This document shows, one piece after another, positions 1 through 64,000 of a stretch of 64,000 nt of DNA (its first letter is position 1; the number at the start of each line of letters is the position of its first letter). The notes below the pieces were generated by a model. It was not told the origin of the DNA and made no database searches. It saw only the letters and a list, made by a program, of their open reading frames with translations. A program made the translations under genes and the position numbers. The DNA is taken from positions 605,898-669,897 of the forward strand of contig NZ_BNAS01000001.1 in assembly GCF_014653785.1 (NCBI RefSeq), written 5' to 3'. The stretch comes from Promicromonospora soli (GTDB taxonomy: Bacteria; Actinomycetota; Actinomycetes; Actinomycetales; Cellulomonadaceae).

Positions 1-930
1 GGCTCCTACCTGACCCCGCTCGTGCGCAAGCTCGCCGCGGAGAAGGGCGTCGACGTCGCCGAGGTGACGGGCACCGGCGTCGGTGGCCGCATCCGCAAGG
101 AGGACGTGCTCGCCGCGGCCGAGGCCAAGGCCGCTCCGGCTCCCGCTGCCGCCGCACCCGCGGCGACCACGGCGCCGTCGGCCCCGGCCAAGCTGGAGGT
201 GTCGCCGCTGCGTGGCACCACGGAGAAGATGTCGCGCCTGCGCAAGATCGTCGCCGAGCGCATGCTCGAGGCGGTGCAGTCGCAGGCCCAGCTGACCACG
301 GTCATGGAGGTCGACGTCACCCGCGTCGCGCAGCTCCGGGCAAAGGCCAAGCAGTCCTTCGCCGCGCGCGAGGGTGCCAAGCTGACGTTCCTGCCGTTCT
401 TCACGCTGGCCGCCGTCGAGGCGCTCAAGGCGTACCCGAAGATCAACGCCACCATCGACACCGAGAAGGGCGAGATCACCTACCACGGCTCGGAGAACGT
501 CGGCATCGCCGTCGACACCGAGCGCGGGCTCGTGGTCCCGGTCATCAAGAACGCCGGGGACCTGAACCTGGCCGGCATCGCCCGCCAGATCCAGGACCTG
601 GGCGCTCGCACCCGGGCGAACAAGGTGACGCCGGACGAGCTGTCGGGCGGCACGTTCAACATCACCAACACGGGCTCAGGCGGCTCCCTCATGGACACGC
701 CGATCGTCCCGCTCGGCCACGCGGCAATCCTGGGCACGGGCACGATCACGAAGCGCCCGGTCGTCCTGACCGACGCGGAGGGCAACGAGAGCATCGCGGT
801 GCGTTCGATGGCCTACATCTTCCTGTCCTACGACCACCGCCTGGTCGACGGCGCGGACGCCGCCCGCTTCCTCACCGCCATCAAGAACCGGGTCGAGGAA
901 GGCGCGTTCGAGTCCGAGGTCGGTCTCTGA
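1..930 (+). CDS. sucB: 2-oxoglutarate dehydrogenase E2 (dihydrolipoyl succinyltransferase), 3' part
   Basis: Acyltransferase core of the 2-oxoglutarate dehydrogenase complex, which moves the succinyl group from lipoamide to CoA in the cytosol. The reading frame is open from the first base, so the lipoyl domain(s) and start lie outside the window. Visible part is 309 residues: E3/E1-binding domain at about 1-40 ([10 protein letters not shown]), an Ala/Pro linker at 41-63, then the catalytic domain. The family active-site motif is intact as DHRLVDG, with catalytic His279 and Asp283 in this numbering. The sequence cannot by itself exclude a pyruvate dehydrogenase E2; its position ahead of lipB-lipA is the usual actinobacterial sucB setting, and those genes make its cofactor. 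Confidence 0.9.
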
Positions 931-967
931 CGTAGTTCTCTGACGCGGAAGGTCGCGTCGCGTGGCT

Positions 968-997
968 GTGGCCGGTTCCGGGTTCGGAGCCGGCCAC
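968..997 (+). terminator. hairpin terminator after sucB
   Basis: Arms GTGGCCGG (968-975) and CCGGCCAC (990-997), with further pairing inside. It lies 38 bp after the sucB stop and before the next gene. There is no U-run, as is common for terminators in GC-rich actinobacteria. Confidence 0.5.
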
Positions 998-1049
998 GGC
1001 TACATGTCCGCGGGGCCGCGTCCGCGCTGAGCAGGCTACATTTCAGCGC

Positions 1050-1988
1050 ATGGATGTGGTGGTTGCGGGATCACACGGCCTCATCGGCTCCGCGCTGGTC
1101 GCGGACCTGGTCAGCCGCGGGCACGGTGTGCGGCGCCTGGTGCGCCGGGGCGCGAAGCCGTCCGACGGCGACCACGCGGCCGCCGGCACCGCCGAGCTCA
1201 CCGGCGTCCGCGACCTGCTGTGGGACCCACGGACCGGCGAGCTCGACCCGGCCGCGCTGGAGGGCGCGGACGCCGTCGTGAACCTGGCCGGCGCCGGGAT
1301 CGGCGACCACCGCTGGACCGCTGCGTACAAGCAGACGCTCGTCGGCTCGCGCACCACCACCACGAGCCTGCTCGCCCGCACGATCGCCCGGCTCGAGACC
1401 CCGCCGGTGCTGGTCAACGCCTCCGCCATCGGGGCGTACGGGAACCGCGGTGACGAGGTGCTCACCGAGGCGTCCGGGCGTGGAGACGACTTCCTGGCGG
1501 ACCTCGTCAAGGCCTGGGAGAACGCCACGGCGCCAGCCTCCGATGCGGGCGGGCGCGTCGTGTGGCTGCGCAGCGGCCTGGTGCTGGCGCCGACGGGCGG
1601 CGCGCTCGGCAGGCTGCTGCCGCTGCTGCGCCTCGGCGTGGGCGGGCCGCTCGGCAGCGGCCGCCAGTGGTGGAGCTGGATCACCCTGACCGACGAGGTC
1701 GCGGCGATCCGCCACGTCATCAGCACCGACGTCAGCGGGCCCGTGAACGCCGTGGCGCCCGAGCCCACCACGAACCGGGCCATGACCCGCGCGCTCGCCG
1801 AGGCCCTGCACCGGCCGGCCCCGCTGGCATTGCCGCGGTTCGCGCTACGGATCGCCCTCGGGCCGTTCGCCCACGACCTTGTCGCTTCCCAGCGGGTCGT
1901 GCCCGCCGTGCTGGGCCGGACGGGCTTCACCTGGACGCACGCTGATCATCAGGACGCGGCCCGCTGGGTGGTGGAGCAGGCCGCGTAG
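1050..1988 (+). CDS. TIGR01777-family epimerase/SDR protein
   Basis: A 312-residue NAD(P)-binding protein of the extended SDR type. The N-terminus carries the dinucleotide-binding glycine pattern (VVVAGSHGLIGSAL, about residues 3-16). VVNLAGAGIGDHRW and ASAIGAYG are typical of the TIGR01777/YfcH family, and the C-terminal part (ALPRFALRIALGPFAHDL) matches its DUF1731-like end. The physiological substrate of this family is unknown. The gene follows sucB behind a hairpin and is read alone; the next gene is convergent with only 14 bp between stops. ATG 1050 fits the family N-terminus exactly. The family call is firm; the biochemical role is not. Confidence 0.85.
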   Translation: MDVVVAGSHGLIGSALVADLVSRGHGVRRLVRRGAKPSDGDHAAAGTAELTGVRDLLWDPRTGELDPAALEGADAVVNLAGAGIGDHRWTAAYKQTLVGSRTTTTSLLARTIARLETPPVLVNASAIGAYGNRGDEVLTEASGRGDDFLADLVKAWENATAPASDAGGRVVWLRSGLVLAPTGGALGRLLPLLRLGVGGPLGSGRQWWSWITLTDEVAAIRHVISTDVSGPVNAVAPEPTTNRAMTRALAEALHRPAPLALPRFALRIALGPFAHDLVASQRVVPAVLGRTGFTWTHADHQDAARWVVEQAA

Positions 1989-2002
1989 CACTGAGCAAAG
2001 GG

Positions 2003-3457
2003 TCAGCGCACCTCGCTGACCCGCCAGCCGCCCGGGGTCCACATCAGGGTCAGGTCGGCCGACTCCTGCGATGCGGGCACCGCCGTCTCGCCGCCATCGG
2101 ACACCTGCAGGTGCGCAGTGATCGTGTACTCGATCCGGACCACTGCCTCGATCGGCACCTTCTTGGCTGTCTGCTTCCCGTCCGCGGCCCCCGGCGTCCC
2201 GGACGTCTCGTTGCGCGCCGCCGTGGTCGCTTGTTGCAGGTCCGACGCGGCACCTGGGCCTACCGTCACGACCTCCGTCGACTGCACCTCGGCGGACGCG
2301 CCGACCACCTGTGCTCCGGTCTGCTCGAGCTCGTCGAGGATCTGCTGGTCGGCCCGATAGGCCGGCGAGCCCTCCACGTTGACGGCGCCGATGTCGGACA
2401 GGGCACCCGCCAGCAGCGCCAGCCGGCGCGACGTGAGCTCGGCGGCAGCACCTGCCGGATCCTTGGCGTTGCTCACCGGGTTGACACCCACCACGTGGGA
2501 CGACGACGCCACCGGAGACTGCACCGCAACCGCCGGCTCCTCGCCGCCGAAGACCCCGGGCAGGGCCATTGCCCCGGCCGTGACCCCCGCGATGACGCCC
2601 GCCGCGATCATGGCTGTCGCGAACACGGAGACGGTCGTGGTCCCCGGCTGAGCGACATTCCCGGCCCGCTCCGCCGAACGGGAGCGGCGCGTGAGCGGCA
2701 TCGTCGCCCGACGCCGCGCCGGGGAGGCCACGGCGTCCACCGCAGACTCGGTCAGCGACCCGGCCGCCGAGCGCCAGGCCGACGGCGTAGGGGCACCGAG
2801 CGGCACGTGGCCCACGATGGGCACCGGACCGCTGAGCGCGGCCGAGACCATCGCCGACCCCGCCGGGAGCCGGACGGGCTCGGGCTCCACGGCGTCGTTC
2901 GCGAGCGCCGCGAGCGTGCCCGGCTCGGGGCGGTCGCGCGGGTCCTCCGCCCGGGCGCGGGCCAGCACGGCCCGCAGCGCCTCGTCGGCCTCGGAGTTCA
3001 GGCTGGGGCCAGGGAAGCCCAGCACCGACTCGACGAGCGTCGCCAGTGACGTGACGTCGACCGGGTCGTCGCTGTGGGCCGGGAGCGTCACCCGAGGGCG
3101 CAGCATCGCGCTGCCGTCGCTACGTAACAGCACGTCCGTCGGCCGGACTCCGCCGTGGACGATGCCCACGCTGTGCAGCGCCGCGAGCGCCTGGGCGATA
3201 GCGACGGTGATTCCCGAGCCTTCTGCGGCGGTCAGCGGTCCCCGCGAGCCGACGGCGGTGGGTAGGTCGACCACCCCCGTCCGCGACAGCCGGACGTCGA
3301 GGTTGTCCGGGCCGTTCGGGGAGATGGCGATGAGCGGCACCAGATGGGGGTGGTCCAGTGTCGCGAGGGTGTCCAGTCGGCGCACCAGGAGTTCGCGTGC
3401 CGCTGCCTCGGTGGGGACGGCCACGCGGACCAGTTCCGCGGATTCGATGTAGTGCAC
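2003..3457 (-). CDS. single-pass membrane pseudokinase-like protein
   Basis: A 484-residue protein with a degenerate protein-kinase fold, then a membrane segment, then an extracytoplasmic domain. The N-lobe start lacks a glycine-rich loop and a recognisable lysine. The catalytic loop reads HGGVRPTDVLL where active kinases have HRDxKPxN, and no DFG follows, so phosphotransfer looks impossible. A hydrophobic stretch at about residues 272-300 should span the membrane, leaving about 180 residues outside, rich in Ala/Val/Glu and of no recognised family. Related pseudokinases in actinobacteria act as binding or scaffold domains; that role is inferred here. It is followed by a divergently read conserved gene and has no obvious partner kinase nearby. 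Confidence 0.65.
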   Translation of the reverse strand: MHYIESAELVRVAVPTEAAARELLVRRLDTLATLDHPHLVPLIAISPNGPDNLDVRLSRTGVVDLPTAVGSRGPLTAAEGSGITVAIAQALAALHSVGIVHGGVRPTDVLLRSDGSAMLRPRVTLPAHSDDPVDVTSLATLVESVLGFPGPSLNSEADEALRAVLARARAEDPRDRPEPGTLAALANDAVEPEPVRLPAGSAMVSAALSGPVPIVGHVPLGAPTPSAWRSAAGSLTESAVDAVASPARRRATMPLTRRSRSAERAGNVAQPGTTTVSVFATAMIAAGVIAGVTAGAMALPGVFGGEEPAVAVQSPVASSSHVVGVNPVSNAKDPAGAAAELTSRRLALLAGALSDIGAVNVEGSPAYRADQQILDELEQTGAQVVGASAEVQSTEVVTVGPGAASDLQQATTAARNETSGTPGAADGKQTAKKVPIEAVVRIEYTITAHLQVSDGGETAVPASQESADLTLMWTPGGWRVSEVR

Positions 3458-3601
3458 CCGTTCATGAGAACCCGGCCGTTCGGAGCCCGCCCTTTATCCA
3501 CAGGATTTGCCGAATCAAAGACCCTGTGGGTGAAGACCCGAGTGCGTGGACCTGCCCGGCGGGGTGCGCCGAGCAGCACCCGGCGAGGTGCGGCGGGCCC
3601 C

Positions 3602-4702
3602 TCAGACGTCGACCAGCCGCCCTTCCAGGGCCGACTCGCGCGCGGCGTCAAGGACCTCGGCGGTCCGGACGGCGTCGGCGGGATCGACAGGGACGTCGGC
3701 CTCACCGGCGAGCCAGTCGGCGACGGCGCTGTAGAAGTCCCCGTGCCCGCCCTTGGGCCGCGGCACCGCCGTGCGCTCCCTGCCGCGCACGAGCCAGCCG
3801 TGGGTGCCCTCAGGCTGTTCGCTGTCGAGCACGTCGAAGGGCGACGCGTCGCCCTCGAACGAGTTCACCAGGTACGCGCCCCCGTCTCCCAGGACGCGCG
3901 TGCGCGGGCCGGGCGCGCCGACGAGGGAGCCCGCCCACAGCCGGGAGACCACGCCCCTGGGGGCCGGCGGCTCCCCGAACAGAATGTCGGCGCCGGTGGC
4001 CCGGCCCGGGACTGCGCCCGGCCTACCGGCCTGCTGACCGCCCGGCGCGGCGTGGTGCAGCACCAGGAACACGTCGTCCTCGGTGGGCGTCGAGAGCGCC
4101 CGCGTCTCGGCGTACACGGCGACGACCGGCCCGAACAGCTGGGTCGCCGAGTCCACGAGGTGGGAGCCGAGGTCGAGCAGGAGCCCGCCGCCCACGGCGT
4201 CGTTCTCCTTCCATCGCTGCTGCGGCTTGGGCCGCCACCGCTCCCAGTGCCGCTCGAAGGTGTGCACCTTGCCGAGGTCGCCCTGTTTCAGCAGGGCGGC
4301 GAGGGTCAGCTGCTCCGGGTCCCAGCGCCGGTTCTGGAACACGGTGAACGGGGTGCCGGACGACGACGCCGCTTTCAGCACCTGCCGCGCCTCCGCCGCC
4401 GTGGTCGCTATCGGCTTGTCCAGCACGAACGGCTTGCCCGCCACGGAGACGGCGTTCGCGTGCTCGGCGTGCAGCGAGGACGGGCTGGCGATGACCACCA
4501 GGTCGTAGAGTCCGGGCTCGGCGAGCATCGAGGGCAGGTCGCTGAACAACCGTGCGCCTGGCCAGTCTCCCGCCGCTTGGACGCGCCGGCCGGAATCGCG
4601 TGCGACGACGGCGGTCACCGTCATTCCCGCTGCTCGCGCCAGGCGGGCGTGGATTTGCCTGCCCGCACCCCCGTAGCCGACAATCCCGATCCGAAGAGCC
4701 AT
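3602..4702 (-). CDS. Gfo/Idh/MocA-family oxidoreductase
   Basis: NAD(P)-dependent sugar or cyclitol dehydrogenase type, 366 residues. The Rossmann motif GIVGYGGAGRQIHARL lies near the N-terminus, and LDKPIATTAAEA carries the family EKP-like lysine (here DKP). LLDLGSHLVDSATQLFG is the usual DxGxHxxD substrate and catalytic motif, with the His retained. I chose ATG 4702 because the beta strand of the Rossmann fold begins two residues later; a longer reading to 4846 would add a tail with no family counterpart. Substrate unknown. It is divergent from the membrane nuclease gene at 4870, and a perfect hairpin lies in the shared upstream region. Confidence 0.85.
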   Translation of the reverse strand: MALRIGIVGYGGAGRQIHARLARAAGMTVTAVVARDSGRRVQAAGDWPGARLFSDLPSMLAEPGLYDLVVIASPSSLHAEHANAVSVAGKPFVLDKPIATTAAEARQVLKAASSSGTPFTVFQNRRWDPEQLTLAALLKQGDLGKVHTFERHWERWRPKPQQRWKENDAVGGGLLLDLGSHLVDSATQLFGPVVAVYAETRALSTPTEDDVFLVLHHAAPGGQQAGRPGAVPGRATGADILFGEPPAPRGVVSRLWAGSLVGAPGPRTRVLGDGGAYLVNSFEGDASPFDVLDSEQPEGTHGWLVRGRERTAVPRPKGGHGDFYSAVADWLAGEADVPVDPADAVRTAEVLDAARESALEGRLVDV

Positions 4703-4818
4703 AGTGCCATGGTGCCCCGGGAAACACTCCGACGCGAGATCACTGGTCAGCCGCTCAAGACCCGTAATACAACTCTGGCAGACTGGGGCAAGAGGTACGT
4801 TTCGCGCGTTCTCAGTCC

Positions 4819-4842
4819 TGTCCGGCCATGCGCGGCCGGACA
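4819..4842. promoter_or_regulatory. perfect inverted repeat between divergent genes
   Basis: TGTCCGGCC (4819-4827) and GGCCGGACA (4834-4842) form a 9-bp perfect stem with a 6-nt loop, 28 bp before the GTG start of the nuclease gene and 117 bp from the oxidoreductase start. It could be an operator or a 5' UTR hairpin; no assignment to a regulator is possible. Confidence 0.4.
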
Positions 4843-4869
4843 GCACCGGCCGACAGAATGAGGGGGCTC

Positions 4870-5583
4870 GTGTCCGCCACAGCCAACAAGTCCAGCCAGA
4901 CCCGTAAGACCGTGCAGCTCGTGCTCATCGCGGTCGCGGCACTCGTGCTCGCCGGCAACTTCGTACTCCAGTCCCTGGGCGACGACGTCGCCCCCGCCGA
5001 GGGCGCCGAGGGCTCGGCCATCGCGGCGCTGGAGACGCTCAAGGTGCAGGACCCCGCCACCGAGGACGGCTACGACCGCGAGGCCGACTTCGGGAGCGCC
5101 TGGCAGGACGCCGACGACAACGGCTGCGACACCCGCAACGACATGCTCCAGCGAGACCTCGAGGACATCGTGCTGACCGTCGGCGACACGTGCCAGGTCG
5201 CGTCCGGCACGCTCGACGACCCGTACACGGGCGAGACCATCGCCTTCGAGCGCGGCGAGGACTCCGGCGACGTGCAGATCGACCATGTGGTGGCCCTGAT
5301 GAACGGCTGGACGACCGGCGCCGCGGACTGGGACCGGGACACGCGCATCGAGTTCGCGAACGACCCGCTCAACCTCATCGCCTCCGACGGCCCGGCCAAC
5401 ATGGGCAAGGGGGCGAAGGACGCCTCCGAGTGGCTGCCCGACAACCAGGCCTACCGCTGCGAGTACGTCGCCCGGCAGATCGCGGTCAAGGCGAAGTACG
5501 AGCTCTGGGTCACACCCGCCGAGCACGACGCCATGGAGGACGTCCTGACGAGCTGCCCGGCGGAGCCCCTCCCGGCGTCCTGA
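4870..5583 (+). CDS. membrane-anchored HNH-family nuclease (DUF1524/GmrSD C-terminal type)
   Basis: A 237-residue protein with an N-terminal membrane anchor or uncleaved signal (VQLVLIAVAALVLAGNFVL, about residues 13-31) and a C-terminal HNH-type domain. The metal and catalytic signature is VQIDHVVAL followed by DPLNLIASDGPAN and MGKGAKDASEWLP, as in DUF1524 proteins and the C-terminal part of GmrSD enzymes. Four cysteines in the external part suggest disulfides. GTG 4870 has GAGGGG just upstream; ATG 4858 would add four residues. Family members of this size are usually secreted nucleases for DNA scavenging or defence at the cell surface; which applies is not visible. It is followed 20 bp later by a palindromic repeat. 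Confidence 0.75.
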   Translation: MSATANKSSQTRKTVQLVLIAVAALVLAGNFVLQSLGDDVAPAEGAEGSAIAALETLKVQDPATEDGYDREADFGSAWQDADDNGCDTRNDMLQRDLEDIVLTVGDTCQVASGTLDDPYTGETIAFERGEDSGDVQIDHVVALMNGWTTGAADWDRDTRIEFANDPLNLIASDGPANMGKGAKDASEWLPDNQAYRCEYVARQIAVKAKYELWVTPAEHDAMEDVLTSCPAEPLPAS

Positions 5584-5603
5584 CCCCTGCCCTGCTGGGC
5601 GCA

Positions 5604-5684
5604 TGCTGAGCTCGGTTCAGCAGGCTCCGGACGACCGTAATCGACCCGATAACGGCCGCCATCCGCCTGTTGAATCCGTCTCAG
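5604..5684. repeat. palindromic repeat, copy 1
   Basis: About 80 bp. The first 60 bases are identical to 6854-6913. It contains TTCAGCAGGC (5616-5625) and, 39 bp on, GCCTGTTGAA (5665-5674), an inverted pair with one mismatch. TGCTGA/TCAGCA form a second small stem at the left end. With copy 2 it brackets the nuclease-like gene at 5853-6848. Confidence 0.85.
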
Positions 5685-5852
5685 GATCGAGCCCGCGCCC
5701 GCCCACCCCGGAGATCGGTCGACGGCGGTCACAGCCCTCCTTCCGCGAGCGCACCGCCGCGAGGTCGACCACAGGACGGTGCTCGGCAAGGTTGTGCACA
5801 GCCTCCACCGGCGCACGCTCGGCACGGGGTCCTGCGGTGATCTGATCCCGGC

Positions 5853-6848
5853 ATGCGTTCACTCAGCGCGGTCCCTCACGGGGTGAGCGACCTTGCCGCC
5901 CGGCAGGAGGGCCTTGTCTCCGTTGAGCAGTGCTACGCCGCCGGAGTCGACCGGCGCCGGATACATCGACTCGTCCGGAACGGCGTCTGGCGAAGGGAAG
6001 GCGATCGTGTGATCGACACGGATCCCGCCCCGCCGTCGACAAGGATTCGAGACGACTACTTCGACCACATCCGACGCCGGTCCGCCGTAAAGGGGCTGCT
6101 CGTCCGACCGGGGTCGGCGGCCGTCGGAGCCGCCGCGCTTGCTCTGCACGGGGTGGCCGGTCTGCCCCGCCACATAGAGCCGGAGGTCTCCCTTCCGGGG
6201 GGTGCACGCCACAGAGGGCGGGATGGCGTGATCGTGCGTCAGTACGGAAACTTCGCGACAGAGCGGTACGGCAGCTGGCGTATCGCGAAGATCGAGCACG
6301 CGCTCGCCCAGGCGCTGCCCCGCCTGTCCCGGGACGACGCCGTCGCCGTGGTCAGCAGCGCCCTGAACAAGAGACTGATCAGCCAGGCCGGACTTGCCGA
6401 GGTCGAGCGGCTGCTGCACGGTCGCCGTGATGCCCGGCAAGCACTGGGCTGGCTCGCCCTCGCCGTCGGGAGCGACGAATCCCCCGCCGAAACTGGCGCC
6501 CGGTTGTCCTGCATCGACCACGGCGTACCCCCGGACCGTGTCCAGGTCGTGTTCCACAAGGACGGACGCTTCCTCGCCCGCTGCGATTTCGGTTGGCACC
6601 TGCGCGACCGGCGCTGGCTCGCGGTAGAGATCGACGGCGTCGGTCCGCACTCCACACCGGAAGCGCTAGTGAACGACGCACCCCGGCAGAACCGGCTGCT
6701 GGCGACCGGGAGGGTCGTGATGCTGCGCTTCAAGCCCGCCGACAACCATCAGCCGGGCGGGATCGGGGCCGCGGTGGCCGCTCGCCTTGACGAGCTGGGC
6801 GGGTGGACGCCGGCGCCCGGCGGCTCCGAAGACCCGGTGCGTCTCTGA
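5853..6848 (+). CDS. AbiEi-like N-terminus fused to DUF559/Vsr-like nuclease domain
   Basis: A 331-residue protein with two parts. Residues about 8-50 resemble the helix-turn-helix of AbiEi-type antitoxins (LAARQEGLVSVEQCYAAGVD, then RIHRLVRNGVW). Residues about 200-300 look like a PD-(D/E)XK fold of the DUF559/Vsr group: an acidic residue in RCDFGWHL, VEIDG as the D/E-x-K-like strand, and a downstream Arg-rich segment. This arrangement is common in actinobacteria, usually as a lone gene without an AbiEii toxin, and none is present here. Function is therefore unproven: DNA-binding regulator, solitary nuclease or defence gene. It sits alone between two copies of a palindromic repeat, which suggests that it arrived or moves as a unit. 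Confidence 0.65.
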   Translation: MRSLSAVPHGVSDLAARQEGLVSVEQCYAAGVDRRRIHRLVRNGVWRREGDRVIDTDPAPPSTRIRDDYFDHIRRRSAVKGLLVRPGSAAVGAAALALHGVAGLPRHIEPEVSLPGGARHRGRDGVIVRQYGNFATERYGSWRIAKIEHALAQALPRLSRDDAVAVVSSALNKRLISQAGLAEVERLLHGRRDARQALGWLALAVGSDESPAETGARLSCIDHGVPPDRVQVVFHKDGRFLARCDFGWHLRDRRWLAVEIDGVGPHSTPEALVNDAPRQNRLLATGRVVMLRFKPADNHQPGGIGAAVAARLDELGGWTPAPGGSEDPVRL

Positions 6849-6853
6849 CGGCT

Positions 6854-6934
6854 GCTGAGCTCGGTTCAGCAGGCTCCGGACGACCGTAATCGACCCGATA
6901 ACGGCCGCCATCGGCCTGCTGAATCCCGGTCAGC
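6854..6934. repeat. palindromic repeat, copy 2
   Basis: Same element as 5604-5684. Here the internal inverted pair TTCAGCAGGC (6866-6875) and GCCTGCTGAA (6915-6924) is perfect over 10 bp. It starts 5 bp after the preceding stop codon and ends 56 bp before the lipB start, so it may also serve as terminator or lie in the lipB leader. Confidence 0.85.
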
Positions 6935-6990
6935 GGACGGTGAACCGGTCGGGCCGTGCTCCCCTGGGCGGCGGGCTTAGGCTTGCGGGC

Positions 6991-7701
6991 ATGGATATCC
7001 GCCACCTCACCGGGCACATCGAGTACCACGAGGGCTGGGACCTGCAGCGCAGCACGCACGAGGCCGTGCGTGCCGAGGAGCTGGCCGACACGGTCTTCTT
7101 CCTCGAGCACGCCTCCGTCTACACGGCAGGCGCGCGCACGCACCGCGACGAGTACCCGACCGACGGAACCGAGGTCATCAAGGTCGACCGCGGCGGCAAG
7201 ATCACGTGGCACGGGCCGGGCCAGATCGTGGCCTATCCCATCCTCAAGCTGGCCAAGCCGTTCGACGTCGTCGAGTACGTCCGCACCCTGGAGCGGGCTG
7301 TGATGGACGTGTGCGCGGCGGTCGGCGTCGAGACCATCCGCGTGGAGGGCCGCTCCGGCGTGTGGGTCGGCGCCGACTCCCCCGACGTGCCGAACCCCCG
7401 GCGGGAGCGCAAGGTCTGCGCCATAGGCGCGCGGGTCGCCAAGGGCGTCACCATGCACGGCCTGGCCCTGAACTGCGACTCCGACCTCGCCGCGTTCGAC
7501 CGCATCGTGCCCTGCGGGATCGACGACGCCGACGTCACGTCGCTCACCGCGGAGCTCGGCCGACGGGTCACCGTCGAGGAGGTCCGGCCACTCCTGGAGG
7601 CGGCTCTGATCGAACGTCTGGCGCCGCTGCTCGTCCGGAGCGGTACGCCGTCCGAGGAGCCGTCTCGCGCGTCGTCCGAGGCAGTCGCCGCGACGGCGTG
7701 A
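6991..7701 (+). CDS. lipB: octanoyl-[acyl carrier protein]:protein octanoyltransferase
   Basis: Transfers octanoate from acyl carrier protein to lipoyl domains, the first step of de novo lipoate synthesis. 236 residues. The signature RGGKITWHGPGQIVAYPI is intact, the catalytic thiol is Cys175 in IVPCGI, and the partner lysine is Lys151 in GARVAKGVTMHG. I chose ATG 6991 because homologues begin at this strand; the 17 codons upstream have no family counterpart. It lies 92 bp before lipA, the next enzyme of the pathway, and both would modify the E2 encoded at the left edge of the window. The C-terminal ~30 residues (Ser/Glu/Ala-rich) extend beyond the catalytic core. Confidence 0.95.
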   Translation: MDIRHLTGHIEYHEGWDLQRSTHEAVRAEELADTVFFLEHASVYTAGARTHRDEYPTDGTEVIKVDRGGKITWHGPGQIVAYPILKLAKPFDVVEYVRTLERAVMDVCAAVGVETIRVEGRSGVWVGADSPDVPNPRRERKVCAIGARVAKGVTMHGLALNCDSDLAAFDRIVPCGIDDADVTSLTAELGRRVTVEEVRPLLEAALIERLAPLLVRSGTPSEEPSRASSEAVAATA

Positions 7702-7793
7702 CCAACGCCACTGGCCATCGACGGGACGGCCGCACGAGGGCGGGCGCCCGAGGCATAGGCTGAGCCAACCCGTTACCTGGGAGGGGAAACTGC

Positions 7794-8795
7794 GTGACCA
7801 TCGCACCTGAAGGCCGACGCATGTTGCGCATCGAAGCGCGCAACTCGGCCACGCCCATCGAGAAGAAGCCCGACTGGATCAAGACCCGGGCGGTGATGGG
7901 TCCCGAGTACCGCGACATGAAATCGCTCGTCAAGGGCGAGGGCCTGCACACGGTGTGCGAGGAGGCCGGCTGTCCCAACATCTTCGAGTGCTGGGAGGAC
8001 CGCGAGGCCACCTTCCTCATCGGCGGTGACCAGTGCACGCGCCGCTGCGACTTCTGCCAGATCGACACGGGCAAGCCCGCCGACTTCGACAAGGACGAGC
8101 CGCGCCGCGTCGCCGAGTCCGTGCGGACCATGGGCCTGAAGTACTCGACGGTCACGGGCGTCGCCCGCGACGACCTGGCCGACGGCGGCGCCTGGCTCTA
8201 CGCGGAGACCGTCCGCCAGATCCACGCGCTGAACCCCGGCACCGGCGTCGAGCTGCTGATCCCGGACTTCAACGCCATCCCCGAGCTGCTCGACGCCGTC
8301 AACGAGTCCCGCCCCGAGGTGCTCGCGCACAACGTCGAGACCGTGCCGCGCATCTTCAAGCAGATCCGTCCGGCGTTCACCTACGACCGGTCGCTGTCGG
8401 TGATCACGCGGGCCCGCGACGCCGGCCTGGTCACCAAGTCGAACCTGATCCTCGGCATGGGCGAGACCATCGAGGAGGTCAAGCAGGCCCTCCAGGACCT
8501 GCACGACGCCGGTTGCGACATCATCACGATCACGCAGTACCTGCGCCCGTCGCTGCGCCACCACCCGGTGGACCGCTGGGTGCGGCCCGAGGAGTTCGTG
8601 GAGCTGTCCGAGACCGCCGAGAAGATCGGCTTCCTCGGCGTCATGGCGGGGCCGCTGGTGCGCTCCTCCTACCGCGCAGGCCGCCTGTGGGGCCAGGCGA
8701 TGACCAAGCACGGCCGCGCGATCCCCGAGGCGCTCTCGCACCTCGCACAGCCCACCACCTCTCGTCAGGAGGCGGCGAGCCTGCTGGCTCGCTGA
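7794..8795 (+). CDS. lipA: lipoyl synthase (radical SAM)
   Basis: Inserts two sulfur atoms into protein-bound octanoyl groups to make lipoyl groups. 333 residues, normal length. The radical-SAM cluster is bound by Cys81, Cys85 and Cys88 (CTRRCDFC), and the auxiliary sulfur-donor cluster by Cys55, Cys60 and Cys66 ([12 protein letters not shown]). The C-terminal RSSYRAG carries the serine that ligates the auxiliary cluster in the family. The GTG start at 7794 is preceded by GGGAGGGG at good spacing. It follows lipB by 92 bp and precedes the DUF4191 gene by 42 bp, the standard actinobacterial order. Confidence 0.97.
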
Positions 8796-8837
8796 TCGGG
8801 CGCCCAGTCCACTCGCAGCACACTAGAATTGACGACC

Positions 8838-9581
8838 ATGGCCCGAACCTCGTCCGGGGACGACGCGCGCAACGATGTAGCAGCGTCTGCCTCCAAGCAG
8901 AAGAAGCCCAAGAAGCGCCGCTGGTATCACCAGCTGTGGGACGTCTACAAGATGACCCGCAAGCAGAACCCGCTGGTCACTTGGTGGATGCTCGCCTCCT
9001 TCATCGGAGTCGTGGCGGTCGCACTGCTCATCGGCGTCCTGACGGGCCCGTGGGTCTATGCGCTCGTGATCGGCGTGCCGTTCGGCGTGCTCGCGGCGAT
9101 GTTCGTGCTGTCGCGCAGCGCGGAGAAGGCCGCCTACACGCAGATCGCCGGCCAGCCCGGTGCCGCGCGCGCCGCGCTCGGCACCGTCCGCGGTGGCTGG
9201 ACCTTCGAGGACGAGCCCGTCGCGGTCGACGCGCGCAACCAGGACTTCGTGTTCCGGGGCGTCGGCAAGGCCGGTGTGGTGCTCGTCTCTGAGGGTCCGC
9301 CGCACCGTGCGACGCGCCTGCTCGACCAGGAGCGCAAGAAGGTCAGCCGCATCCTGTCCAACGTGCCGGTCACGCTGATCCAGTGCGGCGACGGCGAGGG
9401 GCAGGTGCCGCTCACCAAGCTGGCGCGCGCGGTCACCAGGCTCAAGTCGACCCTGACCCGGGCCGAGGTGGCCGAGATCAGCAAGCGTCTCAAGGCCATC
9501 GGCGGCGTCAAGCTGCCGATCCCCAAGGGCATCGATCCCACCCGTGCCCGCCCCGACCGCAAGGGCATGCGCGGCCGCTGA
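8838..9581 (+). CDS. DUF4191 membrane protein
   Basis: A 247-residue integral membrane protein of the actinobacterial DUF4191 family, typically found directly after lipA. Residues about 20-40 are Lys/Trp-rich and cytoplasmic. Two transmembrane segments follow (WWMLASFIGVVAVALLIGVL and WVYALVIGVPFGVLAAMFVL), then a ~150-residue soluble domain with TVRGGWTFEDEPVAVDARNQ and a conserved C-terminus (LPIPKGIDPTRARPDRKGMRGR without its last residues in some relatives). Function unknown in the family; the constant neighbourhood hints at a link to lipoylation or glutamine synthetase, which is inference. ATG 8838 is preferred over an upstream TTG. A strong terminator follows. Confidence 0.85.
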   Translation: MARTSSGDDARNDVAASASKQKKPKKRRWYHQLWDVYKMTRKQNPLVTWWMLASFIGVVAVALLIGVLTGPWVYALVIGVPFGVLAAMFVLSRSAEKAAYTQIAGQPGAARAALGTVRGGWTFEDEPVAVDARNQDFVFRGVGKAGVVLVSEGPPHRATRLLDQERKKVSRILSNVPVTLIQCGDGEGQVPLTKLARAVTRLKSTLTRAEVAEISKRLKAIGGVKLPIPKGIDPTRARPDRKGMRGR

Positions 9582-9626
9582 CCGGCCGCCAACGCCGTCG
9601 GACACCCGACCGGCGAACGTGGCCAA

Positions 9627-9658
9627 GGGCGCCTCCCTGAAGGGGAGGCGCCCTCTTT
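9627..9658 (+). terminator. strong rho-independent-type terminator after the lip operon
   Basis: An 11-bp GC stem, GGGCGCCTCCC (9627-9637) and GGGAGGCGCCC (9643-9653), with a 5-nt loop, followed by TCTTT. It separates lipB-lipA-DUF4191 from glnA. Confidence 0.85.
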
Positions 9659-9764
9659 GCCAGCCCTTCATCCGTCCGATGGACGGACGCCGCCGGGCCA
9701 TGGCATGTGAGTTCTGGCACGCTGGGGAGCGCTGCCGGAGCCTCGACCAGCACGTCTTCCCGGG

Positions 9765-9823
9765 GTTACACGGCCGAGAGGCCTGAGAAACATCCCGGCA
9801 ACAATCAGTAACCAGAGAGAAAC
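9765..9823 (+). promoter_or_regulatory. probable GlnR-binding region upstream of glnA
   Basis: GTAAC (9808-9812), six bases, GAAAC (9819-9823) is an exact match to the actinobacterial GlnR half-box pattern gTnAC-n6-GaAAC. Further AC elements lie in near-helical phase upstream: GTTAC 9765, GAAAC 9787, GCAAC 9798. The sites are about 105-165 bp before the glnA start, consistent with nitrogen-dependent control. Confidence 0.55.
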
Positions 9824-9928
9824 CACCTGCCCATAGGTTCATGGCGATCCGAGTGTGACCGTGCCCCAGCTCGTCCGGCATGGTCCGACGGACTCCCCCT
9901 GAACTTATCGAGCGAGCAAGGAGCGCAG

Positions 9929-11353
9929 ATGTTCAAGAACGCCGAGGAGGCGATCGCCTTCACCCGCAACGAGGGGGTGGAGTTCGTCGACGTCCGGTTT
10001 ATCGACCTGCCGGGCATCACGCAGCACTTCAACATCCCGGTCGAGCAGTTCGACGAGGACGCCTTCAGCGAGGGCCTCATGTTCGACGGCTCGTCCATCC
10101 GCGGTTTCCAGGCGATCCACGAGTCCGACATGAAGCTCGTGCCGGACGTCGCGACGGCGTACATCGACCCGTTCCGCAAGGCCAAGACCCTGATCGTGAA
10201 CTTCTCGATCGTGGACCCGTTCACGGGTGACGCCTACGCTCGCGACCCGCGCAACATTGCGGCCAAGGCCGAGGCCTACCTGAAGTCGACCGGCATCGCC
10301 GACACCGTCTTCTTCGGTGCCGAGGCCGAGTTCTACGTCTTCGACGACGTGCGCTTCAAGACGGCCGCGAACGAGAGCTTCTACTCCATCGACTCTGTCG
10401 AAGCCGCGTGGAACACCGGCCGCGAGGAGGAGGGTGGCAACCTGGGGTACAAGACCCGCTACAAGGGCGGCTACTTCCCCACCTCGCCCAGCGACCGCTT
10501 CGCGGACCTGCGCGACGACATGGTCAAGACCCTCGGCCAGGTCGGCCTCTCCGTCGAGCGCGCGCACCACGAGGTGGGCACCGCCGGCCAGCAGGAGATC
10601 AACTACAAGTTCAACTCCCTGCTGCACGCCGCCGACGACCTGATGAAGTTCAAGTACGTCATCAAGAACGTCGCGTTCGAGGCCGGCAAGTCGGCCACGT
10701 TCATGCCGAAGCCGATCTTCGGCGACAACGGCTCGGGCATGCACTCGCACCAGTCGCTCTGGAAGAACGGCGAGCCGCTGTTCTACGACGAGAAGGGCTA
10801 CGGCGGCCTGTCCGACATCGCCCGCTGGTACATCGGCGGCATCCTGAAGCACGCGCCGTCGCTGCTCGCCTTCACCAACCCGTCGGTGAACTCGTACCAC
10901 CGCCTGGTGCCGGGCTTCGAGGCTCCCGTGAACCTCGTCTACTCGGCCCGTAACCGCTCCGCCTCGATCCGTATCCCGATCACGGGTACGTCGCCGAAGG
11001 CCAAGCGCATCGAGTTCCGTGCGCCGGACCCGTCGTCGAACCCGTACCTGGCGTTCTCTGCGATGCTGATGGCCGGCCTGGACGGCATCAAGAACCGCAT
11101 CGAGCCGCCGGCACCGGTCGACAAGGACCTGTACGAGCTGCCCCCGGAGGAGCACGCGCAGATCGCGCAGGTTCCGACGTCGCTCAACGGCGTGCTCGAC
11201 GCGCTCGAGGCCGACCACGAGTACCTCACCGCCGGTGACGTGTTCACCGAGGACCTGATCGAGACCTGGATCGCGTACAAGCGCGAGAACGAGATCGACC
11301 CGATCCGCCTGCGGCCGCACCCGCACGAGTTCGAGCTCTACTACGACATCTGA
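9929..11353 (+). CDS. glnA: glutamine synthetase type I
   Basis: Makes glutamine from glutamate, ammonia and ATP; forms the cytosolic dodecamer central to nitrogen assimilation. 474 residues, normal for GSI-beta. Family features are visible: [19 protein letters not shown], the [11 protein letters not shown]-like loop ([13 protein letters not shown]), NRSASIRIP and the C-terminal end FELYYDI. The adenylylation site is present as Tyr402 in [10 protein letters not shown], so the product is a substrate for the GlnE encoded at 31252-34593. AAGGAG sits 5 bp before the ATG at 9929. Expression is probably nitrogen-regulated through the GlnR-like elements upstream. A repeat element begins 34 bp after the stop. 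Confidence 0.98.
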
Positions 11354-11386
11354 TCGCCGGTCCCCCGTGACCTGCTGAGATGCCCC

Positions 11387-11795
11387 GAAACGGCGGCTGA
11401 CCTGCGCTTACGTCTCGCGACGTTGTGCAGCGTTAGCCGCCGTTTCTCGTCATCCTGTGTAACTCTCGTGTAACTCCCCAGGCGGATCCCCGCTCCCCCG
11501 GCGTGATCCTCCGAAGCCCCTCGTGCTGGTCTTCAACCCGGCCATACTCCCGGCTCGGGGTCCCTGGTCCTCCGTCATCCGTTGGCGCGGGGCACGTCTC
11601 GGACATCGGTTCTGCCGTCAGTGCAACAGGTCCCCGCACATCGAGTCTGGGTGACGTGGTGTGCTCGGTCGGCGGGACCTGTTGCACTGCCGGCGGGTTC
11701 GGTGTCAGGGTCCCGGTGAAGCCAATGGATGACGGAGGACCAGGGGCACCGCGGTTCCCTCGATCCTCTTGATTCCCGGGGTGCCCGCCGGAGGC
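11387..11795 (-). repeat. hairpin-rich repeat element, copy A (inverted)
   Basis: About 400 bp matching 55254-55610 and 59397-59769 in reverse orientation; it holds no convincing gene. Landmarks: an end hairpin CGGCGGCTGAC (from 11390) with GTTAGCCGCCG; direct repeats GTGTAACTC at 11457 and 11468 spaced 11 bp; a perfect 16-bp inverted repeat CAGTGCAACAGGTCCC (11619-11634) and 11674-11689 with a 39-nt loop; and the end GGTGCCCGCCGGAGGC at about 11780-11795. It starts 34 bp after the glnA stop, so the end hairpin could also terminate glnA. It resembles the flank of an integration site. Confidence 0.8.
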
Positions 11796-11845
11796 TCACG
11801 ACAATTGCTTTCCGGAGTGCTCGACGTGCCCGTTACCGTTGCGCC

Positions 11846-12139
11846 ATGCGGTCACGGAAGACGCCACAGGAGAAGAAACAGCTAAGCCTTGCCAAGGACC
11901 GCCGGAACAACTACGGCGAGAACGACAAGGCGTCCCGGAAGACGATCCCGTTCCGCAAGGCCTCGGTGAACCGCGCGAACCGGCACGCGGACAGGCAAAC
12001 CCTCTCCGATGCGACCGGCGCTAACGACGCCGAGGTCAGCGAGTCAGCCGAACTGAGGCTCCGGGGTCGCCGCCCGAAGGTGTGGCGTAAGTGGCCTGAC
12101 ATGGCGCTCGGGGACTACATCAGTCAACGCAAAGCCTGA
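11846..12139 (+). CDS. conserved basic small protein
   Basis: A 97-residue, very basic protein beginning MRSRKTPQEKKQLSLAKDRR, followed by NNYGENDKASRKTIPFRKA and ending near PDMALGDYISQRK. Similar short proteins with a KKxLSxxKDRRNxYGENDKASRKxIP core occur widely in actinobacteria, often near mobile or repeat DNA; their function is unknown. The charge suggests nucleic-acid binding, which is inference only. ATG 11846 is chosen because similarity begins there; a longer frame upstream runs back into repeat copy A. No clear ribosome site is visible. It stands alone, convergent with the lipoprotein gene across a double hairpin. Confidence 0.6.
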   Translation: MRSRKTPQEKKQLSLAKDRRNNYGENDKASRKTIPFRKASVNRANRHADRQTLSDATGANDAEVSESAELRLRGRRPKVWRKWPDMALGDYISQRKA

Positions 12140-12192
12140 TGTGCCCGGCGGGGTGCGACGGGGGTGCGCGTAGGGCGCGCGCCCGGAGCGCG

Positions 12193-12238
12193 GGGGCCCC
12201 GTCGCGGGGCCCCGACGGCGGCGCGGCGGAGCCGCGCC
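12193..12238. terminator. double hairpin between convergent genes
   Basis: Two adjacent stems: GGGGCCCCG (12193-12201) with CGGGGCCCC (12205-12213), and GGCGCGGC (12220-12227) with GCCGCGCC (12231-12238), followed by TTGATCTTAT on the + strand. Likely a bidirectional terminator. Confidence 0.6.
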
Positions 12239-12293
12239 CTTGATCTTATAAAGGTCAATTCGGCAGTAGTTGCGTCGTCTGCCCCAACTCAAA

Positions 12294-12815
12294 TCATGGC
12301 CCGGGGGACCCCGTCGGGATGTCACGCAGGCAGGGGAAATCTGCCGCGACAAGCCGTCGGAATTCGTCGGCGGTCATCACTTTGTCGTTGACGAGGAACT
12401 CGTCCCGGCCGAGACCGCGGTACGGGTCGTCTTCGCGAACTTCGGTACCTTCGGAGTGATTACTCATGTCGATCGAAAGCCCAAACCAGTCGAGGCTCTG
12501 ATACGAGCCCTCGACCTCCTGCCAATGTTCCGAGTCCAGACGAATGATGTCCGACGTGCCGCCGACATAGCCCTTGGCCGCCCAGTCCGGCTCCATGTCG
12601 TCAGCGTCCGATTCGTAGGACGCGATCTCCGCGCCAAGTGGTTCATCGTCCTGGCAGCGTCGGACGATGACCGACAGGACGCCGTCATCCTCGCGCACAC
12701 CCACCGGCGTTGGAACTGGGTCCGACGGGAGGAAAGGGACGCACCCGCCCAACGCAATGGCCAAGACAATCGTTGACGCGCCGACACCAGCGACTTCTCG
12801 GGCGGTCCCTAGCAT
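12294..12815 (-). CDS. putative lipoprotein, unknown function
   Basis: A 173-residue exported protein. From ATG 12815 the N-terminus is a short hydrophobic signal ending in the lipobox LGGC with Cys25 as the expected lipidation site, preceded by AGGGATCGAAG as ribosome site. The mature part is acidic, with many Asp/Glu (SYESDADDMEPDW, NHSEGTEVREDDPYRG) and no domain I recognise. It is the last gene of a minus-strand set after a GntR-type regulator and a frameshifted acetyltransferase; only 26 bp separate it from the latter's ancestral stop. Surface or cell-envelope location is predicted; role unknown. Confidence 0.6.
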   Translation of the reverse strand: MLGTAREVAGVGASTIVLAIALGGCVPFLPSDPVPTPVGVREDDGVLSVIVRRCQDDEPLGAEIASYESDADDMEPDWAAKGYVGGTSDIIRLDSEHWQEVEGSYQSLDWFGLSIDMSNHSEGTEVREDDPYRGLGRDEFLVNDKVMTADEFRRLVAADFPCLRDIPTGSPGP

Positions 12816-12841
12816 CTTCGATCCCTTCCCGCTGCATCTTT

Positions 12842-13350
12842 TCAGCGCACGGCATAGACGGCGGCGGGTTCGGTGAGTCCGTCGCCGTAGTGGTGCGTGA
12901 GGGTGGCGATTCTCTCTGGGCACCGAGGCGTTCGTAGAGACGGATCGCTGCGCGGTCCTTAAGCATGACGTCGAACGCGATCGCGAGTCCCCGAGCCTTC
13001 GCGTAAGTGGTTGCGGCCTCCATCAGGAGACGTCCGGCGCCGCTGCCACGGTGGCTGGGGTCGATGAAGAGTCGCACGGGGATTGCCAGGCGGTCGACGT
13101 CGCCGCCCGTGTGCTCGTGCCAGACTCGCGCTGCGTCATCGTTCACTGTGGCACGCGTGAGGGTAATCTGCCCGATCGGCTCGTCGTCGTTGACGGCGGT
13201 CCAACTGCGCAGCTCGTTCGGGTGGCGCAGCCATGCCTCTGGGTCGGCTACGCCCTCAACGGGATAGCCGTCGAGCGCGTGTACTCGGTCCAGGGCACCG
13301 GCGAGGGCGGGTAGGTCATCGTCACGGCGTGGGCGGATCGCGACGGTCAT
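12842..13350 (-). pseudogene. GNAT acetyltransferase with a 2-bp frameshift
   Basis: N-terminal ~145 codons encode a clear GNAT fold: the acetyl-CoA loop appears as PSHRGSGAGRLLMEAA, then FDVMLKDRAAIRLYERLGAQR. At the microsatellite TTCTCTCT (12910-12917, + strand) the frame breaks. Removing one GA pair restores the expected family end IATLTHHYGDGLTEP and a stop at 12842-12844. Without that, translation runs out of family into the lipoprotein gene. The break could be a fixed mutation, phase variation at the dinucleotide tract, or a sequencing error. It starts 4 bp after the GntR-type regulator gene, and its ancestral stop is 26 bp before the lipoprotein. Confidence 0.7.
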
Positions 13351-13354
13351 TGGC

Positions 13355-14077
13355 TTAGTCCTCCACGGGCATGTCGTAGTCGAGTGCTGAGTAGTCGGCG
13401 CGCATGCGGAAGTTGGTGACCTCGAACGGCTGCTTGTCGGCCGTCATGCCTGTGTGCCACAGGTCGATGACCGGCACCCCTGCGGGAAGGTCAAGCCCCT
13501 CGGCCTCTTCCCGGGTGGCTGGCCGAGCGGAGATCTCTTCGCGGATGTACGCGATGGTGTAGCCCGCTTCCTCGAGCCGCCCGTAGAGGCTTCCCTTGCC
13601 GAGATTCTCAGCCTTCGCCAGAACCGTGCCCGTGGCGATGGACCAGGGCAGGAACGTGATCCCGATCTGCATCGGCTCCTCGTCGGCGTAGTACCAGTTC
13701 TCGCGCCGCACGACGTCGGTTCCCGGCTCAACGCCGAGCCGTTCCGCGACCTGCGTCGAGGCGGGGACTCGTTCCGCACTGCGGACCTCGACACGGGGCG
13801 TCTTGCCCTGCGCTCGGGTTTCTGCGCCGAACGGTCCGTGCGTCGTGATGGCTCGCATGGAGTTGCCGTATCGGCGTCGTCCGAACCGCATCCATCGGGG
13901 CCGCTCGCGGACGAACGATCCCCGGCCGTGCTCGCTGCGCACTAGGCCCTCTTGGACCAGTTCTTGGATGGCCGCGCGGGCGGTGTTCCGCGCCCCGTGG
14001 TAGGTCGCGGCGAGGACTCGTTCGGAGGGCAGCTTGTCGCCGGGGGCGTACTCGCCGCTTGTGATCGCGTCCCGCAC
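13355..14077 (-). CDS. GntR-family regulator with UTRA domain, N-terminus shortened
   Basis: A 240-residue HutC-type regulator. The winged helix is visible as GEYAPGDKLPSERVLAAT through GLVRSEHGRGSFV, and the UTRA effector domain covers about 80-235 (RENWYYADEEPMQIGITFLP, GVPVIDLWHTGM). Relatives begin with about 15-20 more residues forming the first helix (YxQIADxLRxxI). Here the open frame starts abruptly at GTG 14077 and an in-frame stop lies just upstream, so that helix is missing and DNA binding may be impaired. AGGAGG is present about 20 bp before the GTG. A 34-bp perfect palindrome sits 79 bp upstream, perhaps the boundary of the event that removed the original 5' end. Confidence 0.7.
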   Translation of the reverse strand: MRDAITSGEYAPGDKLPSERVLAATYHGARNTARAAIQELVQEGLVRSEHGRGSFVRERPRWMRFGRRRYGNSMRAITTHGPFGAETRAQGKTPRVEVRSAERVPASTQVAERLGVEPGTDVVRRENWYYADEEPMQIGITFLPWSIATGTVLAKAENLGKGSLYGRLEEAGYTIAYIREEISARPATREEAEGLDLPAGVPVIDLWHTGMTADKQPFEVTNFRMRADYSALDYDMPVED

Positions 14078-14155
14078 GCAGCGACCGGAGGGTGTTCCTC
14101 CTGGTCAGCGCTCGGCACTCCCGGGGATTTGAATGCACGCCGTCAACACGCCAAC

Positions 14156-14189
14156 GGCTGGGATCGTTGGAATTCCAACGATCCCAGCC
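14156..14189. repeat. 34-bp perfect palindrome with GTTGGAATTCCAAC core
   Basis: GGCTGGGATCGTTGGAA and its exact reverse complement meet at 14172/14173. The same core occurs in the 40-bp palindrome at 58161-58200 and in broken form near 55722. Here it lies between the ends of two minus-strand genes (GntR start side and carbonic anhydrase stop side), so it could act as a terminator; its recurrence near putative attachment sites suggests another origin. Confidence 0.8.
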
Positions 14190-14260
14190 GCGGCTACCGG
14201 CGGAACGGCCTCGGGTGCCCGAACAGCGATCCGACAACTACCGGTGACAGTGCAGACGTC

Positions 14261-15061
14261 CTACAGCCAGGTCACCTGTCCGGTGTCCAGGTCGTAGACC
14301 GCGGGGACGACCTTCGTGCGGCCGGCGTCCACGGCGTCCCGGATGATCTTCGAGCGCTCGAGCAGGGCATCGACCACGGAGATGACGTTCGCACGGACCA
14401 CCTCGTCGACGTAGGCGGCCTTGTCCTCCAGAGGCTTGGTCCGGCGCACGACCGGCGCGATCTCCTTGACGATGTCGATGACCTCGCCCGGCGCAGCGGG
14501 GTTGTCGCGGTTGGCCTCCACGGCGTCGACGGTGGCAGCGACGGCGCCACATCCGGTGTGTCCCAGGATCACGAGGACCGGCACCTCGTACGGGCTACCG
14601 GTCCCGAACTCCATGCTGCCGACGATGGTGTCGTCCAGAACGGTTCCGGCGGTACGTGTGACGAACAGGTCGCCGATGCCCTGGTCGAAGAGGAGCTCCG
14701 GTGACACTCGGGAGTCGACGCAGCCATGGACCAGCGCCCACGGCTCCTGGTGTTCGTCGACCGCGTGGCGGCGCTCCGCATCCTGGTCCGGGTGGATCGC
14801 ACTGCCGGCGACGAAGCGCGCGTTGCCGTCCTTCAGCCTGGCCAGAGCTTCCGCGGGAGTCTTCGGCCGTGCAGCGGACGGTGACGGTGTCGGGGAGGAT
14901 GACGCCGCAGCCCCGGCGGTGGATGGCTGGGTCTGGCATCCGCTGAGTGCCAGGGCGGCAGCCAGCCCTCCCAGGCCGACGATTCCGAGTGCCCGGCGAC
15001 GACTCACCTCGATCTCGGAGCTCGAGCTATTTGGGCCGTGTGGGTCGTGCGATGTGCGCAA
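14261..15061 (-). CDS. beta-class carbonic anhydrase, Tat-exported lipoprotein
   Basis: Interconverts CO2 and bicarbonate with a catalytic zinc. The beta-class metal ligands are present: Cys and Asp in HGCVDSRVSPE, His and Cys in GHTGCGA. The N-terminus has a twin-arginine signal (SRRRALGIVGLGGLAAALAL) ending in the lipobox LSGC with Cys42, so the enzyme should be anchored outside the membrane; a Ser/Pro/Ala linker follows. I chose TTG 15061 because CAGGAGAG lies 5-12 bp upstream; a longer frame to 15178 lacks such support. 266 residues. Most beta carbonic anhydrases are cytosolic, so the lipoprotein form is the notable feature. It is the only enzyme of this kind in the window. Confidence 0.85.
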   Translation of the reverse strand: MRTSHDPHGPNSSSSEIEVSRRRALGIVGLGGLAAALALSGCQTQPSTAGAAASSSPTPSPSAARPKTPAEALARLKDGNARFVAGSAIHPDQDAERRHAVDEHQEPWALVHGCVDSRVSPELLFDQGIGDLFVTRTAGTVLDDTIVGSMEFGTGSPYEVPVLVILGHTGCGAVAATVDAVEANRDNPAAPGEVIDIVKEIAPVVRRTKPLEDKAAYVDEVVRANVISVVDALLERSKIIRDAVDAGRTKVVPAVYDLDTGQVTWL

Positions 15062-15415
15062 GTGACTCTCCTGGCTGGGGTCGTGCTGGTCAGCATGTAT
15101 TCGCTCGGGACGAGCGGAACGCTTGAAGAGGGTTCTGATCCATCGTTTGGGGAATGCGACTCCATAGTCGCGAAGCAAAGGTTAGAGCTCGTCCAGCGCA
15201 GATGAAGCTCCGAGGAAACTTCCAGGGGCCGATAAACATCCTCGACATCGGAACCAGCACCCACTGTCCGAGCGCTCACGATGAACTTCTTCGGGCCCGG
15301 CAACCCGACTGGGACCAGCGTCGACACTCATCACGCCCGCGCTCGCTCCGGCGCCCGTATCCCCTGCCTGCTCTCCAGCGTCCGATCGACATCTGTGGTG
15401 CGCGTTGGCGAGCCG
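15062..15415. other. intergenic region without a convincing gene
   Basis: 354 bp between two minus-strand genes. It holds the carbonic anhydrase ribosome site at its left end and a small hairpin, CGCTCG (15102-15107) with CGAGCG (15111-15116). Short frames exist on both strands, but none has a ribosome site or family likeness. Confidence 0.5.
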
Positions 15416-16879
15416 TCAAGCACTAGGAACGTGGCGCGAGGCGGGCGTCTCGATCGCGGCCACTGCTGCCTGGTGGAGCTGCTCGGCGTGGCCGGGTGAG
15501 CGGCCGATCGTCGTGAGTCCGATCCGACCGTCGATGTCGAGTCCGATGAAGCTGTGGAGGATCGCGCCGATTCCGGACCGTGGGTCGAACTCCAGTCCGG
15601 CCGAGCGGACGGCGTTGATGACGTCGTCAGCGGGGCGCCCGCGCCAGGCCGGGTCGACTACGTTGTCGGTCGAGCGGTAGCAGCGTTCAGAACCGTCCTC
15701 GGCCGACCAGCTGCCCGTCTCTGCGTCGTAGTGCCCTGGAACCAGGTTGTGCAACAGAGAGAGTGGGTGCGAGGTGCCTGTCTTGCGCAGGTTGATCTCG
15801 AGGCCGTGTAGCTGCCATCCCGAGGAGGGAGATCGTGTTGCCGCGAAATCGACGCAGAAGCGGCCCATCGCACCCTGGTCCGCGAGAAGCTCGCCCACGG
15901 CCTCGCCGTACGACGTGAGGTGGTTGCGGTAGTCCGGGTTCGCCGGAAACCGACATCCCAGGTACACCTGTCCGCCGGCACCGCCGAGGAGCTGTTCGTG
16001 GGTGGAGATGACTTCTACGCGGCGGACCGGTGCGATGTCGACCTGGACACTGGGGCTGGAGAACTGGTGCCCGGTGACGAGCTCCTCGACGACTGCTCCG
16101 CCCGCGAGGTCGGAGAGATACCACGGCTCCAGGGACTCGACGGCTGCCCGCAGCTCGGCGGCGGTGGGCGAGCCCGTGAACCGGACCACGCGATTTCCGT
16201 GGCCCGTGCCGCTGTTGTCCAGCTTGATGACCACCCCGGCCGCGCCGGCATGCTGTCGCCTGATGGCCTCCGCGGCTGCCAGGACGTCGGCGACGGAGCG
16301 AACGTCTTCCTGTCCGAGCGGAAGCGGCACTCCGGCGCTGCGCATGAGTCTTCGGCCGTTGCTCTTGAACCCGAGCGGCCACAGGCTCGGCTCGGTGCCG
16401 TTGAGCGGCAACCCGAGGCGGCGGGCGACCTCCATCTCCAGATGCGTGACGTTCCACGGTTCGATATAAGCCAGGCGGCCGGACGTCATCGTCCGGATCC
16501 TTTCCATGAGGTCCGGCCGGTCCAAGAGCTTCGACGTAATCGAACGCGGGGTCGGGTCGGGGACCTCGAGGAGCCGGATCCGTGCCCGCGTGTCGTGTCG
16601 GCGGTCCGCCGGCACGAAGGACAGGTAGTACTCGAGCACGCGCTCCGTGGGGCGTTTGGCCGTCACGAAGATCATCTCCGACTCCGGCACCTGCGGAAGC
16701 ATCAGCATGGTCAGCAGCTGTCGGTGTTCCAGGGCAGGGATGCGCTGCCCGTACTCCGCGAGCAGCGACGATTCCACGCTGTACGACGGGAGAACCACCA
16801 CAGTGTGGGGCACGCGGGATCGGGGCTGGTTTGCCGACCTCGCGCGGGCCAACCGCGCCTGCGAATTGAAGGCTCCCAT
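15416..16879 (-). CDS. PGM1-type ATP-grasp ligase
   Basis: A 487-residue protein of the ATP-grasp superfamily in the subgroup related to the pheganomycin peptide ligase PGM1: an N-terminal pre-ATP-grasp domain (VVVLPSYSVESSLLAEYG, then EMIFVTAKRPTERVLEYYLS), a central ATP-grasp fold (GVVIKLDNSGTGHGNRVVRF as nucleotide-binding strand and loop, GAVVEELVTGHQFSSPSVQ) and a C-terminal PGM1-like domain (GRFCVDFAATRS, HGLEINLRKTGTSHPLSLL). EINLRKTGTSHP carries the Mg/ATP-binding Glu-x-Asn. Such enzymes form amide bonds with an amine substrate; the actual substrates here are unknown. It is divergent from a class II glutamine amidotransferase 171 bp away, which could supply ammonia or a modified amino acid to a joint pathway (inference). 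Confidence 0.8.
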   Translation of the reverse strand: MGAFNSQARLARARSANQPRSRVPHTVVVLPSYSVESSLLAEYGQRIPALEHRQLLTMLMLPQVPESEMIFVTAKRPTERVLEYYLSFVPADRRHDTRARIRLLEVPDPTPRSITSKLLDRPDLMERIRTMTSGRLAYIEPWNVTHLEMEVARRLGLPLNGTEPSLWPLGFKSNGRRLMRSAGVPLPLGQEDVRSVADVLAAAEAIRRQHAGAAGVVIKLDNSGTGHGNRVVRFTGSPTAAELRAAVESLEPWYLSDLAGGAVVEELVTGHQFSSPSVQVDIAPVRRVEVISTHEQLLGGAGGQVYLGCRFPANPDYRNHLTSYGEAVGELLADQGAMGRFCVDFAATRSPSSGWQLHGLEINLRKTGTSHPLSLLHNLVPGHYDAETGSWSAEDGSERCYRSTDNVVDPAWRGRPADDVINAVRSAGLEFDPRSGIGAILHSFIGLDIDGRIGLTTIGRSPGHAEQLHQAAVAAIETPASRHVPSA

Positions 16880-17050
16880 GTCCCTCCGATCCTGGGTCTC
16901 AGGTGATGGGGGTCGCCGGACCGGCGTAGGTCGACAGTGGGGACCATGCTATTGGGAGGCTATTGGCCAGTTGCGGGTTCGACCTCACCCGCTTCGGATG
17001 ACCCGCGGCGTCTGTCCCCGACGCACACTGGAGTGGAGAGTGAGGTTGAG

Positions 17051-17884
17051 ATGTGTCGTTGGCTCGCGTATTCAGGTTCGCCGGTACTTCTGGAAGATCT
17101 TCTCTACAAGCCTGAGAACTCGCTCGTGGTGCAGAGCAGGCACTCACGGCTGGGCGTGGAGACCATCAACGGTGACGGTTTCGGTGTCGGCTGGTACGGC
17201 GCCCTGGAGACACCGGGCATCTACCACAGCACCGAGCCGGCATGGAACGACCGCAACCTGCAAGAGCTCTCAGCCCATGCGGCCGCCGGGCGGGTCTTCG
17301 CTCATATCCGCGCGTCGACCGGCACGGCGGTCCAGCAGACCAACTGTCATCCCTTCCGCCACGGCCGCTGGCTCTGGATGCACAACGGGGCCATCGCGGA
17401 CTTCAAGCTGCTCAAGCGCGACCTGATCCTGGCCGTCGATCCCGCCCTCTACACGGAGATCGAGGGATCGACGGACTCCGAGCTCTTCTTCTTCCTGGCC
17501 CTGACATTCGGACTCGAAGAAGACCCACCGGGAGCAGTCGCCCGAGCAGTCGGCCTCATCGAGGAGACAGGGCGACGGCACGGCGTCCAGTACCCGATCC
17601 AGATGACCGTGGCCACCACCGACGGGACAACCACGTGGGCGTTTCGCTACTCCAGCGAGGGCAGGTCTCGGTCGCTGTTCCGCAGCACTGACGTCTCCAC
17701 GCTCCGAATCCAGTACCCCGACAACCCCGTTCTGCACAAGCTCTCCGAGGACGCACGGCTCGTGGTGTCCGAACCACTTGGGGACCTGCACGGAGCCTGG
17801 CGAGAGGTGCCGGAGTCCACGTGCCTCGTCGTCCAGGGTGGCAGCGAGGAGCTGCACGGGTTCTCACCCACGCATGCCCGATAA
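17051..17884 (+). CDS. class II glutamine amidotransferase (EgtC/YafJ-like)
   Basis: A 277-residue Ntn-type hydrolase that takes ammonia or the glutamyl group from an amide donor. The start is fixed by mechanism: MCRWLAYSG puts the catalytic cysteine directly after the initiator methionine, and GAGG stands upstream. Other family motifs are NGDGFGVGWYG, FAHIRASTGTAVQQTNCHPF and WMHNGAIADF. The fold is that of EgtC of ergothioneine synthesis, but no other egt gene is present, and YafJ-like members have unknown roles. It is divergent from the PGM1-type ATP-grasp gene; the shared 171-bp region should carry both promoters. A long inverted repeat follows the stop. Confidence 0.85.
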   Translation: MCRWLAYSGSPVLLEDLLYKPENSLVVQSRHSRLGVETINGDGFGVGWYGALETPGIYHSTEPAWNDRNLQELSAHAAAGRVFAHIRASTGTAVQQTNCHPFRHGRWLWMHNGAIADFKLLKRDLILAVDPALYTEIEGSTDSELFFFLALTFGLEEDPPGAVARAVGLIEETGRRHGVQYPIQMTVATTDGTTTWAFRYSSEGRSRSLFRSTDVSTLRIQYPDNPVLHKLSEDARLVVSEPLGDLHGAWREVPESTCLVVQGGSEELHGFSPTHAR

Positions 17885-17953
17885 GAGCTCCCTGAACCTC
17901 CGGAGGCCTCCCCCGAACGGGCGATCGTTGCGGCGAGCTGCTCGACGCGTCGC

Positions 17954-18012
17954 GTTGACCATGCAGTTGCTGCCGGGAGCGGGGCGGTCCTGGTAGCAGC
18001 TGCATGGTCAAC
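17954..18012. terminator. long hairpin between convergent genes
   Basis: GTTGACCATGCAG (17954-17966) pairs with CTGCATGGTCAAC (18000-18012), continued inward by TGCTGCC/GGTAGCA with a bulge. It lies between the ends of the amidotransferase and the Tet-like gene. Probable bidirectional terminator, unusually long for that role. Confidence 0.65.
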
Positions 18013-18053
18013 CTCCGTATGAGCGACGTATGCCGTGCGCATCGACGCCCCCC

Positions 18054-19907
18054 TCACGCCCGCGCCATCTCCCGCACCGGCTCGAACCGGTCGTGCTCCG
18101 TCCGGCACATCCCCTCCCCGTGGGTCAGCCCCGGCAGCTCCCGCTGCAACGCCGCGACGCGCCCGGCCGGGATCTCACCCTGCACGACGGCGATCCCCGC
18201 GACCGACGTGCGCGACTCGAACGGCACGCCGCCCAGCCGCCCCACCAGCGAGGTCACCGGCCCGACGGCGTCGTCCGGCACCTCGATCACGAACCGGTGG
18301 ACCGGCTCGCACACCACCGTCCCCGCCCGCCGGACCGCGGCGGCCAGCACGCGCGGCGTCAGCCCGCGGAAATCGGCGCCGGTGCTGGACATCGCCTTGT
18401 TGAACTTCTGGTGCATGTGGCTCTGCCGCGGCGCGTAGCCCGAGTGGGTCATGACCACCTGGGCGTCCGGGATCGGCCAGCGCAGCGGCCCGCGGGCCAG
18501 CTCGCGGCGGACGGTGTCCTCGACGGCGTCGAAGAACGCGGGCGGCATCGACCCTCGCTCGCACTCCAGCTCGAACGTCACGCCCGAGCCGACCGGCGCG
18601 GGCTCCACCCGCAGCCCGATCGTGGCCAGGAACTCGTTGCCGTCCTGCTTCTTCACCTCCAGAGCGTTCCCCGTGCCGACGAGCCGCTCCGTGCGCGCTG
18701 TGCGAACCTCCCCGAACTCCGCGTCGACCCGGTACTCCCGCTGGAGGACGGCTGCCAGCACCTCCCGCTGGACCTCGCCGTACAGCGACACGGTGATCTC
18801 CTCGTCGCGCCGCCGCACCCGGATCAGCGGGTCCTGCTCGGCCAGCTCGGTGAGCGCGGCGTACAGCCGGCCGCGGTCGGCCGGGGTTGCGTCCACGACG
18901 GTCTCGTACGACGGCGGCGGGAACTGGCTTGCCCGCTCGTCCCCGGGCAGGACAGGCCCTACGACGTCGCCGACCCGCGCCGTCGACAGCCCGTGCAAGA
19001 CGGCGATCTGCCCCGCCTTCGCCGTCGGGCGCGGTTCGAGCGTGCCCCGGTGCGCGACGCGCAGCCCCGTTATCCGCTCGGCCCGGCCGTGACCCAGGTC
19101 GATGCGGTCCCGGACCTGCAGCGCGCCCGACCGCATCCTGACGAACGTCCGCTTCCTGCCGCCCTCCCGGTCGATGGCGAAGACGACGCCGGACGGTCCG
19201 CCGGAGCGCTCAGCGGCGGCAGTGCCGGCGTCCGCGCCCACGGGACTACCGGCGTCAACCACCGGCAGGTACGTACCGAGCGCGGCAGCCAGCTCGGGCA
19301 CGCCGGCGCCCGTCACCGCCGACCCGAACAGCACGGGATGCGCGTTCCCCCGCCGCGACTCCCCCGCGAGCCAGTCGCGCACCTCGTCGTCCGGCAGCGG
19401 CTCCACCCGGGCGGACGCCGTTCCCGCGGCGAGCACCCGCTGCACGGGCAGCACGTCGGGGCTGAGGCGTCGCGCGACGGCGTCGGCCACGGCGTGCGGG
19501 CGCGCCCCGCGCCGGTCGATCTTGTTGACGAACACGATCACCGGCAGGCGCAGCCGCTGCAGGGCGCGCATCAGGACGAGCGTCTGCGCCTGGACGCCCT
19601 CGACGGCGGACAGCACCAGCACCGCGCCGTCGAGCACGGCGAGGCTGCGGTCCACCTCAGCAATGAAGTCCGGGTGCCCTGGCGTGTCCAGCACGTTGAC
19701 GGTGATGCCCCCGGCGGGAAAGGAGGCCACCGACGCGCGGATGGTGATGCCACGCTCGCGCTCCAGCGCGAGCGTGTCCGTGGTGGTGTCGCCGCGGTCC
19801 ACGCTGCCAGGGCGGTCGATCACGCCCGCGTGGTGCAGGAGGCGTTCGGTCAGGCTGGTCTTACCGGCGTCGACATGGGCGACGATCCCGAGGTTGAGGT
19901 ACGACAA
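18054..19907 (-). CDS. Tet(M)/Otr(A)-like ribosomal protection GTPase
   Basis: A 617-residue translation GTPase related to EF-G that removes tetracycline from the ribosome in characterised relatives. G motifs are complete: AHVDAGKTSLTE (G1), RGITIRAS (G2), DTPGHPDF (G3), FVNKIDRRG (G4), GSAVTGAG (G5). The C-terminal domain IV region ends with the family-type MHQKFNKAMSSTGADFRGL. The start is TTG 19907: an in-frame TGA lies three codons upstream and the next residues match the family start (xxxxLGIVAHVDAGK). Chromosomal copies are common in actinobacteria and may give low or no resistance. A 10-bp hairpin abuts the start codon, suggesting translational control. Confidence 0.85.
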   Translation of the reverse strand: MSYLNLGIVAHVDAGKTSLTERLLHHAGVIDRPGSVDRGDTTTDTLALERERGITIRASVASFPAGGITVNVLDTPGHPDFIAEVDRSLAVLDGAVLVLSAVEGVQAQTLVLMRALQRLRLPVIVFVNKIDRRGARPHAVADAVARRLSPDVLPVQRVLAAGTASARVEPLPDDEVRDWLAGESRRGNAHPVLFGSAVTGAGVPELAAALGTYLPVVDAGSPVGADAGTAAAERSGGPSGVVFAIDREGGRKRTFVRMRSGALQVRDRIDLGHGRAERITGLRVAHRGTLEPRPTAKAGQIAVLHGLSTARVGDVVGPVLPGDERASQFPPPSYETVVDATPADRGRLYAALTELAEQDPLIRVRRRDEEITVSLYGEVQREVLAAVLQREYRVDAEFGEVRTARTERLVGTGNALEVKKQDGNEFLATIGLRVEPAPVGSGVTFELECERGSMPPAFFDAVEDTVRRELARGPLRWPIPDAQVVMTHSGYAPRQSHMHQKFNKAMSSTGADFRGLTPRVLAAAVRRAGTVVCEPVHRFVIEVPDDAVGPVTSLVGRLGGVPFESRTSVAGIAVVQGEIPAGRVAALQRELPGLTHGEGMCRTEHDRFEPVREMARA

Positions 19908-19908
19908 G

Positions 19909-19957
19909 AGCTGTCACGTCCGTGATTCGGTGGGTCAGGGCACGGGGCGTGACAGCT
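19909..19957 (-). promoter_or_regulatory. leader hairpin touching the TTG start of the Tet-like gene
   Basis: AGCTGTCACG (19909-19918) and CGTGACAGCT (19948-19957) are perfect inverted repeats. Read on the minus strand, the stem's 3' arm ends one base before the start codon and no separate ribosome-binding sequence is visible, so the stem would cover the initiation region. Confidence 0.55.
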
Positions 19958-20088
19958 GTCATGGGAGTTCCGTTCTCTCGGGTGGTGCACCACGATGCTC
20001 CGGCGGCGCGATCGGATCAACGGATTTTCCGCCGGCAGTGCCACAAGCGGGACCGCGCATGACGCCGTCGTCGTGGAAGGCTTCGCGC

Positions 20089-20874
20089 ATGGGCCGGCGC
20101 GCGGAGGACGAACTGGGAGTGACACATACGTGGGGCGCGGGCCCCGAGGTGATCTTCCTGAGCAATCCGCTGGCCGACCCCGTCGAGTGGTCGGCCAGTG
20201 TTCGCGACGAACTTCTCGCCCTGGGCTACCGGGTGACGACCTTCGAACATCGGCCGAGCGGTCTGGACTGGCGCAGCAGTGTCACCTGCGTCGAGGCGTT
20301 CCTCGCTCGCAGGCGAGAACCAGTCGCGCTCGTCGGCTGGTCGCAGGGGGCGGCGATCGCGCAGGAAGTGGCGCTTGCTGCCCCGGAGCGCGTGCGAGTG
20401 GCCGCTCTGCTCGCCACCTACGGGCGGCAGAACGAGATCGACAGGGTGTTGCAGGAGTGCTGGGACATCCTGGCGGACGGCGGATCAGACTCCGTGCGAC
20501 TCGCGATGGGCCTCCTGACGGCGTTCTCGCCGGACCGTCTTGCTGATGACTCGTTCGTGCGGAACTTGCGGGAGGCTCAGTCATCCTGGGCAGGCCCGCC
20601 CGAACCACGCGCGAGACGACGATCAGCTACGTTCATATCGACGTACCAGGATCGACTTCAGGACCTCGCGGGCGTCACCGTTCCCTGTCTGATCATGGGC
20701 TTCGAGCTCGACACGGACACGTTCGTCTCCCGAGCACGCGAGGTCGCGCGGGCAATCCCGCGCGGAGAGTACGTCGAGCTGCCCGGCCTCGGGCATGCCG
20801 CCCCGTTCAGCGACCCCGATCTGGTCTGGCCGAGAGTGATCGGCTTTCTCAAGGAACACCACCCTCCGGCGTAA
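20089..20874 (+). CDS. alpha/beta hydrolase
   Basis: A 261-residue soluble alpha/beta-hydrolase. The nucleophile elbow is GWSQG (Ser in VALVGWSQGAAIAQ), the catalytic His is in LPGLGHAAPFSDP near the C-terminus, and an acid is likely in MGFELDTDTF. The oxyanion segment is VIFLSNPLAD. I chose ATG 20089 because GGAAGG stands 8 bp upstream; an ATG at 20059 would add ten residues. The substrate cannot be read from sequence. It is divergent from the Tet-like GTPase and convergent with a P-loop gene, so it is probably transcribed alone. Confidence 0.8.
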   Translation: MGRRAEDELGVTHTWGAGPEVIFLSNPLADPVEWSASVRDELLALGYRVTTFEHRPSGLDWRSSVTCVEAFLARRREPVALVGWSQGAAIAQEVALAAPERVRVAALLATYGRQNEIDRVLQECWDILADGGSDSVRLAMGLLTAFSPDRLADDSFVRNLREAQSSWAGPPEPRARRRSATFISTYQDRLQDLAGVTVPCLIMGFELDTDTFVSRAREVARAIPRGEYVELPGLGHAAPFSDPDLVWPRVIGFLKEHHPPA

Positions 20875-20903
20875 TCCAGGGTGGTCCCGGGCGGGCGGCT
20901 TGC

Positions 20904-21542
20904 TCAGAGTTCGCCGTCAACGGCGGTGAAGCCGGGGCGGTAGCCGCCGGCCCGCGGCAGCCGATCCACGGCGTCGTCGGTCACCACGGCTCGCTGCGCG
21001 GCCTCGGCCACGATCAGCTCCGCGGTCTGCTCGGGTGTCTGCTCCCCGGAGTCGAGCCACCAGCCGAGATCGCCCAGCTCCCGCTGCTGGTTCCGAGCAA
21101 GAGGCGCGAAGTCGTAACCCACTCGCGTCTCGGGTGCTCGCGTCGCGTTGCGATGTCGCGCCACGTCCAGCGGCGGGCACAGCACCACCAACAGCAGGGG
21201 CCTCGTCTCGAGGCGGCTGAGGATGAAGCCCAGCTCCGATCGTGTCTCGACGACAGAGTCGATCACCGGCGTGAACCCCGCTCGGGCGAAGTTGTCCGCC
21301 GTGGAGCACACGTTCTCGGTCCGCAGCTGGAGCTGTCGGAGGCCCTCAGGCCCGGGGTTCCACCGGCCTTCGTCGTCGAGCATGTTCGCCCAGCCGCTGA
21401 CGAGCATCATGCCGAACACGTCGCCGTCCAGCCGAGCCGCCCGCGGCAGCCGCTCGGCCACCAGCTGCGACACGGTCGTCTTTCCCGCCCCGGGCGTCCC
21501 GGTGATCAGCAGACAGCCGGCAAGAGTCTCTGGAAGAGTCAC
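20904..21542 (-). CDS. P-loop kinase-like ATPase
   Basis: A 212-residue P-loop protein of the small kinase/phosphotransferase type. Walker A is ITGTPGAGKTTVSQ near the N-terminus; LDGDVFGMML and VIDSVVETRSELGFIL resemble the substrate-side strands of chloramphenicol phosphotransferase- and gluconate kinase-like proteins, and CPPLDVARHRNATR is a lid-like basic segment. The phosphorylated substrate is unknown. GTG 21542 is chosen because AGGAGAGG lies 6 bp upstream. It is convergent with the hydrolase, and upstream on the same strand lies the NAD(P)-binding protein gene across 186 bp. Confidence 0.65.
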   Translation of the reverse strand: MTLPETLAGCLLITGTPGAGKTTVSQLVAERLPRAARLDGDVFGMMLVSGWANMLDDEGRWNPGPEGLRQLQLRTENVCSTADNFARAGFTPVIDSVVETRSELGFILSRLETRPLLLVVLCPPLDVARHRNATRAPETRVGYDFAPLARNQQRELGDLGWWLDSGEQTPEQTAELIVAEAAQRAVVTDDAVDRLPRAGGYRPGFTAVDGEL

Positions 21543-21728
21543 AGTGACCCTCTCCTTTCGAGCAGTGCGTCCCGAGACGGGGTAACACCTGGGCGCTGGT
21601 ACGAGTCCGGAACGCACTGGTCACCGGGGGCAAGCGGTAGAGAGCAAGACCTCATCCGGGCAGGCATAGGCCGACCGTAGTGAGCGGGCGCCGTGCGTGT
21701 CGCGGGATTTCCTGCCAGCTGGCCAGCG

Positions 21729-22352
21729 TCAGTACGCGACAGTGAAATGCCTGACGCCGGACGGGTTCTCGACCTCGTCCATGACCGCGACCGCCAGGTC
21801 CTCTGCCGAGATGTGCGACCGGCCGGTGCCGTCGACCAGGAGCATCGTCGTTCCGCGGCGGTAGGTGCCCGTCCGCAGCCCCGGCTCGAGGATCGCCGGC
21901 GGACTGAGATAGGTCCACGCCGCCTCATGCCCCTCGCAGACCTGCAGCTGCGCCAGGCTCGCGACCGCGCTGGACCTCCACTGAGGGGGTACGTAGCGCT
22001 CGTCGTCAATCACCAGCAGTGCCGGTGAGGCGGGGCTCGTCAGCGGTCCGGCCCCCCCGACCAGCAGCAACCGAGTTCCGGTCTCGGCGGTGGCGTCGAG
22101 CAGGGCGGCCGTCGTCTCGGGCACGCTCGCCTCCTCGCCGGGCCGGGGCCGGACTGCGCTGACCGCGACATCGGCGGTGCGGAGCAGCTCTCGAACCTGC
22201 ACCCGGTCACGAACATCCACGGAAGCTGTCACGACGGCGCTACGCCCCTCGCCCGTGCGGGAGACGGCCACGACGTCGTGCCCCCGCGCCGACGCCTCGT
22301 CCACAACGCGTGTGCCGACCATGCCGGTGGCTCCGAAAACCACGACCCTCAC
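21729..22352 (-). CDS. NAD(P)-binding atypical SDR protein
   Basis: A 207-residue single-domain Rossmann protein: VRVVVFGATGMVGTRVV is the GxxGxxG nucleotide site, LLLVGGAGPL and WTYLSPPAILEPG are typical of NmrA/YwnB-like atypical SDR proteins that often serve as NADP sensors or reductases. Its GTG start overlaps the stop of the EamA transporter gene by 4 bp (GTGA), so the two are translationally coupled. They may share the LysR-type control seen upstream of the transporter. Substrate unknown; whether it is a catalyst or a redox sensor is open. Confidence 0.8.
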   Translation of the reverse strand: MRVVVFGATGMVGTRVVDEASARGHDVVAVSRTGEGRSAVVTASVDVRDRVQVRELLRTADVAVSAVRPRPGEEASVPETTAALLDATAETGTRLLLVGGAGPLTSPASPALLVIDDERYVPPQWRSSAVASLAQLQVCEGHEAAWTYLSPPAILEPGLRTGTYRRGTTMLLVDGTGRSHISAEDLAVAVMDEVENPSGVRHFTVAY

Positions 22353-23293
22353 CGCGCGGCCCCCAGCGGCGCGACGACGACCGGGGCAGCGGGACGTTCG
22401 GCGCGCGCTCGCGGCGGCAGCTGGCCCCCGAGCACGGCGGCAAGCGCCAGCGCGAACCCGACGGCTTGGACGGCCGACAGGCTCTCGCCGAGCACAACGA
22501 CACCGATCGCCGCCGCCACCAGGGGCGACAGCGGGGCGAGGAACGCGACGGACGTGACCGGCAGCTTCGAGATCCCCCGGAACCAGAGCACGTACGCGAC
22601 CAGTCCGCCCACCAGCCCGAGCCAGAGGTAGCCGAGGGCGGCGCGGCCGTCGACGGCGGGCGGCGCGCCCTCGGCGATGAGGGTGACTGGTATGAGGAAG
22701 AGCCCGCCCGCCGTCAGCTGCCAGCCCGCGAACGAGACCGGGCCGACGCCGTCGGGCCGCCCCCAGCGCTTGGTCAGGGTGACGCCGAGCGCCATCGAGC
22801 CCGCGCCCACAAGCCCGGCGACGACGCCGACCGCATCGAGCCGCGCACCTGGGCCGAGGACGACGAGACCGACGCCTGCCACGCCCGCGACACCCCACGC
22901 GATCCGCCGCGCCGACAGGCGCTCGCCGAGAACCGGCACCGCGAGGAGCGCCACCACCAAGGGACCGATCGCGCCGAGCGTGGCCGCCACGCCGCCGGGG
23001 AGCCGCTCGGCCGAGATGAAGAGCATCGGGAAGAAGAGCCCGATGTTGAGGATGCCGAGCACGGCGCTCTTCCACCACCACGAGCCGCGCGGCAGCGCCA
23101 TCCCGACGGCTACGGCGATGAGGCCGGCGGGCAGCGCACGCACGAGCCCGGCGAAGAGCGGGTGTCCGGCGGGGAGCAGCTCGGTGGTGACGAAGTAGGT
23201 GGTGCCCCAGACCATGGGGGCGAGGGCGGTCACGACGGTGAGCGCCACCGTGCCGCCCCGGCTGCGGCCCGGTGAAAGCGTCAGGGTGTTCAT
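22349..23293 (-). CDS. EamA-family drug/metabolite exporter
   Basis: A 314-residue membrane protein of the DMT superfamily with two EamA repeats and about ten transmembrane helices. The first repeat includes WGTTYFVTTELLPAGHP, and the repeat ends read LVVALLAVPVLGERLSARR and LVAAAIGVVVLGESLSAVQ, both with the typical GE motif. ATG 23293 is chosen at the start of family similarity. Members export amino acids, purines or drugs; the cargo here is unknown. It is divergent from a LysR-type regulator whose near-perfect palindrome lies between the genes, and its stop overlaps the SDR-like gene start. Confidence 0.85.
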   Translation of the reverse strand: MNTLTLSPGRSRGGTVALTVVTALAPMVWGTTYFVTTELLPAGHPLFAGLVRALPAGLIAVAVGMALPRGSWWWKSAVLGILNIGLFFPMLFISAERLPGGVAATLGAIGPLVVALLAVPVLGERLSARRIAWGVAGVAGVGLVVLGPGARLDAVGVVAGLVGAGSMALGVTLTKRWGRPDGVGPVSFAGWQLTAGGLFLIPVTLIAEGAPPAVDGRAALGYLWLGLVGGLVAYVLWFRGISKLPVTSVAFLAPLSPLVAAAIGVVVLGESLSAVQAVGFALALAAVLGGQLPPRARAERPAAPVVVAPLGAAR

Positions 23294-23346
23294 GCGGCCA
23301 GTCTTCGGCGTCCACGGGCGATGAGTCCAACACATCCTTTTCATCT

Positions 23347-23371
23347 GATCGATCGTGATTCACGATTGATC
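23347..23371. promoter_or_regulatory. LysR-type operator candidate
   Basis: A 25-bp palindrome, GATCGATCGTGA ... TCACGATTGATC, with a single mismatched pair around a central T. It ends one base before the LysR start codon, so a bound regulator could repress itself and control the divergent exporter. Confidence 0.6.
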
Positions 23372-23372
23372 G

Positions 23373-24263
23373 ATGGAGCTTCAGCAGATGCGGTACGTCC
23401 TCGCCGTCGCCGAGACGGCCAACTTCACCAGGGCCGCCGAGCGCTGCCACGTGGTGCAGTCCGCCCTGAGCCACCAGATCAAGCGGCTCGAGCACGAGCT
23501 CGGTGCCGAGCTCTTCGCCCGCACCAGCCGCCGCGTCCGCCTGACCCCGGCGGGCGAGGCGTTCCTGCCGGCCGCGCGGCAGTGCCTGGAGGCCGCGGAC
23601 CGGGCCGCCGCCGAGGCGGCCGCCACCGTCGGTGAGGTGCGCGGCCGGCTCAGCGTCGGCGTCATCCCGACGGTGGCCGCCGTCGACGTGCCCGCGGCCT
23701 TGCGCGACCTGCGCCGCCGCCATCCGCAGGTGCGGGTCGCGCTGCGCACGGGCGCGAGCGACGACCTGACGGCAGAGGTGGCCAACGGGCGGCTCGACGT
23801 GGCGTTCCTCGGCCTGCCGAGCAGCTCCCGGCCGACGGGCGTGCAGAGCCACGAGCTGGCCCGCGACCACCTCGTCGCGGTGCTCGCCCGTGACCATCCC
23901 CTCGCGGACGGCGGGCAGCTGGACCTCGCGGATCTCTCGGCCGAGCCGTTCGTCGACTTCCCGTACGGTTCGGCGGGCCGAGCCCAGACCGACCACGCCT
24001 TCGCGCACGCCAAGCTCACCCGTGACGTGGCCTTCGAGGTCACCGATGCTGCGCTGATGGCCCAGGTGATCCGGCACGGGCTCGCGATCGGCTTCCTCCC
24101 CTCGGCCTACCTCCAGCGCGCCCCGGAGCTCCGCGGTCTCGCCGCGATCACCGTGACGAATGCGCCGAGCCGCGTCGAGTACGTCGTGTGGGGCAGCCCC
24201 GGGCCCAGTCCCGCGACGGTCGCCTTCCTGGCGACCATCGGGCTCCAGCCGACGCCGGAGTGA
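23373..24263 (+). CDS. LysR-family transcriptional regulator
   Basis: A 296-residue LysR-type regulator. The N-terminal helix-turn-helix is typical (MELQQMRYVLAVAETANFTR, ERCHVVQSALSHQIKRLEHELG, FARTSRRVRLTPAGE) and the remaining part is the two-lobed periplasmic-binding-protein-like effector domain (LSVGVIPTVAAVDVP, VAFLGLPSSSRPTG). It probably controls the divergent exporter and SDR pair and itself through the palindrome overlapping its start region. No ribosome site is visible in front of ATG 23373, where the palindrome occupies the position. The effector is unknown. Confidence 0.9.
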   Translation: MELQQMRYVLAVAETANFTRAAERCHVVQSALSHQIKRLEHELGAELFARTSRRVRLTPAGEAFLPAARQCLEAADRAAAEAAATVGEVRGRLSVGVIPTVAAVDVPAALRDLRRRHPQVRVALRTGASDDLTAEVANGRLDVAFLGLPSSSRPTGVQSHELARDHLVAVLARDHPLADGGQLDLADLSAEPFVDFPYGSAGRAQTDHAFAHAKLTRDVAFEVTDAALMAQVIRHGLAIGFLPSAYLQRAPELRGLAAITVTNAPSRVEYVVWGSPGPSPATVAFLATIGLQPTPE

Positions 24264-24266
24264 CCG

Positions 24267-25211
24267 CTACGGCACCACCTCGACCGCCACGGTCACCGTC
24301 TGGTTCCTGACCCGGTCCGCCTCGTTCGTGTTGGGATACGGCGGGTCGACGTCGCCCACGCTGGCCACGTCCACCGCGCCCAGCGGGATCCCGCTGCCCG
24401 AGGCGATCACCTGCGCGGCCGCGAGCGCGCGGACCAGCCCCACCTCGGCATTGTTCGCGTAGGGGCCGCCCGGCACGGGTACGGTGTCGCTGGTATGGCC
24501 GACCACCGTTACCTCGACGTCGGCCAGGTCGCCGAGCCGGTCGGCGAGGCCCTCCAGCATGTCGCCCCCGCGTTCCGAGGTCTCGGCGCCGCCCGCCAGG
24601 AACACCGGGTCGCGGAACGTCACGACCACGGATCGCGCGTCGAGCGTGGTGGTCCACCTGGGGTCTACCAGCGCGTCCCGCACCTCCTCAAGGGCCGCCC
24701 GGTCCTCTGACATCGCACCTTCCGACGTCGGCCCGCCGCCCGACGGCGAAGGGGACGCTGACGGCGCCGTCGCACGGAGCTCGCCGACTTCGTGTCGCAG
24801 CCGGGTAAGTTCCTGGGCCACTGCGGGATCGGCCCCCTGGTCCGACGTCGGCCCCGGAGCAAGGGCCCAGCCGACCGCGGCTCCCCCGCCGGCGAGCAGG
24901 AGGCAGGCCGCCGCGGCGCCGACGGCCGCGCCCCCGGTGGAGCGCCTCCCGGCCCAGGTCTCGCGGATCCGACGTCGGCCGTCGCGCGCCCCGGCGTGTT
25001 CGGGATCGAGTCGCTCGACGCTGGCCCAGCACGCGTCGGCCCGGGCGAGGTCCCCGCGCTGGGCGTGCACGCGGGCCAGCAGGTCGAGGACCTCCACGTC
25101 GCCGCTGTCCTGACCCCCGGCCGTGTCGAGCAGACGCAGCGCGGGGTCGTACCGGCCTGCGCGAGCGTGCCGTGCGGCCTCGACGACGGCGGCCTCGACG
25201 ACGGCACTCAC
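24267..25211 (-). CDS. TPR-TM-OmpA-like envelope protein
   Basis: A 314-residue protein, last gene of the kinase/chaperone operon. Residues about 1-85 form TPR-like helices (HARAGRYDPALRLLDTA, VHAQRGDLARADACWASVE). One membrane helix at about 95-117 (GGAAVGAAAACLLLAGGGAAVGW) follows, then a Ser/Pro/Gly linker and a C-terminal OmpA-like domain (VEVTVVGHTSDTVPVPGG, ALAAAQVIASGSGIPLGAVDV, RVRNQTVTVAVEV). OmpA domains usually bind peptidoglycan, so it could anchor a cytoplasmic chaperone complex to the wall (inference). Its ATG overlaps the Hsp70 stop by 4 bp. It keeps the GHTS/D and NR-like motifs only partly, so binding of peptidoglycan is not certain. Confidence 0.75.
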   Translation of the reverse strand: MSAVVEAAVVEAARHARAGRYDPALRLLDTAGGQDSGDVEVLDLLARVHAQRGDLARADACWASVERLDPEHAGARDGRRRIRETWAGRRSTGGAAVGAAAACLLLAGGGAAVGWALAPGPTSDQGADPAVAQELTRLRHEVGELRATAPSASPSPSGGGPTSEGAMSEDRAALEEVRDALVDPRWTTTLDARSVVVTFRDPVFLAGGAETSERGGDMLEGLADRLGDLADVEVTVVGHTSDTVPVPGGPYANNAEVGLVRALAAAQVIASGSGIPLGAVDVASVGDVDPPYPNTNEADRVRNQTVTVAVEVVP

Positions 25212-27742
25212 CGACCACCGCCGTTCCCCAGGAGCCCGTCCCCGAGGATCGATGACGTCGTGCTGCTCCCGCCGGTCCGGTCTACGAACCGGCCGAGCCG
25301 GGTGTTGATCCCGTCGAGCCGGTTGAGATCGCCGACGGCGACCGCCGCGCGACCGTCGGCGAGCAAGCGCTGCACCTCGCGGCGTGAGTCGCCGTCCAGC
25401 TCGCCCTCCAGGCCCGCGAACCGGACCAGCGGAAGCTGCCCGTTGTCCTGGAACACCCGGAGCGCGATGGACCTGACCTCGTTCGTCCGCCGTTCGATCA
25501 CCGTCCGGTTGCCGTCCGCGATGGCCTCCTCGAGCTCTGCCTCTGCCTTGCGCAGATCCAGCACGTACTGACCACCGCCCGCTTCCTGGACGATCTCTTG
25601 CGCGATGCCCTGCGCCTCCCGTCCTTCCTGGACGACCCTGGGCAGCTCCAGCAGCCCGTCGGCCTCGTCCAGCGCGGAGTCGGCGTCGAGCAGACGTGCC
25701 TGACAGGTCGCAATCGCGTCCTGGTCCGCCTCGGACTGCCGCAGGAGCCGGTCGATCTCCTCCATGATGCCGTCCGAGTCCAGCCGTGCCAGGCGGGCCA
25801 GGGTCTCCGTGGCGCCGACCTGGTCGGCCTGGCTCCGCAGGTCGTGGTACCTGCGGTCGAGTGCCGCGCGGGACGCCCTCAGGGCCGCGAGGCTCGGCAG
25901 CACCGGGCGGGCAAGGTCGACGTCGATCTCGAACTCGGCGTCGAGGAAGGGGACGAAGGCCTCGGCCTCGATCCGGAAGCTGGTGTCGACGCGCACGACC
26001 ACCTCGACCTCCGTACCCACCGGAAGGTCGCGTTCGATGTCGTCCGGCCGGACGACGAGCTGCCCCACCACCGTGTTGCGGTCAGCTCGGGCGTGCTCGC
26101 CGGACAGGATCGGGATGCGGACCAGCCCGTCCCCGGACGTCTTGCTCACCGCCTGCGTCGTCCGCAGCCCGCGGATCTCCCCCTTGCTCGGCAGCTCGGT
26201 GTTGCGCAGGACCAGGGGCGCCACGACGTTGCCCGCGAGGCCGACGCCGAGCGAGTGGCTCATGGTCGGAGCACCGCCCATGCCGCTCTTCTTGCGCTGG
26301 TAGGTGATGCCGGGCTGATCCGTCGCGACCTCGGTGCCCGCCGGGTCGCGCAAGGTCACGGTGAACGAGTGGGTGGTGAAGTCCTCGGCGCGCAGCCGCA
26401 CGGAGAACGACCCGTCCGGGCGCAGCGCAACGACCCCGGTGCTCCAGGGCGGGGTCGTCGTCGTGTTACGGATCTCGACGGTGCCCCCGGTCCAGTCGGC
26501 GACGCCGTCCGCTTGGGCCCGCCCGCCGAGCAGCGGGTCGGGGTCGAGCCCGGCCGCCGCGTACTCGAGGTTCAGCCGCGCCCGGCCGGGCGCGAGCGGG
26601 ACGGTCGCCCGGATCTCCCGGGGGATGCGCTGCGTTCCGGCATAGACTGCCGCGCCACGCGCCACGACGGTCATCGGGTCGAGGCTGTGATCGAGCTGGA
26701 TGCCGAGGCCGTCGGCCGGGTCGGCCAGCATCTCGCGCACCAGGGAGAGCTGGGACGAACCGCCGACCAGCAGGACGCGCTCGAACGCCCCGGGCCGGAT
26801 CCCGCTCTCGGACAGCGACTGGCGGCAGAGCCGGATCGAGCTGGCCACCAGGGGCCGTGCGATGCGGTCGAGGTCGTCGCGCGTCAGCACGCAGGCAAAG
26901 TCGATCTCGCGGCCGGCCGCGATCTTGATGTCCGCCTCGATCTCGACCGTCTCCTGCTGCGACAGCTCGATCTTCGCCGCTTCCGCCAGCCCCTTGAGGT
27001 GCGCGAGCACACCCCGGTGGTGCGGGTCGTCAGGAGTGACGTCGCTCAGGCCGTGCTCCTGCTGCAGCCTGGGCAGCAGGATGTCCTCGACGATCGCCCA
27101 GTCGATCCGCTTGCCGCCCAGCGAGTTGTCTCCGGCGTGGTTGACGACGATGAACTCGCCGTCCTCGATCTTCACCACCGCCGCGTCGAAAGTGCCGCCG
27201 CCGAAGTCATAGACGAGCCAGAAGCCCTTGTCGGGCACCTCGGCGGCGTCTGCCGTGTACGCCCAGACGGCGGCGGTGGGCTCCTGCAGCAACGGCGCGA
27301 CCCGCAGGCCGGCGAGCTCGGCAGCCCGGCTGGTGGCGGCCGTCTGGTCCGCGGTGAACGCGGCCGGGACCGTGATCACGGCGGTCTCGACCTGCTCGCC
27401 CGTGCGCCGCTGCACGTCGCCGCGCACCGACTTGAGCACCTCCGCCGACAGCTCTTCCGGCGACATGGTGCGACCAGAGGCCTCGAACAGCTTGTCCTGG
27501 TCTCGCCGTCCCATGCGGAGCTTGAACTCCGCGCACGAGTTGTCGGGGTCGGACACCACGCGGTCATTGGCCTTCTGACCGACGAGCACGTTCCCCGAGC
27601 GGCTCAGGTACACGGCCGAGGGCGTGAACTCCTGGTTGTGGTTGTTGCGGACCACCTCGGCGCCCGCACCCTTCGCCACGGCGACGGCGCTGTTGGTGGT
27701 GCCCAGGTCGATCCCGACGTCGATCGTGTCACGCATCGTCAT
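25208..27742 (-). CDS. Hsp70-family protein, divergent and long
   Basis: An 844-residue Hsp70. The ATPase domain (about residues 8-380) has the complete nucleotide signature: VGIDLGTTNSAVAV, LLQEPTAAVWAY, LVYDFGGGTFDAAVV, RVLLVGGSSQLSLVREML. The following region is not that of housekeeping DnaK: a beta-rich substrate-binding-like part (SLGVGLAGNVVAPLVLRNTELP) is preceded by an extra ~100-residue insert (RLRAEDFTTHSFTVTLRDP), and a long helical C-terminus follows without the EEVD/acidic tail. It overlaps the GrpE-like gene by 14 bp and the OmpA gene by 4 bp. I infer a dedicated chaperone for a kinase-controlled complex rather than general protein folding. Confidence 0.85.
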   Translation of the reverse strand: MTMRDTIDVGIDLGTTNSAVAVAKGAGAEVVRNNHNQEFTPSAVYLSRSGNVLVGQKANDRVVSDPDNSCAEFKLRMGRRDQDKLFEASGRTMSPEELSAEVLKSVRGDVQRRTGEQVETAVITVPAAFTADQTAATSRAAELAGLRVAPLLQEPTAAVWAYTADAAEVPDKGFWLVYDFGGGTFDAAVVKIEDGEFIVVNHAGDNSLGGKRIDWAIVEDILLPRLQQEHGLSDVTPDDPHHRGVLAHLKGLAEAAKIELSQQETVEIEADIKIAAGREIDFACVLTRDDLDRIARPLVASSIRLCRQSLSESGIRPGAFERVLLVGGSSQLSLVREMLADPADGLGIQLDHSLDPMTVVARGAAVYAGTQRIPREIRATVPLAPGRARLNLEYAAAGLDPDPLLGGRAQADGVADWTGGTVEIRNTTTTPPWSTGVVALRPDGSFSVRLRAEDFTTHSFTVTLRDPAGTEVATDQPGITYQRKKSGMGGAPTMSHSLGVGLAGNVVAPLVLRNTELPSKGEIRGLRTTQAVSKTSGDGLVRIPILSGEHARADRNTVVGQLVVRPDDIERDLPVGTEVEVVVRVDTSFRIEAEAFVPFLDAEFEIDVDLARPVLPSLAALRASRAALDRRYHDLRSQADQVGATETLARLARLDSDGIMEEIDRLLRQSEADQDAIATCQARLLDADSALDEADGLLELPRVVQEGREAQGIAQEIVQEAGGGQYVLDLRKAEAELEEAIADGNRTVIERRTNEVRSIALRVFQDNGQLPLVRFAGLEGELDGDSRREVQRLLADGRAAVAVGDLNRLDGINTRLGRFVDRTGGSSTTSSILGDGLLGNGGGR

Positions 27743-28397
27743 GTCCCCTCGTCTCGGATGCTGCCTTCTCAGGTGCTGCGTGCTCCGGCACTGCGTTCTC
27801 CGGCGCTGCCTTCTCCGGCACCGCCACGATCACTTCCCCCTCCTGGATGACCCGCCCAGCGCGGCGCACCGAGGGCCGGACGGTCTCCACGACTGTCTCC
27901 TCGGTGACGCTCGGATCGTCCTGGTAGGCCAGCACGCGCAGGTCCATCCCCACGTCGAACCGCAGCCCGTCGTGCCCGTGCGCCTCGATCCCGGCGCGGG
28001 CCAGACGGTCCGCCGCGGCACCCAGGTAGCGGTTGGCCCAGCGCACCGCGCGCGCCGCGTCCTGGTCGGCGGTGGGTCCGCCCACCTTGTTGCGGGCCCG
28101 CCAGATCTCCGTCACCAGGTCCGCGACCACCTCGTCCGGCAGGTCGTCCGGCAAGTCGTCGGGCAGGGCGCCCGGCAGGTCGTTCGGCTGGTCGTCCGGC
28201 AGGCCGTCCGGCACCGGCGGCGCTGTGGGGCCGGACGCCGTCGGGCTGGGCTCGGCGCTCGGCGGCGCCGCCGCGCCGGGCACACCGTGAGCCCCCTCGG
28301 CGGGCGGCAGGATCCGGAACTCGGCCGGGAACCGGCGCTGCCGGAACCAGGCCGACAGGCTCGAGGCGCCGTCCCGGCGCCGTGGTGCGGCGTTCAC
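27729..28397 (-). CDS. GrpE-like nucleotide exchange factor
   Basis: A 222-residue protein whose C-terminal half resembles the GrpE beta domain (GIEAHGHDGLRFDVGMDL, TVRPSVRRAGRVIQEGEVIV), the part that opens the Hsp70 ATPase. The long dimer helix of GrpE is replaced by a short segment after a low-complexity stretch (repeats of PDDLPDDLPDD). The extreme C-terminus is another Ala/Pro/Glu repeat. The start is GTG 28397 with GAAGGAGTGG upstream. Its end overlaps the Hsp70 start by 14 bp, which supports a dedicated partner. A canonical grpE would have a ~60-residue coiled coil, so this one is a divergent relative. Confidence 0.7.
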   Translation of the reverse strand: MNAAPRRRDGASSLSAWFRQRRFPAEFRILPPAEGAHGVPGAAAPPSAEPSPTASGPTAPPVPDGLPDDQPNDLPGALPDDLPDDLPDEVVADLVTEIWRARNKVGGPTADQDAARAVRWANRYLGAAADRLARAGIEAHGHDGLRFDVGMDLRVLAYQDDPSVTEETVVETVRPSVRRAGRVIQEGEVIVAVPEKAAPENAVPEHAAPEKAASETRGHDDA

Positions 28398-28437
28398 GCA
28401 TCCACTCCTTCACGTTCGTGTGTGTCCGGCCCTCGCA

Positions 28438-29685
28438 TCAAGGCCTCCGGAAGAACCCGACGACCCGCCCGACGACGTCCACCGCCGTGAGCGCCCCGAA
28501 GACGGCGCCCCCGGTCGACCACACCGGCCCTAGGCCGAGCTGGTTGTAGAGCAACCACCAGGACGCCACGCCACCGGCCGCGAGGACGACGAGGGTGAAG
28601 AAGCAGCCGAGGGCGGCGCCACCCTGAGCGGACACGGGCACCCCGCCCGCTGCGAAGTTCTCAAGATCGGCGAGGTTCGTGTCCAGGAGCGCGCCGGCCG
28701 ACGGGGACGACGCCAGGGGCCGGGCCCTGCGGAGCAGCTGCAGGGCCGGCTCCGCCGACGCCGGAGTGAGCTGGCCGGACTCCAGGCGGTCGTTGACGTA
28801 CCCGAACACACAGTTGTTGGCGGTCCGGGCAACCTCGTCCCGGACAGCGCCGGTCAGGTCGTCGTCAGGGCCCAGCACCGCCGTGACGGTCGCGAGCGCC
28901 GTCGTCGTCTCGTCGAGCAGCGCGCGGGCAGCCGAGAGCCCGGCGGACGGATCAGCGCTCAGTGCGGTCTCGCAGGCGACCCGCACCCGGTCCGTAGCGG
29001 GTTCGACGGCCGCCCGGGCGACGTCGCGCACCTGCCTCGGCTCGAATCCCGACCCGTGCAGGGCTTCCAGGTGGTGCTCCGCGTCCGCGGGAGCGACACC
29101 GGCGGCCTCCACGGCCAGCCCGACGGACACGCCGATCACGTGCTCCTGCAGCCGGTCGCGTAGCGCCCGGAGCACAGCGACCGTGAGCCGCGGGTCGTCG
29201 ATCTCGTCCGCGCGCCGACGCACCCACGCCCACGTCTCCTCGGCGGTGAGCGCCTGCGCCCAGAGGCGCAGGCCCACCTTCCAGTCCTCCCGGGCGGCCT
29301 CGCCGGTCAGCCTCCCGTCGGGGAGGGTCGCCTCCAGCGCCCGGCAGTGCGCGAACACCGCGTGGTCGTGCCCGTCACCGCTGTGGTTCCCGCCGTCCGG
29401 CCTGAGCCAGAACAGCTCGTGCACGAGCCGTGCCAGCGGGTCGCGCAAGACTTCGAAGCCGCCGCGCAGCGCGTCGGCGTCGTCCGACGGCAGCAGCGGC
29501 ACGTCGCCGTCGGGCGCCGGCGTCACGTAGTACGGGTTCTGGGTCTCCTCCCGGTGCCGGCGCACCTGCCGGGCCGACACGTCGGTGGGCAGGCCGGTCA
29601 CCCGGAACGCGTTGTTCCGATACAGGCCGTGCCCCTCCAGGGGGCGCAGCACCCGGTCGATGTCGCGGGCGACAGCAGACGTCAT
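28438..29685 (-). CDS. J-like protein with C-terminal membrane segments
   Basis: A 415-residue protein of no firmly recognised family. Its first ~95 residues look like a degenerate J domain: LYRNNAFRVTGLPTDVSARQ parallels the helix I/II start of DnaJ, and GGFEVLRDPLARLVHELFW the helix III/IV region, but the HPD tripeptide is missing. A long helical middle (about 100-330) follows, and two hydrophobic stretches near the C-terminus (GCFFTLVVLAAGGVASWWLL, VWSTGGAVFGALTAVDVVG) should place it in the membrane. Between a kinase gene and the GrpE/Hsp70 pair it is the obvious candidate for J-protein function, which is inference. Starts at ATG 29685 behind GGAGAG. Confidence 0.6.
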   Translation of the reverse strand: MTSAVARDIDRVLRPLEGHGLYRNNAFRVTGLPTDVSARQVRRHREETQNPYYVTPAPDGDVPLLPSDDADALRGGFEVLRDPLARLVHELFWLRPDGGNHSGDGHDHAVFAHCRALEATLPDGRLTGEAAREDWKVGLRLWAQALTAEETWAWVRRRADEIDDPRLTVAVLRALRDRLQEHVIGVSVGLAVEAAGVAPADAEHHLEALHGSGFEPRQVRDVARAAVEPATDRVRVACETALSADPSAGLSAARALLDETTTALATVTAVLGPDDDLTGAVRDEVARTANNCVFGYVNDRLESGQLTPASAEPALQLLRRARPLASSPSAGALLDTNLADLENFAAGGVPVSAQGGAALGCFFTLVVLAAGGVASWWLLYNQLGLGPVWSTGGAVFGALTAVDVVGRVVGFFRRP

Positions 29686-29721
29686 GCTCTCCGTGTCCTC
29701 TCCATGTCAGCCCTCTCCATG

Positions 29722-30603
29722 TCAGCTGCCTCCGGGTCGGTGCTGTCTGTGCTTGCGGGACGCCTGCCAGGCAGCCAGCTCTCGGCCCAGCGCGGCCGCG
29801 TCGGCCGGGCGTCGCTGCAGGTCCGGCTCGAGGGCGCGGAGCACGACCTGCGCCAGCTCGTGGTCCACGTCGCGGTTCAGGTCGTGGGGTGAGATCGGTG
29901 GCGCCCGGTGCCGGGCGCCGAAGACGGTGAGCGGCACGTCCGAGTAGGGCAGGAGGTCCGTCAGCAGGAGATACGCCACCGTCCCGACGGCGTACACGTC
30001 GCCGGCCGCAGAGGCGCCCTGCCCGTACCTGAGCGCCTCCGGTGCCATGAACGCGAGCGTGCCCCCGGAGCCGGCCAGGCCCGTCTCGGCGTCGACGCGC
30101 CGAGCCAGCCCGAAGTCGCCGACGCGCACCCGCAGCCGGTTCTGGTCGTACCCGACGAGGACGTTCCACGGCGTCACGTCGCGATGGACGATCGGCGGGG
30201 CCGCCTGGTGGGCCACGGCGAGACCGGCGCAGAGCTGCACGAGGATCTCGACCGCGTCGTCGACCGGCACGAACCCGTCCGAGTGCGACCGCCGGAAGTC
30301 GTCGAGGTTCCCGGCCGCGACATACTCCATCGTGAAGAAGCCGCGCTCGCCCGCCGGCGTCTCGACAGTACCGGCTTCGAAGACCCGCACGACGTTCCGG
30401 TGGCCGAGCTTCGACAGCAGCACGGCCTCACCGAGCATCCGTCGCGTCTCGGCCAGGGTCCCGACCCGCTTGAAGACCTTAATCGCCTGGCGTCCCAGGA
30501 ACCGGTGCCGAACCCGGTACACCTCGGAGTAGGCGCCCTCGCCGAGGTAGCGCTCGACCTCGTACGTGTCGCCGATCGGACGGCCCTCGGTGAGCAAACG
30601 CAC
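29722..30603 (-). CDS. Ser/Thr protein kinase heading the chaperone operon
   Basis: A 293-residue cytoplasmic kinase without transmembrane or sensor domain. Visible motifs are the glycine loop GEGAYSEVY, Lys42 in AIKVFKR, the catalytic loop HRDVTPWNVLV (Thr in place of the usual Lys, a known variant), DFGLARR, APE (FMAPEALRYG) and the late DVYAVG segment. All catalytic residues are present, so it should be active. GTG 30603 is chosen behind GAGGAGGG; 22 codons upstream would be outside the fold. It is the first gene of five in one direction (kinase, J-like, GrpE-like, Hsp70, TPR/OmpA), with gaps of 36 and 40 bp and then overlaps, and is divergent from the TmrB-like gene. Confidence 0.9.
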   Translation of the reverse strand: MRLLTEGRPIGDTYEVERYLGEGAYSEVYRVRHRFLGRQAIKVFKRVGTLAETRRMLGEAVLLSKLGHRNVVRVFEAGTVETPAGERGFFTMEYVAAGNLDDFRRSHSDGFVPVDDAVEILVQLCAGLAVAHQAAPPIVHRDVTPWNVLVGYDQNRLRVRVGDFGLARRVDAETGLAGSGGTLAFMAPEALRYGQGASAAGDVYAVGTVAYLLLTDLLPYSDVPLTVFGARHRAPPISPHDLNRDVDHELAQVVLRALEPDLQRRPADAAALGRELAAWQASRKHRQHRPGGS

Positions 30604-30706
30604 TGACCCTCCTCTCCCGCCGCTGTGGTCGACGAAAGGGTGACAGGCACCCTTCGGGACCCCTCCCACCCAGCTCTACCAGCGACAACGCCGTTACCCT
30701 ACCGCC

Positions 30707-31267
30707 ATGATCGTGTGGCTCAACGGACCTTTCGGCGGCGGCAAGACCACGACGGCGGCGGAGCTCGACACCCTGCTGCCCGACGTGGTCGTGTTCGACC
30801 CGGAAAAGATGGGCGAGGCTATCGTCCCGACCCTGAGCGGCGTCGAGACGGTGGGCGACTTCCAGGACTGGCGGCCGTGGCGCGAGCTTGTCGTGGCAGC
30901 CCTGACGTCACTGGACCGCTACACGGGCCGCACCGTCGTGGCACCCCAGACAGTGGTGGTGGAGCAGTACTGGGACGAGATCACGTCGGGCCTAGCCGCG
31001 GCGAGCGTGGACGTGCGCGCCTTCACGCTGGACTGCACGCCGGCCGAGCACGAGCGGCGGATCGCGAACGATACCGTCACCAGTGCCACTCTCGAGGAGA
31101 TCAAGATCCACGACGGGGACGTGGGCTGGCGGCGCCATCGTGCCGCCGACTACCGCGCGGCGCTCCCCTGGCTCACGACGCGCACCGAGGTGATCGAGAC
31201 GACGCTGCTGCGCCCGGCCGAGGTCGCCAGGGAGATCGCGACCCGCCTCGCTCACTCCGCGCCGTAG
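30707..31267 (+). CDS. TmrB-like P-loop protein
   Basis: A 186-residue P-loop protein resembling the tunicamycin-resistance protein TmrB of Bacillus. It begins MIVWLNGPFGGGKTTTAAEL with Walker A at residues 7-14, followed by VFDPEKMGEAIVP and VGDFQDWRPWRELV, all landmarks of that family. TmrB is thought to bind tunicamycin using ATP; in actinobacteria such genes may instead be kinases of unknown small molecules. The gene is monocistronic, divergent from the kinase/chaperone operon, and its 3' end overlaps the glnE end by 16 bp (convergent). Confidence 0.7.
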   Translation: MIVWLNGPFGGGKTTTAAELDTLLPDVVVFDPEKMGEAIVPTLSGVETVGDFQDWRPWRELVVAALTSLDRYTGRTVVAPQTVVVEQYWDEITSGLAAASVDVRAFTLDCTPAEHERRIANDTVTSATLEEIKIHDGDVGWRRHRAADYRAALPWLTTRTEVIETTLLRPAEVAREIATRLAHSAP

Positions 31268-34200
31268 AACACGCGCTCCATCACGGCGCGAGCCCGCCGC
31301 GCGACCCGGAGGTACAGCTCCTCGAGCTCCGGGCCCGTGCCCACGTCCCCGAGCAGGCGTGCGATCCCGGTCAGGGCGTGGCTGTCGTGCGGCAGCATGT
31401 CGACGCCGGCGCCCGTGGTCCGCCCCGACCACAGCACGATCGCCGAGCGCAGCCGCGACGCGAGCCTCCAGGCCTCCAGCAGCACCTCGGCGTCGTCGTC
31501 GGTCAGCAGGTCCGCCTCGTGGGCGGCCGTCAGCGCGGCGACCGTGCCCGTGGTCCGCAGGCCTGGCACCTCGAACGCGTGCTGGAGCTGCAGCAGCTGG
31601 ACCGTCCACTCGACGTCGGACACTCCGCCGCGCCCCAGCTTCAGGTGCCGCGCCGGGTCGGCGCCGCGCGGCAGCCGTTCCGACTCCACGCGCGCCTTGA
31701 TGCGCCGCACCTCGCGCAGGACCGCCGCGTCCGGCCCGCCCTCCGGATAGCGCAACGGGTCGATGAGCGCAGTGAACCGTGCGCCCAGCGACAGGCCGCC
31801 CTCCGCGCCGGGCCCCAGGTCGAGCTCGCCGTTGACGTCGGACACGCTGCCGCCGGGCATACCGCCGGACACGCCGGCGGCAGCACCGCCGTCGGACAGG
31901 AGGGCCGCCACCGCGCCCTCGTCCGGGCCGCCCGCCGCGACCACGCTCAGCGTGCCCGACAGGGCGCGCGCCCGCAGGAGCGCCTGCGCCTCCCAGGGCG
32001 AGGACCAGCGGCCGTAGTACTTCACGTAGGACTCGAAGGACCGCACGAGGGGCCCGTTGCGGCCCTCGGGCCGCAGGTCGGCGTCCACGGGAAGGCTCGG
32101 CTCGGGCCCGACGGTGGTGAGGATGTGCCGCATGGTCTTCGCCACGGTCAGCGCATAGTCGTTGGCTTCCTTGTCCGCCGCGCCGCCGACCGCCTCGTAC
32201 ACGAACATGATGTCCGCGTCCGAGCCGTACCCCATCTCCTGGCCGCCGAGGCGGCCCATCGCGACGATGAGCAGCCGCGCGGGCTCGTCCCCGCGCATGA
32301 CCTTCCGTTCTGCGCGCGCCTCGTGCTCCGCGATGCGCAGCCCGCCGGCCAGGACGACGTCGGCGGCGTCCGAGATGGCCCGCGCAGCGGAGACCGGGCC
32401 CAGGGCGCCCAGGACCTCCGCGACGCCGGTGCGAGCCAGCTCGCGACGCCGCAGCGCGCGCAGCGCGACGGTGGCGCTGTCGACGTCCTGGGCCCGGCCG
32501 AGCAGCGCGTCCGCCTCCGCCGCCAGCCGCCGCACCCCCCGCGGCGCGAGCGCCTCGGACTGCGCCAGCCAGCGCACGGACTCCGGCGACCGCCCGATCG
32601 CGTCCGCGAGGTACCGCGACGAGGAGAGCACCTGGGCCAGCCGTGATGCGGCCTCGGCGGAGTCGCGCAGCAGGCGGAGGTACCAGTGGGTGGAGCCCAG
32701 CGTGTCCGACAGCTTCCGGAACGCAAGCAGCCCCTCGTCGGGATCGGCGCCATCTGCGAACCAGCCGAGCAGCACCGGGAGCAGCTGGCGTTGGATCGCC
32801 GCACGCCGGGAGACGCCGTCGGTCAGGGCCTGGACGTGGCGCATGGCGCCGGCCGGGTCGCGGTAGCCGATGGCGGCGAACCGGGCCATGGCGGCCCGTG
32901 GTGCGAGCGACGCCTCGCCCGTGGACAGCAGGGCGGTGGCCGGCAGGAGCGGCCGGTAGTAGACGGCCTCGTGCAGGTCGCGCACCTCGCGCCGCACCGA
33001 CCGCCAGGTCTTGACGAGGTCGTCGGCGCCGCCGCAGCCCAGCCCGCGGCCGAGCCGTCGCAGGTCGGCCTCGGCGGTGGGCATGAGGTGGGTACGGCGC
33101 AGCCGGAAGAGCTGGATCCGATGCTCCAGGGCCCGCAGGAACCGGTAGCACTCCCCCATCCGCTGAGCGTGGTCGCGCCCCACATAGCCGCCGCGGGACA
33201 GCGCGGCCAGGGCTTCGAGAGTGGTGCGCGACCGGATGTCCTCGTCCGCGCGGCCGTGCACGAGCTGCAGCAGCTGCACGGTGAACTCGACGTCGCGCAG
33301 GCCGCCCTTGCCGAGCTTGATCTGCCGGTCCGCCTCGGCCACGGGCACGTTGTCCTCGACGCGCTTGCGCATCGCGCGGGCGTCCTCGACGAAGTTCGGC
33401 CGCTCCACGGCCTGCCACACCAGCGGCCCGACGGCGGCCACGTACTCCTCGCCCAGCGCCAGGTCGCCCGCGACGGGACGGGCCTTGAGCAGCGCCTGGA
33501 ACTCCCAGGTCACCGCCCACCGCTCGTAGTAGGCGACGTGGCTGGCGAGCGTCCGCACGAGCGGCCCCTGCTTGCCCTCCGGCCGCAGCGCCGCGTCGAC
33601 CTGCCACAGTGCCGGCTCCGCCGAGGCGCCCGAGCACACCTGCGCGAGCCGTCCCGCGAGCCGCGTGGCGACCCGCAGGGCGTGGTCCTCGTCGCACGCC
33701 AGCGCTCCGTCGGGCAGGCGGCCCGGCTCGGCCACGTAGATCACGTCGACGTCCGAGATGTAGTTCAGCTCCCGGCCGCCGGTCTTGCCCATGCCCAGCA
33801 CGGCAAGACGGACGCCGGCAGCGTGGTCCGCCTCGTCGGCACGCGCGATGGCCAGCGCGCCCTCCAGGGCGGCGGTTGCCAGGTCCGCGAGCGCGGCCCC
33901 GACGGCGGGCAGGACCGCCGTCGGCTCGGGCGCGGTGACGTCGGTGGCGGCGATCCGCAGCAGCCGCGCCCGGTAGGCGCGCCGCAGCCGGTCCGTGTAC
34001 GACGGCGGGACGTCCTCGGCCCGCGCCGTCCCGCCGGCCGGCGAGTGGGTGCCCGCGACGGGCGCGTCGGCGTCCGGGTCGGCGTCGACCGCCCGCAGCA
34101 GCTCGGCGCGGACCACCTCGGCCGGCACGCCCGTGCCCGGGGTGCGGTCGCGGATCACGTCGAGCAGCGAGGGGTGCCGGACCAGCTCGTCGCCGAGCGC

Positions 34201-34593
34201 CGAGGACGAGCCCAGCACGCGCAGCAGCCGGTCGCGCGCCGTCGGGCGGGGCGTGTCCACGTCGTCGTGGGACTCCGCGGACCCGCCGTCAGGGACCGCC
34301 AGGACCGGGCGCAGCCGGTCGGGAGCGGCCGCGGCGAGACGGACGAGCTGCAGCAGGGTGAGGTCCGGGTCGGCGACGGCGGCCAGCGACCGCAGCAGCG
34401 CGGCGTCGGCGGGCTCGAGCTCGACCGATCCGCCGTCGGGCCCGGCAGGACCCGCTCCCGCGCTGCCCGTGGGCCGGCTGTCCAGGACCGCGACCAGGTC
34501 GGGATCCTGCCACAGCGAGGCCGACCGGGTGAGGTCGGCGAAACCAGCCCGGATCAGATGGGTCGTCAGGGTCTCGGGTCGGCGGCTCTGCAC
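31252..34593 (-). CDS. glnE: bifunctional glutamine synthetase adenylyltransferase/adenylyl-removing enzyme
   Basis: A 1113-residue enzyme that adds and removes AMP on the glutamine synthetase tyrosine. Two nucleotidyltransferase halves are visible, each with the metal-binding strand: LNYISDVDVIYV in the N-terminal (deadenylylating) half and MGYGSDADIMFV in the C-terminal (adenylylating) half, each followed by a DAALRPEGKQGPLVR/DADLRPEGRNGPLVR block. The GTG at 34593 follows AGGGGG. A Gly/Pro-rich insert occurs in the second half (about residues 880-930). Its substrate is GlnA (9929-11353), which keeps the target tyrosine. glnA2 lies upstream on the same strand across a terminator hairpin. 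Confidence 0.96.
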   Translation of the reverse strand: MQSRRPETLTTHLIRAGFADLTRSASLWQDPDLVAVLDSRPTGSAGAGPAGPDGGSVELEPADAALLRSLAAVADPDLTLLQLVRLAAAAPDRLRPVLAVPDGGSAESHDDVDTPRPTARDRLLRVLGSSSALGDELVRHPSLLDVIRDRTPGTGVPAEVVRAELLRAVDADPDADAPVAGTHSPAGGTARAEDVPPSYTDRLRRAYRARLLRIAATDVTAPEPTAVLPAVGAALADLATAALEGALAIARADEADHAAGVRLAVLGMGKTGGRELNYISDVDVIYVAEPGRLPDGALACDEDHALRVATRLAGRLAQVCSGASAEPALWQVDAALRPEGKQGPLVRTLASHVAYYERWAVTWEFQALLKARPVAGDLALGEEYVAAVGPLVWQAVERPNFVEDARAMRKRVEDNVPVAEADRQIKLGKGGLRDVEFTVQLLQLVHGRADEDIRSRTTLEALAALSRGGYVGRDHAQRMGECYRFLRALEHRIQLFRLRRTHLMPTAEADLRRLGRGLGCGGADDLVKTWRSVRREVRDLHEAVYYRPLLPATALLSTGEASLAPRAAMARFAAIGYRDPAGAMRHVQALTDGVSRRAAIQRQLLPVLLGWFADGADPDEGLLAFRKLSDTLGSTHWYLRLLRDSAEAASRLAQVLSSSRYLADAIGRSPESVRWLAQSEALAPRGVRRLAAEADALLGRAQDVDSATVALRALRRRELARTGVAEVLGALGPVSAARAISDAADVVLAGGLRIAEHEARAERKVMRGDEPARLLIVAMGRLGGQEMGYGSDADIMFVYEAVGGAADKEANDYALTVAKTMRHILTTVGPEPSLPVDADLRPEGRNGPLVRSFESYVKYYGRWSSPWEAQALLRARALSGTLSVVAAGGPDEGAVAALLSDGGAAAGVSGGMPGGSVSDVNGELDLGPGAEGGLSLGARFTALIDPLRYPEGGPDAAVLREVRRIKARVESERLPRGADPARHLKLGRGGVSDVEWTVQLLQLQHAFEVPGLRTTGTVAALTAAHEADLLTDDDAEVLLEAWRLASRLRSAIVLWSGRTTGAGVDMLPHDSHALTGIARLLGDVGTGPELEELYLRVARRARAVMERVFYGAE

Positions 34594-34610
34594 CCCCTGA
34601 CCCTACGACG

Positions 34611-34639
34611 CGGGCCGGAGGTGCAGCACCTCCAGCCCG
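34611..34639 (-). terminator. terminator between glnA2 and glnE
   Basis: CGGGCcGGAGGTG (34611-34623) pairs with CACCTCCaGCCCG (34627-34639), one mismatch, 3-nt loop. It directly follows the glnA2 stop, so glnE probably has its own promoter or receives only readthrough. Confidence 0.75.
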
Positions 34640-34648
34640 TCGCCAGGA

Positions 34649-35983
34649 TCAGAGCTGCAGGAACCGCTTGAGCTCGAACGGCGTGACCTGCGCGCTGTAC
34701 GCCTCCCACTCCGCGCGCTTGTTGCGCAGGAAGTAGTCGAAGACGTGCTCGCCCAGGGTCTCAGCGACGAGCTCGGACCTCTCCATGAACTGGATGGCCT
34801 CGTCGAGGTCGCGCGGCAGCGGGGCGATGCCCAGGGCGCGGCGCTCGGCGGGGGTGAGCTCCCAGACGTCGTCCTCGGTGTGGTCGAGGAGGTCGTATCC
34901 CTCCTCGATGCCCTTGAGGCCGGCGGCGAGGATCACGGCGAACGCCAGGTACGGGTTCGCGGCGGAGTCCAGCGCGCGGTACTCGATGCGCGCCGAGTTG
35001 CCCTTGCCCGGCTTGTACATCGGCACGCGGACCAGCGCGGACCGGTTGTTGTGGCCCCAGCTCACGTAGCTCGGGGCCTCCTGACCGCCCCAGAGCCGCT
35101 TGTAGCTGTTGACGTACTGGTTGGTGACGGCCGTGATCTCGCCCGCGTGCACCATGAGGCCCGCGATGAACTGGCGCGCCGTCTTGGACAGCTCGAACTG
35201 GGCGCCGGGCTCGTAGAACGCGTTGCGGTCGTCCTCGAACAGCGACACGTGGGTGTGCATGCCGGAGCCGGGCTGGTCGGCCAGCGGCTTGGGCATGAAG
35301 GACGCGAACACGCCCTGCTCGAGCGCCACCTCCTTGACCACCGTGCGGAACGTCATGAGGTTGTCCGCGGTGGTCAGCGCGTCGGCGTACCGCAGGTCGA
35401 TCTCGTTCTGCCCCGGGCCGGCCTCGTGGTGGGAGAACTCGACCGAGATGCCCATGGACTCGAGCATCGTGATCGCGGCGCGGCGGAAGTCGTGCGTCGA
35501 CCCCCGGGCGAGGTGGTCGAAGTAGCCGCCCTGGTCCACCGGCTCGAGCGTGGAGTCGGTCTTGGTCATCTGGTTGAAGAGGTAGAACTCGACCTCGGGG
35601 TGTGTGTAGAACGTGAACCCGCGGTCGCTCGCCTTCGCGAGAGTGCGCTTGAGCACATTGCGGGAGTCCGCCAGCGACGGCTGCCCGTCCGGCGTCAGGA
35701 TGTCGCAGAACATGCGGCCCGTACCGTGCCGCTCACCGCGCCACGGGAGCACCTGGAAGGTGGTCGGGTCCGGCTTCGCGACCATGTCGGCCTCGAAGAC
35801 ACGGGTGAGCCCTTCGATGGCGCTGCCGTCGAAGCCGATGCCCTCGCTGAACGCGGACTCCAGCTCTGCGGGCGCCACAGCGACCGACTTCAGCACACCG
35901 AGTACATCGGTGAACCAAAGCCGGATGAAGCGGATGTCGCGCTCCTCGACCGTGCGGAGCACGAACTCCTGCTGCCTGTCCAT
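34649..35983 (-). CDS. glnA2: glutamine synthetase-like protein GlnA2
   Basis: A 444-residue GSI-alpha-type paralogue. Characteristic blocks are IGFDGSAIEGLTRVFEAD, EVEFYLF, GSGMHTHVSLFEDD, NNRSALVRVPMY and the end FELKRFLQL. Where GlnA has LY at the adenylylation site, this protein reads DDVWELT, so it cannot be modified by GlnE there. In actinobacteria such paralogues sit next to glnE and have low glutamine synthetase activity or act on polyamines; the exact reaction here is open. ATG 35983 (MDRQQEFVL) matches the family start; an ATG at 35998 would add five residues. Confidence 0.93.
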   Translation of the reverse strand: MDRQQEFVLRTVEERDIRFIRLWFTDVLGVLKSVAVAPAELESAFSEGIGFDGSAIEGLTRVFEADMVAKPDPTTFQVLPWRGERHGTGRMFCDILTPDGQPSLADSRNVLKRTLAKASDRGFTFYTHPEVEFYLFNQMTKTDSTLEPVDQGGYFDHLARGSTHDFRRAAITMLESMGISVEFSHHEAGPGQNEIDLRYADALTTADNLMTFRTVVKEVALEQGVFASFMPKPLADQPGSGMHTHVSLFEDDRNAFYEPGAQFELSKTARQFIAGLMVHAGEITAVTNQYVNSYKRLWGGQEAPSYVSWGHNNRSALVRVPMYKPGKGNSARIEYRALDSAANPYLAFAVILAAGLKGIEEGYDLLDHTEDDVWELTPAERRALGIAPLPRDLDEAIQFMERSELVAETLGEHVFDYFLRNKRAEWEAYSAQVTPFELKRFLQL

Positions 35984-36087
35984 GGGGCCATCTTGCACTA
36001 AACCTGTTACAGGTGCGTGTACCGGGCCTGGCCGACCGGTCGTAGGCTTTCCTGCGGCACCGACGCCACCCGAACCACAGGAGGACC

Positions 36088-36918
36088 ATGTCCGCCCACA
36101 CCTCGCCCACTCAGGGCCCCAAGAGGGTCCGCGTGCACCACCTGGCCGAGGCCAAGGCCCGGGGGGAGAAGCTCGCGATGCTCACCGCGTACGACGCCGT
36201 GACCGCCGCGATCTTCGACGCGGCCGGCATGGACATGCTGCTCGTGGGCGACTCCATCGGGAACGTCATGCACGGGCACACCAGCACGATTCCCGTGACC
36301 GTCGACGACATGATCCCCGCCGCGCGCGCCGTCGCCCGGGCCGCGAAGCGCGCCTTCGTGGTGATCGACCTGCCGTTCGGCTCCTACGAGGCCGGGCCGC
36401 AGCAGGCCCTGGAGACGTCGGTGCGGATCTTCAAGGAGACGGGCGCCGACGCCGTCAAGCTCGAGGGCGGGATCCGCTCCGCACGGCAGATCCGGGCGCT
36501 GACCGACGCCGGGATCCCCGTCGTCGCACACCTCGGCTACACGCCGCAGTCGGAGAACCTGCTGGGCGGGCCGCGCGTACAGGGCCGTGGCGACGCCGCC
36601 GTCGAGGGGCTCGCCGCCGACGCCCAGGCGGTCGAGGAGGCGGGCGCCGTCGCCGTCGTCCTGGAGATGGTGCCCAGCGCCGTCGCCGCGCGGATCACCG
36701 AGATCCTGCACATCCCGACCATCGGCATCGGCGCCGGGCCGCACTGCGACGGCCAGGTCCTGGTGTGGACGGACATGGCCGGGATGACCGACTGGTCGCC
36801 GCGCTTCGCCCGGCGCTACGCCGAGCTCGGCGCGGCGTTGCAGCAGGCCGCCGAGGACTACGTCTCCGAGGTCAAGGACTCGTCCTTCCCGGACGAGGCG
36901 CACTCGTTCGAGAAGTAG
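36088..36918 (+). CDS. panB: 3-methyl-2-oxobutanoate hydroxymethyltransferase
   Basis: First committed enzyme of pantothenate and CoA synthesis: transfers a hydroxymethyl group from methylene-tetrahydrofolate to 2-oxoisovalerate. 276 residues, a TIM-barrel decamer in relatives. Family motifs: LTAYDAVTAAIFDAAG, LLVGDSIGNVMHGH (metal-binding Asp in VGDS), FVVIDLPFGSYEAGP, DAVKLEGG, LGYTPQ and IGIGAGPHCDGQVLVW. AGGAGG stands 3 bp before the ATG at 36088. It is divergent from glnA2, a usual actinobacterial neighbourhood, and ends at a perfect 16-bp terminator stem. Confidence 0.97.
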   Translation: MSAHTSPTQGPKRVRVHHLAEAKARGEKLAMLTAYDAVTAAIFDAAGMDMLLVGDSIGNVMHGHTSTIPVTVDDMIPAARAVARAAKRAFVVIDLPFGSYEAGPQQALETSVRIFKETGADAVKLEGGIRSARQIRALTDAGIPVVAHLGYTPQSENLLGGPRVQGRGDAAVEGLAADAQAVEEAGAVAVVLEMVPSAVAARITEILHIPTIGIGAGPHCDGQVLVWTDMAGMTDWSPRFARRYAELGAALQQAAEDYVSEVKDSSFPDEAHSFEK

Positions 36919-36929
36919 CCGACGCGGCG

Positions 36930-36969
36930 GTCAGGCGTACGGGTCGCCCCCGTGACCCGTACGCCTGAC
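36930..36969. terminator. perfect 16-bp bidirectional terminator
   Basis: GTCAGGCGTACGGGTC (36930-36945) and GACCCGTACGCCTGAC (36954-36969), 8-nt loop, between the convergent panB and SPOR-protein genes. Confidence 0.85.
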
Positions 36970-36975
36970 GACGTC

Positions 36976-37161
36976 CTACTTGTTGCGCCAGTCCTCGTCG
37001 TCCTTCTCCCAGGACTCAGTGCGCGACTTCGCGCGCACGAGCGCCTGCTCGGCCTCTGCGCGAGTCCTGTACGGGCCCATCAGGTGGGTCCACGACGACC
37101 GGTGTCCGACTTCGACCGCGCCGGTCTCGGTGTTGTACCAGTACTGCTCGTCAGTGCTCAT
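36976..37161 (-). CDS. small SPOR-like protein
   Basis: A 61-residue protein, MSTDEQYWYNTETGAVEVG followed by MGPYRTRAEAEQALVRAKSR and a very acidic tail ending EKDDEDWRNK. The middle resembles the last repeat of SPOR domains (GPYxTRxEAExAL), which bind denuded peptidoglycan; there is no export signal, so such small actinobacterial versions probably act in the cytoplasm, with function unknown. It is conserved in length and position near panB and ppgK in related genomes to my knowledge. Its start is 14 bp from that of ppgK, divergent, so promoters must overlap. Confidence 0.75.
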   Translation of the reverse strand: MSTDEQYWYNTETGAVEVGHRSSWTHLMGPYRTRAEAEQALVRAKSRTESWEKDDEDWRNK

Positions 37162-37175
37162 GAGACGATCCTGGC

Positions 37176-37922
37176 ATGAGTGACCTGGCGTTCGGCATCG
37201 ACATCGGAGGTTCGGGGATCAAGGGCGCGCCCGTCGATCTCACGGCGGGCGACTACGCGGAGAAGCGGACCCGTATCCCGACCCCCCAACCATCCACCCC
37301 GCAGGCTGTGGCGGACGTGCTCGCCCGGCTCGTCGACAGCTATCAGCTGCCCGACGACGTCCCGATCGGCGTCGCGTTCCCCGCCCCGTTACAGCACGGC
37401 GTGGTCCGCTTCATGGCGAACCTCGACCAGTCGTGGACCGGCGTGGACCTGCCCGCTCTCGTCCAGCGCGTGACCGGTCGCCACGTCATCGCGGTGAACG
37501 ACGCCGACGCGGCCGGCGTGGGCGAGGTCCGGTACGGCGCTGCCCGCGACGCCGAGGGCGTGGTGCTGGTGGCGACGCTCGGCACGGGAATCGGGTCCGC
37601 GCTCATGGTCGACGGCGTCCTCGTGCCGAACACCGAGCTGGGGCACCTCGAGATCGACGGCCACGACGCCGAGTCCCGCGCAGCCGACTCGGCGCGTGAG
37701 CGCGAGAACCTGTCCTGGGACGAGTGGTCGGAGCGGCTGCAGCGCTACTTCGGTGTGGTCGAGGACCTGCTGTCCCCCGACCTCATCGTCGTGGGTGGTG
37801 GTGTGAGCAAGCATCACGAGAAGTACCTGCCGAACCTTCACCTGCGCGCGCCGATCATCCCGGCGAAGCTGCGGAACGCGGCCGGCATAGTCGGCGCCGC
37901 GGCGTTGGCGGCCGGGCGCTGA
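37176..37922 (+). CDS. ppgK: polyphosphate glucokinase
   Basis: Phosphorylates glucose to glucose 6-phosphate with polyphosphate or ATP, a hallmark enzyme of actinobacteria. 248 residues, ROK-type fold. The phosphate loop is FGIDIGGSGIKGAPVDL, the sugar-binding segments are VNDADAAGVGE and ELGHLEIDG, and the second phosphate loop is VLVATLGTGIGSALMVDG; IVVGGGVSKHHEKYLP is the polyphosphate glucokinase C-terminal signature. ATG 37176 fits the family start. It is followed by a hairpin with a UUCG-type loop. Confidence 0.95.
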   Translation: MSDLAFGIDIGGSGIKGAPVDLTAGDYAEKRTRIPTPQPSTPQAVADVLARLVDSYQLPDDVPIGVAFPAPLQHGVVRFMANLDQSWTGVDLPALVQRVTGRHVIAVNDADAAGVGEVRYGAARDAEGVVLVATLGTGIGSALMVDGVLVPNTELGHLEIDGHDAESRAADSARERENLSWDEWSERLQRYFGVVEDLLSPDLIVVGGGVSKHHEKYLPNLHLRAPIIPAKLRNAAGIVGAAALAAGR

Positions 37923-37930
37923 TCCCGGCG

Positions 37931-37948
37931 CCCGGCCTTCGGGCCGGG
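37931..37948 (+). terminator. tetraloop terminator after ppgK
   Basis: CCCGGCC (37931-37937), TTCG loop, GGCCGGG (37942-37948), starting 8 bp after the ppgK stop. It may also serve the convergent STAS gene. Confidence 0.7.
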
Positions 37949-37998
37949 CCTGGTCGCCCGCTGCGTCGTCCGTGCGCGTGGTCGCAGGCGGGACCCGC

Positions 37999-38367
37999 TC
38001 AGGCCTCCTGCGCGACGGCGGGGTGGGCCTCCTGTGCGAACAGCGCGTCGACCCCGAGCATCTCGATGACCGTCCGGACCACCGGCGGCGGCTCCGGAAG
38101 ACTGACGGTCAGACCGTCCTGCGTTCCGTAGGTGTACATCTGCATGAGAAACGCGACGCCGGTCGAGTCCATGAACGTCACCTTGGACGTATCGATGACC
38201 ACGGCCTTGGCTCTCTCCAGAGCATTAGCTATGGCAGCACTCGACTCCCCGCGCAAAGAGACATCGATTTCTCCCCACATACTCACGACACTCGTACGGG
38301 ACTGTTCTTCGAACATGATCCCGCCCGTGCGCCCCCTGTTGTCGAATTCGGTGTTGCTCACTTGCAT
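37999..38367 (-). CDS. STAS-domain anti-anti-sigma factor-like protein
   Basis: A 122-residue single STAS domain. The phosphorylation site is intact as Ser68 in TFMDSTGVAFLM, and VVSMWGEIDVSLRGES is the first strand-helix unit. In SpoIIAA/RsbV-type switches the unphosphorylated form releases a sigma factor from an anti-sigma kinase. No anti-sigma kinase or sigma factor is encoded beside it, so its partner is elsewhere. The C-terminus (EMLGVDALFAQEAHPAV) matches the usual last helix. About 270 bp separate it from the DUF3467 gene upstream. Confidence 0.8.
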   Translation of the reverse strand: MQVSNTEFDNRGRTGGIMFEEQSRTSVVSMWGEIDVSLRGESSAAIANALERAKAVVIDTSKVTFMDSTGVAFLMQMYTYGTQDGLTVSLPEPPPVVRTVIEMLGVDALFAQEAHPAVAQEA

Positions 38368-38635
38368 CGCCCCTGTTCATTGCTCCCCGACATGGCCGCC
38401 GGAACGGGTCGCCCGACCCCTCGGGCAACTCTGGGAGACTGCAACGCCTTCGTCGCGATCACGGGCAGCCTACATCCGTGAAGATCGCAAGTGGAACCTC
38501 CGGTCGGGGTTACATTTCGCTGTCAGGATTGGTATAAGATGGTATTTCTCCGGGCAAATCGTCACATCCGGACGGGTCAGATCGGACAATTGGACCCCGA
38601 GTTGGACATGCGTTCAAGAGATAGATTCACAAGGT

Positions 38636-38992
38636 TCAATTCTCCGACGATCGATTCGGGCCATCGGGCCCCTCTGCGGCCCCCGGATTGCGCACGGACG
38701 GTGCACTTTCCTTCTCCCATGCGTCGAGCTGCATGGTTAACGCCTTGGCGAGCTCGAACACCTGCTGCGGAGGAATTCGTACGCGGGACACCACACGGCC
38801 CGGCACGGTAATGGACGTCACCTCTCCCGACTCCGGATCGGAGACCGGGCTCGGCGGCTGCTTCACGGCGATGAAGTCCAGGATGAACGACGTCGGCGTG
38901 TGCCATACGGAGGCGAAGTCGGCCGGGACGCCGGTCTCCATCTCGTCGGGCACGTCGATCTGGAACTCCTGGGGCAGCTCGTCGGACGACAC
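38636..38992 (-). CDS. DUF3467 protein
   Basis: A 118-residue protein with the DUF3467 pattern: EMETGVPADFASVWHTPTSF, FILDFIAV, then RVVSRVRIPPQQVFELAKAL. Members are short, soluble and found across bacteria and archaea; no function is established. The Pro/Asn-rich C-terminal tail is not conserved. It starts at ATG 38992 and is divergent from helR across 199 bp. The 268 bp after its stop contain no further gene that I can support. Confidence 0.75.
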   Translation of the reverse strand: MSSDELPQEFQIDVPDEMETGVPADFASVWHTPTSFILDFIAVKQPPSPVSDPESGEVTSITVPGRVVSRVRIPPQQVFELAKALTMQLDAWEKESAPSVRNPGAAEGPDGPNRSSEN

Positions 38993-39191
38993 TGGGGCTC
39001 CTCGATTGGCCGGGCGTGCACCGACCGTACCGTGGGGCCGGTTGGTGCGACAGTGGAAACGGACTCGGAGGACATATGCTCCCGGGCCGCCGTCGTGCCC
39101 ACAAAATGATGCCGCCCCGTTCGCCCCGCAGCACTAGACTCGCGCGTCCGTTCCCGCGAACATCCCCACGCAGACTCCTGGAGGGTCCCCC

Positions 39192-41324
39192 ATGCCTGCC
39201 GACGAGTCCGAGCTCGCCCAGGAGCGTGAGTTTCTCGCCGAGGCCCGGTCACAGCTCGGCCGCATGCGGGACCGCGTAGCTGCGCTCGACGGTCAGAGCG
39301 CCGGCAACTGGGTGAGCGCCGAGATCCTGGAGGCCACGCTCGCCCGCCGGATGGAACAGCTGACCGACGACCCCGACATCCCGCTCTTCTTCGGCCGCAT
39401 CGACCTCGCCCCCGAGGCAGGCACCGCCGGCCCCGGTGAGACCTTCCACATCGGGCGGCGCCACGTCTCGGACCCGGACGGCGAGCCGATGGTGGTGGAC
39501 TGGCGTGCCCCGGTGAGCACCCCGTTCTACCGGGCCACCCCCAAGGAGCCGATGGGCATCGCGGCCCGGCGCCGGTACGGGTTCGCCCGCGGCCGGCTGA
39601 CCGCGTTCGAGGACGAGTCGCTGACCCGGGCCGACCGAGCCCTGGACGGCGATGGCGACGGCGACGGCGCGCGCTCGGAGATCCTCGAGGCTGAGATCGA
39701 GCGGCCGCGCACCGGCCCCATGCGCGACATCGTCGCGACGATCCAGCCCGAGCAGGACGTCATAGTCCGGATGCCGCTCGAGCGCACGCTCGTCGTGCAG
39801 GGCGCGCCCGGCACGGGGAAGACCGCGGTCGGGCTGCACCGCGCGGCCTACCTCTTGTACGCGCACCGCGACCAGCTCACCCGCCGCGGGGTGCTCGTCG
39901 TCGGGCCCAACAAGAGCTTCCTGCGGTACATCCGCGACGTGCTGCCCGCCCTCGGCGAGATCCATGCCAGGCAGGCGACCATCGAGGAGATCGTCGGCGA
40001 CCACGCCCCGGTCCGCGCCACCGAGCCCGCCGACGTCGCGACCCTCAAGGGCGACGGCCGGATGGCGGCAGTGCTGCGGCGCGCCGTCTGGTCGCACATC
40101 GGCACCCCGCAGGACACGCTGGTCCTGCCGCGCGGCTCGTTCCGCTGGCGGGTCCCGGCGTACGAGGCGCGCGAAGCGGTCGAGCAGATCATCGCGCGGG
40201 ACGTGCGATACGCCCTGGGCGCGGCCCAGCTGCGGCACGCCCTGGCGCACCGCGTGCTCGTCCAGATCGAGGAGACGGGCGACGCGCTCGACGACAGGGC
40301 GTGGGACGTCCTGGCCCGGACCAAGCCCGTCCGCGACTACGCGGCAGCGGTATGGCCGGCGGTCGAGCCGCGCAGGCTGCTCTTCCGGCTGTTCTCCGAC
40401 CGGCAGTTCCTGGCCGAGTGCGCCGAGGGAATCCTGTCCGACGCCGAGCAGCTCCTCCTGGCCTGGCACCGTCCGCCGCGCACGCCGGGCTCCGCCCGCT
40501 GGACGACGGCTGACCTGGTGCTGCTCGACGAGATCGCGGACCTGCTGGACCGGACCGAGTCGGTGGCGCACATCGTCGTCGACGAGGCGCAGGACCTGTC
40601 CGCGATGATGCTGCGCTCCCTCGGGCGGCGCGCCGCTACCGGTTCGCTCACCGTGCTCGGCGACCTCGCGCAGGCCACGACGCCCTGGGCCTCGAGCGAC
40701 TGGTCCGACGTCCTGGACCACCTGGCCAAGCCCGACGGGCACGTGGAGCAGCTGACCGCCGGATTCCGCGTGCCCGCCGACGTGATCGAGCTCGCCGCCC
40801 GGCTCCTGCCCAGCATCGCGCCGGGCCTGGAGCCGCCGACGGCCGTCCGGCGCGCCCGGGGCAGGCTCCGGATCACCGCCGCGCCGCTCGGCGACGTCCT
40901 CCCCGGCGTCACGGGCCTCGAGGGATCGGTCGGCCTGATCGTGCCCGACGCCGCCCTGCCGCACGTCCGCACGACGCTCACCGCCGTCGGGCTCACGTTC
41001 GCCGTCGTGGGCGAGCGGGACGACGCTCCGGGCCCTGACGACGCGGCGGACGAGGACGATGCCTCCGAGTTCGACGCCCACCTGGACCTGGTGCCCGCCT
41101 CGCTCGCGAAAGGCCTCGAGTTCGACCACGTGGTGCTGCACGACCCGGCAGGGATCGTCGCGGCCGAGCCCAACCACGCCACGGGCCTGCGCCGGCTCTA
41201 CGTCTGCCTCACCCGGGCGGTCACGTCCCTCGTCGTGCGGCACGACGACGACCTGCCGCCGGAGCTGGGCATCGGGCACCGGGACGAGACCCTGTCCGAG
41301 GCAGGTGCGGCGACGACCCGATGA
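39192..41324 (+). CDS. helR: RNA polymerase-recycling ATPase, HelD/HelR type
   Basis: A 710-residue UvrD-like superfamily 1 ATPase of the actinobacterial HelD/HelR class, which pries stalled RNA polymerase from DNA and in some species protects it from rifampicin. An N-terminal coiled coil (EREFLAEARSQLGRMRDRVAAL) would enter the secondary channel. Walker A is VVQGAPGTGKTAVGLHR (about residues 202-218), the DExx box is VVDEAQDLSA, and the late motifs are LGDLAQATTPW and YVCLTRAVTSLVV. A ribosome site GGAGGG lies 6 bp before ATG 39192. It is monocistronic; I see no clear rifampicin-associated element upstream, so inducibility is undetermined. Confidence 0.88.
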   Translation: MPADESELAQEREFLAEARSQLGRMRDRVAALDGQSAGNWVSAEILEATLARRMEQLTDDPDIPLFFGRIDLAPEAGTAGPGETFHIGRRHVSDPDGEPMVVDWRAPVSTPFYRATPKEPMGIAARRRYGFARGRLTAFEDESLTRADRALDGDGDGDGARSEILEAEIERPRTGPMRDIVATIQPEQDVIVRMPLERTLVVQGAPGTGKTAVGLHRAAYLLYAHRDQLTRRGVLVVGPNKSFLRYIRDVLPALGEIHARQATIEEIVGDHAPVRATEPADVATLKGDGRMAAVLRRAVWSHIGTPQDTLVLPRGSFRWRVPAYEAREAVEQIIARDVRYALGAAQLRHALAHRVLVQIEETGDALDDRAWDVLARTKPVRDYAAAVWPAVEPRRLLFRLFSDRQFLAECAEGILSDAEQLLLAWHRPPRTPGSARWTTADLVLLDEIADLLDRTESVAHIVVDEAQDLSAMMLRSLGRRAATGSLTVLGDLAQATTPWASSDWSDVLDHLAKPDGHVEQLTAGFRVPADVIELAARLLPSIAPGLEPPTAVRRARGRLRITAAPLGDVLPGVTGLEGSVGLIVPDAALPHVRTTLTAVGLTFAVVGERDDAPGPDDAADEDDASEFDAHLDLVPASLAKGLEFDHVVLHDPAGIVAAEPNHATGLRRLYVCLTRAVTSLVVRHDDDLPPELGIGHRDETLSEAGAATTR

Positions 41325-41347
41325 CCGCCTGAGCGCCTCCCCGTGCC

Positions 41348-41539
41348 CTACCCTGACGCCCGGCTGGGCGGGAGATACGTCAGGTATACGGGCTGGCGCT
41401 CCACGGCAGCCATCCGGTCGAACGCCTCCACCGCCCGCGGAAGCCCGATCCAGTGCGGCACCACACAGTTGACGTTCACCGAATACTTCGCTGCCGAGTC
41501 CACCAACGCGGTCGTGAACCGGATCAGGTCCGCCTTGGC
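41348..41539 (-). pseudogene. remnant of a short-chain dehydrogenase gene
   Basis: 64 codons in one minus-strand frame read AKADLIRFTTALVDSAAKYS, then VNVNCVVPHWIGLPRAVEAF and on to a stop at 41348. This is the SDR segment from the lysine of YxxxK to near the C-terminus (family form VRVNCVVPGWIGLPRA). Upstream the frame continues Arg-rich without the catalytic tyrosine or the nucleotide-binding half, so only the last third of a gene remains. It lies between helR and a convergent methyltransferase; the rest of 41325-41614 holds nothing else recognisable. Confidence 0.55.
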
Positions 41540-41614
41540 CCGCCGACGCCAAACGACGGAGGATCGGCCTGGGCCACCCGCCCCGGGCCGGTCCTCGGAG
41601 TCGGGCGCTCGGCG

Positions 41615-42361
41615 TCAGGCTCGGCGCGCGAGCAGGCTGAACGAGTTGGGGAGCCGGCCGTCCCACGCAGCGGCCGCGTTCAAGTGCTCCGGGCGCCAGA
41701 ACGGCTCGGGATGCTCGTCGAGATGCTCGATCTCGAAGCCCGCACGCCGGCAGGCCATGACGATCTCCGAGAGCGTGTGCTGGCGCTCGACGGCGCCGTT
41801 GGCCGGGAAGGAGTCGTTGACGTGCGAGGGCGCGAAGTAGCTGCGGTCAGGACGAACTCGGATCTCGTCGGTGTCCCAGCCCCACAGCGGCACCAGCGGA
41901 TGCGCCTCGTAGACGTAGAACCAGCCGCCCGCCCGGAGCAGACGGTGCACCTCCGCGAAGAACGCCGGCAGGTCAGGGAGCCAGATGAGCGCACCCTTCC
42001 CCGTGTAGACCAGATCGGCGCACGCACTCTCGAGCCCGCTGTCCGGCATCACCGCCCGCGTGTACCGGCAGGGCATACCGAGCTCGTCGGCCCTGCGCTG
42101 CGCGCTCGACAGGGCCGCCTCGCTGTAGTCCAGTCCGTGCACCGAACGCGCGCCCAGGCGCGCCAGCGCGATGTCGTCCAGGCCGTGGCCGCTCATCGGA
42201 TGCACCACGTCGGCGCCGACAACGAGGTCGCCCAGGGCCTCTACCTCTTCCGGCAGGAGCGCGACGGTCCGTGCCTCTTCGAGATGTTCGGCGTACTCGT
42301 CCTCGTACTTGCGCGATGCGATGGCCCACGCGGCCCGTGTCTCGTCCCCTGTGACGTCCAT
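41615..42361 (-). CDS. class I SAM-dependent methyltransferase
   Basis: A 248-residue methyltransferase. The SAM-binding motif I is unusual, VVHPMSGHGLDDIALARLGA in place of the DxGxGxG consensus, followed by SVHGLDYSEAALSSA with the ribose-binding Asp; CADLVYTGKGALIWLPDL is motif II/III, and LLRAGGWFYVYEAHPLVPL the late strand. Similar proteins occur widely in actinobacteria with unknown substrates. It begins at ATG 42361, 51 bp after the end of the phosphatase gene read in the same direction, so the two may share a transcript. Confidence 0.8.
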   Translation of the reverse strand: MDVTGDETRAAWAIASRKYEDEYAEHLEEARTVALLPEEVEALGDLVVGADVVHPMSGHGLDDIALARLGARSVHGLDYSEAALSSAQRRADELGMPCRYTRAVMPDSGLESACADLVYTGKGALIWLPDLPAFFAEVHRLLRAGGWFYVYEAHPLVPLWGWDTDEIRVRPDRSYFAPSHVNDSFPANGAVERQHTLSEIVMACRRAGFEIEHLDEHPEPFWRPEHLNAAAAWDGRLPNSFSLLARRA

Positions 42362-42412
42362 CCCGCAACCCTGCCATCGGGGCCGCGGTCGACCCAGGTC
42401 TTTTCCAGCGCC

Positions 42413-43075
42413 TCAGTCCTCGACCGGCTCCCCGGTCGGGTCGTCGGCAGCAGGTGCGGCCAGCTCGGTCCCGCCGATGGGGTCGGAAGTCCACGCGACC
42501 AGCTGCCAGCCGCTGACCGGATCGCCCTCGATCTCCACCAGACCGGTGTTGGCCAGCGTGGTCCGCTCGACGTGGTCGACGTCGACGCCCGCCACGCGCG
42601 CCGACACCCACGTACGGATCGCCGCGCCATGAGAGACCACGACGACGCTGTCCCAGCCTCGCGCGGCGATCTGCTCAACGGCCCGGTCGTAGCGCCCGAG
42701 GAACGCGTGGCCGTCCGAACCACCGGGCATAGCGCGGTCGACGTCGCCACGCGCCCAGGCGAAGACGGTGCTGAGGTAGAGCTGGTGCGCCTCGTGGGCG
42801 CCGGCCATCTCGAGCTCACCGGCCTCGATCTCATGCAGCCCGTCCACCGTCATCGGTTCGATGCCGCGCTCTCGCGCCAGCGGCGCCCCCGTGAGCGACG
42901 TCCGCACCAGTCGCGAGACGGCTATCGCATCGACCCGGCGATCGCGGAGTCCGTGCGGAACCGCGGCAGCCTGACGTTCACCGAGCCGCGTCAGCCCGGG
43001 ACCAGGGTTCGCCGTGTCGAGCAGCCCATGCACGTTCGAGGGTGTCTGTCCGTGGCGCAGCAGCAGAAGTCGCAT
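42413..43075 (-). CDS. histidine phosphatase family protein
   Basis: A 220-residue member of the phosphoglycerate mutase-like superfamily. The N-terminal LLLLRHGQTPSNV holds the phosphohistidine RHG, VSRLVRTSLTGAPLA the phosphate-binding Arg, IEAGELEM the acid, and VVVVSHGAAIRTWV the second catalytic His. These proteins hydrolyse small phosphate esters; the substrate is not predictable. ATG 43075 is preferred because GGAG lies about 10 bp upstream; ATG 43084 would be only one base from the same sequence. The methyltransferase gene follows. Confidence 0.85.
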   Translation of the reverse strand: MRLLLLRHGQTPSNVHGLLDTANPGPGLTRLGERQAAAVPHGLRDRRVDAIAVSRLVRTSLTGAPLARERGIEPMTVDGLHEIEAGELEMAGAHEAHQLYLSTVFAWARGDVDRAMPGGSDGHAFLGRYDRAVEQIAARGWDSVVVVSHGAAIRTWVSARVAGVDVDHVERTTLANTGLVEIEGDPVSGWQLVAWTSDPIGGTELAAPAADDPTGEPVED

Positions 43076-43308
43076 GAACGGCATTCTCTCCGACCGGTCG
43101 CCGTCGCTGGGAACGCGTGTCGTGCGGTGGTGTTCAGCACCGTGTCCGCTCCGTTACTCTGGGGCTCGCTATGAGTCCGACATATCGCCTTCGCTCCCCG
43201 CTCGCCGGTCCTCGGCGCGGGTTCGAGTGCGCCCTGACGGTCAGGCTTCCAGCGCTCGCAGACCGCGGCACCAAAACCTGCCCTTCGATCTGAAAGGCCC
43301 CAGACTTC

Positions 43309-44079
43309 ATGGATCCCCAGTCCAGCCCGACCGTGTCCCAGCCGGGACGTGGCCGTCACCGGGCAGCGCAACGCCCCGTCCTGACCGGCATCGCCCGAGC
43401 CGCCACCGGGCAGGCCGGCGCGGTCGCTGGGCGCGGCGCCGTGATCGCGGCAGCCGGTTCCGGCGTGCTGCTGTCCCTGATCGCCGCACCCGCCCAGGCA
43501 GCCACGGTCACACAGGTCGGCACGGCCCTGACCGGCGAGCCCGTTCAGGGAGCGCTCAACACGGCCGACCTCAACGCCCTGACCGCCCAGGCCCGCGAGA
43601 CGGTCGCCGGGTCGGGCGTCGTCGCCGTCGCTCCTCACGCGGAGCTGAAGGTCGAGAGCTCGGCGGTCTCCGTCGTCTCCGCCGCCGAGAACGAGGCATA
43701 CCAGGCGGAGCGTGCCGCCGAGGCCGAGGCGGAGGCTGCTGCGCAACGACGGGCGTCGGTGGTCTCCATCGCGATGCGCTACCTCGGCGTCCCGTACGTG
43801 TGGGGCGGCACGACCCCCGCCGGGTTCGACTGCTCCGGGTTCACGTCCTACGTCTACGCCCAGGTCGGGATCGACCTTCCGCGCACGTCGTCCGAGCAGC
43901 GATATGCCGGGACCGTGGTGTCCTGGTCCGACGCACTGCCGGGCGACCTGATCTGGTCGCCCGGGCACATCGCGATCTACGCCGGTGACGGTATGCAGAT
44001 CGAGGCCCCGGTACCGGGCAAGTCCGTCCGGTACACCAGCATCTGGCAGTCCGGCCCGACGTTCATCCGCCTGGGCTGA
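43309..44079 (+). CDS. secreted NlpC/P60 peptidoglycan endopeptidase
   Basis: A 256-residue exported cell-wall hydrolase. A long N-terminal signal ends near LIAAPAQAATV; a helical Ala/Glu-rich linker (AENEAYQAERAAEAEAEAAA) leads to the NlpC/P60 domain with catalytic Cys175 in GFDCSGFTSYVY and His220 in SPGHIAIY. Such enzymes cut stem peptides between D-Glu and the diamino acid and help cell separation. The 233 bp upstream may be a long leader; I could not identify a c-di-AMP riboswitch, which precedes some such genes. It stands alone, 16 bp before a TetR-type regulator gene read in the same direction. Confidence 0.88.
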   Translation: MDPQSSPTVSQPGRGRHRAAQRPVLTGIARAATGQAGAVAGRGAVIAAAGSGVLLSLIAAPAQAATVTQVGTALTGEPVQGALNTADLNALTAQARETVAGSGVVAVAPHAELKVESSAVSVVSAAENEAYQAERAAEAEAEAAAQRRASVVSIAMRYLGVPYVWGGTTPAGFDCSGFTSYVYAQVGIDLPRTSSEQRYAGTVVSWSDALPGDLIWSPGHIAIYAGDGMQIEAPVPGKSVRYTSIWQSGPTFIRLG

Positions 44080-44095
44080 ACCGTAAACTCACTGC

Positions 44096-44665
44096 ATGAC
44101 CACCGAGGTGAAGGCGGGCCCTCGAGAGCGGCTGCTGGAGGCGGCTGCCACACTCAGCTACCAGCAGGGTGTCGGCGTCGGCATCGAGGCGCTGTGCAAG
44201 GCGGCAGGGGTGTCGAAGCGCTCCATGTACCAGCTCTTCGACAGCAAGGACGAGCTGCTGGCGGCAAGCCTGGAGCGGGGCGCCGCGGCCTACGCCGCAT
44301 GGCTCCTGCCACCGGCGGACGATGGCCGTTCCCACCGCGAACGGATCCTGTACGTCTTCGATCGGATGCAGTCACAGGTGGGCCCGCCCGAGTTCCGGGG
44401 CTGCCGATACCTGGCCGTCCAGATCGAGCTCAAGGATCAGCATCACCCCGCGAGCCGGGTGGCCCGCCTGGTCAAGGAGGACCTGACGGATTTTTTCCGC
44501 GCCGAGGCAGCTCAGGGCGGGGCGAGCGACCCTGATCTGCTTGCCCGCCAGCTCATCCTGGTCTTCGACGGCGCGAGCGCCCGGGCGGGGATCGGGGCAG
44601 ACGACCTGACGGGACTCATTGCGCCCACCGTAAGCCCCCTGCTCGATGCGGCAGGCGTGCACTGA
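44096..44665 (+). CDS. TetR-family transcriptional regulator
   Basis: A 189-residue regulator. The N-terminal helix-turn-helix is typical (RERLLEAAATLSYQQGVGVG, EALCKAAGVSKRSMYQLFDSKDELL), and the C-terminal helical part (LLARQLILVFDGASARAGIG) matches the ligand-binding domain of TetR_C types. It probably regulates the short-chain dehydrogenase downstream through two similar palindromic sites in the 115-bp gap (44720-44758). Ligand unknown. ATG 44096 lies 16 bp after the NlpC gene stop, so readthrough from that gene is possible. Confidence 0.88.
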   Translation: MTTEVKAGPRERLLEAAATLSYQQGVGVGIEALCKAAGVSKRSMYQLFDSKDELLAASLERGAAAYAAWLLPPADDGRSHRERILYVFDRMQSQVGPPEFRGCRYLAVQIELKDQHHPASRVARLVKEDLTDFFRAEAAQGGASDPDLLARQLILVFDGASARAGIGADDLTGLIAPTVSPLLDAAGVH

Positions 44666-44719
44666 AGGACCGCCGCCTCGCGGCTGCGGCCGGCCAGGGG
44701 CGGCCAGGCTTGCGTCTGG

Positions 44720-44758
44720 AAACCGATCGGTTTACGGTTTGCCGAAGCCGTTCGGTTT
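44720..44758. promoter_or_regulatory. two TetR-type operator candidates
   Basis: AAACCGATCGGTTT (44720-44733) is a perfect 14-bp palindrome; AAGCCGTTCGGTTT (44745-44758) is the same site with two changes, 25 bp further on. They precede the SDR gene start by 22-61 bp. Confidence 0.65.
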
Positions 44759-44780
44759 CTCTATGGGTGCGGGGGTTCAG

Positions 44781-45596
44781 ATGACCACAGCTCGGCCGGT
44801 GGCACTGGTGACGGGTGCGTCATCCGGCATCGGGAAGGAGGCCGCGCTCGCACTGGTCCGAGCGGGTTTCGACGTGGTCGGCACGAGCCGCGACGCCTCG
44901 CACGTCAACCCGCTGAGCGGTGTGACCTTCGTTGATCTCGATGTGGCCGGTGATGCGTCGGTCACCACAGCGGTCCAGCAGGTGGTCGATCGGTTCGGGC
45001 AGATCGACGTCCTGGTCAACAACGCCGGAGTCGGCTTCACGGGTGCGGCCGAGGAAAACTCGGTCGCGCAGGCGCAGGACGTCTTCGACGTCAACGTCTT
45101 CGGCATCATCCGTATGACGCAGGCGGTTCTGCCGCACATGCGGTCCCGGGGTGGCGGCCGCATCGTCAACCTCTCGTCGATCTTCGGGCTGATCCCGGCG
45201 CCGTTCCTGGCCGCCCATGCCGCGTCCAAGCACGCGGTCGAGGGATACTCCGAGTCCGTGGACCACGATGTCCGGGAACACGGCGTGCGCGTCCTTCTTG
45301 TCGAGCCTGGCGCGACCAGCACCGGTTTCGAGACGAGATGCAAACGGACCGAAATGCCCCTGCAGGCCTATGACAAGCAGCGACGCATCGCTGAACAGGT
45401 GATGGCGGCGTCGGTGCGAGACGGCGACGCTCCCTCCACCGTTGCGACGGCTATCGTGGCGGCAGCGACGGACCCCAAACCGAAGCTGCGATACACGGCC
45501 GGCCCCTTGGCCGGACGGCTCAGCACGCTGCGTCGCGTCGTGCCGTCGCAGATGTTCCACACCCAGATCCGCAAGTACAACCGGCTGGCCGGCTGA
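44781..45596 (+). CDS. short-chain dehydrogenase with altered catalytic tyrosine
   Basis: A 271-residue classical SDR by fold: VALVTGASSGIGKEAALALV (NADP-type TGxxxGIG), DVLVNNAGVGFTGAAEE (NNAG) and GRIVNLSSIFGL (catalytic Ser). The active-site YxxxK is changed to HAASK with His146 (codon CAT) and Lys150 retained, so the proton donor is missing or replaced. Otherwise the protein resembles SDRs acting on ketones with unknown substrates (VEPGATSTGFETR). ATG 44781 has a GGGGG tract 5 bp upstream; ATG 44763 would add six residues. It follows the TetR-type gene and two operator-like palindromes. Confidence 0.82.
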   Translation: MTTARPVALVTGASSGIGKEAALALVRAGFDVVGTSRDASHVNPLSGVTFVDLDVAGDASVTTAVQQVVDRFGQIDVLVNNAGVGFTGAAEENSVAQAQDVFDVNVFGIIRMTQAVLPHMRSRGGGRIVNLSSIFGLIPAPFLAAHAASKHAVEGYSESVDHDVREHGVRVLLVEPGATSTGFETRCKRTEMPLQAYDKQRRIAEQVMAASVRDGDAPSTVATAIVAAATDPKPKLRYTAGPLAGRLSTLRRVVPSQMFHTQIRKYNRLAG

Positions 45597-45633
45597 GCCC
45601 GACCGCAGGCAAGCAGTACCAGAGGAGCAAAGA

Positions 45634-46080
45634 GTGACCCTCAGTACCGAAGCAACGAATTTCGGGTGGCTGCTCGACAACTTCGTGCGCACCGTCCCGG
45701 GCAGCCGGCACACGCTCGTGGTGTCGGCAGACGGCCTGCTCATGGCGATGTCCGACCAGCTGGACCGCACCAGCGGCGACCAGATGGCGGCGATCGTCTC
45801 GGGTATGTCGAGCCTGACGCGTGGAGCTGCCCGGCAGCTCAACGGCGGCAACGTCCGTCAGACGATCATCGAGATGGACAACGGCTTCCTCTTCCTGATG
45901 AGCGTCTCCAACGGGTCAGTGCTCGGCGTGGTCGCGGAGGCCACGTGCGACATCGGCCTCGTGGGCTACGAGATGGCCCTGTTGGTGTCCCGCACCGAGG
46001 CCACGCTCACACCGCAGCTGATCTCGGAGATGCGCGGCAGCCTCCCGGTCGACGGGCGTGGGCGAGCCGCCGGCTTCTGA
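45634..46080 (+). CDS. roadblock/LC7-family protein
   Basis: A 148-residue roadblock protein: FGWLLDNFVRTVPGSRHTLV, then VVSADGLLMAMSDQLDRTSG, and EMDNGFLFLMSVSNGSVLGV. In actinobacteria these proteins usually sit in conservon operons with a histidine kinase-like protein, DUF742 and a small GTPase of which they are regulators. None of those partners is adjacent; the next gene is convergent. The GTG at 45634 is preceded by AGAGGAG. It follows the SDR gene by 37 bp and might be co-transcribed with it. Role inferred as a stray GTPase regulator. Confidence 0.8.
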   Translation: MTLSTEATNFGWLLDNFVRTVPGSRHTLVVSADGLLMAMSDQLDRTSGDQMAAIVSGMSSLTRGAARQLNGGNVRQTIIEMDNGFLFLMSVSNGSVLGVVAEATCDIGLVGYEMALLVSRTEATLTPQLISEMRGSLPVDGRGRAAGF

Positions 46081-46091
46081 GACAGGCGGCG

Positions 46092-46925
46092 TCACCGGAC
46101 GCGCGCGACCGAACGCAGGACATCGACCGCGCCGTGTTCGGTGATGCTGCCGCACACCTCACCGGCCGCTGCCCGGACCTCTGCCGGAGCGTGCCCCATC
46201 GCCACCGCGCGGGCCGCCCACTCGAACATCGGCAGGTCGTTGTGCCCGTCGCCGACGGCGATCGTACGCTCCCGGGCGACTCGCATACGGCGCCGAAGGG
46301 CCTCCAGGGCAGTCGCCTTCGAGACGTTCGGCGCCGTCACGTCGAGCCAGTCGCCGGGCACCTTCGTCGACCCCCCTGTGGCCGTCACATCGAACCGGCG
46401 CAGCTCGCGCGCCAGCCGGGCAGCGTCGGGCGCGTGCACGACGGCGCGCGTCGTGGGCACCTCCCACAGGGCGCGTTCGTGCTGCACGACGTGCTGCGGG
46501 CCGTTGAGCAACCCGTCGGGAAACCTGGCGTTGACCCGATAGCCCTTGCCGAGCACCTCGGTCGCCAGCAGCACGTGCGGGATCGCATCGCCTGCCCGCT
46601 GCAGCGCGGGACCGGCGTCGAACCTCACCGTGTCCTCGACGATCAGACGAAGCCCGTTGATCCACGCCGTCACCGCGCCGTTGGAGCAGATCACGCGGCC
46701 TCGGCTCAGCCCGAGCCGCTTGATGATCGGTACTGCCCCGACCAGGGACCGTCCAGTCGCGAGCACGACGTGGTGCCCCTTCGCGAGAACGTCCCGCACC
46801 GCGGCCACGGTGACGTCGGGGATGTACCCGGCCTCGGCGAGGGTGCCGTCGATATCGAGAGCCACCAACCGCACCGATGTGGCGAGGGCTGTCGTATGCG
46901 GCGCGGTCATGGTCTTCTCGGTCAC
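46092..46925 (-). CDS. HAD-family (Cof/type IIB) phosphatase
   Basis: A 277-residue HAD hydrolase. Motif I is LVALDIDGTLAEAG with the nucleophile Asp, motif II the serine/threonine-containing VVLATGRSLVGA, motif III the lysine in GSTKVPGDWLDV, and motif IV TIAVGDGHNDLPMFEWA. The C2B cap region is intact, so the protein belongs to the Cof-type sugar- and nucleotide-phosphate phosphatases. GTG 46925 has GGAGAAAACC directly upstream; ATG 46910 is an alternative five codons later. It is convergent with the roadblock gene by 11 bp. Substrate not predictable. Confidence 0.88.
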   Translation of the reverse strand: MTEKTMTAPHTTALATSVRLVALDIDGTLAEAGYIPDVTVAAVRDVLAKGHHVVLATGRSLVGAVPIIKRLGLSRGRVICSNGAVTAWINGLRLIVEDTVRFDAGPALQRAGDAIPHVLLATEVLGKGYRVNARFPDGLLNGPQHVVQHERALWEVPTTRAVVHAPDAARLARELRRFDVTATGGSTKVPGDWLDVTAPNVSKATALEALRRRMRVARERTIAVGDGHNDLPMFEWAARAVAMGHAPAEVRAAAGEVCGSITEHGAVDVLRSVARVR

Positions 46926-47090
46926 GGTTTTCTCCGGTTGGCGAGGACAGGAATGCCCGACGCCGGGTGTGATCGACGTCGGACATAACCAATCTCGCCC
47001 CGGGGGGTGGGGACGTCGTAACCGCATTCGCGGGCCATCTGGGGACGCTTTCAAATGTCCGATGGCGTCGACGTACCGCTTTGGGCGCGT

Positions 47091-47133
47091 TTGAGGCTTT
47101 GGTCCCACGGCGCCTCGCGGGGCCTCAAGCCTC
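47091..47133 (-). terminator. hairpin at the end of the cupin gene
   Basis: TTGAGGC (47091-47097) with GCCTCAA (47122-47128) and, out of register, GAGGCTT (47093-47099) with AAGCCTC (47127-47133). The stem overlaps the cupin stop codon and continues downstream on the minus strand. Confidence 0.5.
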
Positions 47134-47506
47134 AGCCGGCTGCTTCCATGTTCTTCGTGACCACGTCGATGGTCTGCTGCAACTCATCGGTGGGGCTGAA
47201 CTCGACGACCTCCGTGCCGTCGTAGAGGAACGGGGTGTGACCCGGGGGGACGTAGTAGGCATCGCCGGTCTCGAACGTCTCCTCGCCGGAGGAGGTCTTG
47301 AACGTCACCTTGCCCTTGAGAACGTACCCCCAGTGGGCTGCCTGGCACTGGTCGTCCGGTAGGCCCTTGAAGAACGCTGAGAGGTCGGCGTCGGCGGTGT
47401 ACTTCTCGAAGGCCACCGTATAGCCGCCGTCGAAGCGTTCCAGGTGACCCTCGTAGCCCTCCATGTCAACGGTTTCTGATGCGCTTGTCTTCGATGCCTT
47501 GGGCAT
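47132..47506 (-). CDS. cupin-domain protein
   Basis: A 124-residue small cupin. The barrel motifs are visible but metal-poor: AAHWGYVLKGKVTFKTSSGE corresponds to motif 1 with one His, and TFETGDAYYVPPGHTPFLYD to motif 2 with the PPGH His. Proteins of this shape bind small ligands or metals; no enzymatic role is evident. It begins at ATG 47506 after GAAAGG and is followed by a terminator hairpin. The upstream gene (47602-48177) is read in the same direction across 95 bp. Confidence 0.75.
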   Translation of the reverse strand: MPKASKTSASETVDMEGYEGHLERFDGGYTVAFEKYTADADLSAFFKGLPDDQCQAAHWGYVLKGKVTFKTSSGEETFETGDAYYVPPGHTPFLYDGTEVVEFSPTDELQQTIDVVTKNMEAAG

Positions 47507-47601
47507 GATGCCTTTCCTTTCGCCACTTCCACCATCCGCCCGAAGCCATCATTCCGCCACGCAGACCGCCGGGGAGCGACGACAGGCACCTGTGTCCGCC
47601 G

Positions 47602-48177
47602 TCAGGAGACCGGCTCTGGCTCATCAGGCCGGTCGACGTCGAACGCCGGTAGACCGTCGATGCTCGTCAGGTTCTTGCGACGCCGGAACTCCTGCTGCCC
47701 AGCCTCGCCCTTGCGCTCGAAGTACGGCCCGATCAGGTCTCTCTCGCCCTCGTACGACATGAGTGGCACGCCCCAGCCGCAGCTGTCGGAGACGCGTTCG
47801 ACGTCGACCACGATGACCGCGCGGGCACCGGGCAGGTCGGCGAACCGGCTCGCGAGAGCGGGGTACTCGTCGTCGTACCGGGTCACGACGCGGCCGGTGC
47901 CGTGGAGCCGGACGATGTTCGGCGGGCCGTCGAAGGCGCAGAACATCAGGGTGATCCGGCCGTTCTCGCGGAGGTGCGCCACCGTCTCGCTCCCGCTCCC
48001 GGTGCCGTCGAGCCACGCGAACGTGTGATCGTCGAGCACGGCGAAGGTACCGGGAACACCACGCGGCGAGACATTGACGTGCCCGTCCGCGGCGAGCGGC
48101 GCCGTCGCCACGAAGAACACCTGCTGCCGCTCCACGAACTTGCGTAGCCGGCCGTCGATCCGCTCGTGCAGCTTCAT
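47602..48177 (-). CDS. pyridoxamine 5'-phosphate oxidase-like flavoprotein
   Basis: A 191-residue protein of the PNPOx-like split-barrel superfamily (FMN- or F420-binding). Typical segments are RQQVFFVATAPLAADGHVNV, SPRGVPGTFAVLDDHTFAWLD, NGRITLMFCAFDGPPNIVRL and HGTGRVVTRYDDEYP. The C-terminal ~50 residues (YEGERDLIGPYFERKGEAGQ, then EFRRRKNLTSIDGLPAF) match members with unknown substrates. ATG 48177 is chosen because the frame continues far upstream without family likeness. Cofactor cannot be decided from sequence. A long terminator stem lies between it and the MFS gene, so it has its own promoter. Confidence 0.8.
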   Translation of the reverse strand: MKLHERIDGRLRKFVERQQVFFVATAPLAADGHVNVSPRGVPGTFAVLDDHTFAWLDGTGSGSETVAHLRENGRITLMFCAFDGPPNIVRLHGTGRVVTRYDDEYPALASRFADLPGARAVIVVDVERVSDSCGWGVPLMSYEGERDLIGPYFERKGEAGQQEFRRRKNLTSIDGLPAFDVDRPDEPEPVS

Positions 48178-48227
48178 GCACGCATGCTGCCATGGAGGCG
48201 ACTGCACGAAGGAACTGATCATCGCCG

Positions 48228-48266
48228 CCGAGGCTTCAGGCTCACCGCCCGAACCTGAAGCCTCGG
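48228..48266 (-). terminator. 13-bp stem terminator after the MFS gene
   Basis: CCGAGGCTTCAGG (48228-48240) and CCTGAAGCCTCGG (48254-48266), perfect, 13-nt loop, 25 bp beyond the MFS stop on the minus strand. Confidence 0.8.
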
Positions 48267-48290
48267 CATCCTGCCAGATCTGGTGCAAAC

Positions 48291-49652
48291 TCACGACGTG
48301 GAACGCGCGACCGCCCGGGCGGCGGGGACCGCGGCGATGACGATCCCGCCGGCCAGGGCGACGGCGGCAAAGACGTAGAAGTTGACCTCGTAGCCGGTTC
48401 CCAGTGCGGCAACGTACCCGCCGATGAGAGGCCCGGCGATCGCGCCGAGGCGTCCGACTCCGAGGGACCAGCCGAGCGCAGTGGCCGACGACGTCTGCGG
48501 GTAGTGGGTGGCGACGAAGCCGTTGATGAGGATCTGAGTACCCACGCTGCCGAGACCTGCGAACGCGACGATCAGGAGCAGGAGGGCGTAGGGCAGCTCG
48601 ACGCTCAGGAGCAGGGTCGAGGTGAGGGCGATGGCAAAGCACGCCGTGACAACCTTCTTCACGCCGATGCGGTCTGCCACGTGCGAGGCGGTGATCGCCC
48701 CCACGATCGCGCCCGCGTTCAGCGAGAGCAGGAAGACCAGAGATGAGCCGAGCTCGTAGCCTGCTTGACGCATGATCGCCGGGAGCCATGTGTTCATGCC
48801 GTAGACGAGGAGAAGGCCGCAGAAGCTGGCGAGCCCGAACAGGATCGTTGCGACGAGCATTGGGCCGCTGAAGAGGACCTTCAGTGCGCTGAACCGCCCG
48901 GACTCCACAGCCGCGCCGGCGTCCGTCGGGGTGACGACGTCCTCGTAGACGACGCCGTAGCGGGCTGCTGTTGCCCGTGCCTCGTCCTGGCGCCCCTTCG
49001 ACGCGAGGAACGCGATCGACTCCGGCATGAGGAGGTGGACGACCGGCAGCAGGACGACGAGAGGCAGCGCGCCAAACGCGTACAGCCAGCGGAAGTCCAC
49101 GGTCGGCAGAGCGAGGAGGGCGAGGACCGCGGCGAGGACGCCACCGACCGAGTACCCGCTGTACATGACCGCGTTGGTGATCTGCCGTCTCGGCTTGGGC
49201 GCGAACTCGACGGTCATCGCCACACAGGTGGGCACGACGCCGCCCAGGCCGATCCCGGTGACGAACCGGAAGACGCCGAACAGCTCGGGGGTGGGGGCAA
49301 GGGCGGTCGCCAGCATGAAGATGGAGAACCAGGCGATCGACAGCATCATGATGGTGCGGCGGCCCAGGATGTCGGTGAGTGCGCCGACGAACAAGGTCCC
49401 GATCAGCATGCCGACGAGGGCCAGGCTGCCGATGACGCCGACCTGGGCCGCGTCGATCGACCACGCCTCGTCGGCGAGCAGAGACGGGACGGTCGAGCCG
49501 AAGATGACGAGGTCGTAGCCGTCGAAGACGATCGCGAGGAAACACAGGCCGGTGACCGCGAGACCTGATCTGCTGCGTCCTGGGATGGTCGGCTGGCTGC
49601 TAGGGGATCGCCCTGCGGTCGTGCCGCCGGGTACGGGAGTGGCTGTGGTCAT
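48291..49652 (-). CDS. MFS transporter, aromatic acid:H+ symporter-like
   Basis: A 453-residue transporter with twelve predicted membrane helices. The first helix carries FDGYDLVIFG, the D-x-x-D motif characteristic of the AAHS group (aromatic acid:H+ symport, e.g. PcaK), and GALTDILGRRTIMML is the cytoplasmic MFS signature A. LASFCGLLLVYGMNTWLPAIM in the second half is also typical. Substrate may be a benzoate-like acid, but no degradation genes are nearby. The N-terminal ~28 residues are Thr/Pro/Ser-rich and cytoplasmic. It is divergent from the DUF1990 gene; an inverted repeat in the gap may be an operator for either. Confidence 0.85.
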   Translation of the reverse strand: MTTATPVPGGTTAGRSPSSQPTIPGRSRSGLAVTGLCFLAIVFDGYDLVIFGSTVPSLLADEAWSIDAAQVGVIGSLALVGMLIGTLFVGALTDILGRRTIMMLSIAWFSIFMLATALAPTPELFGVFRFVTGIGLGGVVPTCVAMTVEFAPKPRRQITNAVMYSGYSVGGVLAAVLALLALPTVDFRWLYAFGALPLVVLLPVVHLLMPESIAFLASKGRQDEARATAARYGVVYEDVVTPTDAGAAVESGRFSALKVLFSGPMLVATILFGLASFCGLLLVYGMNTWLPAIMRQAGYELGSSLVFLLSLNAGAIVGAITASHVADRIGVKKVVTACFAIALTSTLLLSVELPYALLLLIVAFAGLGSVGTQILINGFVATHYPQTSSATALGWSLGVGRLGAIAGPLIGGYVAALGTGYEVNFYVFAAVALAGGIVIAAVPAARAVARSTS

Positions 49653-49798
49653 CAGAGGCCTCCTTGCCTGCTGGTCCGCTTAGGTCGTGCTCGCGTACCG
49701 CCCATCCAGCCGGACGGGCACCACGCGGTCGTGCAGCTCGGGTACACCTGGTCGTCGTTGACGGTCCCTGGGGACTGGTCGGGTGGCCCGGGTCGCAA

Positions 49799-49838
49799 AT
49801 GTAACGGACTCCCGTCACTCAACGCAATACTGTTACAT
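49799..49838. promoter_or_regulatory. inverted repeat before the DUF1990 gene
   Basis: ATGTAAC (49799-49805) and GTTACAT (49832-49838) with a 26-bp spacer; the right arm contains the first two bases of ATG 49837. Possible operator for the divergent pair; no regulator gene is adjacent. Confidence 0.35.
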
Positions 49839-50889
49839 GAACATTCTCGGAGCCGTCGATCCTGCGGCCACCGCGCGGTGCGGCAGGATGTGCGGCGTGG
49901 GCAGAGCGGCGAAGGACAACGGCAGCGCGCGCTGGTTCGTCGTGAGCGACGACGCGGCTCGGGCGACCGTTGAGGCGGCGATCAGGGGCGCCCTGGCGGC
50001 TCAGCGCAGCCGCTTGGCCAGCGTCTACGTCGACATGGTCTCCGACCATGACTGGCCGGCGGGCGCTCGTGCGACTGTCCGACTGGCCGAACGTCGCTCG
50101 GCGGCGAACCGCCACGGCGGCGTATCCCTCACCCTCGACCCGCGCGTTGACGAGGACTTCGACATCGTGCTCGCGCTCGCGCCGTTCAGCATCGGCTGCA
50201 CGGGAACCAGTTCCCAAGGTGAACTCATCTGGGATGCGAACGACACCGGCACTAGCGCAGCCTTCGCACTCACGCCTGCCGAGGAGCGCGCCGTGAGGTC
50301 TGCCATCAGCAGGGCCGGTGGCGCGGCAGATGACCTGATGAGGCTTTCGGAGCACCACCTCGGCCGACGGGCCCTCAACTACAGCGTCGTGGGAGGCACG
50401 GCACCTGCTGCTGAGCCGTGGCTACCACCCGACGGATGGCGCGCGTACGAGCACACCGTTCGGCTGGGCTCCGGAACCGACGTCTGGAATGCAGCTTCGT
50501 CGGCGGTCCTCTCGTGGGGCATCAAGTCCCGGAGCGGGTTCACCGTCGACCCGCTACTCGAGGCCGGACGCATCGCACGTCGAGGGGAGCGCTATTGGCT
50601 CGTCGCACGCATCGGTCCCCTCCACGTGCGGGAGCCTGTCGAGGTCGTCGCGACTATCGCAACCGACCGCCAGGCCGCACTTGCTTACGGCACCCTGGAA
50701 GGCCACCCGGTCTCAGGAGAGGAAACGTTCATCGTCCGCCGAGACGAAAACGGGAATGTGAACCTCACGCTGCGCTCCCTCACGCGCGCCGGCCGGGGCC
50801 CCTGGCGCGGGCTCTTTCCATTGATCTTGATCGCCCAGCGCGTCTATCGCCGCCGGTACCTACGCGCACTCCGGCGCGGCGGCCAATGA
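49837..50889 (+). CDS. protein with unknown N-terminal half and C-terminal DUF1990
   Basis: A 350-residue protein. Residues about 180-345 form a DUF1990 domain: LNYSVVGGTAPAAEPWLPPD, RLGSGTDVWNAASSAVLSWG, LEAGRIARRGERYWLVARI, YGTLEGHPVSGEETFIV. Plain DUF1990 proteins are about 170-180 residues and start at the YxxVG segment, so the first ~170 residues are an added, unrecognised domain (ARWFVVSDDAARATVEAAIR, VDEDFDIVLALAPFSIGCTG). The DUF1990 fold is SRPBCC/START-like, suggesting ligand binding. The start is uncertain: ATG 49837 gives the longest product; ATG 49888, with GGCAGG in front, is also plausible. No operon partners. Confidence 0.6.
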   Translation: MNILGAVDPAATARCGRMCGVGRAAKDNGSARWFVVSDDAARATVEAAIRGALAAQRSRLASVYVDMVSDHDWPAGARATVRLAERRSAANRHGGVSLTLDPRVDEDFDIVLALAPFSIGCTGTSSQGELIWDANDTGTSAAFALTPAEERAVRSAISRAGGAADDLMRLSEHHLGRRALNYSVVGGTAPAAEPWLPPDGWRAYEHTVRLGSGTDVWNAASSAVLSWGIKSRSGFTVDPLLEAGRIARRGERYWLVARIGPLHVREPVEVVATIATDRQAALAYGTLEGHPVSGEETFIVRRDENGNVNLTLRSLTRAGRGPWRGLFPLILIAQRVYRRRYLRALRRGGQ

Positions 50890-50999
50890 GCACACGCGAC
50901 GGCTGATTCCGAGGGCTGAGGCAGTTCGTTCCGGGCCGGCCCGTAGTCGCCACAGCGGGCTTGATCCCACCTGACGACGACGGTATGGCCCAAATGTCG

Positions 51000-51013
51000 T
51001 GTGAGCGCTAACA
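51000..51013 (+). promoter_or_regulatory. LacI-family operator before the GH127 gene
   Basis: TGTGAGCGCTAACA is one base from the symmetric TGTTAGCGCTAACA, a form used by LacI-type repressors of polysaccharide genes in actinobacteria. It lies 94 bp before the chosen start. No lacI-type gene is adjacent. Confidence 0.6.
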
Positions 51014-51106
51014 TCCGCTATTGGAGCTCGACGCAGCGCTCCAGCGTCCGTCTCGGGACGCCAGCGGCGTATGAGGATCCGGTCCTGCCGCTCATCTGGA
51101 GGTTCG

Positions 51107-53881
51107 ATGAAGAACTGTCAGCACTCCGCCCCACCCTTGTCCGCCATGGCGTCCCTGGACGTGCGCCGGCGCACCGTGCTCCGCGGGGCCGCCGTCGCCG
51201 GGGCCGCAGCCGCCGTCGGCCCGGCTCTCCTGTCGGCCCCTACGGCGTCCGCAGTCATCCCACCTGCGCGCGGCGAGGTTGGTGCCGCGGCGTCGGAGTT
51301 CACGCTGGGCCAGGTCCGGCTCACGGCCAGCCGCTGGATGGACAACCAGAACCGCACGCTGTCCTACCTGCGCTTCGTGGACGTCGACCGGCTGCTGTAC
51401 AACTTCCGCGCCAACCACGGGCTGTCGACCGGCGGCGCCGCGGCACTGGGCGGGTGGGAGGCGCCGGACTTCCCCTTCCGCACGCACAGCCAGGGCCACT
51501 TCCTGTCGGCGTGGGCGCAGGCGTGGGCAGTGCTCGGGGACACGGTGTGCCGCGACAAGGCCGCCTACATGGTTGCCGAGCTGGCCAAGTGTCAGGCGAA
51601 CAACGCCGCCCGCGACTTCGCCGCGGGCTACCTGTCAGGCTTCCCCGAGTCGGACATCGGCGTCGCGGAGACGGGCACCGGCAACGGCAACGTCCCGTAC
51701 TACTCGCTGCACAAGACGCTCGCGGGCCTGCTCGACGTGTGGCGGTACATGGAGAACACACAGGCACGCGACGTGCTCCTGCGGATGGCCGCGTGGGTCG
51801 ACACCCGCACGGCCCGGCTGACGACCGCGCAGATGCAGACCACGCTGAGGATCGAGTTCGGCGGCATGAACGCGGTGCTTGCGGACCTGCACTTCATGAC
51901 CAACGACGCCCGCTGGCTGACCGTTGCCCAGCGGTTCGACCACGCCGCCGTGTTCGACCCGCTCGCAAACAACTCCGACCAGCTCGCGGGGCTGCACGCC
52001 AACACCCAGGTGCCCAAGTGGATCGGCGCCGCGCGCGAGTACAAGGCGACGGGCACCGCGCGGTACCGGGACATCGCCCGCAACGCCTGGGCGATCACGG
52101 TCGGCGCGCACACGTACGCCATCGGGGGCAACAGCCAGGACGAGCACTTCCGGGCACCGAACGCGATCTCCACGTTCCTGAGCAACGACGCCTGCGAGCA
52201 GTGCAACACGTACAACATGCTCAAGCTCACGCGCGAGCTGTGGTTGCTCGATGCGGAAAACGCCGGGTACTTCGACTACTACGAGCGCGCCCTGCTCAAC
52301 CACCTCATCGGGGCGCAGAACGCCGCCGACGCACACGGTCACGTCACGTACTTCACCCCGCTGCAGCCCGGCGGCCGGCGCGGCGTCGGCCCGAAGTGGG
52401 GTGGCGGTACGTGGAGCACCGACTACGCCTCCTTCTGGTGCTGCCAGGGCACCGGCCTCGAGACCAACACGAAGCTCATGGACTCGATCTACTTCCGCTC
52501 GGGCACCACGCTCACGGTGAACCTGTTCATGCCATCGGTCCTGACGTGGACCGAGCGGGGTATCACGGTCACCCAGACGACGTCGTACCCGGTCAGCGAC
52601 ACCACCACGCTCACCGTGACCGGCTCGGTCAGCGGCTCGTGGGCCCTGCGTGTGCGCATCCCGGCGTGGGCGACCGGGGCGACGGTCGCCGTGAACGGCG
52701 TGGCGCAGTCCATCGCGACCACACCCGGCACGTACGCGACGCTGACTCGGTCCTGGACCTCGGGTGACACCGTCACGGTCCGGCTGCCCATGGCGGTGCG
52801 GGTCGAGTCGTCGAACGACAACCCGAACGTCGCCGCGATCTTCTACGGACCGGTCGTCCTGGCCGGCAACTACGGCAGCAGCAGCCTGTCGGGTCCTCCG
52901 GCCCTCACGGCCTCCTCGGTGACCCGCACCAGCAGCAGCTCGCTCGCGTTCACCGCGACCGCGAACGGCACAGACGTCAACCTCGGGCCGTTCTACGACG
53001 CGCACGGCTTCAACTACACGGTGTACTGGTCGGTCAACGGTTCGGGCGCTGCTGGCTCCCCGTTCCGGCTGTTCAACGTCGCGAGCGGCATGGTGCTCGG
53101 CATCCAGAACGCGTCGACCGCGGACGGCGCCCTTGCGCTGCAGTGGGACGACAACGGCACGACGGACCACGACTGGGTGCCCGTCGTCTCGGGCACGTCG
53201 GTCAAGCTGCGCTGCGTGAACAGCGGCAAGGTGCTCGGCGTGGAGAACATGTCCACGGCTGACGGCGCGCGCGTCCTGCAGTGGGGCGACACGGGTACCG
53301 CCGACCACCTCTGGACGATCCTCGACAACGGCGACGGCACGCACCGGGTGCGCAACAACCACACGACCAAACTGCTCGGCACCGCGAGCGGCTCGACGGC
53401 CCGGGGCGCCCAGGTCGTGATGGACCCGGACAACGGCTCGGCGGACAACCGGTGGCGGTTCGTCCCGACGGGCGCCCGGCGGATCCAGAATGTCAACAGT
53501 GGCCAGGTGCTCGGAGTGACCGGCATGTCCACCGCCGACGGCGCGCTCGTGATCCAGTGGGGCGACACGGGTACCGCCGACCACCTGTGGACCGCCGTCG
53601 TCGGCACCAACGGGTACTTCCGGCTGCGCAACCAGCACACGGGCAAGGTCCTCGCGGTGGAGTCCGGCGGCACGGCCAACGGCACCCGCGCCGTGCAGAC
53701 GACCGACACCGGGGCCACGAGCCAGCAGTGGCGGCTCCGGTACACATCCGGTGAGACGTTCCGAATCCAGGCTGCAGGCGGGCGCGTTCTTGGCGTCCTG
53801 AACATGTCGACCGCTCAGGGCGCGCAGGTGCTCGTCTGGGACGACAACGGCACGAACGACCATCTCTGGCGCTTCGTGTGA
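51107..53881 (+). CDS. secreted GH127-type beta-L-arabinofuranosidase with ricin-like repeats
   Basis: A 924-residue secreted glycoside hydrolase. A twin-arginine signal (DVRRRTVLRGAAVAGAAAAV) leads to the catalytic domain (about 60-580) with the GH127 zinc/cysteine set: Glu364 and Cys366 in CEQCNTYNMLKL, and Cys445-Cys446 in FWCCQGTG, the latter pair containing the nucleophile in characterised enzymes. A beta-sandwich (about 470-640) follows. The C-terminal ~270 residues hold at least five ricin-type repeats (SGKVLGVENMSTADGA, ADHLW). Two repeats are nearly identical in DNA (around 53280 and 53553), so recombination between them is possible. It should release arabinose from plant glycans. 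ATG 51107 follows GGAGG. A LacI-type operator stands upstream. Confidence 0.88.
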   Translation: MKNCQHSAPPLSAMASLDVRRRTVLRGAAVAGAAAAVGPALLSAPTASAVIPPARGEVGAAASEFTLGQVRLTASRWMDNQNRTLSYLRFVDVDRLLYNFRANHGLSTGGAAALGGWEAPDFPFRTHSQGHFLSAWAQAWAVLGDTVCRDKAAYMVAELAKCQANNAARDFAAGYLSGFPESDIGVAETGTGNGNVPYYSLHKTLAGLLDVWRYMENTQARDVLLRMAAWVDTRTARLTTAQMQTTLRIEFGGMNAVLADLHFMTNDARWLTVAQRFDHAAVFDPLANNSDQLAGLHANTQVPKWIGAAREYKATGTARYRDIARNAWAITVGAHTYAIGGNSQDEHFRAPNAISTFLSNDACEQCNTYNMLKLTRELWLLDAENAGYFDYYERALLNHLIGAQNAADAHGHVTYFTPLQPGGRRGVGPKWGGGTWSTDYASFWCCQGTGLETNTKLMDSIYFRSGTTLTVNLFMPSVLTWTERGITVTQTTSYPVSDTTTLTVTGSVSGSWALRVRIPAWATGATVAVNGVAQSIATTPGTYATLTRSWTSGDTVTVRLPMAVRVESSNDNPNVAAIFYGPVVLAGNYGSSSLSGPPALTASSVTRTSSSSLAFTATANGTDVNLGPFYDAHGFNYTVYWSVNGSGAAGSPFRLFNVASGMVLGIQNASTADGALALQWDDNGTTDHDWVPVVSGTSVKLRCVNSGKVLGVENMSTADGARVLQWGDTGTADHLWTILDNGDGTHRVRNNHTTKLLGTASGSTARGAQVVMDPDNGSADNRWRFVPTGARRIQNVNSGQVLGVTGMSTADGALVIQWGDTGTADHLWTAVVGTNGYFRLRNQHTGKVLAVESGGTANGTRAVQTTDTGATSQQWRLRYTSGETFRIQAAGGRVLGVLNMSTAQGAQVLVWDDNGTNDHLWRFV

Positions 53882-53887
53882 GCCTGC

Positions 53888-53925
53888 CCGTGAGGCCCTC
53901 GACCCCACGGTCGGGGGCCTCACGG
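53888..53925 (+). terminator. terminator after the GH127 gene
   Basis: CCGTGAGGCCC (53888-53898) and GGGCCTCACGG (53915-53925) with inner pairing TCGACC/GGTCGG; starts 7 bp after the stop. Confidence 0.8.
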
Positions 53926-54041
53926 CCGCCCAGCAACGCGACGAAGCTCACTGATCCATGCCCCGGGCGATCTCCGGGTTGCGGACCAAGCAGCCAGGAA
54001 GCGGGCTCAGCGGGCCGGCTGATCAGGTCAGAGGCTCGAAA

Positions 54042-54071
54042 GCGGACGAGCCGGTCTGTACGCCGGGTTCT
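54042..54071 (-). other. rnpB 3'-end copy, outermost (putative att site 1)
   Basis: All 30 bases are identical to 59792-59821, the 3' end of the RNase P RNA gene, in the same orientation. The rest of rnpB is absent. It is the leftmost of four such copies and marks the probable outer end of the integrated region. Confidence 0.75.
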
Positions 54072-54142
54072 CCCGCACCGATGAGTTTCCCGCGCCGTGC
54101 CGGTCTCTGCACTCGAGACCGACTGACGGAAGGCATGGAGCC

Positions 54143-54706
54143 ATGCGGAAACTGCTCTACGGCATGAACCTGACCCTGGATGGCTACATCGCCGCGCCCG
54201 GCGACGACATCGGCTGGGGCGGGTCGAGCGACGAGCTGTTCCAGTGGTGGCTCGACCAGGAGCGGGCGATCGGGCTGTTCTTGTACGGGCGCAAGCTGTG
54301 GGAGATCATGAGTTCCCACTGGCCGACCGGCGACCAGCAGCCGGGCGCCACCCCGGCGCAGATCGAGTTCGCGCGGAACTGGCGGGACACGCCGAAGGTG
54401 GTGTTCTCGTCGACGACCGACAAGGTCGACTGGAACACTCGCCTGGTCGCCGGCGACGCGGTCGCGGAGATCACCCGACTCAAGGCCGAGGACGGTGGGC
54501 CGATGAGGGTCGGTGGCGCGACGCTCGCCGGGGCGGCCATGCGGGCCGGGCTGATCGACGAGTACGCGATCGTCACCCATCCGGTCCTGGTGGGCGGCGG
54601 CACACCGTTTTTCACCGCGCTGGACAGCTGGGTGAACCTGAACCTGGTGGAGACGCGGACGTTTCCCGGCGGTGTGGTCCTGAACAGGTACGAGACCAGG
54701 CGCTGA
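54143..54706 (+). CDS. dihydrofolate reductase-family (RibD C-terminal type) protein
   Basis: A 187-residue reductase-like protein of the DHFR/RibD_C superfamily: RKLLYGMNLTLDGYIAAPGD at the N-terminus, FLYGRKLWEIMSSHW, KVVFSSTTDKVDWNTRLV and DEYAIVTHPVLVGGGTPFF. Such proteins bind NADPH but are not true folate reductases (no folate-binding Asp/Glu in the usual place), and their substrates are unknown. It is the first gene of the cassette bounded by rnpB-like sites 1 and 2. ATG 54143 follows GGAAGG within about 8 bp. The cassette setting suggests horizontal gain; similar genes are common accessory genes in actinobacteria. Confidence 0.85.
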   Translation: MRKLLYGMNLTLDGYIAAPGDDIGWGGSSDELFQWWLDQERAIGLFLYGRKLWEIMSSHWPTGDQQPGATPAQIEFARNWRDTPKVVFSSTTDKVDWNTRLVAGDAVAEITRLKAEDGGPMRVGGATLAGAAMRAGLIDEYAIVTHPVLVGGGTPFFTALDSWVNLNLVETRTFPGGVVLNRYETRR

Positions 54707-54767
54707 GCGCGATTTTTCCGCGAGGGGCCCCTGATGGCCTACCGGCCCCGTCCGCTAACCTCCCGCT

Positions 54768-54827
54768 ATGACAGACGGAACGGGCCCTGAAAGCGAGCCA
54801 ATGACGGGCACCGGATGGGTCCGATGA
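54768..54827 (+). CDS. 19-codon leader peptide, coupled to next gene
   Basis: MTDGTGPESEPMTGTGWVR then TGA. The stop overlaps ATG 54824 of the membrane-protein gene as ATGA, the usual sign of translational coupling. No independent evidence for its expression, and it may instead be the separated start of a longer ancestral protein. Confidence 0.35.
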   Translation: MTDGTGPESEPMTGTGWVR

Positions 54828-55246
54828 CCTTCCGCTTCCCCTCCGAGAGCCCGGCTGAGACTGCGGCCTACCACAGGCGCCTACGGGCCCAGGGCACGTT
54901 CATCCTCTCGATCGCTTTCGTCCTGTTCTTCGCGATCACAGGCATGCCGTGGTGGTGGGTCGGGATCGTTACCGCGCTCTCCGGCGCCTCAGGCATCCCG
55001 ACGTTCACGGTCCTGATCACTGAGCGACGCTGGGCACGCGACCTGGCCCGCGTGGGAGCCCGACTCCGCCCCCGCCTGATCGCACTTGGGTTCGCCTACG
55101 GAGCCGCGATCCTGCTGCAGGGAATCGTCGGCGTGACACTCGGCACCTGGCCTGCGACAGCCCTTGCACCTGTGGCCTTCGCCGTCGAATTCCTCATCGC
55201 ACGGGAACGCCTCGGCACGCTGGCAACAGACGCGGACAAGCGGTAG
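54824..55246 (+). CDS. small integral membrane protein, unknown
   Basis: A 140-residue protein I do not recognise. From ATG 54824 it begins MTFRFPSESPAETAAYHRRL, then has hydrophobic segments at about residues 25-43 (TFILSIAFVLFFAITGMPWW), 45-63 (VGIVTALSGASGIPTFTVLI) and 90-130 (LIALGFAYGAAILLQGIVGV, then PATALAPVAFAVEFL), so three or four membrane helices. The C-terminus is short and charged. The start at 54815 would add three residues. The gene sits between the DHFR-like gene and repeat copy B, within cassette 1; a 19-codon reading frame overlaps its start. Confidence 0.55.
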   Translation: MTFRFPSESPAETAAYHRRLRAQGTFILSIAFVLFFAITGMPWWWVGIVTALSGASGIPTFTVLITERRWARDLARVGARLRPRLIALGFAYGAAILLQGIVGVTLGTWPATALAPVAFAVEFLIARERLGTLATDADKR

Positions 55247-55253
55247 GGCAAGA

Positions 55254-55610
55254 GCCTCCGGCGGGCACCCGGGAATCAAGAGGACCGAGGGAACTGCGGT
55301 GCCCCTGCCCCTCCGTCAACCATTGGCTTCACCGGGACCCTGACACCGAACCCGCCGGCAGTGCAACAGGTCCCGCCGACACCCAGCACCACCGCACCTG
55401 ACCATGACGGGCGAGACCTGTTGCACTGCCGGCAGAACCGACGTCCGAGACGTGCCCAGCGCAAACGGAGGACCGGGGACCCAGAGCTGGGAGTATGGCT
55501 GGGTCACAGACCCGCACTGGCGACCTGGGGACACGAGAGCTACACGGGAGCATGGGAAACGGCGGCAGACACTGCACAACGTCGTAAGACGAAATGCAGG
55601 TCAGCCGCCT
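55254..55610 (+). repeat. hairpin-rich repeat element, copy B
   Basis: Matches copy C (59397-59769) and inverted copy A (11387-11795). It begins GCCTCCGGCGGGCACC. A perfect 19-bp inverted repeat, GCCGGCAGTGCAACAGGTC (55354-55372) and 55415-55433, encloses 42 nt. ACAC repeats at 55531 and 55542 are spaced 11 bp. The end hairpin GGCGGC ... GCCGCC is followed by TTTTTT, so it could terminate transcription. It ends 22 bp before att site 2. No gene inside. Confidence 0.85.
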
Positions 55611-55632
55611 TTTTTGTTCCGACCGAGGTCGT

Positions 55633-55660
55633 GCGGACGAGCCGGTCTGTACGCCGGGTT
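55633..55660 (-). other. rnpB 3'-end copy (putative att site 2)
   Basis: 28 bases identical to the start of 59792-59821, same orientation. Identity with the rnpB locus also extends about 12 bases to the left (GACCGAGGTCGT), because copies B and C flank both sites. It is the junction between cassettes 1 and 2. Confidence 0.8.
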
Positions 55661-55777
55661 TCCCTGGCAGGTTTCACGGCCTGTCGGGGTACCCGGCGGA
55701 GACTGCCGAGAGCGTTGGAATTCTGCGGCTCGCGAGCGTTGGGGACCTTGAGGTCCGACGGCGCTTCGTGGGGCTCT

Positions 55778-55796
55778 TGCGGACTATCTGCGGACT
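55778..55796. other. direct repeats TGCGGACT spaced 11 bp (arm-type site candidate)
   Basis: TGCGGACT at 55778-55785 and 55789-55796. A 23-bp stretch including both (55774-55796) recurs exactly at 58231-58253. It lies 118 bp right of att site 2 and about 50 bp after a broken GTTGGAATTC palindrome (near 55722). The spacing of one helical turn fits accessory sites of a tyrosine integrase. Confidence 0.5.
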
Positions 55797-55899
55797 CGGC
55801 GCGGACTGGGCGGGGTTAGGGCGAACCCCTGAGACGTCCTGCGGTAGGCACCGGGTAATTCCGGTGCCTCGATGAACTACGAGCCCTAGATTGCGTTGC

Positions 55900-56823
55900 G
55901 TGAACCTCTCGCATCTCGGGACGCCGATCGGGCCGATGATCCGCGTCCACGGCGGGTTCGCCAACCGGATGTACCGGCTCGACACCGACCAGGGGTCGTT
56001 CGCGGTGAAGGAGCTCAACCTCGTGGACCGCCGCTGGACCTACCACGCCGAGGACGTGTTCAGGTTCGAGCGGGCGGCCTTCGCCGCCGGCATTCCGATG
56101 CCAGAGCCGATCTCGGCCAGCCACGACACGCTCGTACACCGGTGGGTCGAGGGAGAGAAGGTGCCCGAAGCGCCGGCGTCGGCGGCGTACGCGTTCGAGA
56201 TCGGTGAGATCCTCGCGCGCATCCACGCGCTCGACGTCGAGTGGACCGACGTGTCGGTCAAGGACCCGACGTCACGGGACTGGCCCGAGCTCGCCGAGCG
56301 GGCGGCGGCGACCGGACAGCCGTGGGCCGACGAGCTCGCCTCCCACGTCGAGACGTTCCTCGCGATTGCCCACTTCGTCGACACGTGCGAACGGCCAGGC
56401 CCCGTCGTGCTGACCCACAAGGACATCCAACCGTGGAACCTGCTCGCTCGAGCCGGTCGGCCGGTCCTGCTCGACTGGGAGCTCTCGGGGATGCTCGACC
56501 TGTCCGGTGAGCTCGGCTCGACCGCGCTGAGCCTCGCGAAAGGACCTGGCTTCGACAACATCGAGTCCACCATCTTCCGCTCGGTCCTCGACGGGTACGT
56601 CGCAGGGGGCGGGACGCTGCCGCCGTCCGGCCCAAGCTGGTTCGTCTTCATGATCGGCGGCTGGCTCGGGCACACGAGGTTTAACATCCTTCGCTGCCTC
56701 GCCGGTGCCGAGGCGAACACCGGTCCCGACCTCACGCAGTCGCACGAGTCCGCGCGGAACGGCATTCGCGGCCTCCCCGACATGTTCGGCCGACTTCCAG
56801 AACTCGAGGCGCTGCTCGTGTGA
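55900..56823 (+). CDS. APH-family phosphotransferase-like protein
   Basis: A 307-residue member of the aminoglycoside/choline kinase-like fold. The N-lobe contains HGGFANRMYRLDTDQGSFAV with the lysine in VKELNL; the catalytic loop is LTHKDIQPWNLL (family form HxDxxxxN, Asp and Asn retained), and the metal-binding Asp is in PVLLDWELSGML. The fold and active residues are intact, so it is probably an active small-molecule kinase; whether it confers antibiotic resistance cannot be said. GTG 55900 is chosen as start, with TTG 55891 and ATG 55936 as alternatives, and no clear ribosome site for any. It is the only gene of cassette 2. Confidence 0.75.
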   Translation: MNLSHLGTPIGPMIRVHGGFANRMYRLDTDQGSFAVKELNLVDRRWTYHAEDVFRFERAAFAAGIPMPEPISASHDTLVHRWVEGEKVPEAPASAAYAFEIGEILARIHALDVEWTDVSVKDPTSRDWPELAERAAATGQPWADELASHVETFLAIAHFVDTCERPGPVVLTHKDIQPWNLLARAGRPVLLDWELSGMLDLSGELGSTALSLAKGPGFDNIESTIFRSVLDGYVAGGGTLPPSGPSWFVFMIGGWLGHTRFNILRCLAGAEANTGPDLTQSHESARNGIRGLPDMFGRLPELEALLV

Positions 56824-56925
56824 CGGTGCCTCGTTTTCCGTGCTGGGTGCGCGGCGTAACGCGCGCGCTCCCGATCCCTCTCGGGGCGACGCCGCAGCAT
56901 GAATGCCCTGGTCAGGGCATTAAAA

Positions 56926-56955
56926 GCGGACGAGCCGGTCTGTACGCCGGGTTCT
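56926..56955 (-). other. rnpB 3'-end copy (putative att site 3)
   Basis: All 30 bases are identical to 59792-59821, same orientation. A small palindrome AATGCCCTG (56902-56910) with CAGGGCATT (56913-56921) lies directly left of it, perhaps the terminator of the APH-like gene. Junction between cassettes 2 and 3. Confidence 0.78.
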
Positions 56956-57094
56956 CCCGGAGGGTGTACCGGTATGTCTCGCGGTTGGTGTCCGACGAGT
57001 TGGTTGGGCACCGCGAGATCGTTGGAGTCTCGGGAATTCTTTGGGGTCGCAGCGCGGTGGTGAGGTTGGCGTCATACGGGCTCTGACGGCGTTC

Positions 57095-57114
57095 ATGTGT
57101 ACCCAATGTGTACC
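57095..57114. other. direct repeats ATGTGTACC spaced 11 bp (arm-type site candidate)
   Basis: ATGTGTACC at 57095-57103 and 57106-57114, 140 bp right of att site 3. A broken GTTGGA...GAATTC palindrome stands about 60 bp to the left, the same order as right of att site 2. The 397 bp from 56956 to 57352 otherwise hold only a hairpin and an unconvincing 82-codon frame. Confidence 0.45.
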
Positions 57115-57243
57115 GCTCGCCCGCAGTCGTCGCCGCCAACGTCGCCAGTAGGCTCTGCATGGTCCTCGCTCAAGGCGCGCTGGCTCCGGATGACCGCGCC
57201 CGATTGGAGAGGGTGGCAGCCCGTTCAAGCCGGGCCGAGTCCG

Positions 57244-57273
57244 GGGGCGCCCCGTCATCGCACGGGGCGCCCC
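57244..57273. terminator. perfect 12-bp hairpin
   Basis: GGGGCGCCCCGT (57244-57255) and ACGGGGCGCCCC (57262-57273), 6-nt loop, 79 bp before the next gene. It resembles a terminator of a gene that is no longer there. Confidence 0.5.
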
Positions 57274-57352
57274 AAGCCTTGGGTAGGCCCGGCAATTACC
57301 CGTCAACGACGGGTGACGATCAACGCACCAATGAGGCGGCTACGGTGCGCCC

Positions 57353-57739
57353 ATGAGTTACGACATCCTCGCGTTCGACCCGGCAGCGGTCGCCGACGCC
57401 GACTTCCCTGCGTGGTGGGAGGTGCAGTCGCAGTGGTCCGAGGACCACTCGTACGACGACCCAGATGTGACGACGGTGAATCTGCGGTCCTTCTACAACG
57501 AGCTGATCCAGACCTACCCGCCGATGAATGGTCCGGGCGCGCCGGCGTACGAGACCTGGCACAACGACATCGAGCTCGTAAGCCAGATGTCGGACTACAG
57601 CATCGGCACCTCGCTGGTCTACGGGGCGTTCTCCTGGAGCCAGGCACGGACGGCGCGAGCCACCTTCACCGCGCTGGCTGCCAAGCACGGAGTGGCTGTC
57701 GCCATGGTCAGCGACGACGGATCGATCCTGCGGCCGTGA
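57353..57739 (+). CDS. conserved hypothetical protein
   Basis: A 128-residue soluble, acidic protein beginning MSYDILAFDPAAVADADFPA, with WWEVQSQWSEDHSYDDPDVT, PAYETWHNDIELVSQMSDYS and a C-terminal Rossmann-like strand-helix (HGVAVAMVSDDGSIL). Proteins starting MxYDIxxFDP occur in many actinobacteria and their phages; function unknown. The ATG at 57353 is well placed at the start of similarity. Its stop overlaps the start of the next gene by one base (TGATG), so the two are coupled. First gene of cassette 3. Confidence 0.65.
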   Translation: MSYDILAFDPAAVADADFPAWWEVQSQWSEDHSYDDPDVTTVNLRSFYNELIQTYPPMNGPGAPAYETWHNDIELVSQMSDYSIGTSLVYGAFSWSQARTARATFTALAAKHGVAVAMVSDDGSILRP

Positions 57740-58065
57740 TGGAAGCCCGCCCGCAGATTGTGTGCCTGTGCGGCTCGACTCGATTCGCTGAGCAGTTCCG
57801 CGCGGTGAATCGTGACCTGACTCTCGCCGGGGCAATCGTCGTCGCACCCGCTGAGTTCGAGCACGCCGGCGACCAGATCACCGACGAACAGAACGCTGCG
57901 CTCGGCAAGCTGCACTTCGCGAAGATCGACCTTGCCGACCGCGTCATGGTGGTCAACCCGGGTGGGTACATCGGGGAGGCCACGCGACGTGAGATCCGGT
58001 ACGCCCACGAGACCGGAAAGCCGGTGGAGTACACCGACGCCCTCGACGGCGTCATCAACCCCTGA
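57739..58065 (+). CDS. nucleoside 2-deoxyribosyltransferase-like protein
   Basis: A 108-residue protein with the fold of nucleoside 2-deoxyribosyltransferases and related nucleotide-binding proteins: IVCLCGSTRFAEQF at the N-terminus (phosphate-binding turn), KIDLADRVMVVNPGGYIGEA (NxGGYxGE) and ATRREIRYAHETGKPVEYTD. Short versions like this are typical of actinobacterial accessory and phage DNA, where they may process nucleotides. It shares one base with the preceding gene's stop and probably forms a two-gene unit with it. The catalytic Glu (GE) is present. Confidence 0.7.
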   Translation: MEARPQIVCLCGSTRFAEQFRAVNRDLTLAGAIVVAPAEFEHAGDQITDEQNAALGKLHFAKIDLADRVMVVNPGGYIGEATRREIRYAHETGKPVEYTDALDGVINP

Positions 58066-58160
58066 CCACGCTGGTCCGCGCAGAGTCCCTTATCGCCATC
58101 GACGCCGGCGACAGTTCGTGGATCGCAGTCCGGCCCACCGGCATGTCTGACAAACGCGAC

Positions 58161-58200
58161 AACGGCCGAGAACGTTGGAATTCCAACGTTCCCGGCCGTT
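58161..58200. repeat. 40-bp palindrome with GTTGGAATTCCAAC core
   Basis: Arms AACGGCCGaGAACGTTGGAA and TTCCAACGTTCcCGGCCGTT meet at 58180/58181 with a single mismatched pair. Same core as 14156-14189. Possible terminator for the gene pair ending at 58065, but its repeated position about 35-50 bp before 11-bp-spaced repeats suggests an integration-site component. Confidence 0.75.
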
Positions 58201-58234
58201 GGTCGTGTTGGGGTCGGGGCTGGTGCGGACCTCT

Positions 58235-58253
58235 TGCGGACTATCTGCGGACT
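58235..58253. other. second TGCGGACT pair spaced 11 bp
   Basis: TGCGGACT at 58235-58242 and 58246-58253, identical over 23 bp to 55774-55796 and again preceded by a GTTGGAATTC palindrome. No rnpB-like core lies nearby, so this may be a remnant of another junction. The remaining bases to 58500 contain no gene I can support. Confidence 0.45.
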
Positions 58254-58507
58254 GCGATCGCGTCGTCAATCCTTGGTGGTGCCCGGGGCTCATGCGGACT
58301 TCCGGTCGGTTATCCCTGCGTTGACTGGCAAGGTCACCTTCCAACCCACGATCCGCCCGAAGATGAGGCAGCCATCGTGGAGTTGACCTCTACTAGATCA
58401 AGGCGCGCCGCCGGGCGCCGGGTGAAGGGCCCCCAAGGGCGCGGCGGGCGCGGGCGCCCTTGCGCCTCCCCCACCCGGCACCTCCGGCGCTCACCCCACA
58501 CATGACG

Positions 58508-58541
58508 AAGACGGTCCTGGATCACTCGCCAGGACCGTCTT
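58508..58541 (-). terminator. 13-bp stem terminator
   Basis: AAGACGGTCCTGG (58508-58520) and CCAGGACCGTCTT (58529-58541), perfect, 8-nt loop, starting 16 bp beyond the stop of the minus-strand gene at 58558. T-rich on both sides (TTCGTT on the + strand). Confidence 0.75.
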
Positions 58542-58557
58542 TCGTTGCTCAAAGCTA

Positions 58558-59076
58558 CTAGGAGAGGATGCCAGCCTGGAGTCGCGTGGCGTGCTGTCGA
58601 ACGATCTGCTTGAGTTCCACCGGAAGATTCGCCATGTGTTCCTGACGCTTGGCTCGCCACGACTCCTGCGTGAACGTCTCTGAACCAGCGGCCTTAGAGA
58701 GCGCATAAACCGCACGGTCGATGCGACGTGCAGTGTCAACGACATCCTCCGGGTCATTTACCTCGATCGCCACGAGTGCGCTGTTCAGCCGATCTACTAT
58801 CGGCCAGACCTCCACCTTCTCTACCGTCGACTTCAGTTCGGATTCAGCCAGCGCAAGCTGCCTGAGCGAGGTGATGCCATGGTAGGTGGCAGCAAGGAAC
58901 TGGCCCACGCGTTCGGTCATCGCGATGCGCCTCTGCTCCGCAGCCCTCGATTCATCAAGCATCTTCGCTGAGTCCGTCTGCTGGCGGGTAGTGAGCCACG
59001 ACCCTAGAGTTGCGATTCCCGCGCCGACGATCGTGCCGACGAGAACAGAAGCAGCGTCTGGATCGATCGTGGGCAT
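58558..59076 (-). CDS. small membrane-anchored helical protein, unknown
   Basis: A 172-residue protein of no known family. ATG 59076 gives MPTIDPDAASVLVGTIVGAG with one N-terminal membrane helix (about residues 9-30) followed by a cytoplasmic helical region (TRQQTDSAKMLDESRAAEQRR, LAESELKSTVEKVEVWPIVD) to the C-terminus. Similar single-helix proteins with a coiled cytoplasmic tail are frequent in actinobacterial genomic islands, sometimes next to defence genes, but I cannot assign a function. Its codon usage looks less GC-extreme than that of core genes. It is read opposite to the other cassette 3 genes and is followed by a strong terminator. Confidence 0.6.
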   Translation of the reverse strand: MPTIDPDAASVLVGTIVGAGIATLGSWLTTRQQTDSAKMLDESRAAEQRRIAMTERVGQFLAATYHGITSLRQLALAESELKSTVEKVEVWPIVDRLNSALVAIEVNDPEDVVDTARRIDRAVYALSKAAGSETFTQESWRAKRQEHMANLPVELKQIVRQHATRLQAGILS

Positions 59077-59172
59077 GCCGAGAACATACCGCGTGGTACC
59101 GGCTGCATCTGATCGTCGCTGCTCGGACAAGGCCGAGCAGCGACTCGGGCCTCGCGATTCACCGGACACGGC

Positions 59173-59396
59173 CTAGTACTACGGCCGTAGATTGGGGCTG
59201 TGGCCTGCCGTTTCGCGTCTACGGTAGTGGGCGGTGCGGGCTCGGTGTTGGTGGCGTCGTAGCCAGCGGGACCAGGACAGGATTTGCTCGGTGGTCGCGC
59301 GGGTGCGAGACGGCGCGCCACCAGCACCGAGCCCACTCCCAGCGACGAGACGACATCACCCACGGTCAGCGACCTGATCTACGGCTGTAGTACTAG
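59173..59396. mobile_element. MITE-like element with 20-bp terminal inverted repeats
   Basis: CTAGTACTACGGCCGTAGAT (59173-59192) and, inverted, 59377-59396 match at 19 of 20 positions. A further inner inverted pair, 59238-59256 and 59316-59334, matches at 18 of 19. At 224 bp without a gene it fits a miniature inverted-repeat element or remnant. It abuts repeat copy C directly. No target duplication is certain (CTAG at each tip). No related transposase is present in the window. Confidence 0.7.
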
Positions 59397-59769
59397 TGCC
59401 TCCGGCGGGCACCGCAGGAGTCAAGAGGATCGAGGGGACCGCGGTGTCCCTGCTCCTACGTCATCCATTGGCTTGATCGGGACCTGACACCGAACCCGCC
59501 GGCAGTGCAACAGGTCCCGCCCGACCAGAGAGCACCACCGCACCTGGAGCTGGACGGCGGGACCTGTTGCACTGCCGGCAGAACCGATGTCCGAGACGTG
59601 CCCGCGCCAACGGATGACGGAGGATCAGGGACCCCGAGCCGGGAGTATGGCTGAGGCCCAGACCCGCACTGGCGACCTGGGGAATTACACGAGAGTTACA
59701 CGGGAGCATGAGAAACGGCGGCAAACACTGCACAACGTCGAGAGACGAAAATGCAGGTCAGCCGCCGTT
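59397..59769 (+). repeat. hairpin-rich repeat element, copy C
   Basis: Third copy, starting GCCTCCGGCGGGCACC. It has the longest perfect stem of the family: 24-bp arms at 59498-59521 and 59556-59579, 34-nt loop. TTACAC at 59685 and 59696 are spaced 11 bp. The end hairpin GGCGGC ... GCCGCC ends 22 bp before the rnpB 3' end, the same distance as in copy B to att site 2. No gene inside. Confidence 0.85.
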
Positions 59770-59790
59770 CTGCGGTTGCGACCGAGGTCG

Positions 59791-60197
59791 TGCGGACGAG
59801 CCGGTCTGTACGCCGGGTTCTGTTCCCGCGCAGGGTTACCCCCGCGCGGGCGACGGTCATCCATCTAGGCCCTGCGTTGCCGCAGGGCTCGAGCGGTCTA
59901 CCCGACTGTGCCTCTCCGAAGAGAGTCGGGCGGGCAGCCCTCAAACACAGTCTGTCTGACCTTGCTCCAGGTGGGGTTTACCTAGCCGCTACCGTCACCG
60001 GCAGCGCTGGTGGTCTCTTACACCACCGTTTCACCCTTACCCCCGGTCCTGGGACCGGAGGCGGTCTGTTTTCTGTGGCACTGTCCCGCGGGTCGCCCCG
60101 GGTGGCTGTTAACCACCACCTTGCCCTGTGGAGCCCGGACGTTCCTCGGCGGGTGCCCGGGGGCACCCAACGCGACCGTCCGACCGACTCGTCCGCA
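59791..60197 (-). ncRNA. rnpB: RNase P RNA (bacterial type A)
   Basis: The catalytic RNA that trims the 5' leader of pre-tRNAs. Read on the minus strand, the conserved core is clear: GAGGAACGTCCGGGCTCC near the 5' end (P4 region), then GGGTAAGGGTGAAACGGTGG and AACAGAACCCGGCGTACAG near the 3' end. The termini pair as P1: GCGGACGAG at the 5' end with CTCGTCCGC at the 3' end. About 407 nt, normal for actinobacteria; end points are estimated from P1. The gene is intact and its last 30 bases also form the core of four putative attachment sites, so insertions to its left have rebuilt its 3' end. Confidence 0.95.
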
Positions 60198-60255
60198 GGA
60201 AGAATCCTACCTGCCTATGCAACTACACCGGAGCAGCCTCAACAGGTTCGCCCCG

Positions 60256-60639
60256 TCACACGTCCACGCGGTAGCTGAGCGCCAGCTCGTCCCCCGACAT
60301 CCCCCGGATTCCCCAGTTCTCGCGCGCGCTCTCCAGGATCACGATCTCCAGATCCTCGGCGGCGAGCCCGAGTCGCGGTGCAACCGAGTCGTACAGCGCG
60401 GCGATCAGGGCTCGCTTGGCCTCGCGGCTACGACCGGTGAAGCAGACGATCTCCACGACGAGGTAGGCGTCCGAGCGCGGAGCGACCAGGTCGCCGTCGT
60501 CCAGGAGGAGGAAGCGGTGGAACCGCTTGTCCGCAGGAAGCCTCCAGGTGCTGACCAGTGCCTCGTGCAGCGCGTCGGAGATCTCTCCGCGCCGCTCATC
60601 CCACACCGACCGGTTCCCGTACACCTTGATCTGCGCCAT
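60256..60639 (-). CDS. tautomerase-family protein lacking the N-terminal proline
   Basis: A 127-residue protein of the 4-oxalocrotonate tautomerase superfamily in its fused form: AQIKVYGNRSVWDERRGEIS at the N-terminus, PADKRFHRFLLLDDGDLVAP and EIVCFTGRSREAKRALIAAL typical of the DUF1904-like group. Characterised relatives use Pro1 (after Met removal) as general base, but here residue 2 is Ala (codon GCG), so tautomerase activity is doubtful. ATG 60639 is chosen because homologues begin MPxxKVYG; three more residues would come from ATG 60648. It follows rnpB by 58 bp and is read in the same direction. Confidence 0.7.
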   Translation of the reverse strand: MAQIKVYGNRSVWDERRGEISDALHEALVSTWRLPADKRFHRFLLLDDGDLVAPRSDAYLVVEIVCFTGRSREAKRALIAALYDSVAPRLGLAAEDLEIVILESARENWGIRGMSGDELALSYRVDV

Positions 60640-60689
60640 GTTCGCCAACCCTAGTGAGCCGCCTTGCCCGGCGACCTTAGGCTGGGCGC

Positions 60690-61517
60690 GTGATGCTGCT
60701 CCTCCCGCCCTCCGAGGGCAAGACGCCCGCGCCCGACGGCGCCGCTCCCCTCGACCTGAACGCGCTGGCCCACCCGGAGCTCACTGCGCGGCGCGAGCAG
60801 GTCCTGTCCGGCCTGGCGAAGGTCAGCGCGCAGCCCGGGGCGACGTCGGCACTGGGCGTGAGCGACGGACTCGCCGACGAGGTGGCCCGGAACACGGCGC
60901 TCCGCGAGGCGCCAGCGGCCCGCGCGGCCGAGGTCTACACGGGCGTCCTGTACGCGGCCGCCGGCCTGGCCACCCTGCCCGACGGCGCCGCGCGGCGCGC
61001 CCAGGAGAGCGTCCTCACCTTCTCCGGCCTGTGGGGCGTTGTCGCTCCCGGCGACCGCATCCCCGCGTACCGGCTCAGCATGGGCGTCGGGCTCCCCGAC
61101 GTCGGCAGGCTCGCCACCTTCTGGAAGCCCGCCCTCACCGAGGTCCTCGATGCGCGGGCCGCGGGCGACGTCGTCGTCGACTGCCGCTCCGCGACGTACG
61201 TCGCCGCGTGGCGGCCGAGGACGACGGGCGCCGCGGCAGCCGAGTGGGTCGAGGTGCGTGTGCTGCGCGAGACCGACGGCAAGCGGACCGTCGTCTCGCA
61301 CAACGCCAAGCACACGCGGGGCGTGCTGGCCGGACACCTGCTGCGCCGGGAGGCCGAGGCCCGGACCAGCGAGGACGTGCTCAAGGCCGCGCAGGAGCTC
61401 GTGGGTTCCGTGATGCTCACCGAGATCGGCTCGGGCAAGGACCAGACCCTGATCGAGGCGAACCTGCTGGACGGCAAGCCCCGCGGCCCGCGGACGCTGG
61501 AGCTCGTTCTCGCTTGA
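60690..61517 (+). CDS. yaaA: peroxide stress protein YaaA (DUF328)
   Basis: A 275-residue protein of the YaaA family, which in Escherichia coli lowers free iron during peroxide stress. Conserved segments are MLLLPPSEGKTPAPDG, LTFSGLWGVVAPGDRIPAYR (with GLYG-like turn), YRLSMGVGLPDVG, DCRSATYVAAW and VSHNAKHTRGVLAGHLL. The length and all these blocks match the family. GTG 60690 or ATG 60693 may serve as start. It is divergent from the tautomerase-like gene and is followed by a very long inverted repeat. Confidence 0.9.
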   Translation: MMLLLPPSEGKTPAPDGAAPLDLNALAHPELTARREQVLSGLAKVSAQPGATSALGVSDGLADEVARNTALREAPAARAAEVYTGVLYAAAGLATLPDGAARRAQESVLTFSGLWGVVAPGDRIPAYRLSMGVGLPDVGRLATFWKPALTEVLDARAAGDVVVDCRSATYVAAWRPRTTGAAAAEWVEVRVLRETDGKRTVVSHNAKHTRGVLAGHLLRREAEARTSEDVLKAAQELVGSVMLTEIGSGKDQTLIEANLLDGKPRGPRTLELVLA

Positions 61518-61523
61518 GCCGCC

Positions 61524-61596
61524 CTCTTTGTTGTGGGCACGATCGTTGCGTCTACGCGCCCGTTTTAGGCGCAACGATCGCGCCCACAACAAAGAG
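61524..61596. repeat. 73-bp near-perfect inverted repeat after yaaA
   Basis: Arms of 27 bp (61524-61550 and 61570-61596) match at 26 positions, with a 19-nt loop; each arm contains CTCTTTGTTGTGGGC. GCGCC/GGCGC at the loop allow an alternative pairing. It begins 7 bp after the yaaA stop and would end transcription, but it is far longer than needed, so a small mobile palindrome is also possible. Confidence 0.75.
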
Positions 61597-61648
61597 AAAG
61601 CTGGGTAGCTCTGGTGCTGGCGCCCTCCGACCGGTTGGATGACCGGTC

Positions 61649-62953
61649 ATGGAGACAAGAAGCCTGACGGGCGCCCGAATAGCAGTGGCCGCGGCGTTCT
61701 TCGCGCAGGGCTTCGTCTTCATCAGCCTGACCACCCGCCTGCCGCGGTTCCTGGAGCGGTGGGGGCTCGACGAGGTCGCCCTCTCGCTGCTGCTGCTCAT
61801 GATGGTGCTGCTGGCCGGCGTCGGCTCGCTGGTCACCGAGCGCGCGGCGCGGCATGTCGGCAGCGCGGTGATGCTGCGGCTCGGCCTCGGGCTGATCGTC
61901 GTCGCCGTCCCCGTGCTCACGCTCGCCCCCGCGATCGGCTTCTTCGTGGGTGGGGTGGCCCTCTACGGCATCGCGCTAGGTCTGGTCGACGCCACCACCA
62001 ACATGCAGGGCGTCGACCTCGAACACCGGTACGGCCGCCCCATCCTGCCGTCGTCCCACGGCTACTGGACCACCGGTGGCATCATCGCCGCCGTGGTGGC
62101 ACTCGCCACCGGGCACCTCTCCCCCGAGCTCGGCGCGTTCGTCGTCCTGGTCCCGATGGCCATCGCGTTCGCGCCGTTCATCCCGCGCGCCACGGACGTC
62201 GCGGGGGTGTCCGACGGCGGACCCGGCCACGTGGTCCCGACGGAAGCCGCGGCTGCCACGTCGGGTCCTGTCCCGTCGGACGCAGCTCCGATCCCGTGGC
62301 GGCCCATCTGGCTGGTAGGAGCGGGGCTGGTCGTGTTCTACATGGTCGACACCACAGCAGCGGCCTGGGGACCGGTCTACCTCGCGCGTTCGTTCGACGC
62401 ACCCGGCAACCTGGTGGCGCTCGCCACCTTCCCCTACCTCGTGACGTCGATAGTGGTTCGCCTGGCGGGCGGGCAGCTCGTGACGCGGTTCGGCGTGGCT
62501 CCGGTGCTCCGGATCGGAGCGATCATCGCCTGCGGGGCGCTGGCGCTGGTGGCGCTCGCGCCGTCGTGGCCCCTCGCGGTCGCCGGCTTCACGGTGCTCG
62601 GCGCGGCGATCGCCCTCGTGGCGCCGCTCAGCTTCTCGGCCGCGGGCCGGATCGCCGCGGGCACGGCGGGCACGGCAGCCGACCCCGTTGCCGGTGCAGC
62701 AACCGGCCCGGCGCCCGAGCCCGACCGTGCCCGTACCGACGCCGTGATCGCGCGCTTCAACCAGTTCAACTACGTGGGCGCGCTGCTCGGCTCGGTGGCC
62801 ACCGGGTTCGTGGGGGCGGAAAACCTCCGCCTCGGGTTCGCCCTGCCCGCCGTCCTGGTGCTTGCGCTGGTGCCGCTCGCGCCGGCCTTCGCCCGCGGAA
62901 CGCTGAAGCGTCCGGGCGGCCAACCGGTCGCCGGCCCGGTCAGCCGTCCGTAG
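61649..62953 (+). CDS. MFS transporter
   Basis: A 434-residue major facilitator with eleven or twelve predicted helices. The N-terminal half (FAQGFVFISLTTRLPRFLER, LLLLMMVLLAGVGSLVTERA, GIALGLVDATTNMQGV) matches MFS proteins of the YbjJ type, and NQFNYVGALLGSVATGFVGA the last helices. Two Ala/Pro-rich loops (about 195-215, and the region before VIARFNQF) are longer than usual. Substrate unknown. ATG 61649 is chosen; no distinct ribosome site is visible apart from GGTTGGATGACCGGTC upstream. It lies 52 bp right of the long inverted repeat and is convergent with the hydrolase gene across 6 bp. Confidence 0.82.
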   Translation: METRSLTGARIAVAAAFFAQGFVFISLTTRLPRFLERWGLDEVALSLLLLMMVLLAGVGSLVTERAARHVGSAVMLRLGLGLIVVAVPVLTLAPAIGFFVGGVALYGIALGLVDATTNMQGVDLEHRYGRPILPSSHGYWTTGGIIAAVVALATGHLSPELGAFVVLVPMAIAFAPFIPRATDVAGVSDGGPGHVVPTEAAAATSGPVPSDAAPIPWRPIWLVGAGLVVFYMVDTTAAAWGPVYLARSFDAPGNLVALATFPYLVTSIVVRLAGGQLVTRFGVAPVLRIGAIIACGALALVALAPSWPLAVAGFTVLGAAIALVAPLSFSAAGRIAAGTAGTAADPVAGAATGPAPEPDRARTDAVIARFNQFNYVGALLGSVATGFVGAENLRLGFALPAVLVLALVPLAPAFARGTLKRPGGQPVAGPVSRP

Positions 62954-62959
62954 ATCAGC

Positions 62960-64000
62960 TCAGCGCACGTCGATGTAGATCGGGTTCGTGTAGAGCCAGG
63001 TGTCCGCCCACGGGTCGCCGTCGTTGTCGGCATGGGGCAGGGGTCCCGTGGGGTCGACCGACGCTCCGAGATAGCCGGCGCCGTGGCGGTTGCCGTCGCT
63101 GCCGCGCAGGCGGACGTAGCAGGACTCGGTGATGCGGCCGAGCGGGATGCGCAGGCCGTAGGTGCCGGAACGGCCGCTGGTGTCGACCTGCTCGACGACG
63201 CGCGTCTCGGGCGCACGCCAGGTGTCCCGGTCGGTCGACGGTCCCGTGACGGTGCCCCGGATCACGTCGAGGTGAGCGAGCCGGGGCAGCACCCCATGCG
63301 GGTTGGGCCGGTGCGCGCTGCGCACCGTGACCCTCAGCTCCACGGAGGTCCCGCGCTCCACAGTGAGCCGGCCGCCGAGAGTGGTGCCGGTGGCGCGATC
63401 CCGACCCGCGGCGACGAGCCGCACGTCGATTCCGTCCACGAGATGTCCGTGGTCCACCCAGACCCGGCCGCGGCGGAGGCCGCCCATGACGTCGAGATAG
63501 CCGTGCCGGGTCACGCCGACGTGGGTGCGGCTGAACTCGCCCGGCCAGAAGTCGCTTCCCGGCTGAGGTGTCCCGGTGTCGACGGGGGACGGCTTCCAGC
63601 CGAGGGAGTCGAAGGTCTCACCGGCCGGCATGTCGCCGTCGCGCCAGGTGTCCCAGATGGTGCGGTGGTTGTCGGAGTTGGACGTGATCGAGAACAGGGT
63701 GCCCTCGGCCAGCATCGCGTCCCACATGCCGCCGACGGTGGCAGTCATCCAGTCGAAGCCTCCGAACGTGCGGTAGGCCTCGAGCGGGTAGCCGGAGAAC
63801 GAGTCCGTACGCGGCGCGTTGCTGTACTCGCCCCGCTGGGCCCGCGTGCTGCCGCGGTACGCGACCCAGGCAGGATCGGCGTCGCCCTGGGCACCCGGCG
63901 CACCTTCCATGCCCACGCAGATGCCGGCCGCAGCGTCGCGCCACGCCCGCATCTCGTGGGGCGAGTCGATGCCGAGCCGGGACGGGTGGTTGGCCAGCAT
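62960..64000 (-). CDS. PHP-domain metallohydrolase, 3' part
   Basis: The C-terminal 346 residues of a gene whose start lies beyond the window edge (the frame is open at 64000). LANHPSRLGIDSPHEMRAWR and TLFSITSNSDNHRTIWDTWR contain the His/Asp/Asn pattern of PHP-type or CehA/McbA-like metal-dependent phosphoesterases; the remaining ~150 residues are beta-rich (GHLVDGIDVRLVAAGRDRAT, SCYVRLRGSDGNRHGAGYLG). The same C-terminal type is seen in secreted hydrolases, but the signal region is not visible here. Substrate unknown. The stop at 62960 is 6 bp from the MFS stop (convergent). Confidence 0.75.
   Translation of the reverse strand: MLANHPSRLGIDSPHEMRAWRDAAAGICVGMEGAPGAQGDADPAWVAYRGSTRAQRGEYSNAPRTDSFSGYPLEAYRTFGGFDWMTATVGGMWDAMLAEGTLFSITSNSDNHRTIWDTWRDGDMPAGETFDSLGWKPSPVDTGTPQPGSDFWPGEFSRTHVGVTRHGYLDVMGGLRRGRVWVDHGHLVDGIDVRLVAAGRDRATGTTLGGRLTVERGTSVELRVTVRSAHRPNPHGVLPRLAHLDVIRGTVTGPSTDRDTWRAPETRVVEQVDTSGRSGTYGLRIPLGRITESCYVRLRGSDGNRHGAGYLGASVDPTGPLPHADNDGDPWADTWLYTNPIYIDVR

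Follow-up and report, generated by a model that had tools for sequence, protein, structure and literature searches.

Accretion of putative integrative elements and their remnants at the 3' end of rnpB in Promicromonospora

Overview

The region downstream of rnpB in Promicromonospora soli is very probably an accretion array of integrative elements that entered at the 3' end of this gene, as judged from sequence comparison. The window (the whole stretch of 64,000 nucleotides that was analyzed) contains one rnpB gene and three displaced copies of its end (Table 1), and the units between these copies look like decayed, CIME-like remnants with one or few genes. In the proposed mechanism, a tyrosine integrase would recombine a core of ~28 bp in the attP of an element with the same core at the rnpB end; the element would bring along a replacement for the lost rnpB end, and the original end, now displaced, would become the far boundary. 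Each later element would enter at the rnpB-side core and move its predecessors outward, all in one orientation. The core seems to serve at least two types of integrase with different arm sites, namely, A (paired TGTGTACC) and B (paired TGCGGACT), with repeats spaced 11 bp. Most array units, including those of the window, lack an integrase and a relaxase but may keep a core and a partial arm.

Table 1. Features of the rnpB array in the window (G000, the genome of the window; other G numbers, compared genomes).
Feature	Position	Strand	Remarks
RibD_C/DHFR-like reductase, 187 aa	54143-54706	+	PF01872, E 1.8e-20
Probable membrane protein (by reading), 143 aa	54815-55246	+	No Pfam or NCBIfam match
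APH/thiamine-kinase-like phosphotransferase, 310 aa	55891-56823	+	PF01636, E 2.4e-19
128-aa protein, first of gene pair	57353-57739	+	79-95% identical in G002, G003, G008, G009
108-aa protein, second of gene pair	57739-58065	+	Weak DUF4406/DUF7768 similarity, below cut-off
Probable membrane protein (by reading), 203 aa	58558-59169	-	No significant family
rnpB, RNase P RNA (class A), target gene	59793-60191	-	RF00010, 297 bits
Core within intact rnpB 3' end (rnpB-side junction)	59792-59821	+
Displaced core	56926-56955	+	30/30 identical to rnpB-end core
Displaced core	55633-55660	+	28/28 identical to rnpB-end core
Displaced core, outermost	54042-54071	+	30/30 identical; no adjoining A- or B-type arm
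Dispersed ~370-bp repeat with long inverted repeat	59398-59769	+	Adjoins rnpB core
Second copy of dispersed repeat	55254-55608	+	86%; adjoins core 55633
Type-A arm, ~160 bp, non-coding	56954-57116	+	Paired TGTGTACC at 57096-57103, 57107-57114
Type-B arm, ~150 bp	55661-55812	+	Paired TGCGGACT at 55778-55785, 55789-55796
Remnant of integrase-side end	56890-56925	+	No arm sites left
Core-less type-B-like arm inside third interval	~58113-58253	+	TGCGGACT pair at 58235, 58246

Copies of the rnpB End in the Window

An earlier note, made from the letters of this DNA, had stated that the last ~30 bp of rnpB recur three times in the same orientation on its 3' side, and that the resulting intervals measure ~1.6, 1.3, and 2.9 kb. 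Both statements were borne out by exact matches of 28-30 bp. A search for GCGGACGAGCCGGTCTGTACGCCGGGTT that tolerated up to three mismatches yielded four matches in the window, all exact (at 54042, 55633, 56926, and 59792), and the displaced cores lie in one orientation downstream of rnpB, with start-to-start distances of 1591, 1293, and 2866 bp. The whole 5.38-Mb genome contained only these four matches at the same tolerance, and 100 dinucleotide shuffles contained none.

The copies match the end of an RNA gene and might thus be functional pieces, such as terminators or parts of regulatory or expressed RNAs. However, Rfam gave no match at the copies at the gathering threshold, a search at E<=1 over 53900-59800 returned only two eukaryotic miRNA models, both sub-threshold and located at inverted repeats, and substitutions are present in several of the displaced cores of relatives; a functional role of this kind is extremely improbable. 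Each of the 13 Promicromonospora genomes harbored a single rnpB, so the displaced copies are not additional RNase P genes, and extra RNA genes were ruled out.

The cores at 55633 and 59792 also have ~390 bp to their left in common (85.5% identity), which could be obtained by duplication. An origin of the copies by slippage, unequal exchange, or gene conversion, with no integrase involved, is nevertheless highly unlikely, because spacing and content vary between species, integrase genes or fragments occur in 7 of 19 intervals, and arm repeats are located at fixed distances from the cores. The shared flank is mostly a dispersed intergenic repeat and was therefore rejected as an rnpB-specific arm.

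Variation of the Locus Among Relatives

The core scan of the genus allowed nine mismatches, and 32 cores were accepted, including three weak ones with flank support (G003 20747, six mismatches; G008 24786, eight; G005 13276, four). Reverse-strand matches were dropped, as were forward candidates with six to nine mismatches and no arm (among them, six-mismatch candidates in G006 and G009 and an eight-mismatch candidate in G003). Ten of the 13 genomes contained one to three accepted displaced cores beside the single rnpB, at differing spacings, which marks the 3' side of rnpB as an insertion hotspot in these 13 species. Gene order flanking the array was conserved as far as the fetched stretch extends, and the content in between varied. 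An occupied and unoccupied pair was also identified: the sequence beyond the element in P. iranensis (G003) corresponds to that left of rnpB in G012 (98.5% over 400 bp). The identical order of genes and repeats in all relatives that, according to the earlier note, would speak against integration was thus not observed.

The rnpB genes of G005, G006, and G008 show two base differences from a displaced core that keeps the usual 3' end. This combination of a variant rnpB end and a usual end in the displaced copy, found in three species, suggests that the end of rnpB is probably exchanged upon integration; alternatively, the species could have inherited the variant end from a common ancestor. The variant end is also present in one displaced core of G008. 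The P1 helix was fully paired (13/13) in all 13 genomes, including those with the variant end. Displaced ends, the G003/G012 pair, and variant ends, together with the integrase-bearing elements and arm repeats described below, support the earlier proposal that elements integrate at the 3' end of this RNA gene and rebuild it.

Integrase-Bearing Elements

Tyrosine integrases beside a copy of the core, which the earlier note had suggested looking for, are present in relatives. Genes for an integrase, a small HTH protein, and a relaxase were located between a displaced core and rnpB in G003, G005, G006, and G008. In G003, G006, and G008, matches to PF00589, HTH_17, and the TrwC relaxase family were confirmed (PF08751, E <=3.7e-86, accompanied by helicase domains), PF00589 scored above the cut-off, and the catalytic motifs of the integrases (R, HxxR, H, and Y) were intact. 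These three elements possess both an integrase and a relaxase of their own, two of the three features by which IMEs are recognized, the third being the lack of a full conjugation apparatus; the fuller rnpB elements look like IMEs with an integrase, an Xis-like HTH protein, and a TrwC-type relaxase. In G003, only 23 bp separate the end of the integrase gene from the rnpB core; the corresponding distances in G006 and G008 are 2.7 and 5.5 kb, with genes in between.

The integrase of G005 is disrupted and that of G137 is frameshifted. Integrase similarity in the 7 of 19 genus intervals ranged from whole genes down to fragments, a decay series. Outside the genus, relatives of these integrases occur beside a core in G032, G132, G137, and G153. 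The rnpB-linked integrases, which presumably act at the rnpB-end core, cluster (7 of 500 shuffles were as low), yet they do not form a supported clade. Genomes G128, G129, and G178 each contained two cores without a match to the rnpB-linked integrases between them, which calls for a different integrase or route in these genomes.

Attachment Arms and Putative Arm Sites

The type-A arm of the window shares 71-86% identity (aligned over at least 73 bp) with the DNA on the corresponding side of displaced cores from other genomes, and homology stops ~160 bp from the core, where the cargo diverges. The type-B arm matches the distal end of the interval that holds the integrase in P. iranensis (86.8% identity over 152 bp), and the 36 bp at 56890-56925 are 86% identical to the integrase-side DNA of the rnpB core in the same species. 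The core-less, arm-like stretch inside the third interval is a probable fused cassette boundary, and this interval therefore probably represents two fused units. The G003 interval likewise contains a core-less type-A arm, and thus may be composite.

The paired repeats are putative arm sites that would bind the integrases. Pairs adjoin about half of the displaced cores in the genus genomes, with TGTGTACC at about +139/+150 and -64/-53 and TGCGGACT at +117/+128 and -64/-53 from the cores. Scanning of 458 kb revealed 12 A pairs and 11 B pairs in the orientation of the rnpB core and none in the opposite orientation; an accepted core lies beside 10 of the 12 A pairs and only 5 of the 11 B pairs. 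Across the two junctions of one interval, putative sites were detected on both sides in G006 and G007 (type A) and in G003 (type B), which would correspond to the attachment site of a lambda-type tyrosine integrase, that is, a core flanked on either side by repeated arm-type sites. In G008, A sites occur at rnpB and B sites at the innermost displaced core. At 8 of 13 rnpB junctions, including that of the window, no A or B site was detected within 350 bp. Two-sided arm sites are absent from the window cores, all of which lack A and B sites in direct orientation within 350 bp on the integrase side.

Gene Content and Status of the Window Units

The DHFR-like gene has matches of 70-93% identity in eight other genus genomes (tblastn); it is present in 9 of 13 genomes at >=70% identity, and the window is the only case in which two accepted cores enclose it. 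It is a common resident of the hotspot. In a comparison of 13 regions and one G147 contig, the 143-aa and 203-aa proteins occurred only in the genome of the window. The APH-like protein is 84-90% identical in G147 (another genus), G005, and G008, and its unit (968 bp of DNA) is 89.4% identical to that of G147, where homology stops 4 bp from a core. The 108-aa protein is 87-90% identical in G002, G003, and G008; its similarity to DUF4406 (E 0.014) falls below the Pfam cut-off, and the earlier label of this gene pair as deoxyribosyltransferase-like is weak. The earlier claim that each interval carries its own cargo applies in part, given the wide distribution of the DHFR-like gene.

As had been claimed, no integrase was detected inside the intervals: tblastn with four integrases gave no match in any of the three, and no integrase or transfer Pfam domain was found in the six interval ORFs scanned. 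The window units are flanked by four identical cores and, like CIMEs, contain no integrase or transfer genes; a CIME also has attL and attR with arms, whereas arms with paired sites adjoin the window cores only to the right of 55633 (B) and 56926 (A). With incomplete arms, these units are described as CIME-like and are not classed as CIMEs.

The small cassettes might still be mobile, lacking an integrase of their own but moved in trans by rnpB-specific integrases of incoming IMEs. Conserved arms of ~150-160 bp followed directly by different cargo, an APH-like unit that adjoins a core in two genera, and the two ends of cassette II of the window, one with a type-B arm and one with a type-B-like remnant, are consistent with such mobility. 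On the other hand, the integrase-side arm in the window has no arm sites, the APH-like unit in G005 and G008 is not bounded by accepted cores, and intermediates with integrase fragments in relatives fit decay. A resident helper was rejected, as the sequence in this genome that best matches the P. iranensis integrase is only 33% identical (on a 7.8-kb contig). Present mobility is therefore considered unlikely. Between the two options offered earlier, dependence on a helper or loss of the integrase, loss is the better reading, as indicated by the decay series in relatives, the lack of two-sided sites at window cores, and the integrase-side arm at 56926, with just 36 bp of homology left. An incoming helper might mobilize the remaining units. 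A broader form, in which rnpB is a shared dock for integron-like exchange, with integrase-less units of a core, a ~160-bp arm, and one or few genes captured, stacked, and moved between genera by two incoming integrase classes, each event swapping the 3' strand of P1, is doubtful and regarded as quite unlikely.

Wider Sampling and Free Forms

A 21-mer pattern that misses many rnpB genes matched 75 of 394 genomes in a class sample. Four genomes other than that of the window had two matches each; these share a contig in G373 and G607 and lie on different contigs in G317 and G428, and the paired matches of G373 and G607 have no PF00589 match between them. In a family sample, 74 of 221 genomes matched, and 8 of the 61 matching genomes outside the genus had two matches, which in G032 and G147 are on separate contigs. 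Free or phage forms were not found: neither an excised circle nor a free attP turned up, with no match to the core plus CTCCCG in viral contigs and no match in plasmid and phage sequences.

Comparison With Known Systems

RNase P RNA is essential. Mobile elements apparently use the 3' end of its single-copy gene and in three species have probably replaced it; rnpB is thus a likely additional target beside tRNA and tmRNA genes. With the graded series from element to remnant and the two arm motifs on one core, the evolution of attachment sites and the process of accretion become amenable to tests in soil bacteria. Accretion of IMEs and CIMEs is itself of a known kind. SCC elements of staphylococci form composite arrays at one gene and include recombinase-less units, as in the rnpB array, but differ in their serine recombinases and protein-coding target.

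Among the literature matches listed, which cover subscription journals thinly, none was found to describe integration at rnpB; in the excerpts examined for the gene, rnpB was absent or appeared as a phylogenetic marker, in a cited title, or as a promoter or primer name. A large island survey distinguishes, in the part covered, tRNA/tmRNA, coding, and intergenic sites (PMC12424338), and rnpB sites would presumably count as intergenic in this scheme.

According to excerpts of the following papers, CIMEs and microCIMEs, mostly of streptococci, are similarly decayed, with att sites kept, integrase and transfer genes gone, and tandem arrangement with IMEs, whereas their targets are tRNA or protein genes and the array described here involves rnpB and two arm motifs at one core (PMC5704250, PMC7563491, PMC7168690). 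Actinobacterial AICEs also have a tyrosine integrase, an RDF, and integration at RNA gene 3' ends, with some tandem pairs, but they occupy chiefly tRNA 3' ends, in contrast to the rnpB target and TrwC-type relaxase of the present elements (PMC3218068). The ssrA islands of Dehalococcoides likewise lie in tandem on the downstream side of an essential RNA gene present in single copy, with 20-bp copies of the 3' end of this gene as their boundaries; 15 of them lack an integration module and have been discussed as possible cis-mobilizable elements (PMC3146451). They differ in their tmRNA target and CcrB-like serine integrase (PMC3146451), whereas the rnpB array is associated with tyrosine integrases and paired arm-type repeats.

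Copies of the rnpB 3' End and the rnpB Hotspot

The last 28 bp of rnpB, the RNase P RNA gene, had four exact occurrences in a motif scan of the window, and these were all of the occurrences in the whole genome; shuffled sequence yielded zero matches. As the earlier note had claimed, all four cores (copies of the last ~28-30 bp of rnpB) shared a single orientation and the three displaced ones were located on the 3' side of rnpB, with the match reaching 30 bp in two of the three. Additional RNase P genes were ruled out as an identity for the displaced copies because each of the 13 genomes in the Promicromonospora set harbored exactly one rnpB.

The 15 to 56 kb surrounding rnpB were compared between the window's genome and the 12 other genus genomes (G001-G012), with gene order judged by clustering. 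Left of rnpB, gene order was conserved as far as each compared stretch extended, including one cluster in 9/13 genomes, a phosphoglycerate-mutase-like cluster in 7/13, and a glutamine-synthetase-like cluster in 5/13 (the latter two names were assigned by reading); none of these was found within the compared stretches of G005, G006, and G008. A yaaA-like gene was present on the right side in 11/13 genomes, and the sequence immediately 3' of rnpB differed among genomes. The 32 accepted cores, a count that leaves out three more sites distant from rnpB (G006, G008, and G012), comprised 13 within rnpB and 19 displaced ones. Downstream of rnpB, where the earlier note had proposed to look in relatives for loci with and without cassettes, displaced cores were spread over 10 of the 13 genomes, and none was accepted in the compared stretches of G001, G004, and G009 (a 6-mismatch candidate in G009 was dropped). 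The rnpB locus is an insertion hotspot. Past the rnpB-distal core of the element in G003 (P. iranensis UTMC 3169), 400 bp showed 98.5% identity to the 400 bp directly abutting rnpB in G012: the two genomes present one junction in its occupied and unoccupied states.

Putative Attachment Arms

To the right of displaced cores, conserved non-coding DNA took one of two forms, type A spanning ~160 bp and type B ~150 bp, past which the cargo diverged. The arms terminated in two copies, 11 bp apart, of TGTGTACC (type A) or TGCGGACT (type B). Both A sites occurred to the right of 7 of the 19 displaced cores, both B sites at 3, and a lone A site at 1; the remaining 8 had no A or B site within 350 bp to the right, several of them keeping partial arm homology. 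At the rnpB junction, sites at about -64 and -53 were of type A in G006, G007, and G008 and of type B in G003, G005 had a single site, and 8/13 junctions had none. Within 458 kb, 12 A and 11 B pairs were oriented as the rnpB core and none was reversed; 10/12 A and 5/11 B pairs adjoined an accepted core, and six of the others formed part of a core-less, type-B-like unit that recurs among the genomes and is present in the window as well. Paired arm repeats flanking a core are what a lambda-type integrase site would be expected to show, and we infer that the arm repeats bind integrase.

The core-less unit, starting AGTTCGTGGATCGCAGTCCGG, occurred in 8/13 genomes (the window and one place per hotspot in G003, G005, G006, G008, G010, G011, and G012). 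The next 170 bp contained two TGCGGACT sites in six genomes and one in two; the left boundary was abrupt and the rnpB core absent in the six contexts read. The unit could be an additional attachment core, or a core that has decayed.

Across whole genus genomes, arm matches were mostly at the rnpB hotspot; strong matches elsewhere were G006:C5:47242 (type A) and G008:C1:1925356 (type B), both adjoining a core with slight changes, with weaker partial matches on other contigs. Attachment-like sites at G006:C5:47398 (A arm) and G008:C1:1925499 (B arm) were remote from rnpB, in reverse orientation, and had slightly changed cores; integrase fragments adjoined the G008 site.

Integrases and the rnpB 3' End

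Tyrosine integrases located between a displaced core and rnpB were found in relatives, where the earlier note had suggested a search for integrases next to a core. The 24.4 kb from displaced core to rnpB in G003 encoded a 430-aa tyrosine integrase, whose gene ended 23 bp from the rnpB core, a 1211-aa TrwC-type relaxase, and a small HTH_17/AlpA-like protein that is likely an excisionase. Counterparts of all three were present in G005, G006, and G008 (Pfam-confirmed for G006 and G008). Catalytic motifs were present in the integrases of G003, G006, and G008, and that of G005 was disrupted within its C-terminal half. Integrase similarity was detected in 7/19 genus intervals, namely these four elements plus three intervals holding fragments (G007, G012, and the G003 P450 cassette); the other 12 had none, including all three window intervals, consistent with the absence of an integrase noted previously. 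G004 also contained an integrase fragment adjoining rnpB. Outside the genus, G032 encoded a long type-A relative, in which the first arginine motif was not matched by the pattern used and the other catalytic motifs were found; G137 contained a frameshifted integrase, G132 and G153 contained fragments, and no similarity to these integrases was detected in G128, G129, and G178. A P450 gene and a P450/enoyl-CoA-hydratase fusion gene, identified by Pfam on the G003 copy, were paired in the hotspots of seven of the 13 genomes (G001, G003, G004, G009, G010, G011, and G012), with integrase fragments adjoining in G003, G004, and G012.

In G005, G006, and G008, rnpB ended in GGCUGGC..., and a displaced core retained the GACCGGC... 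form; P1 pairing was 13/13 in these and likewise in the other ten genomes. Because all three genomes carried type-A integrases, the variant end was probably supplied by the element. Common descent of the three could also account for it; the outermost displaced core of G008 likewise bears the variant end.

The Window Array and Its Cargo

Features of the window around the rnpB array, in order
Feature	Position	Strand	Remark
Dispersed repeat	11389-11795		
GH127 beta-L-arabinofuranosidase gene	51071-53881		936 aa, ricin-type lectin repeats; immediately outside array
Core	54042		outermost
DHFR-like gene leader	54072-54142		
DHFR-like and membrane genes			
Dispersed repeat	55254-55608		
Core	55633		type-B arm to its right
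APH-like kinase gene			
Type-B integrase-side remnant			short
Core	56926		with type-A arm
Two-gene pair			
Core-less type-B-like arm	58113-58253		between two-gene pair and membrane gene
Membrane gene			
Dispersed repeat	59398-59769		
rnpB	59793-60191	minus	only one in window

The three intervals described in the earlier note each carried different cargo, and the third also held the core-less arm. In G008, the two-gene pair likewise followed a type-A core and was succeeded by the core-less arm and then a degenerate core bearing a type-B arm of the usual form, an order which supports a boundary near the core-less arm that would have been lost or fused in the window. The DHFR-like gene was present in 9/13 genomes and was flanked by accepted cores in the window only. 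Its leader had an abrupt left edge near CCGATGA with unrelated DNA upstream in several genomes, as if the gene moved as a unit. The APH-like protein was 84-90% identical to counterparts in G147 (another genus), G005, and G008, and the G147 homology stopped 4 bp from a core.

The dispersed intergenic repeat spans ~370 bp and includes a long inverted repeat (GCCGGCAGTGCAACAGGTCCCGCC). It was matched in at least 22/221 family genomes, a minimum because scoring was limited to three candidates per genome. One copy directly followed a glutamine-synthetase-like gene, and in another genome a copy adjoined an apparent tRNA 3' end, as judged by eye.

Mechanism and Known Relatives

The array very probably arose by integrase-driven accretion (tandem stacking) at rnpB, in support of the earlier proposal that elements integrate into the rnpB 3' end and rebuild it each time. 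We prefer to regard the window units as decayed rather than still mobile, because no int-side arm sites were found for them and no close relative of these integrases was found elsewhere in the genome.

No report of rnpB as an integration site was found in the open-access literature searched, and the convergence of two arm motifs on a single core is, to our knowledge, unusual. Known relatives of the rnpB array are the accretion of CIMEs (remnants keeping attachment sites) and IMEs (integrative elements with integrase and relaxase), and the ssrA islands of Dehalococcoides, which it resembles.
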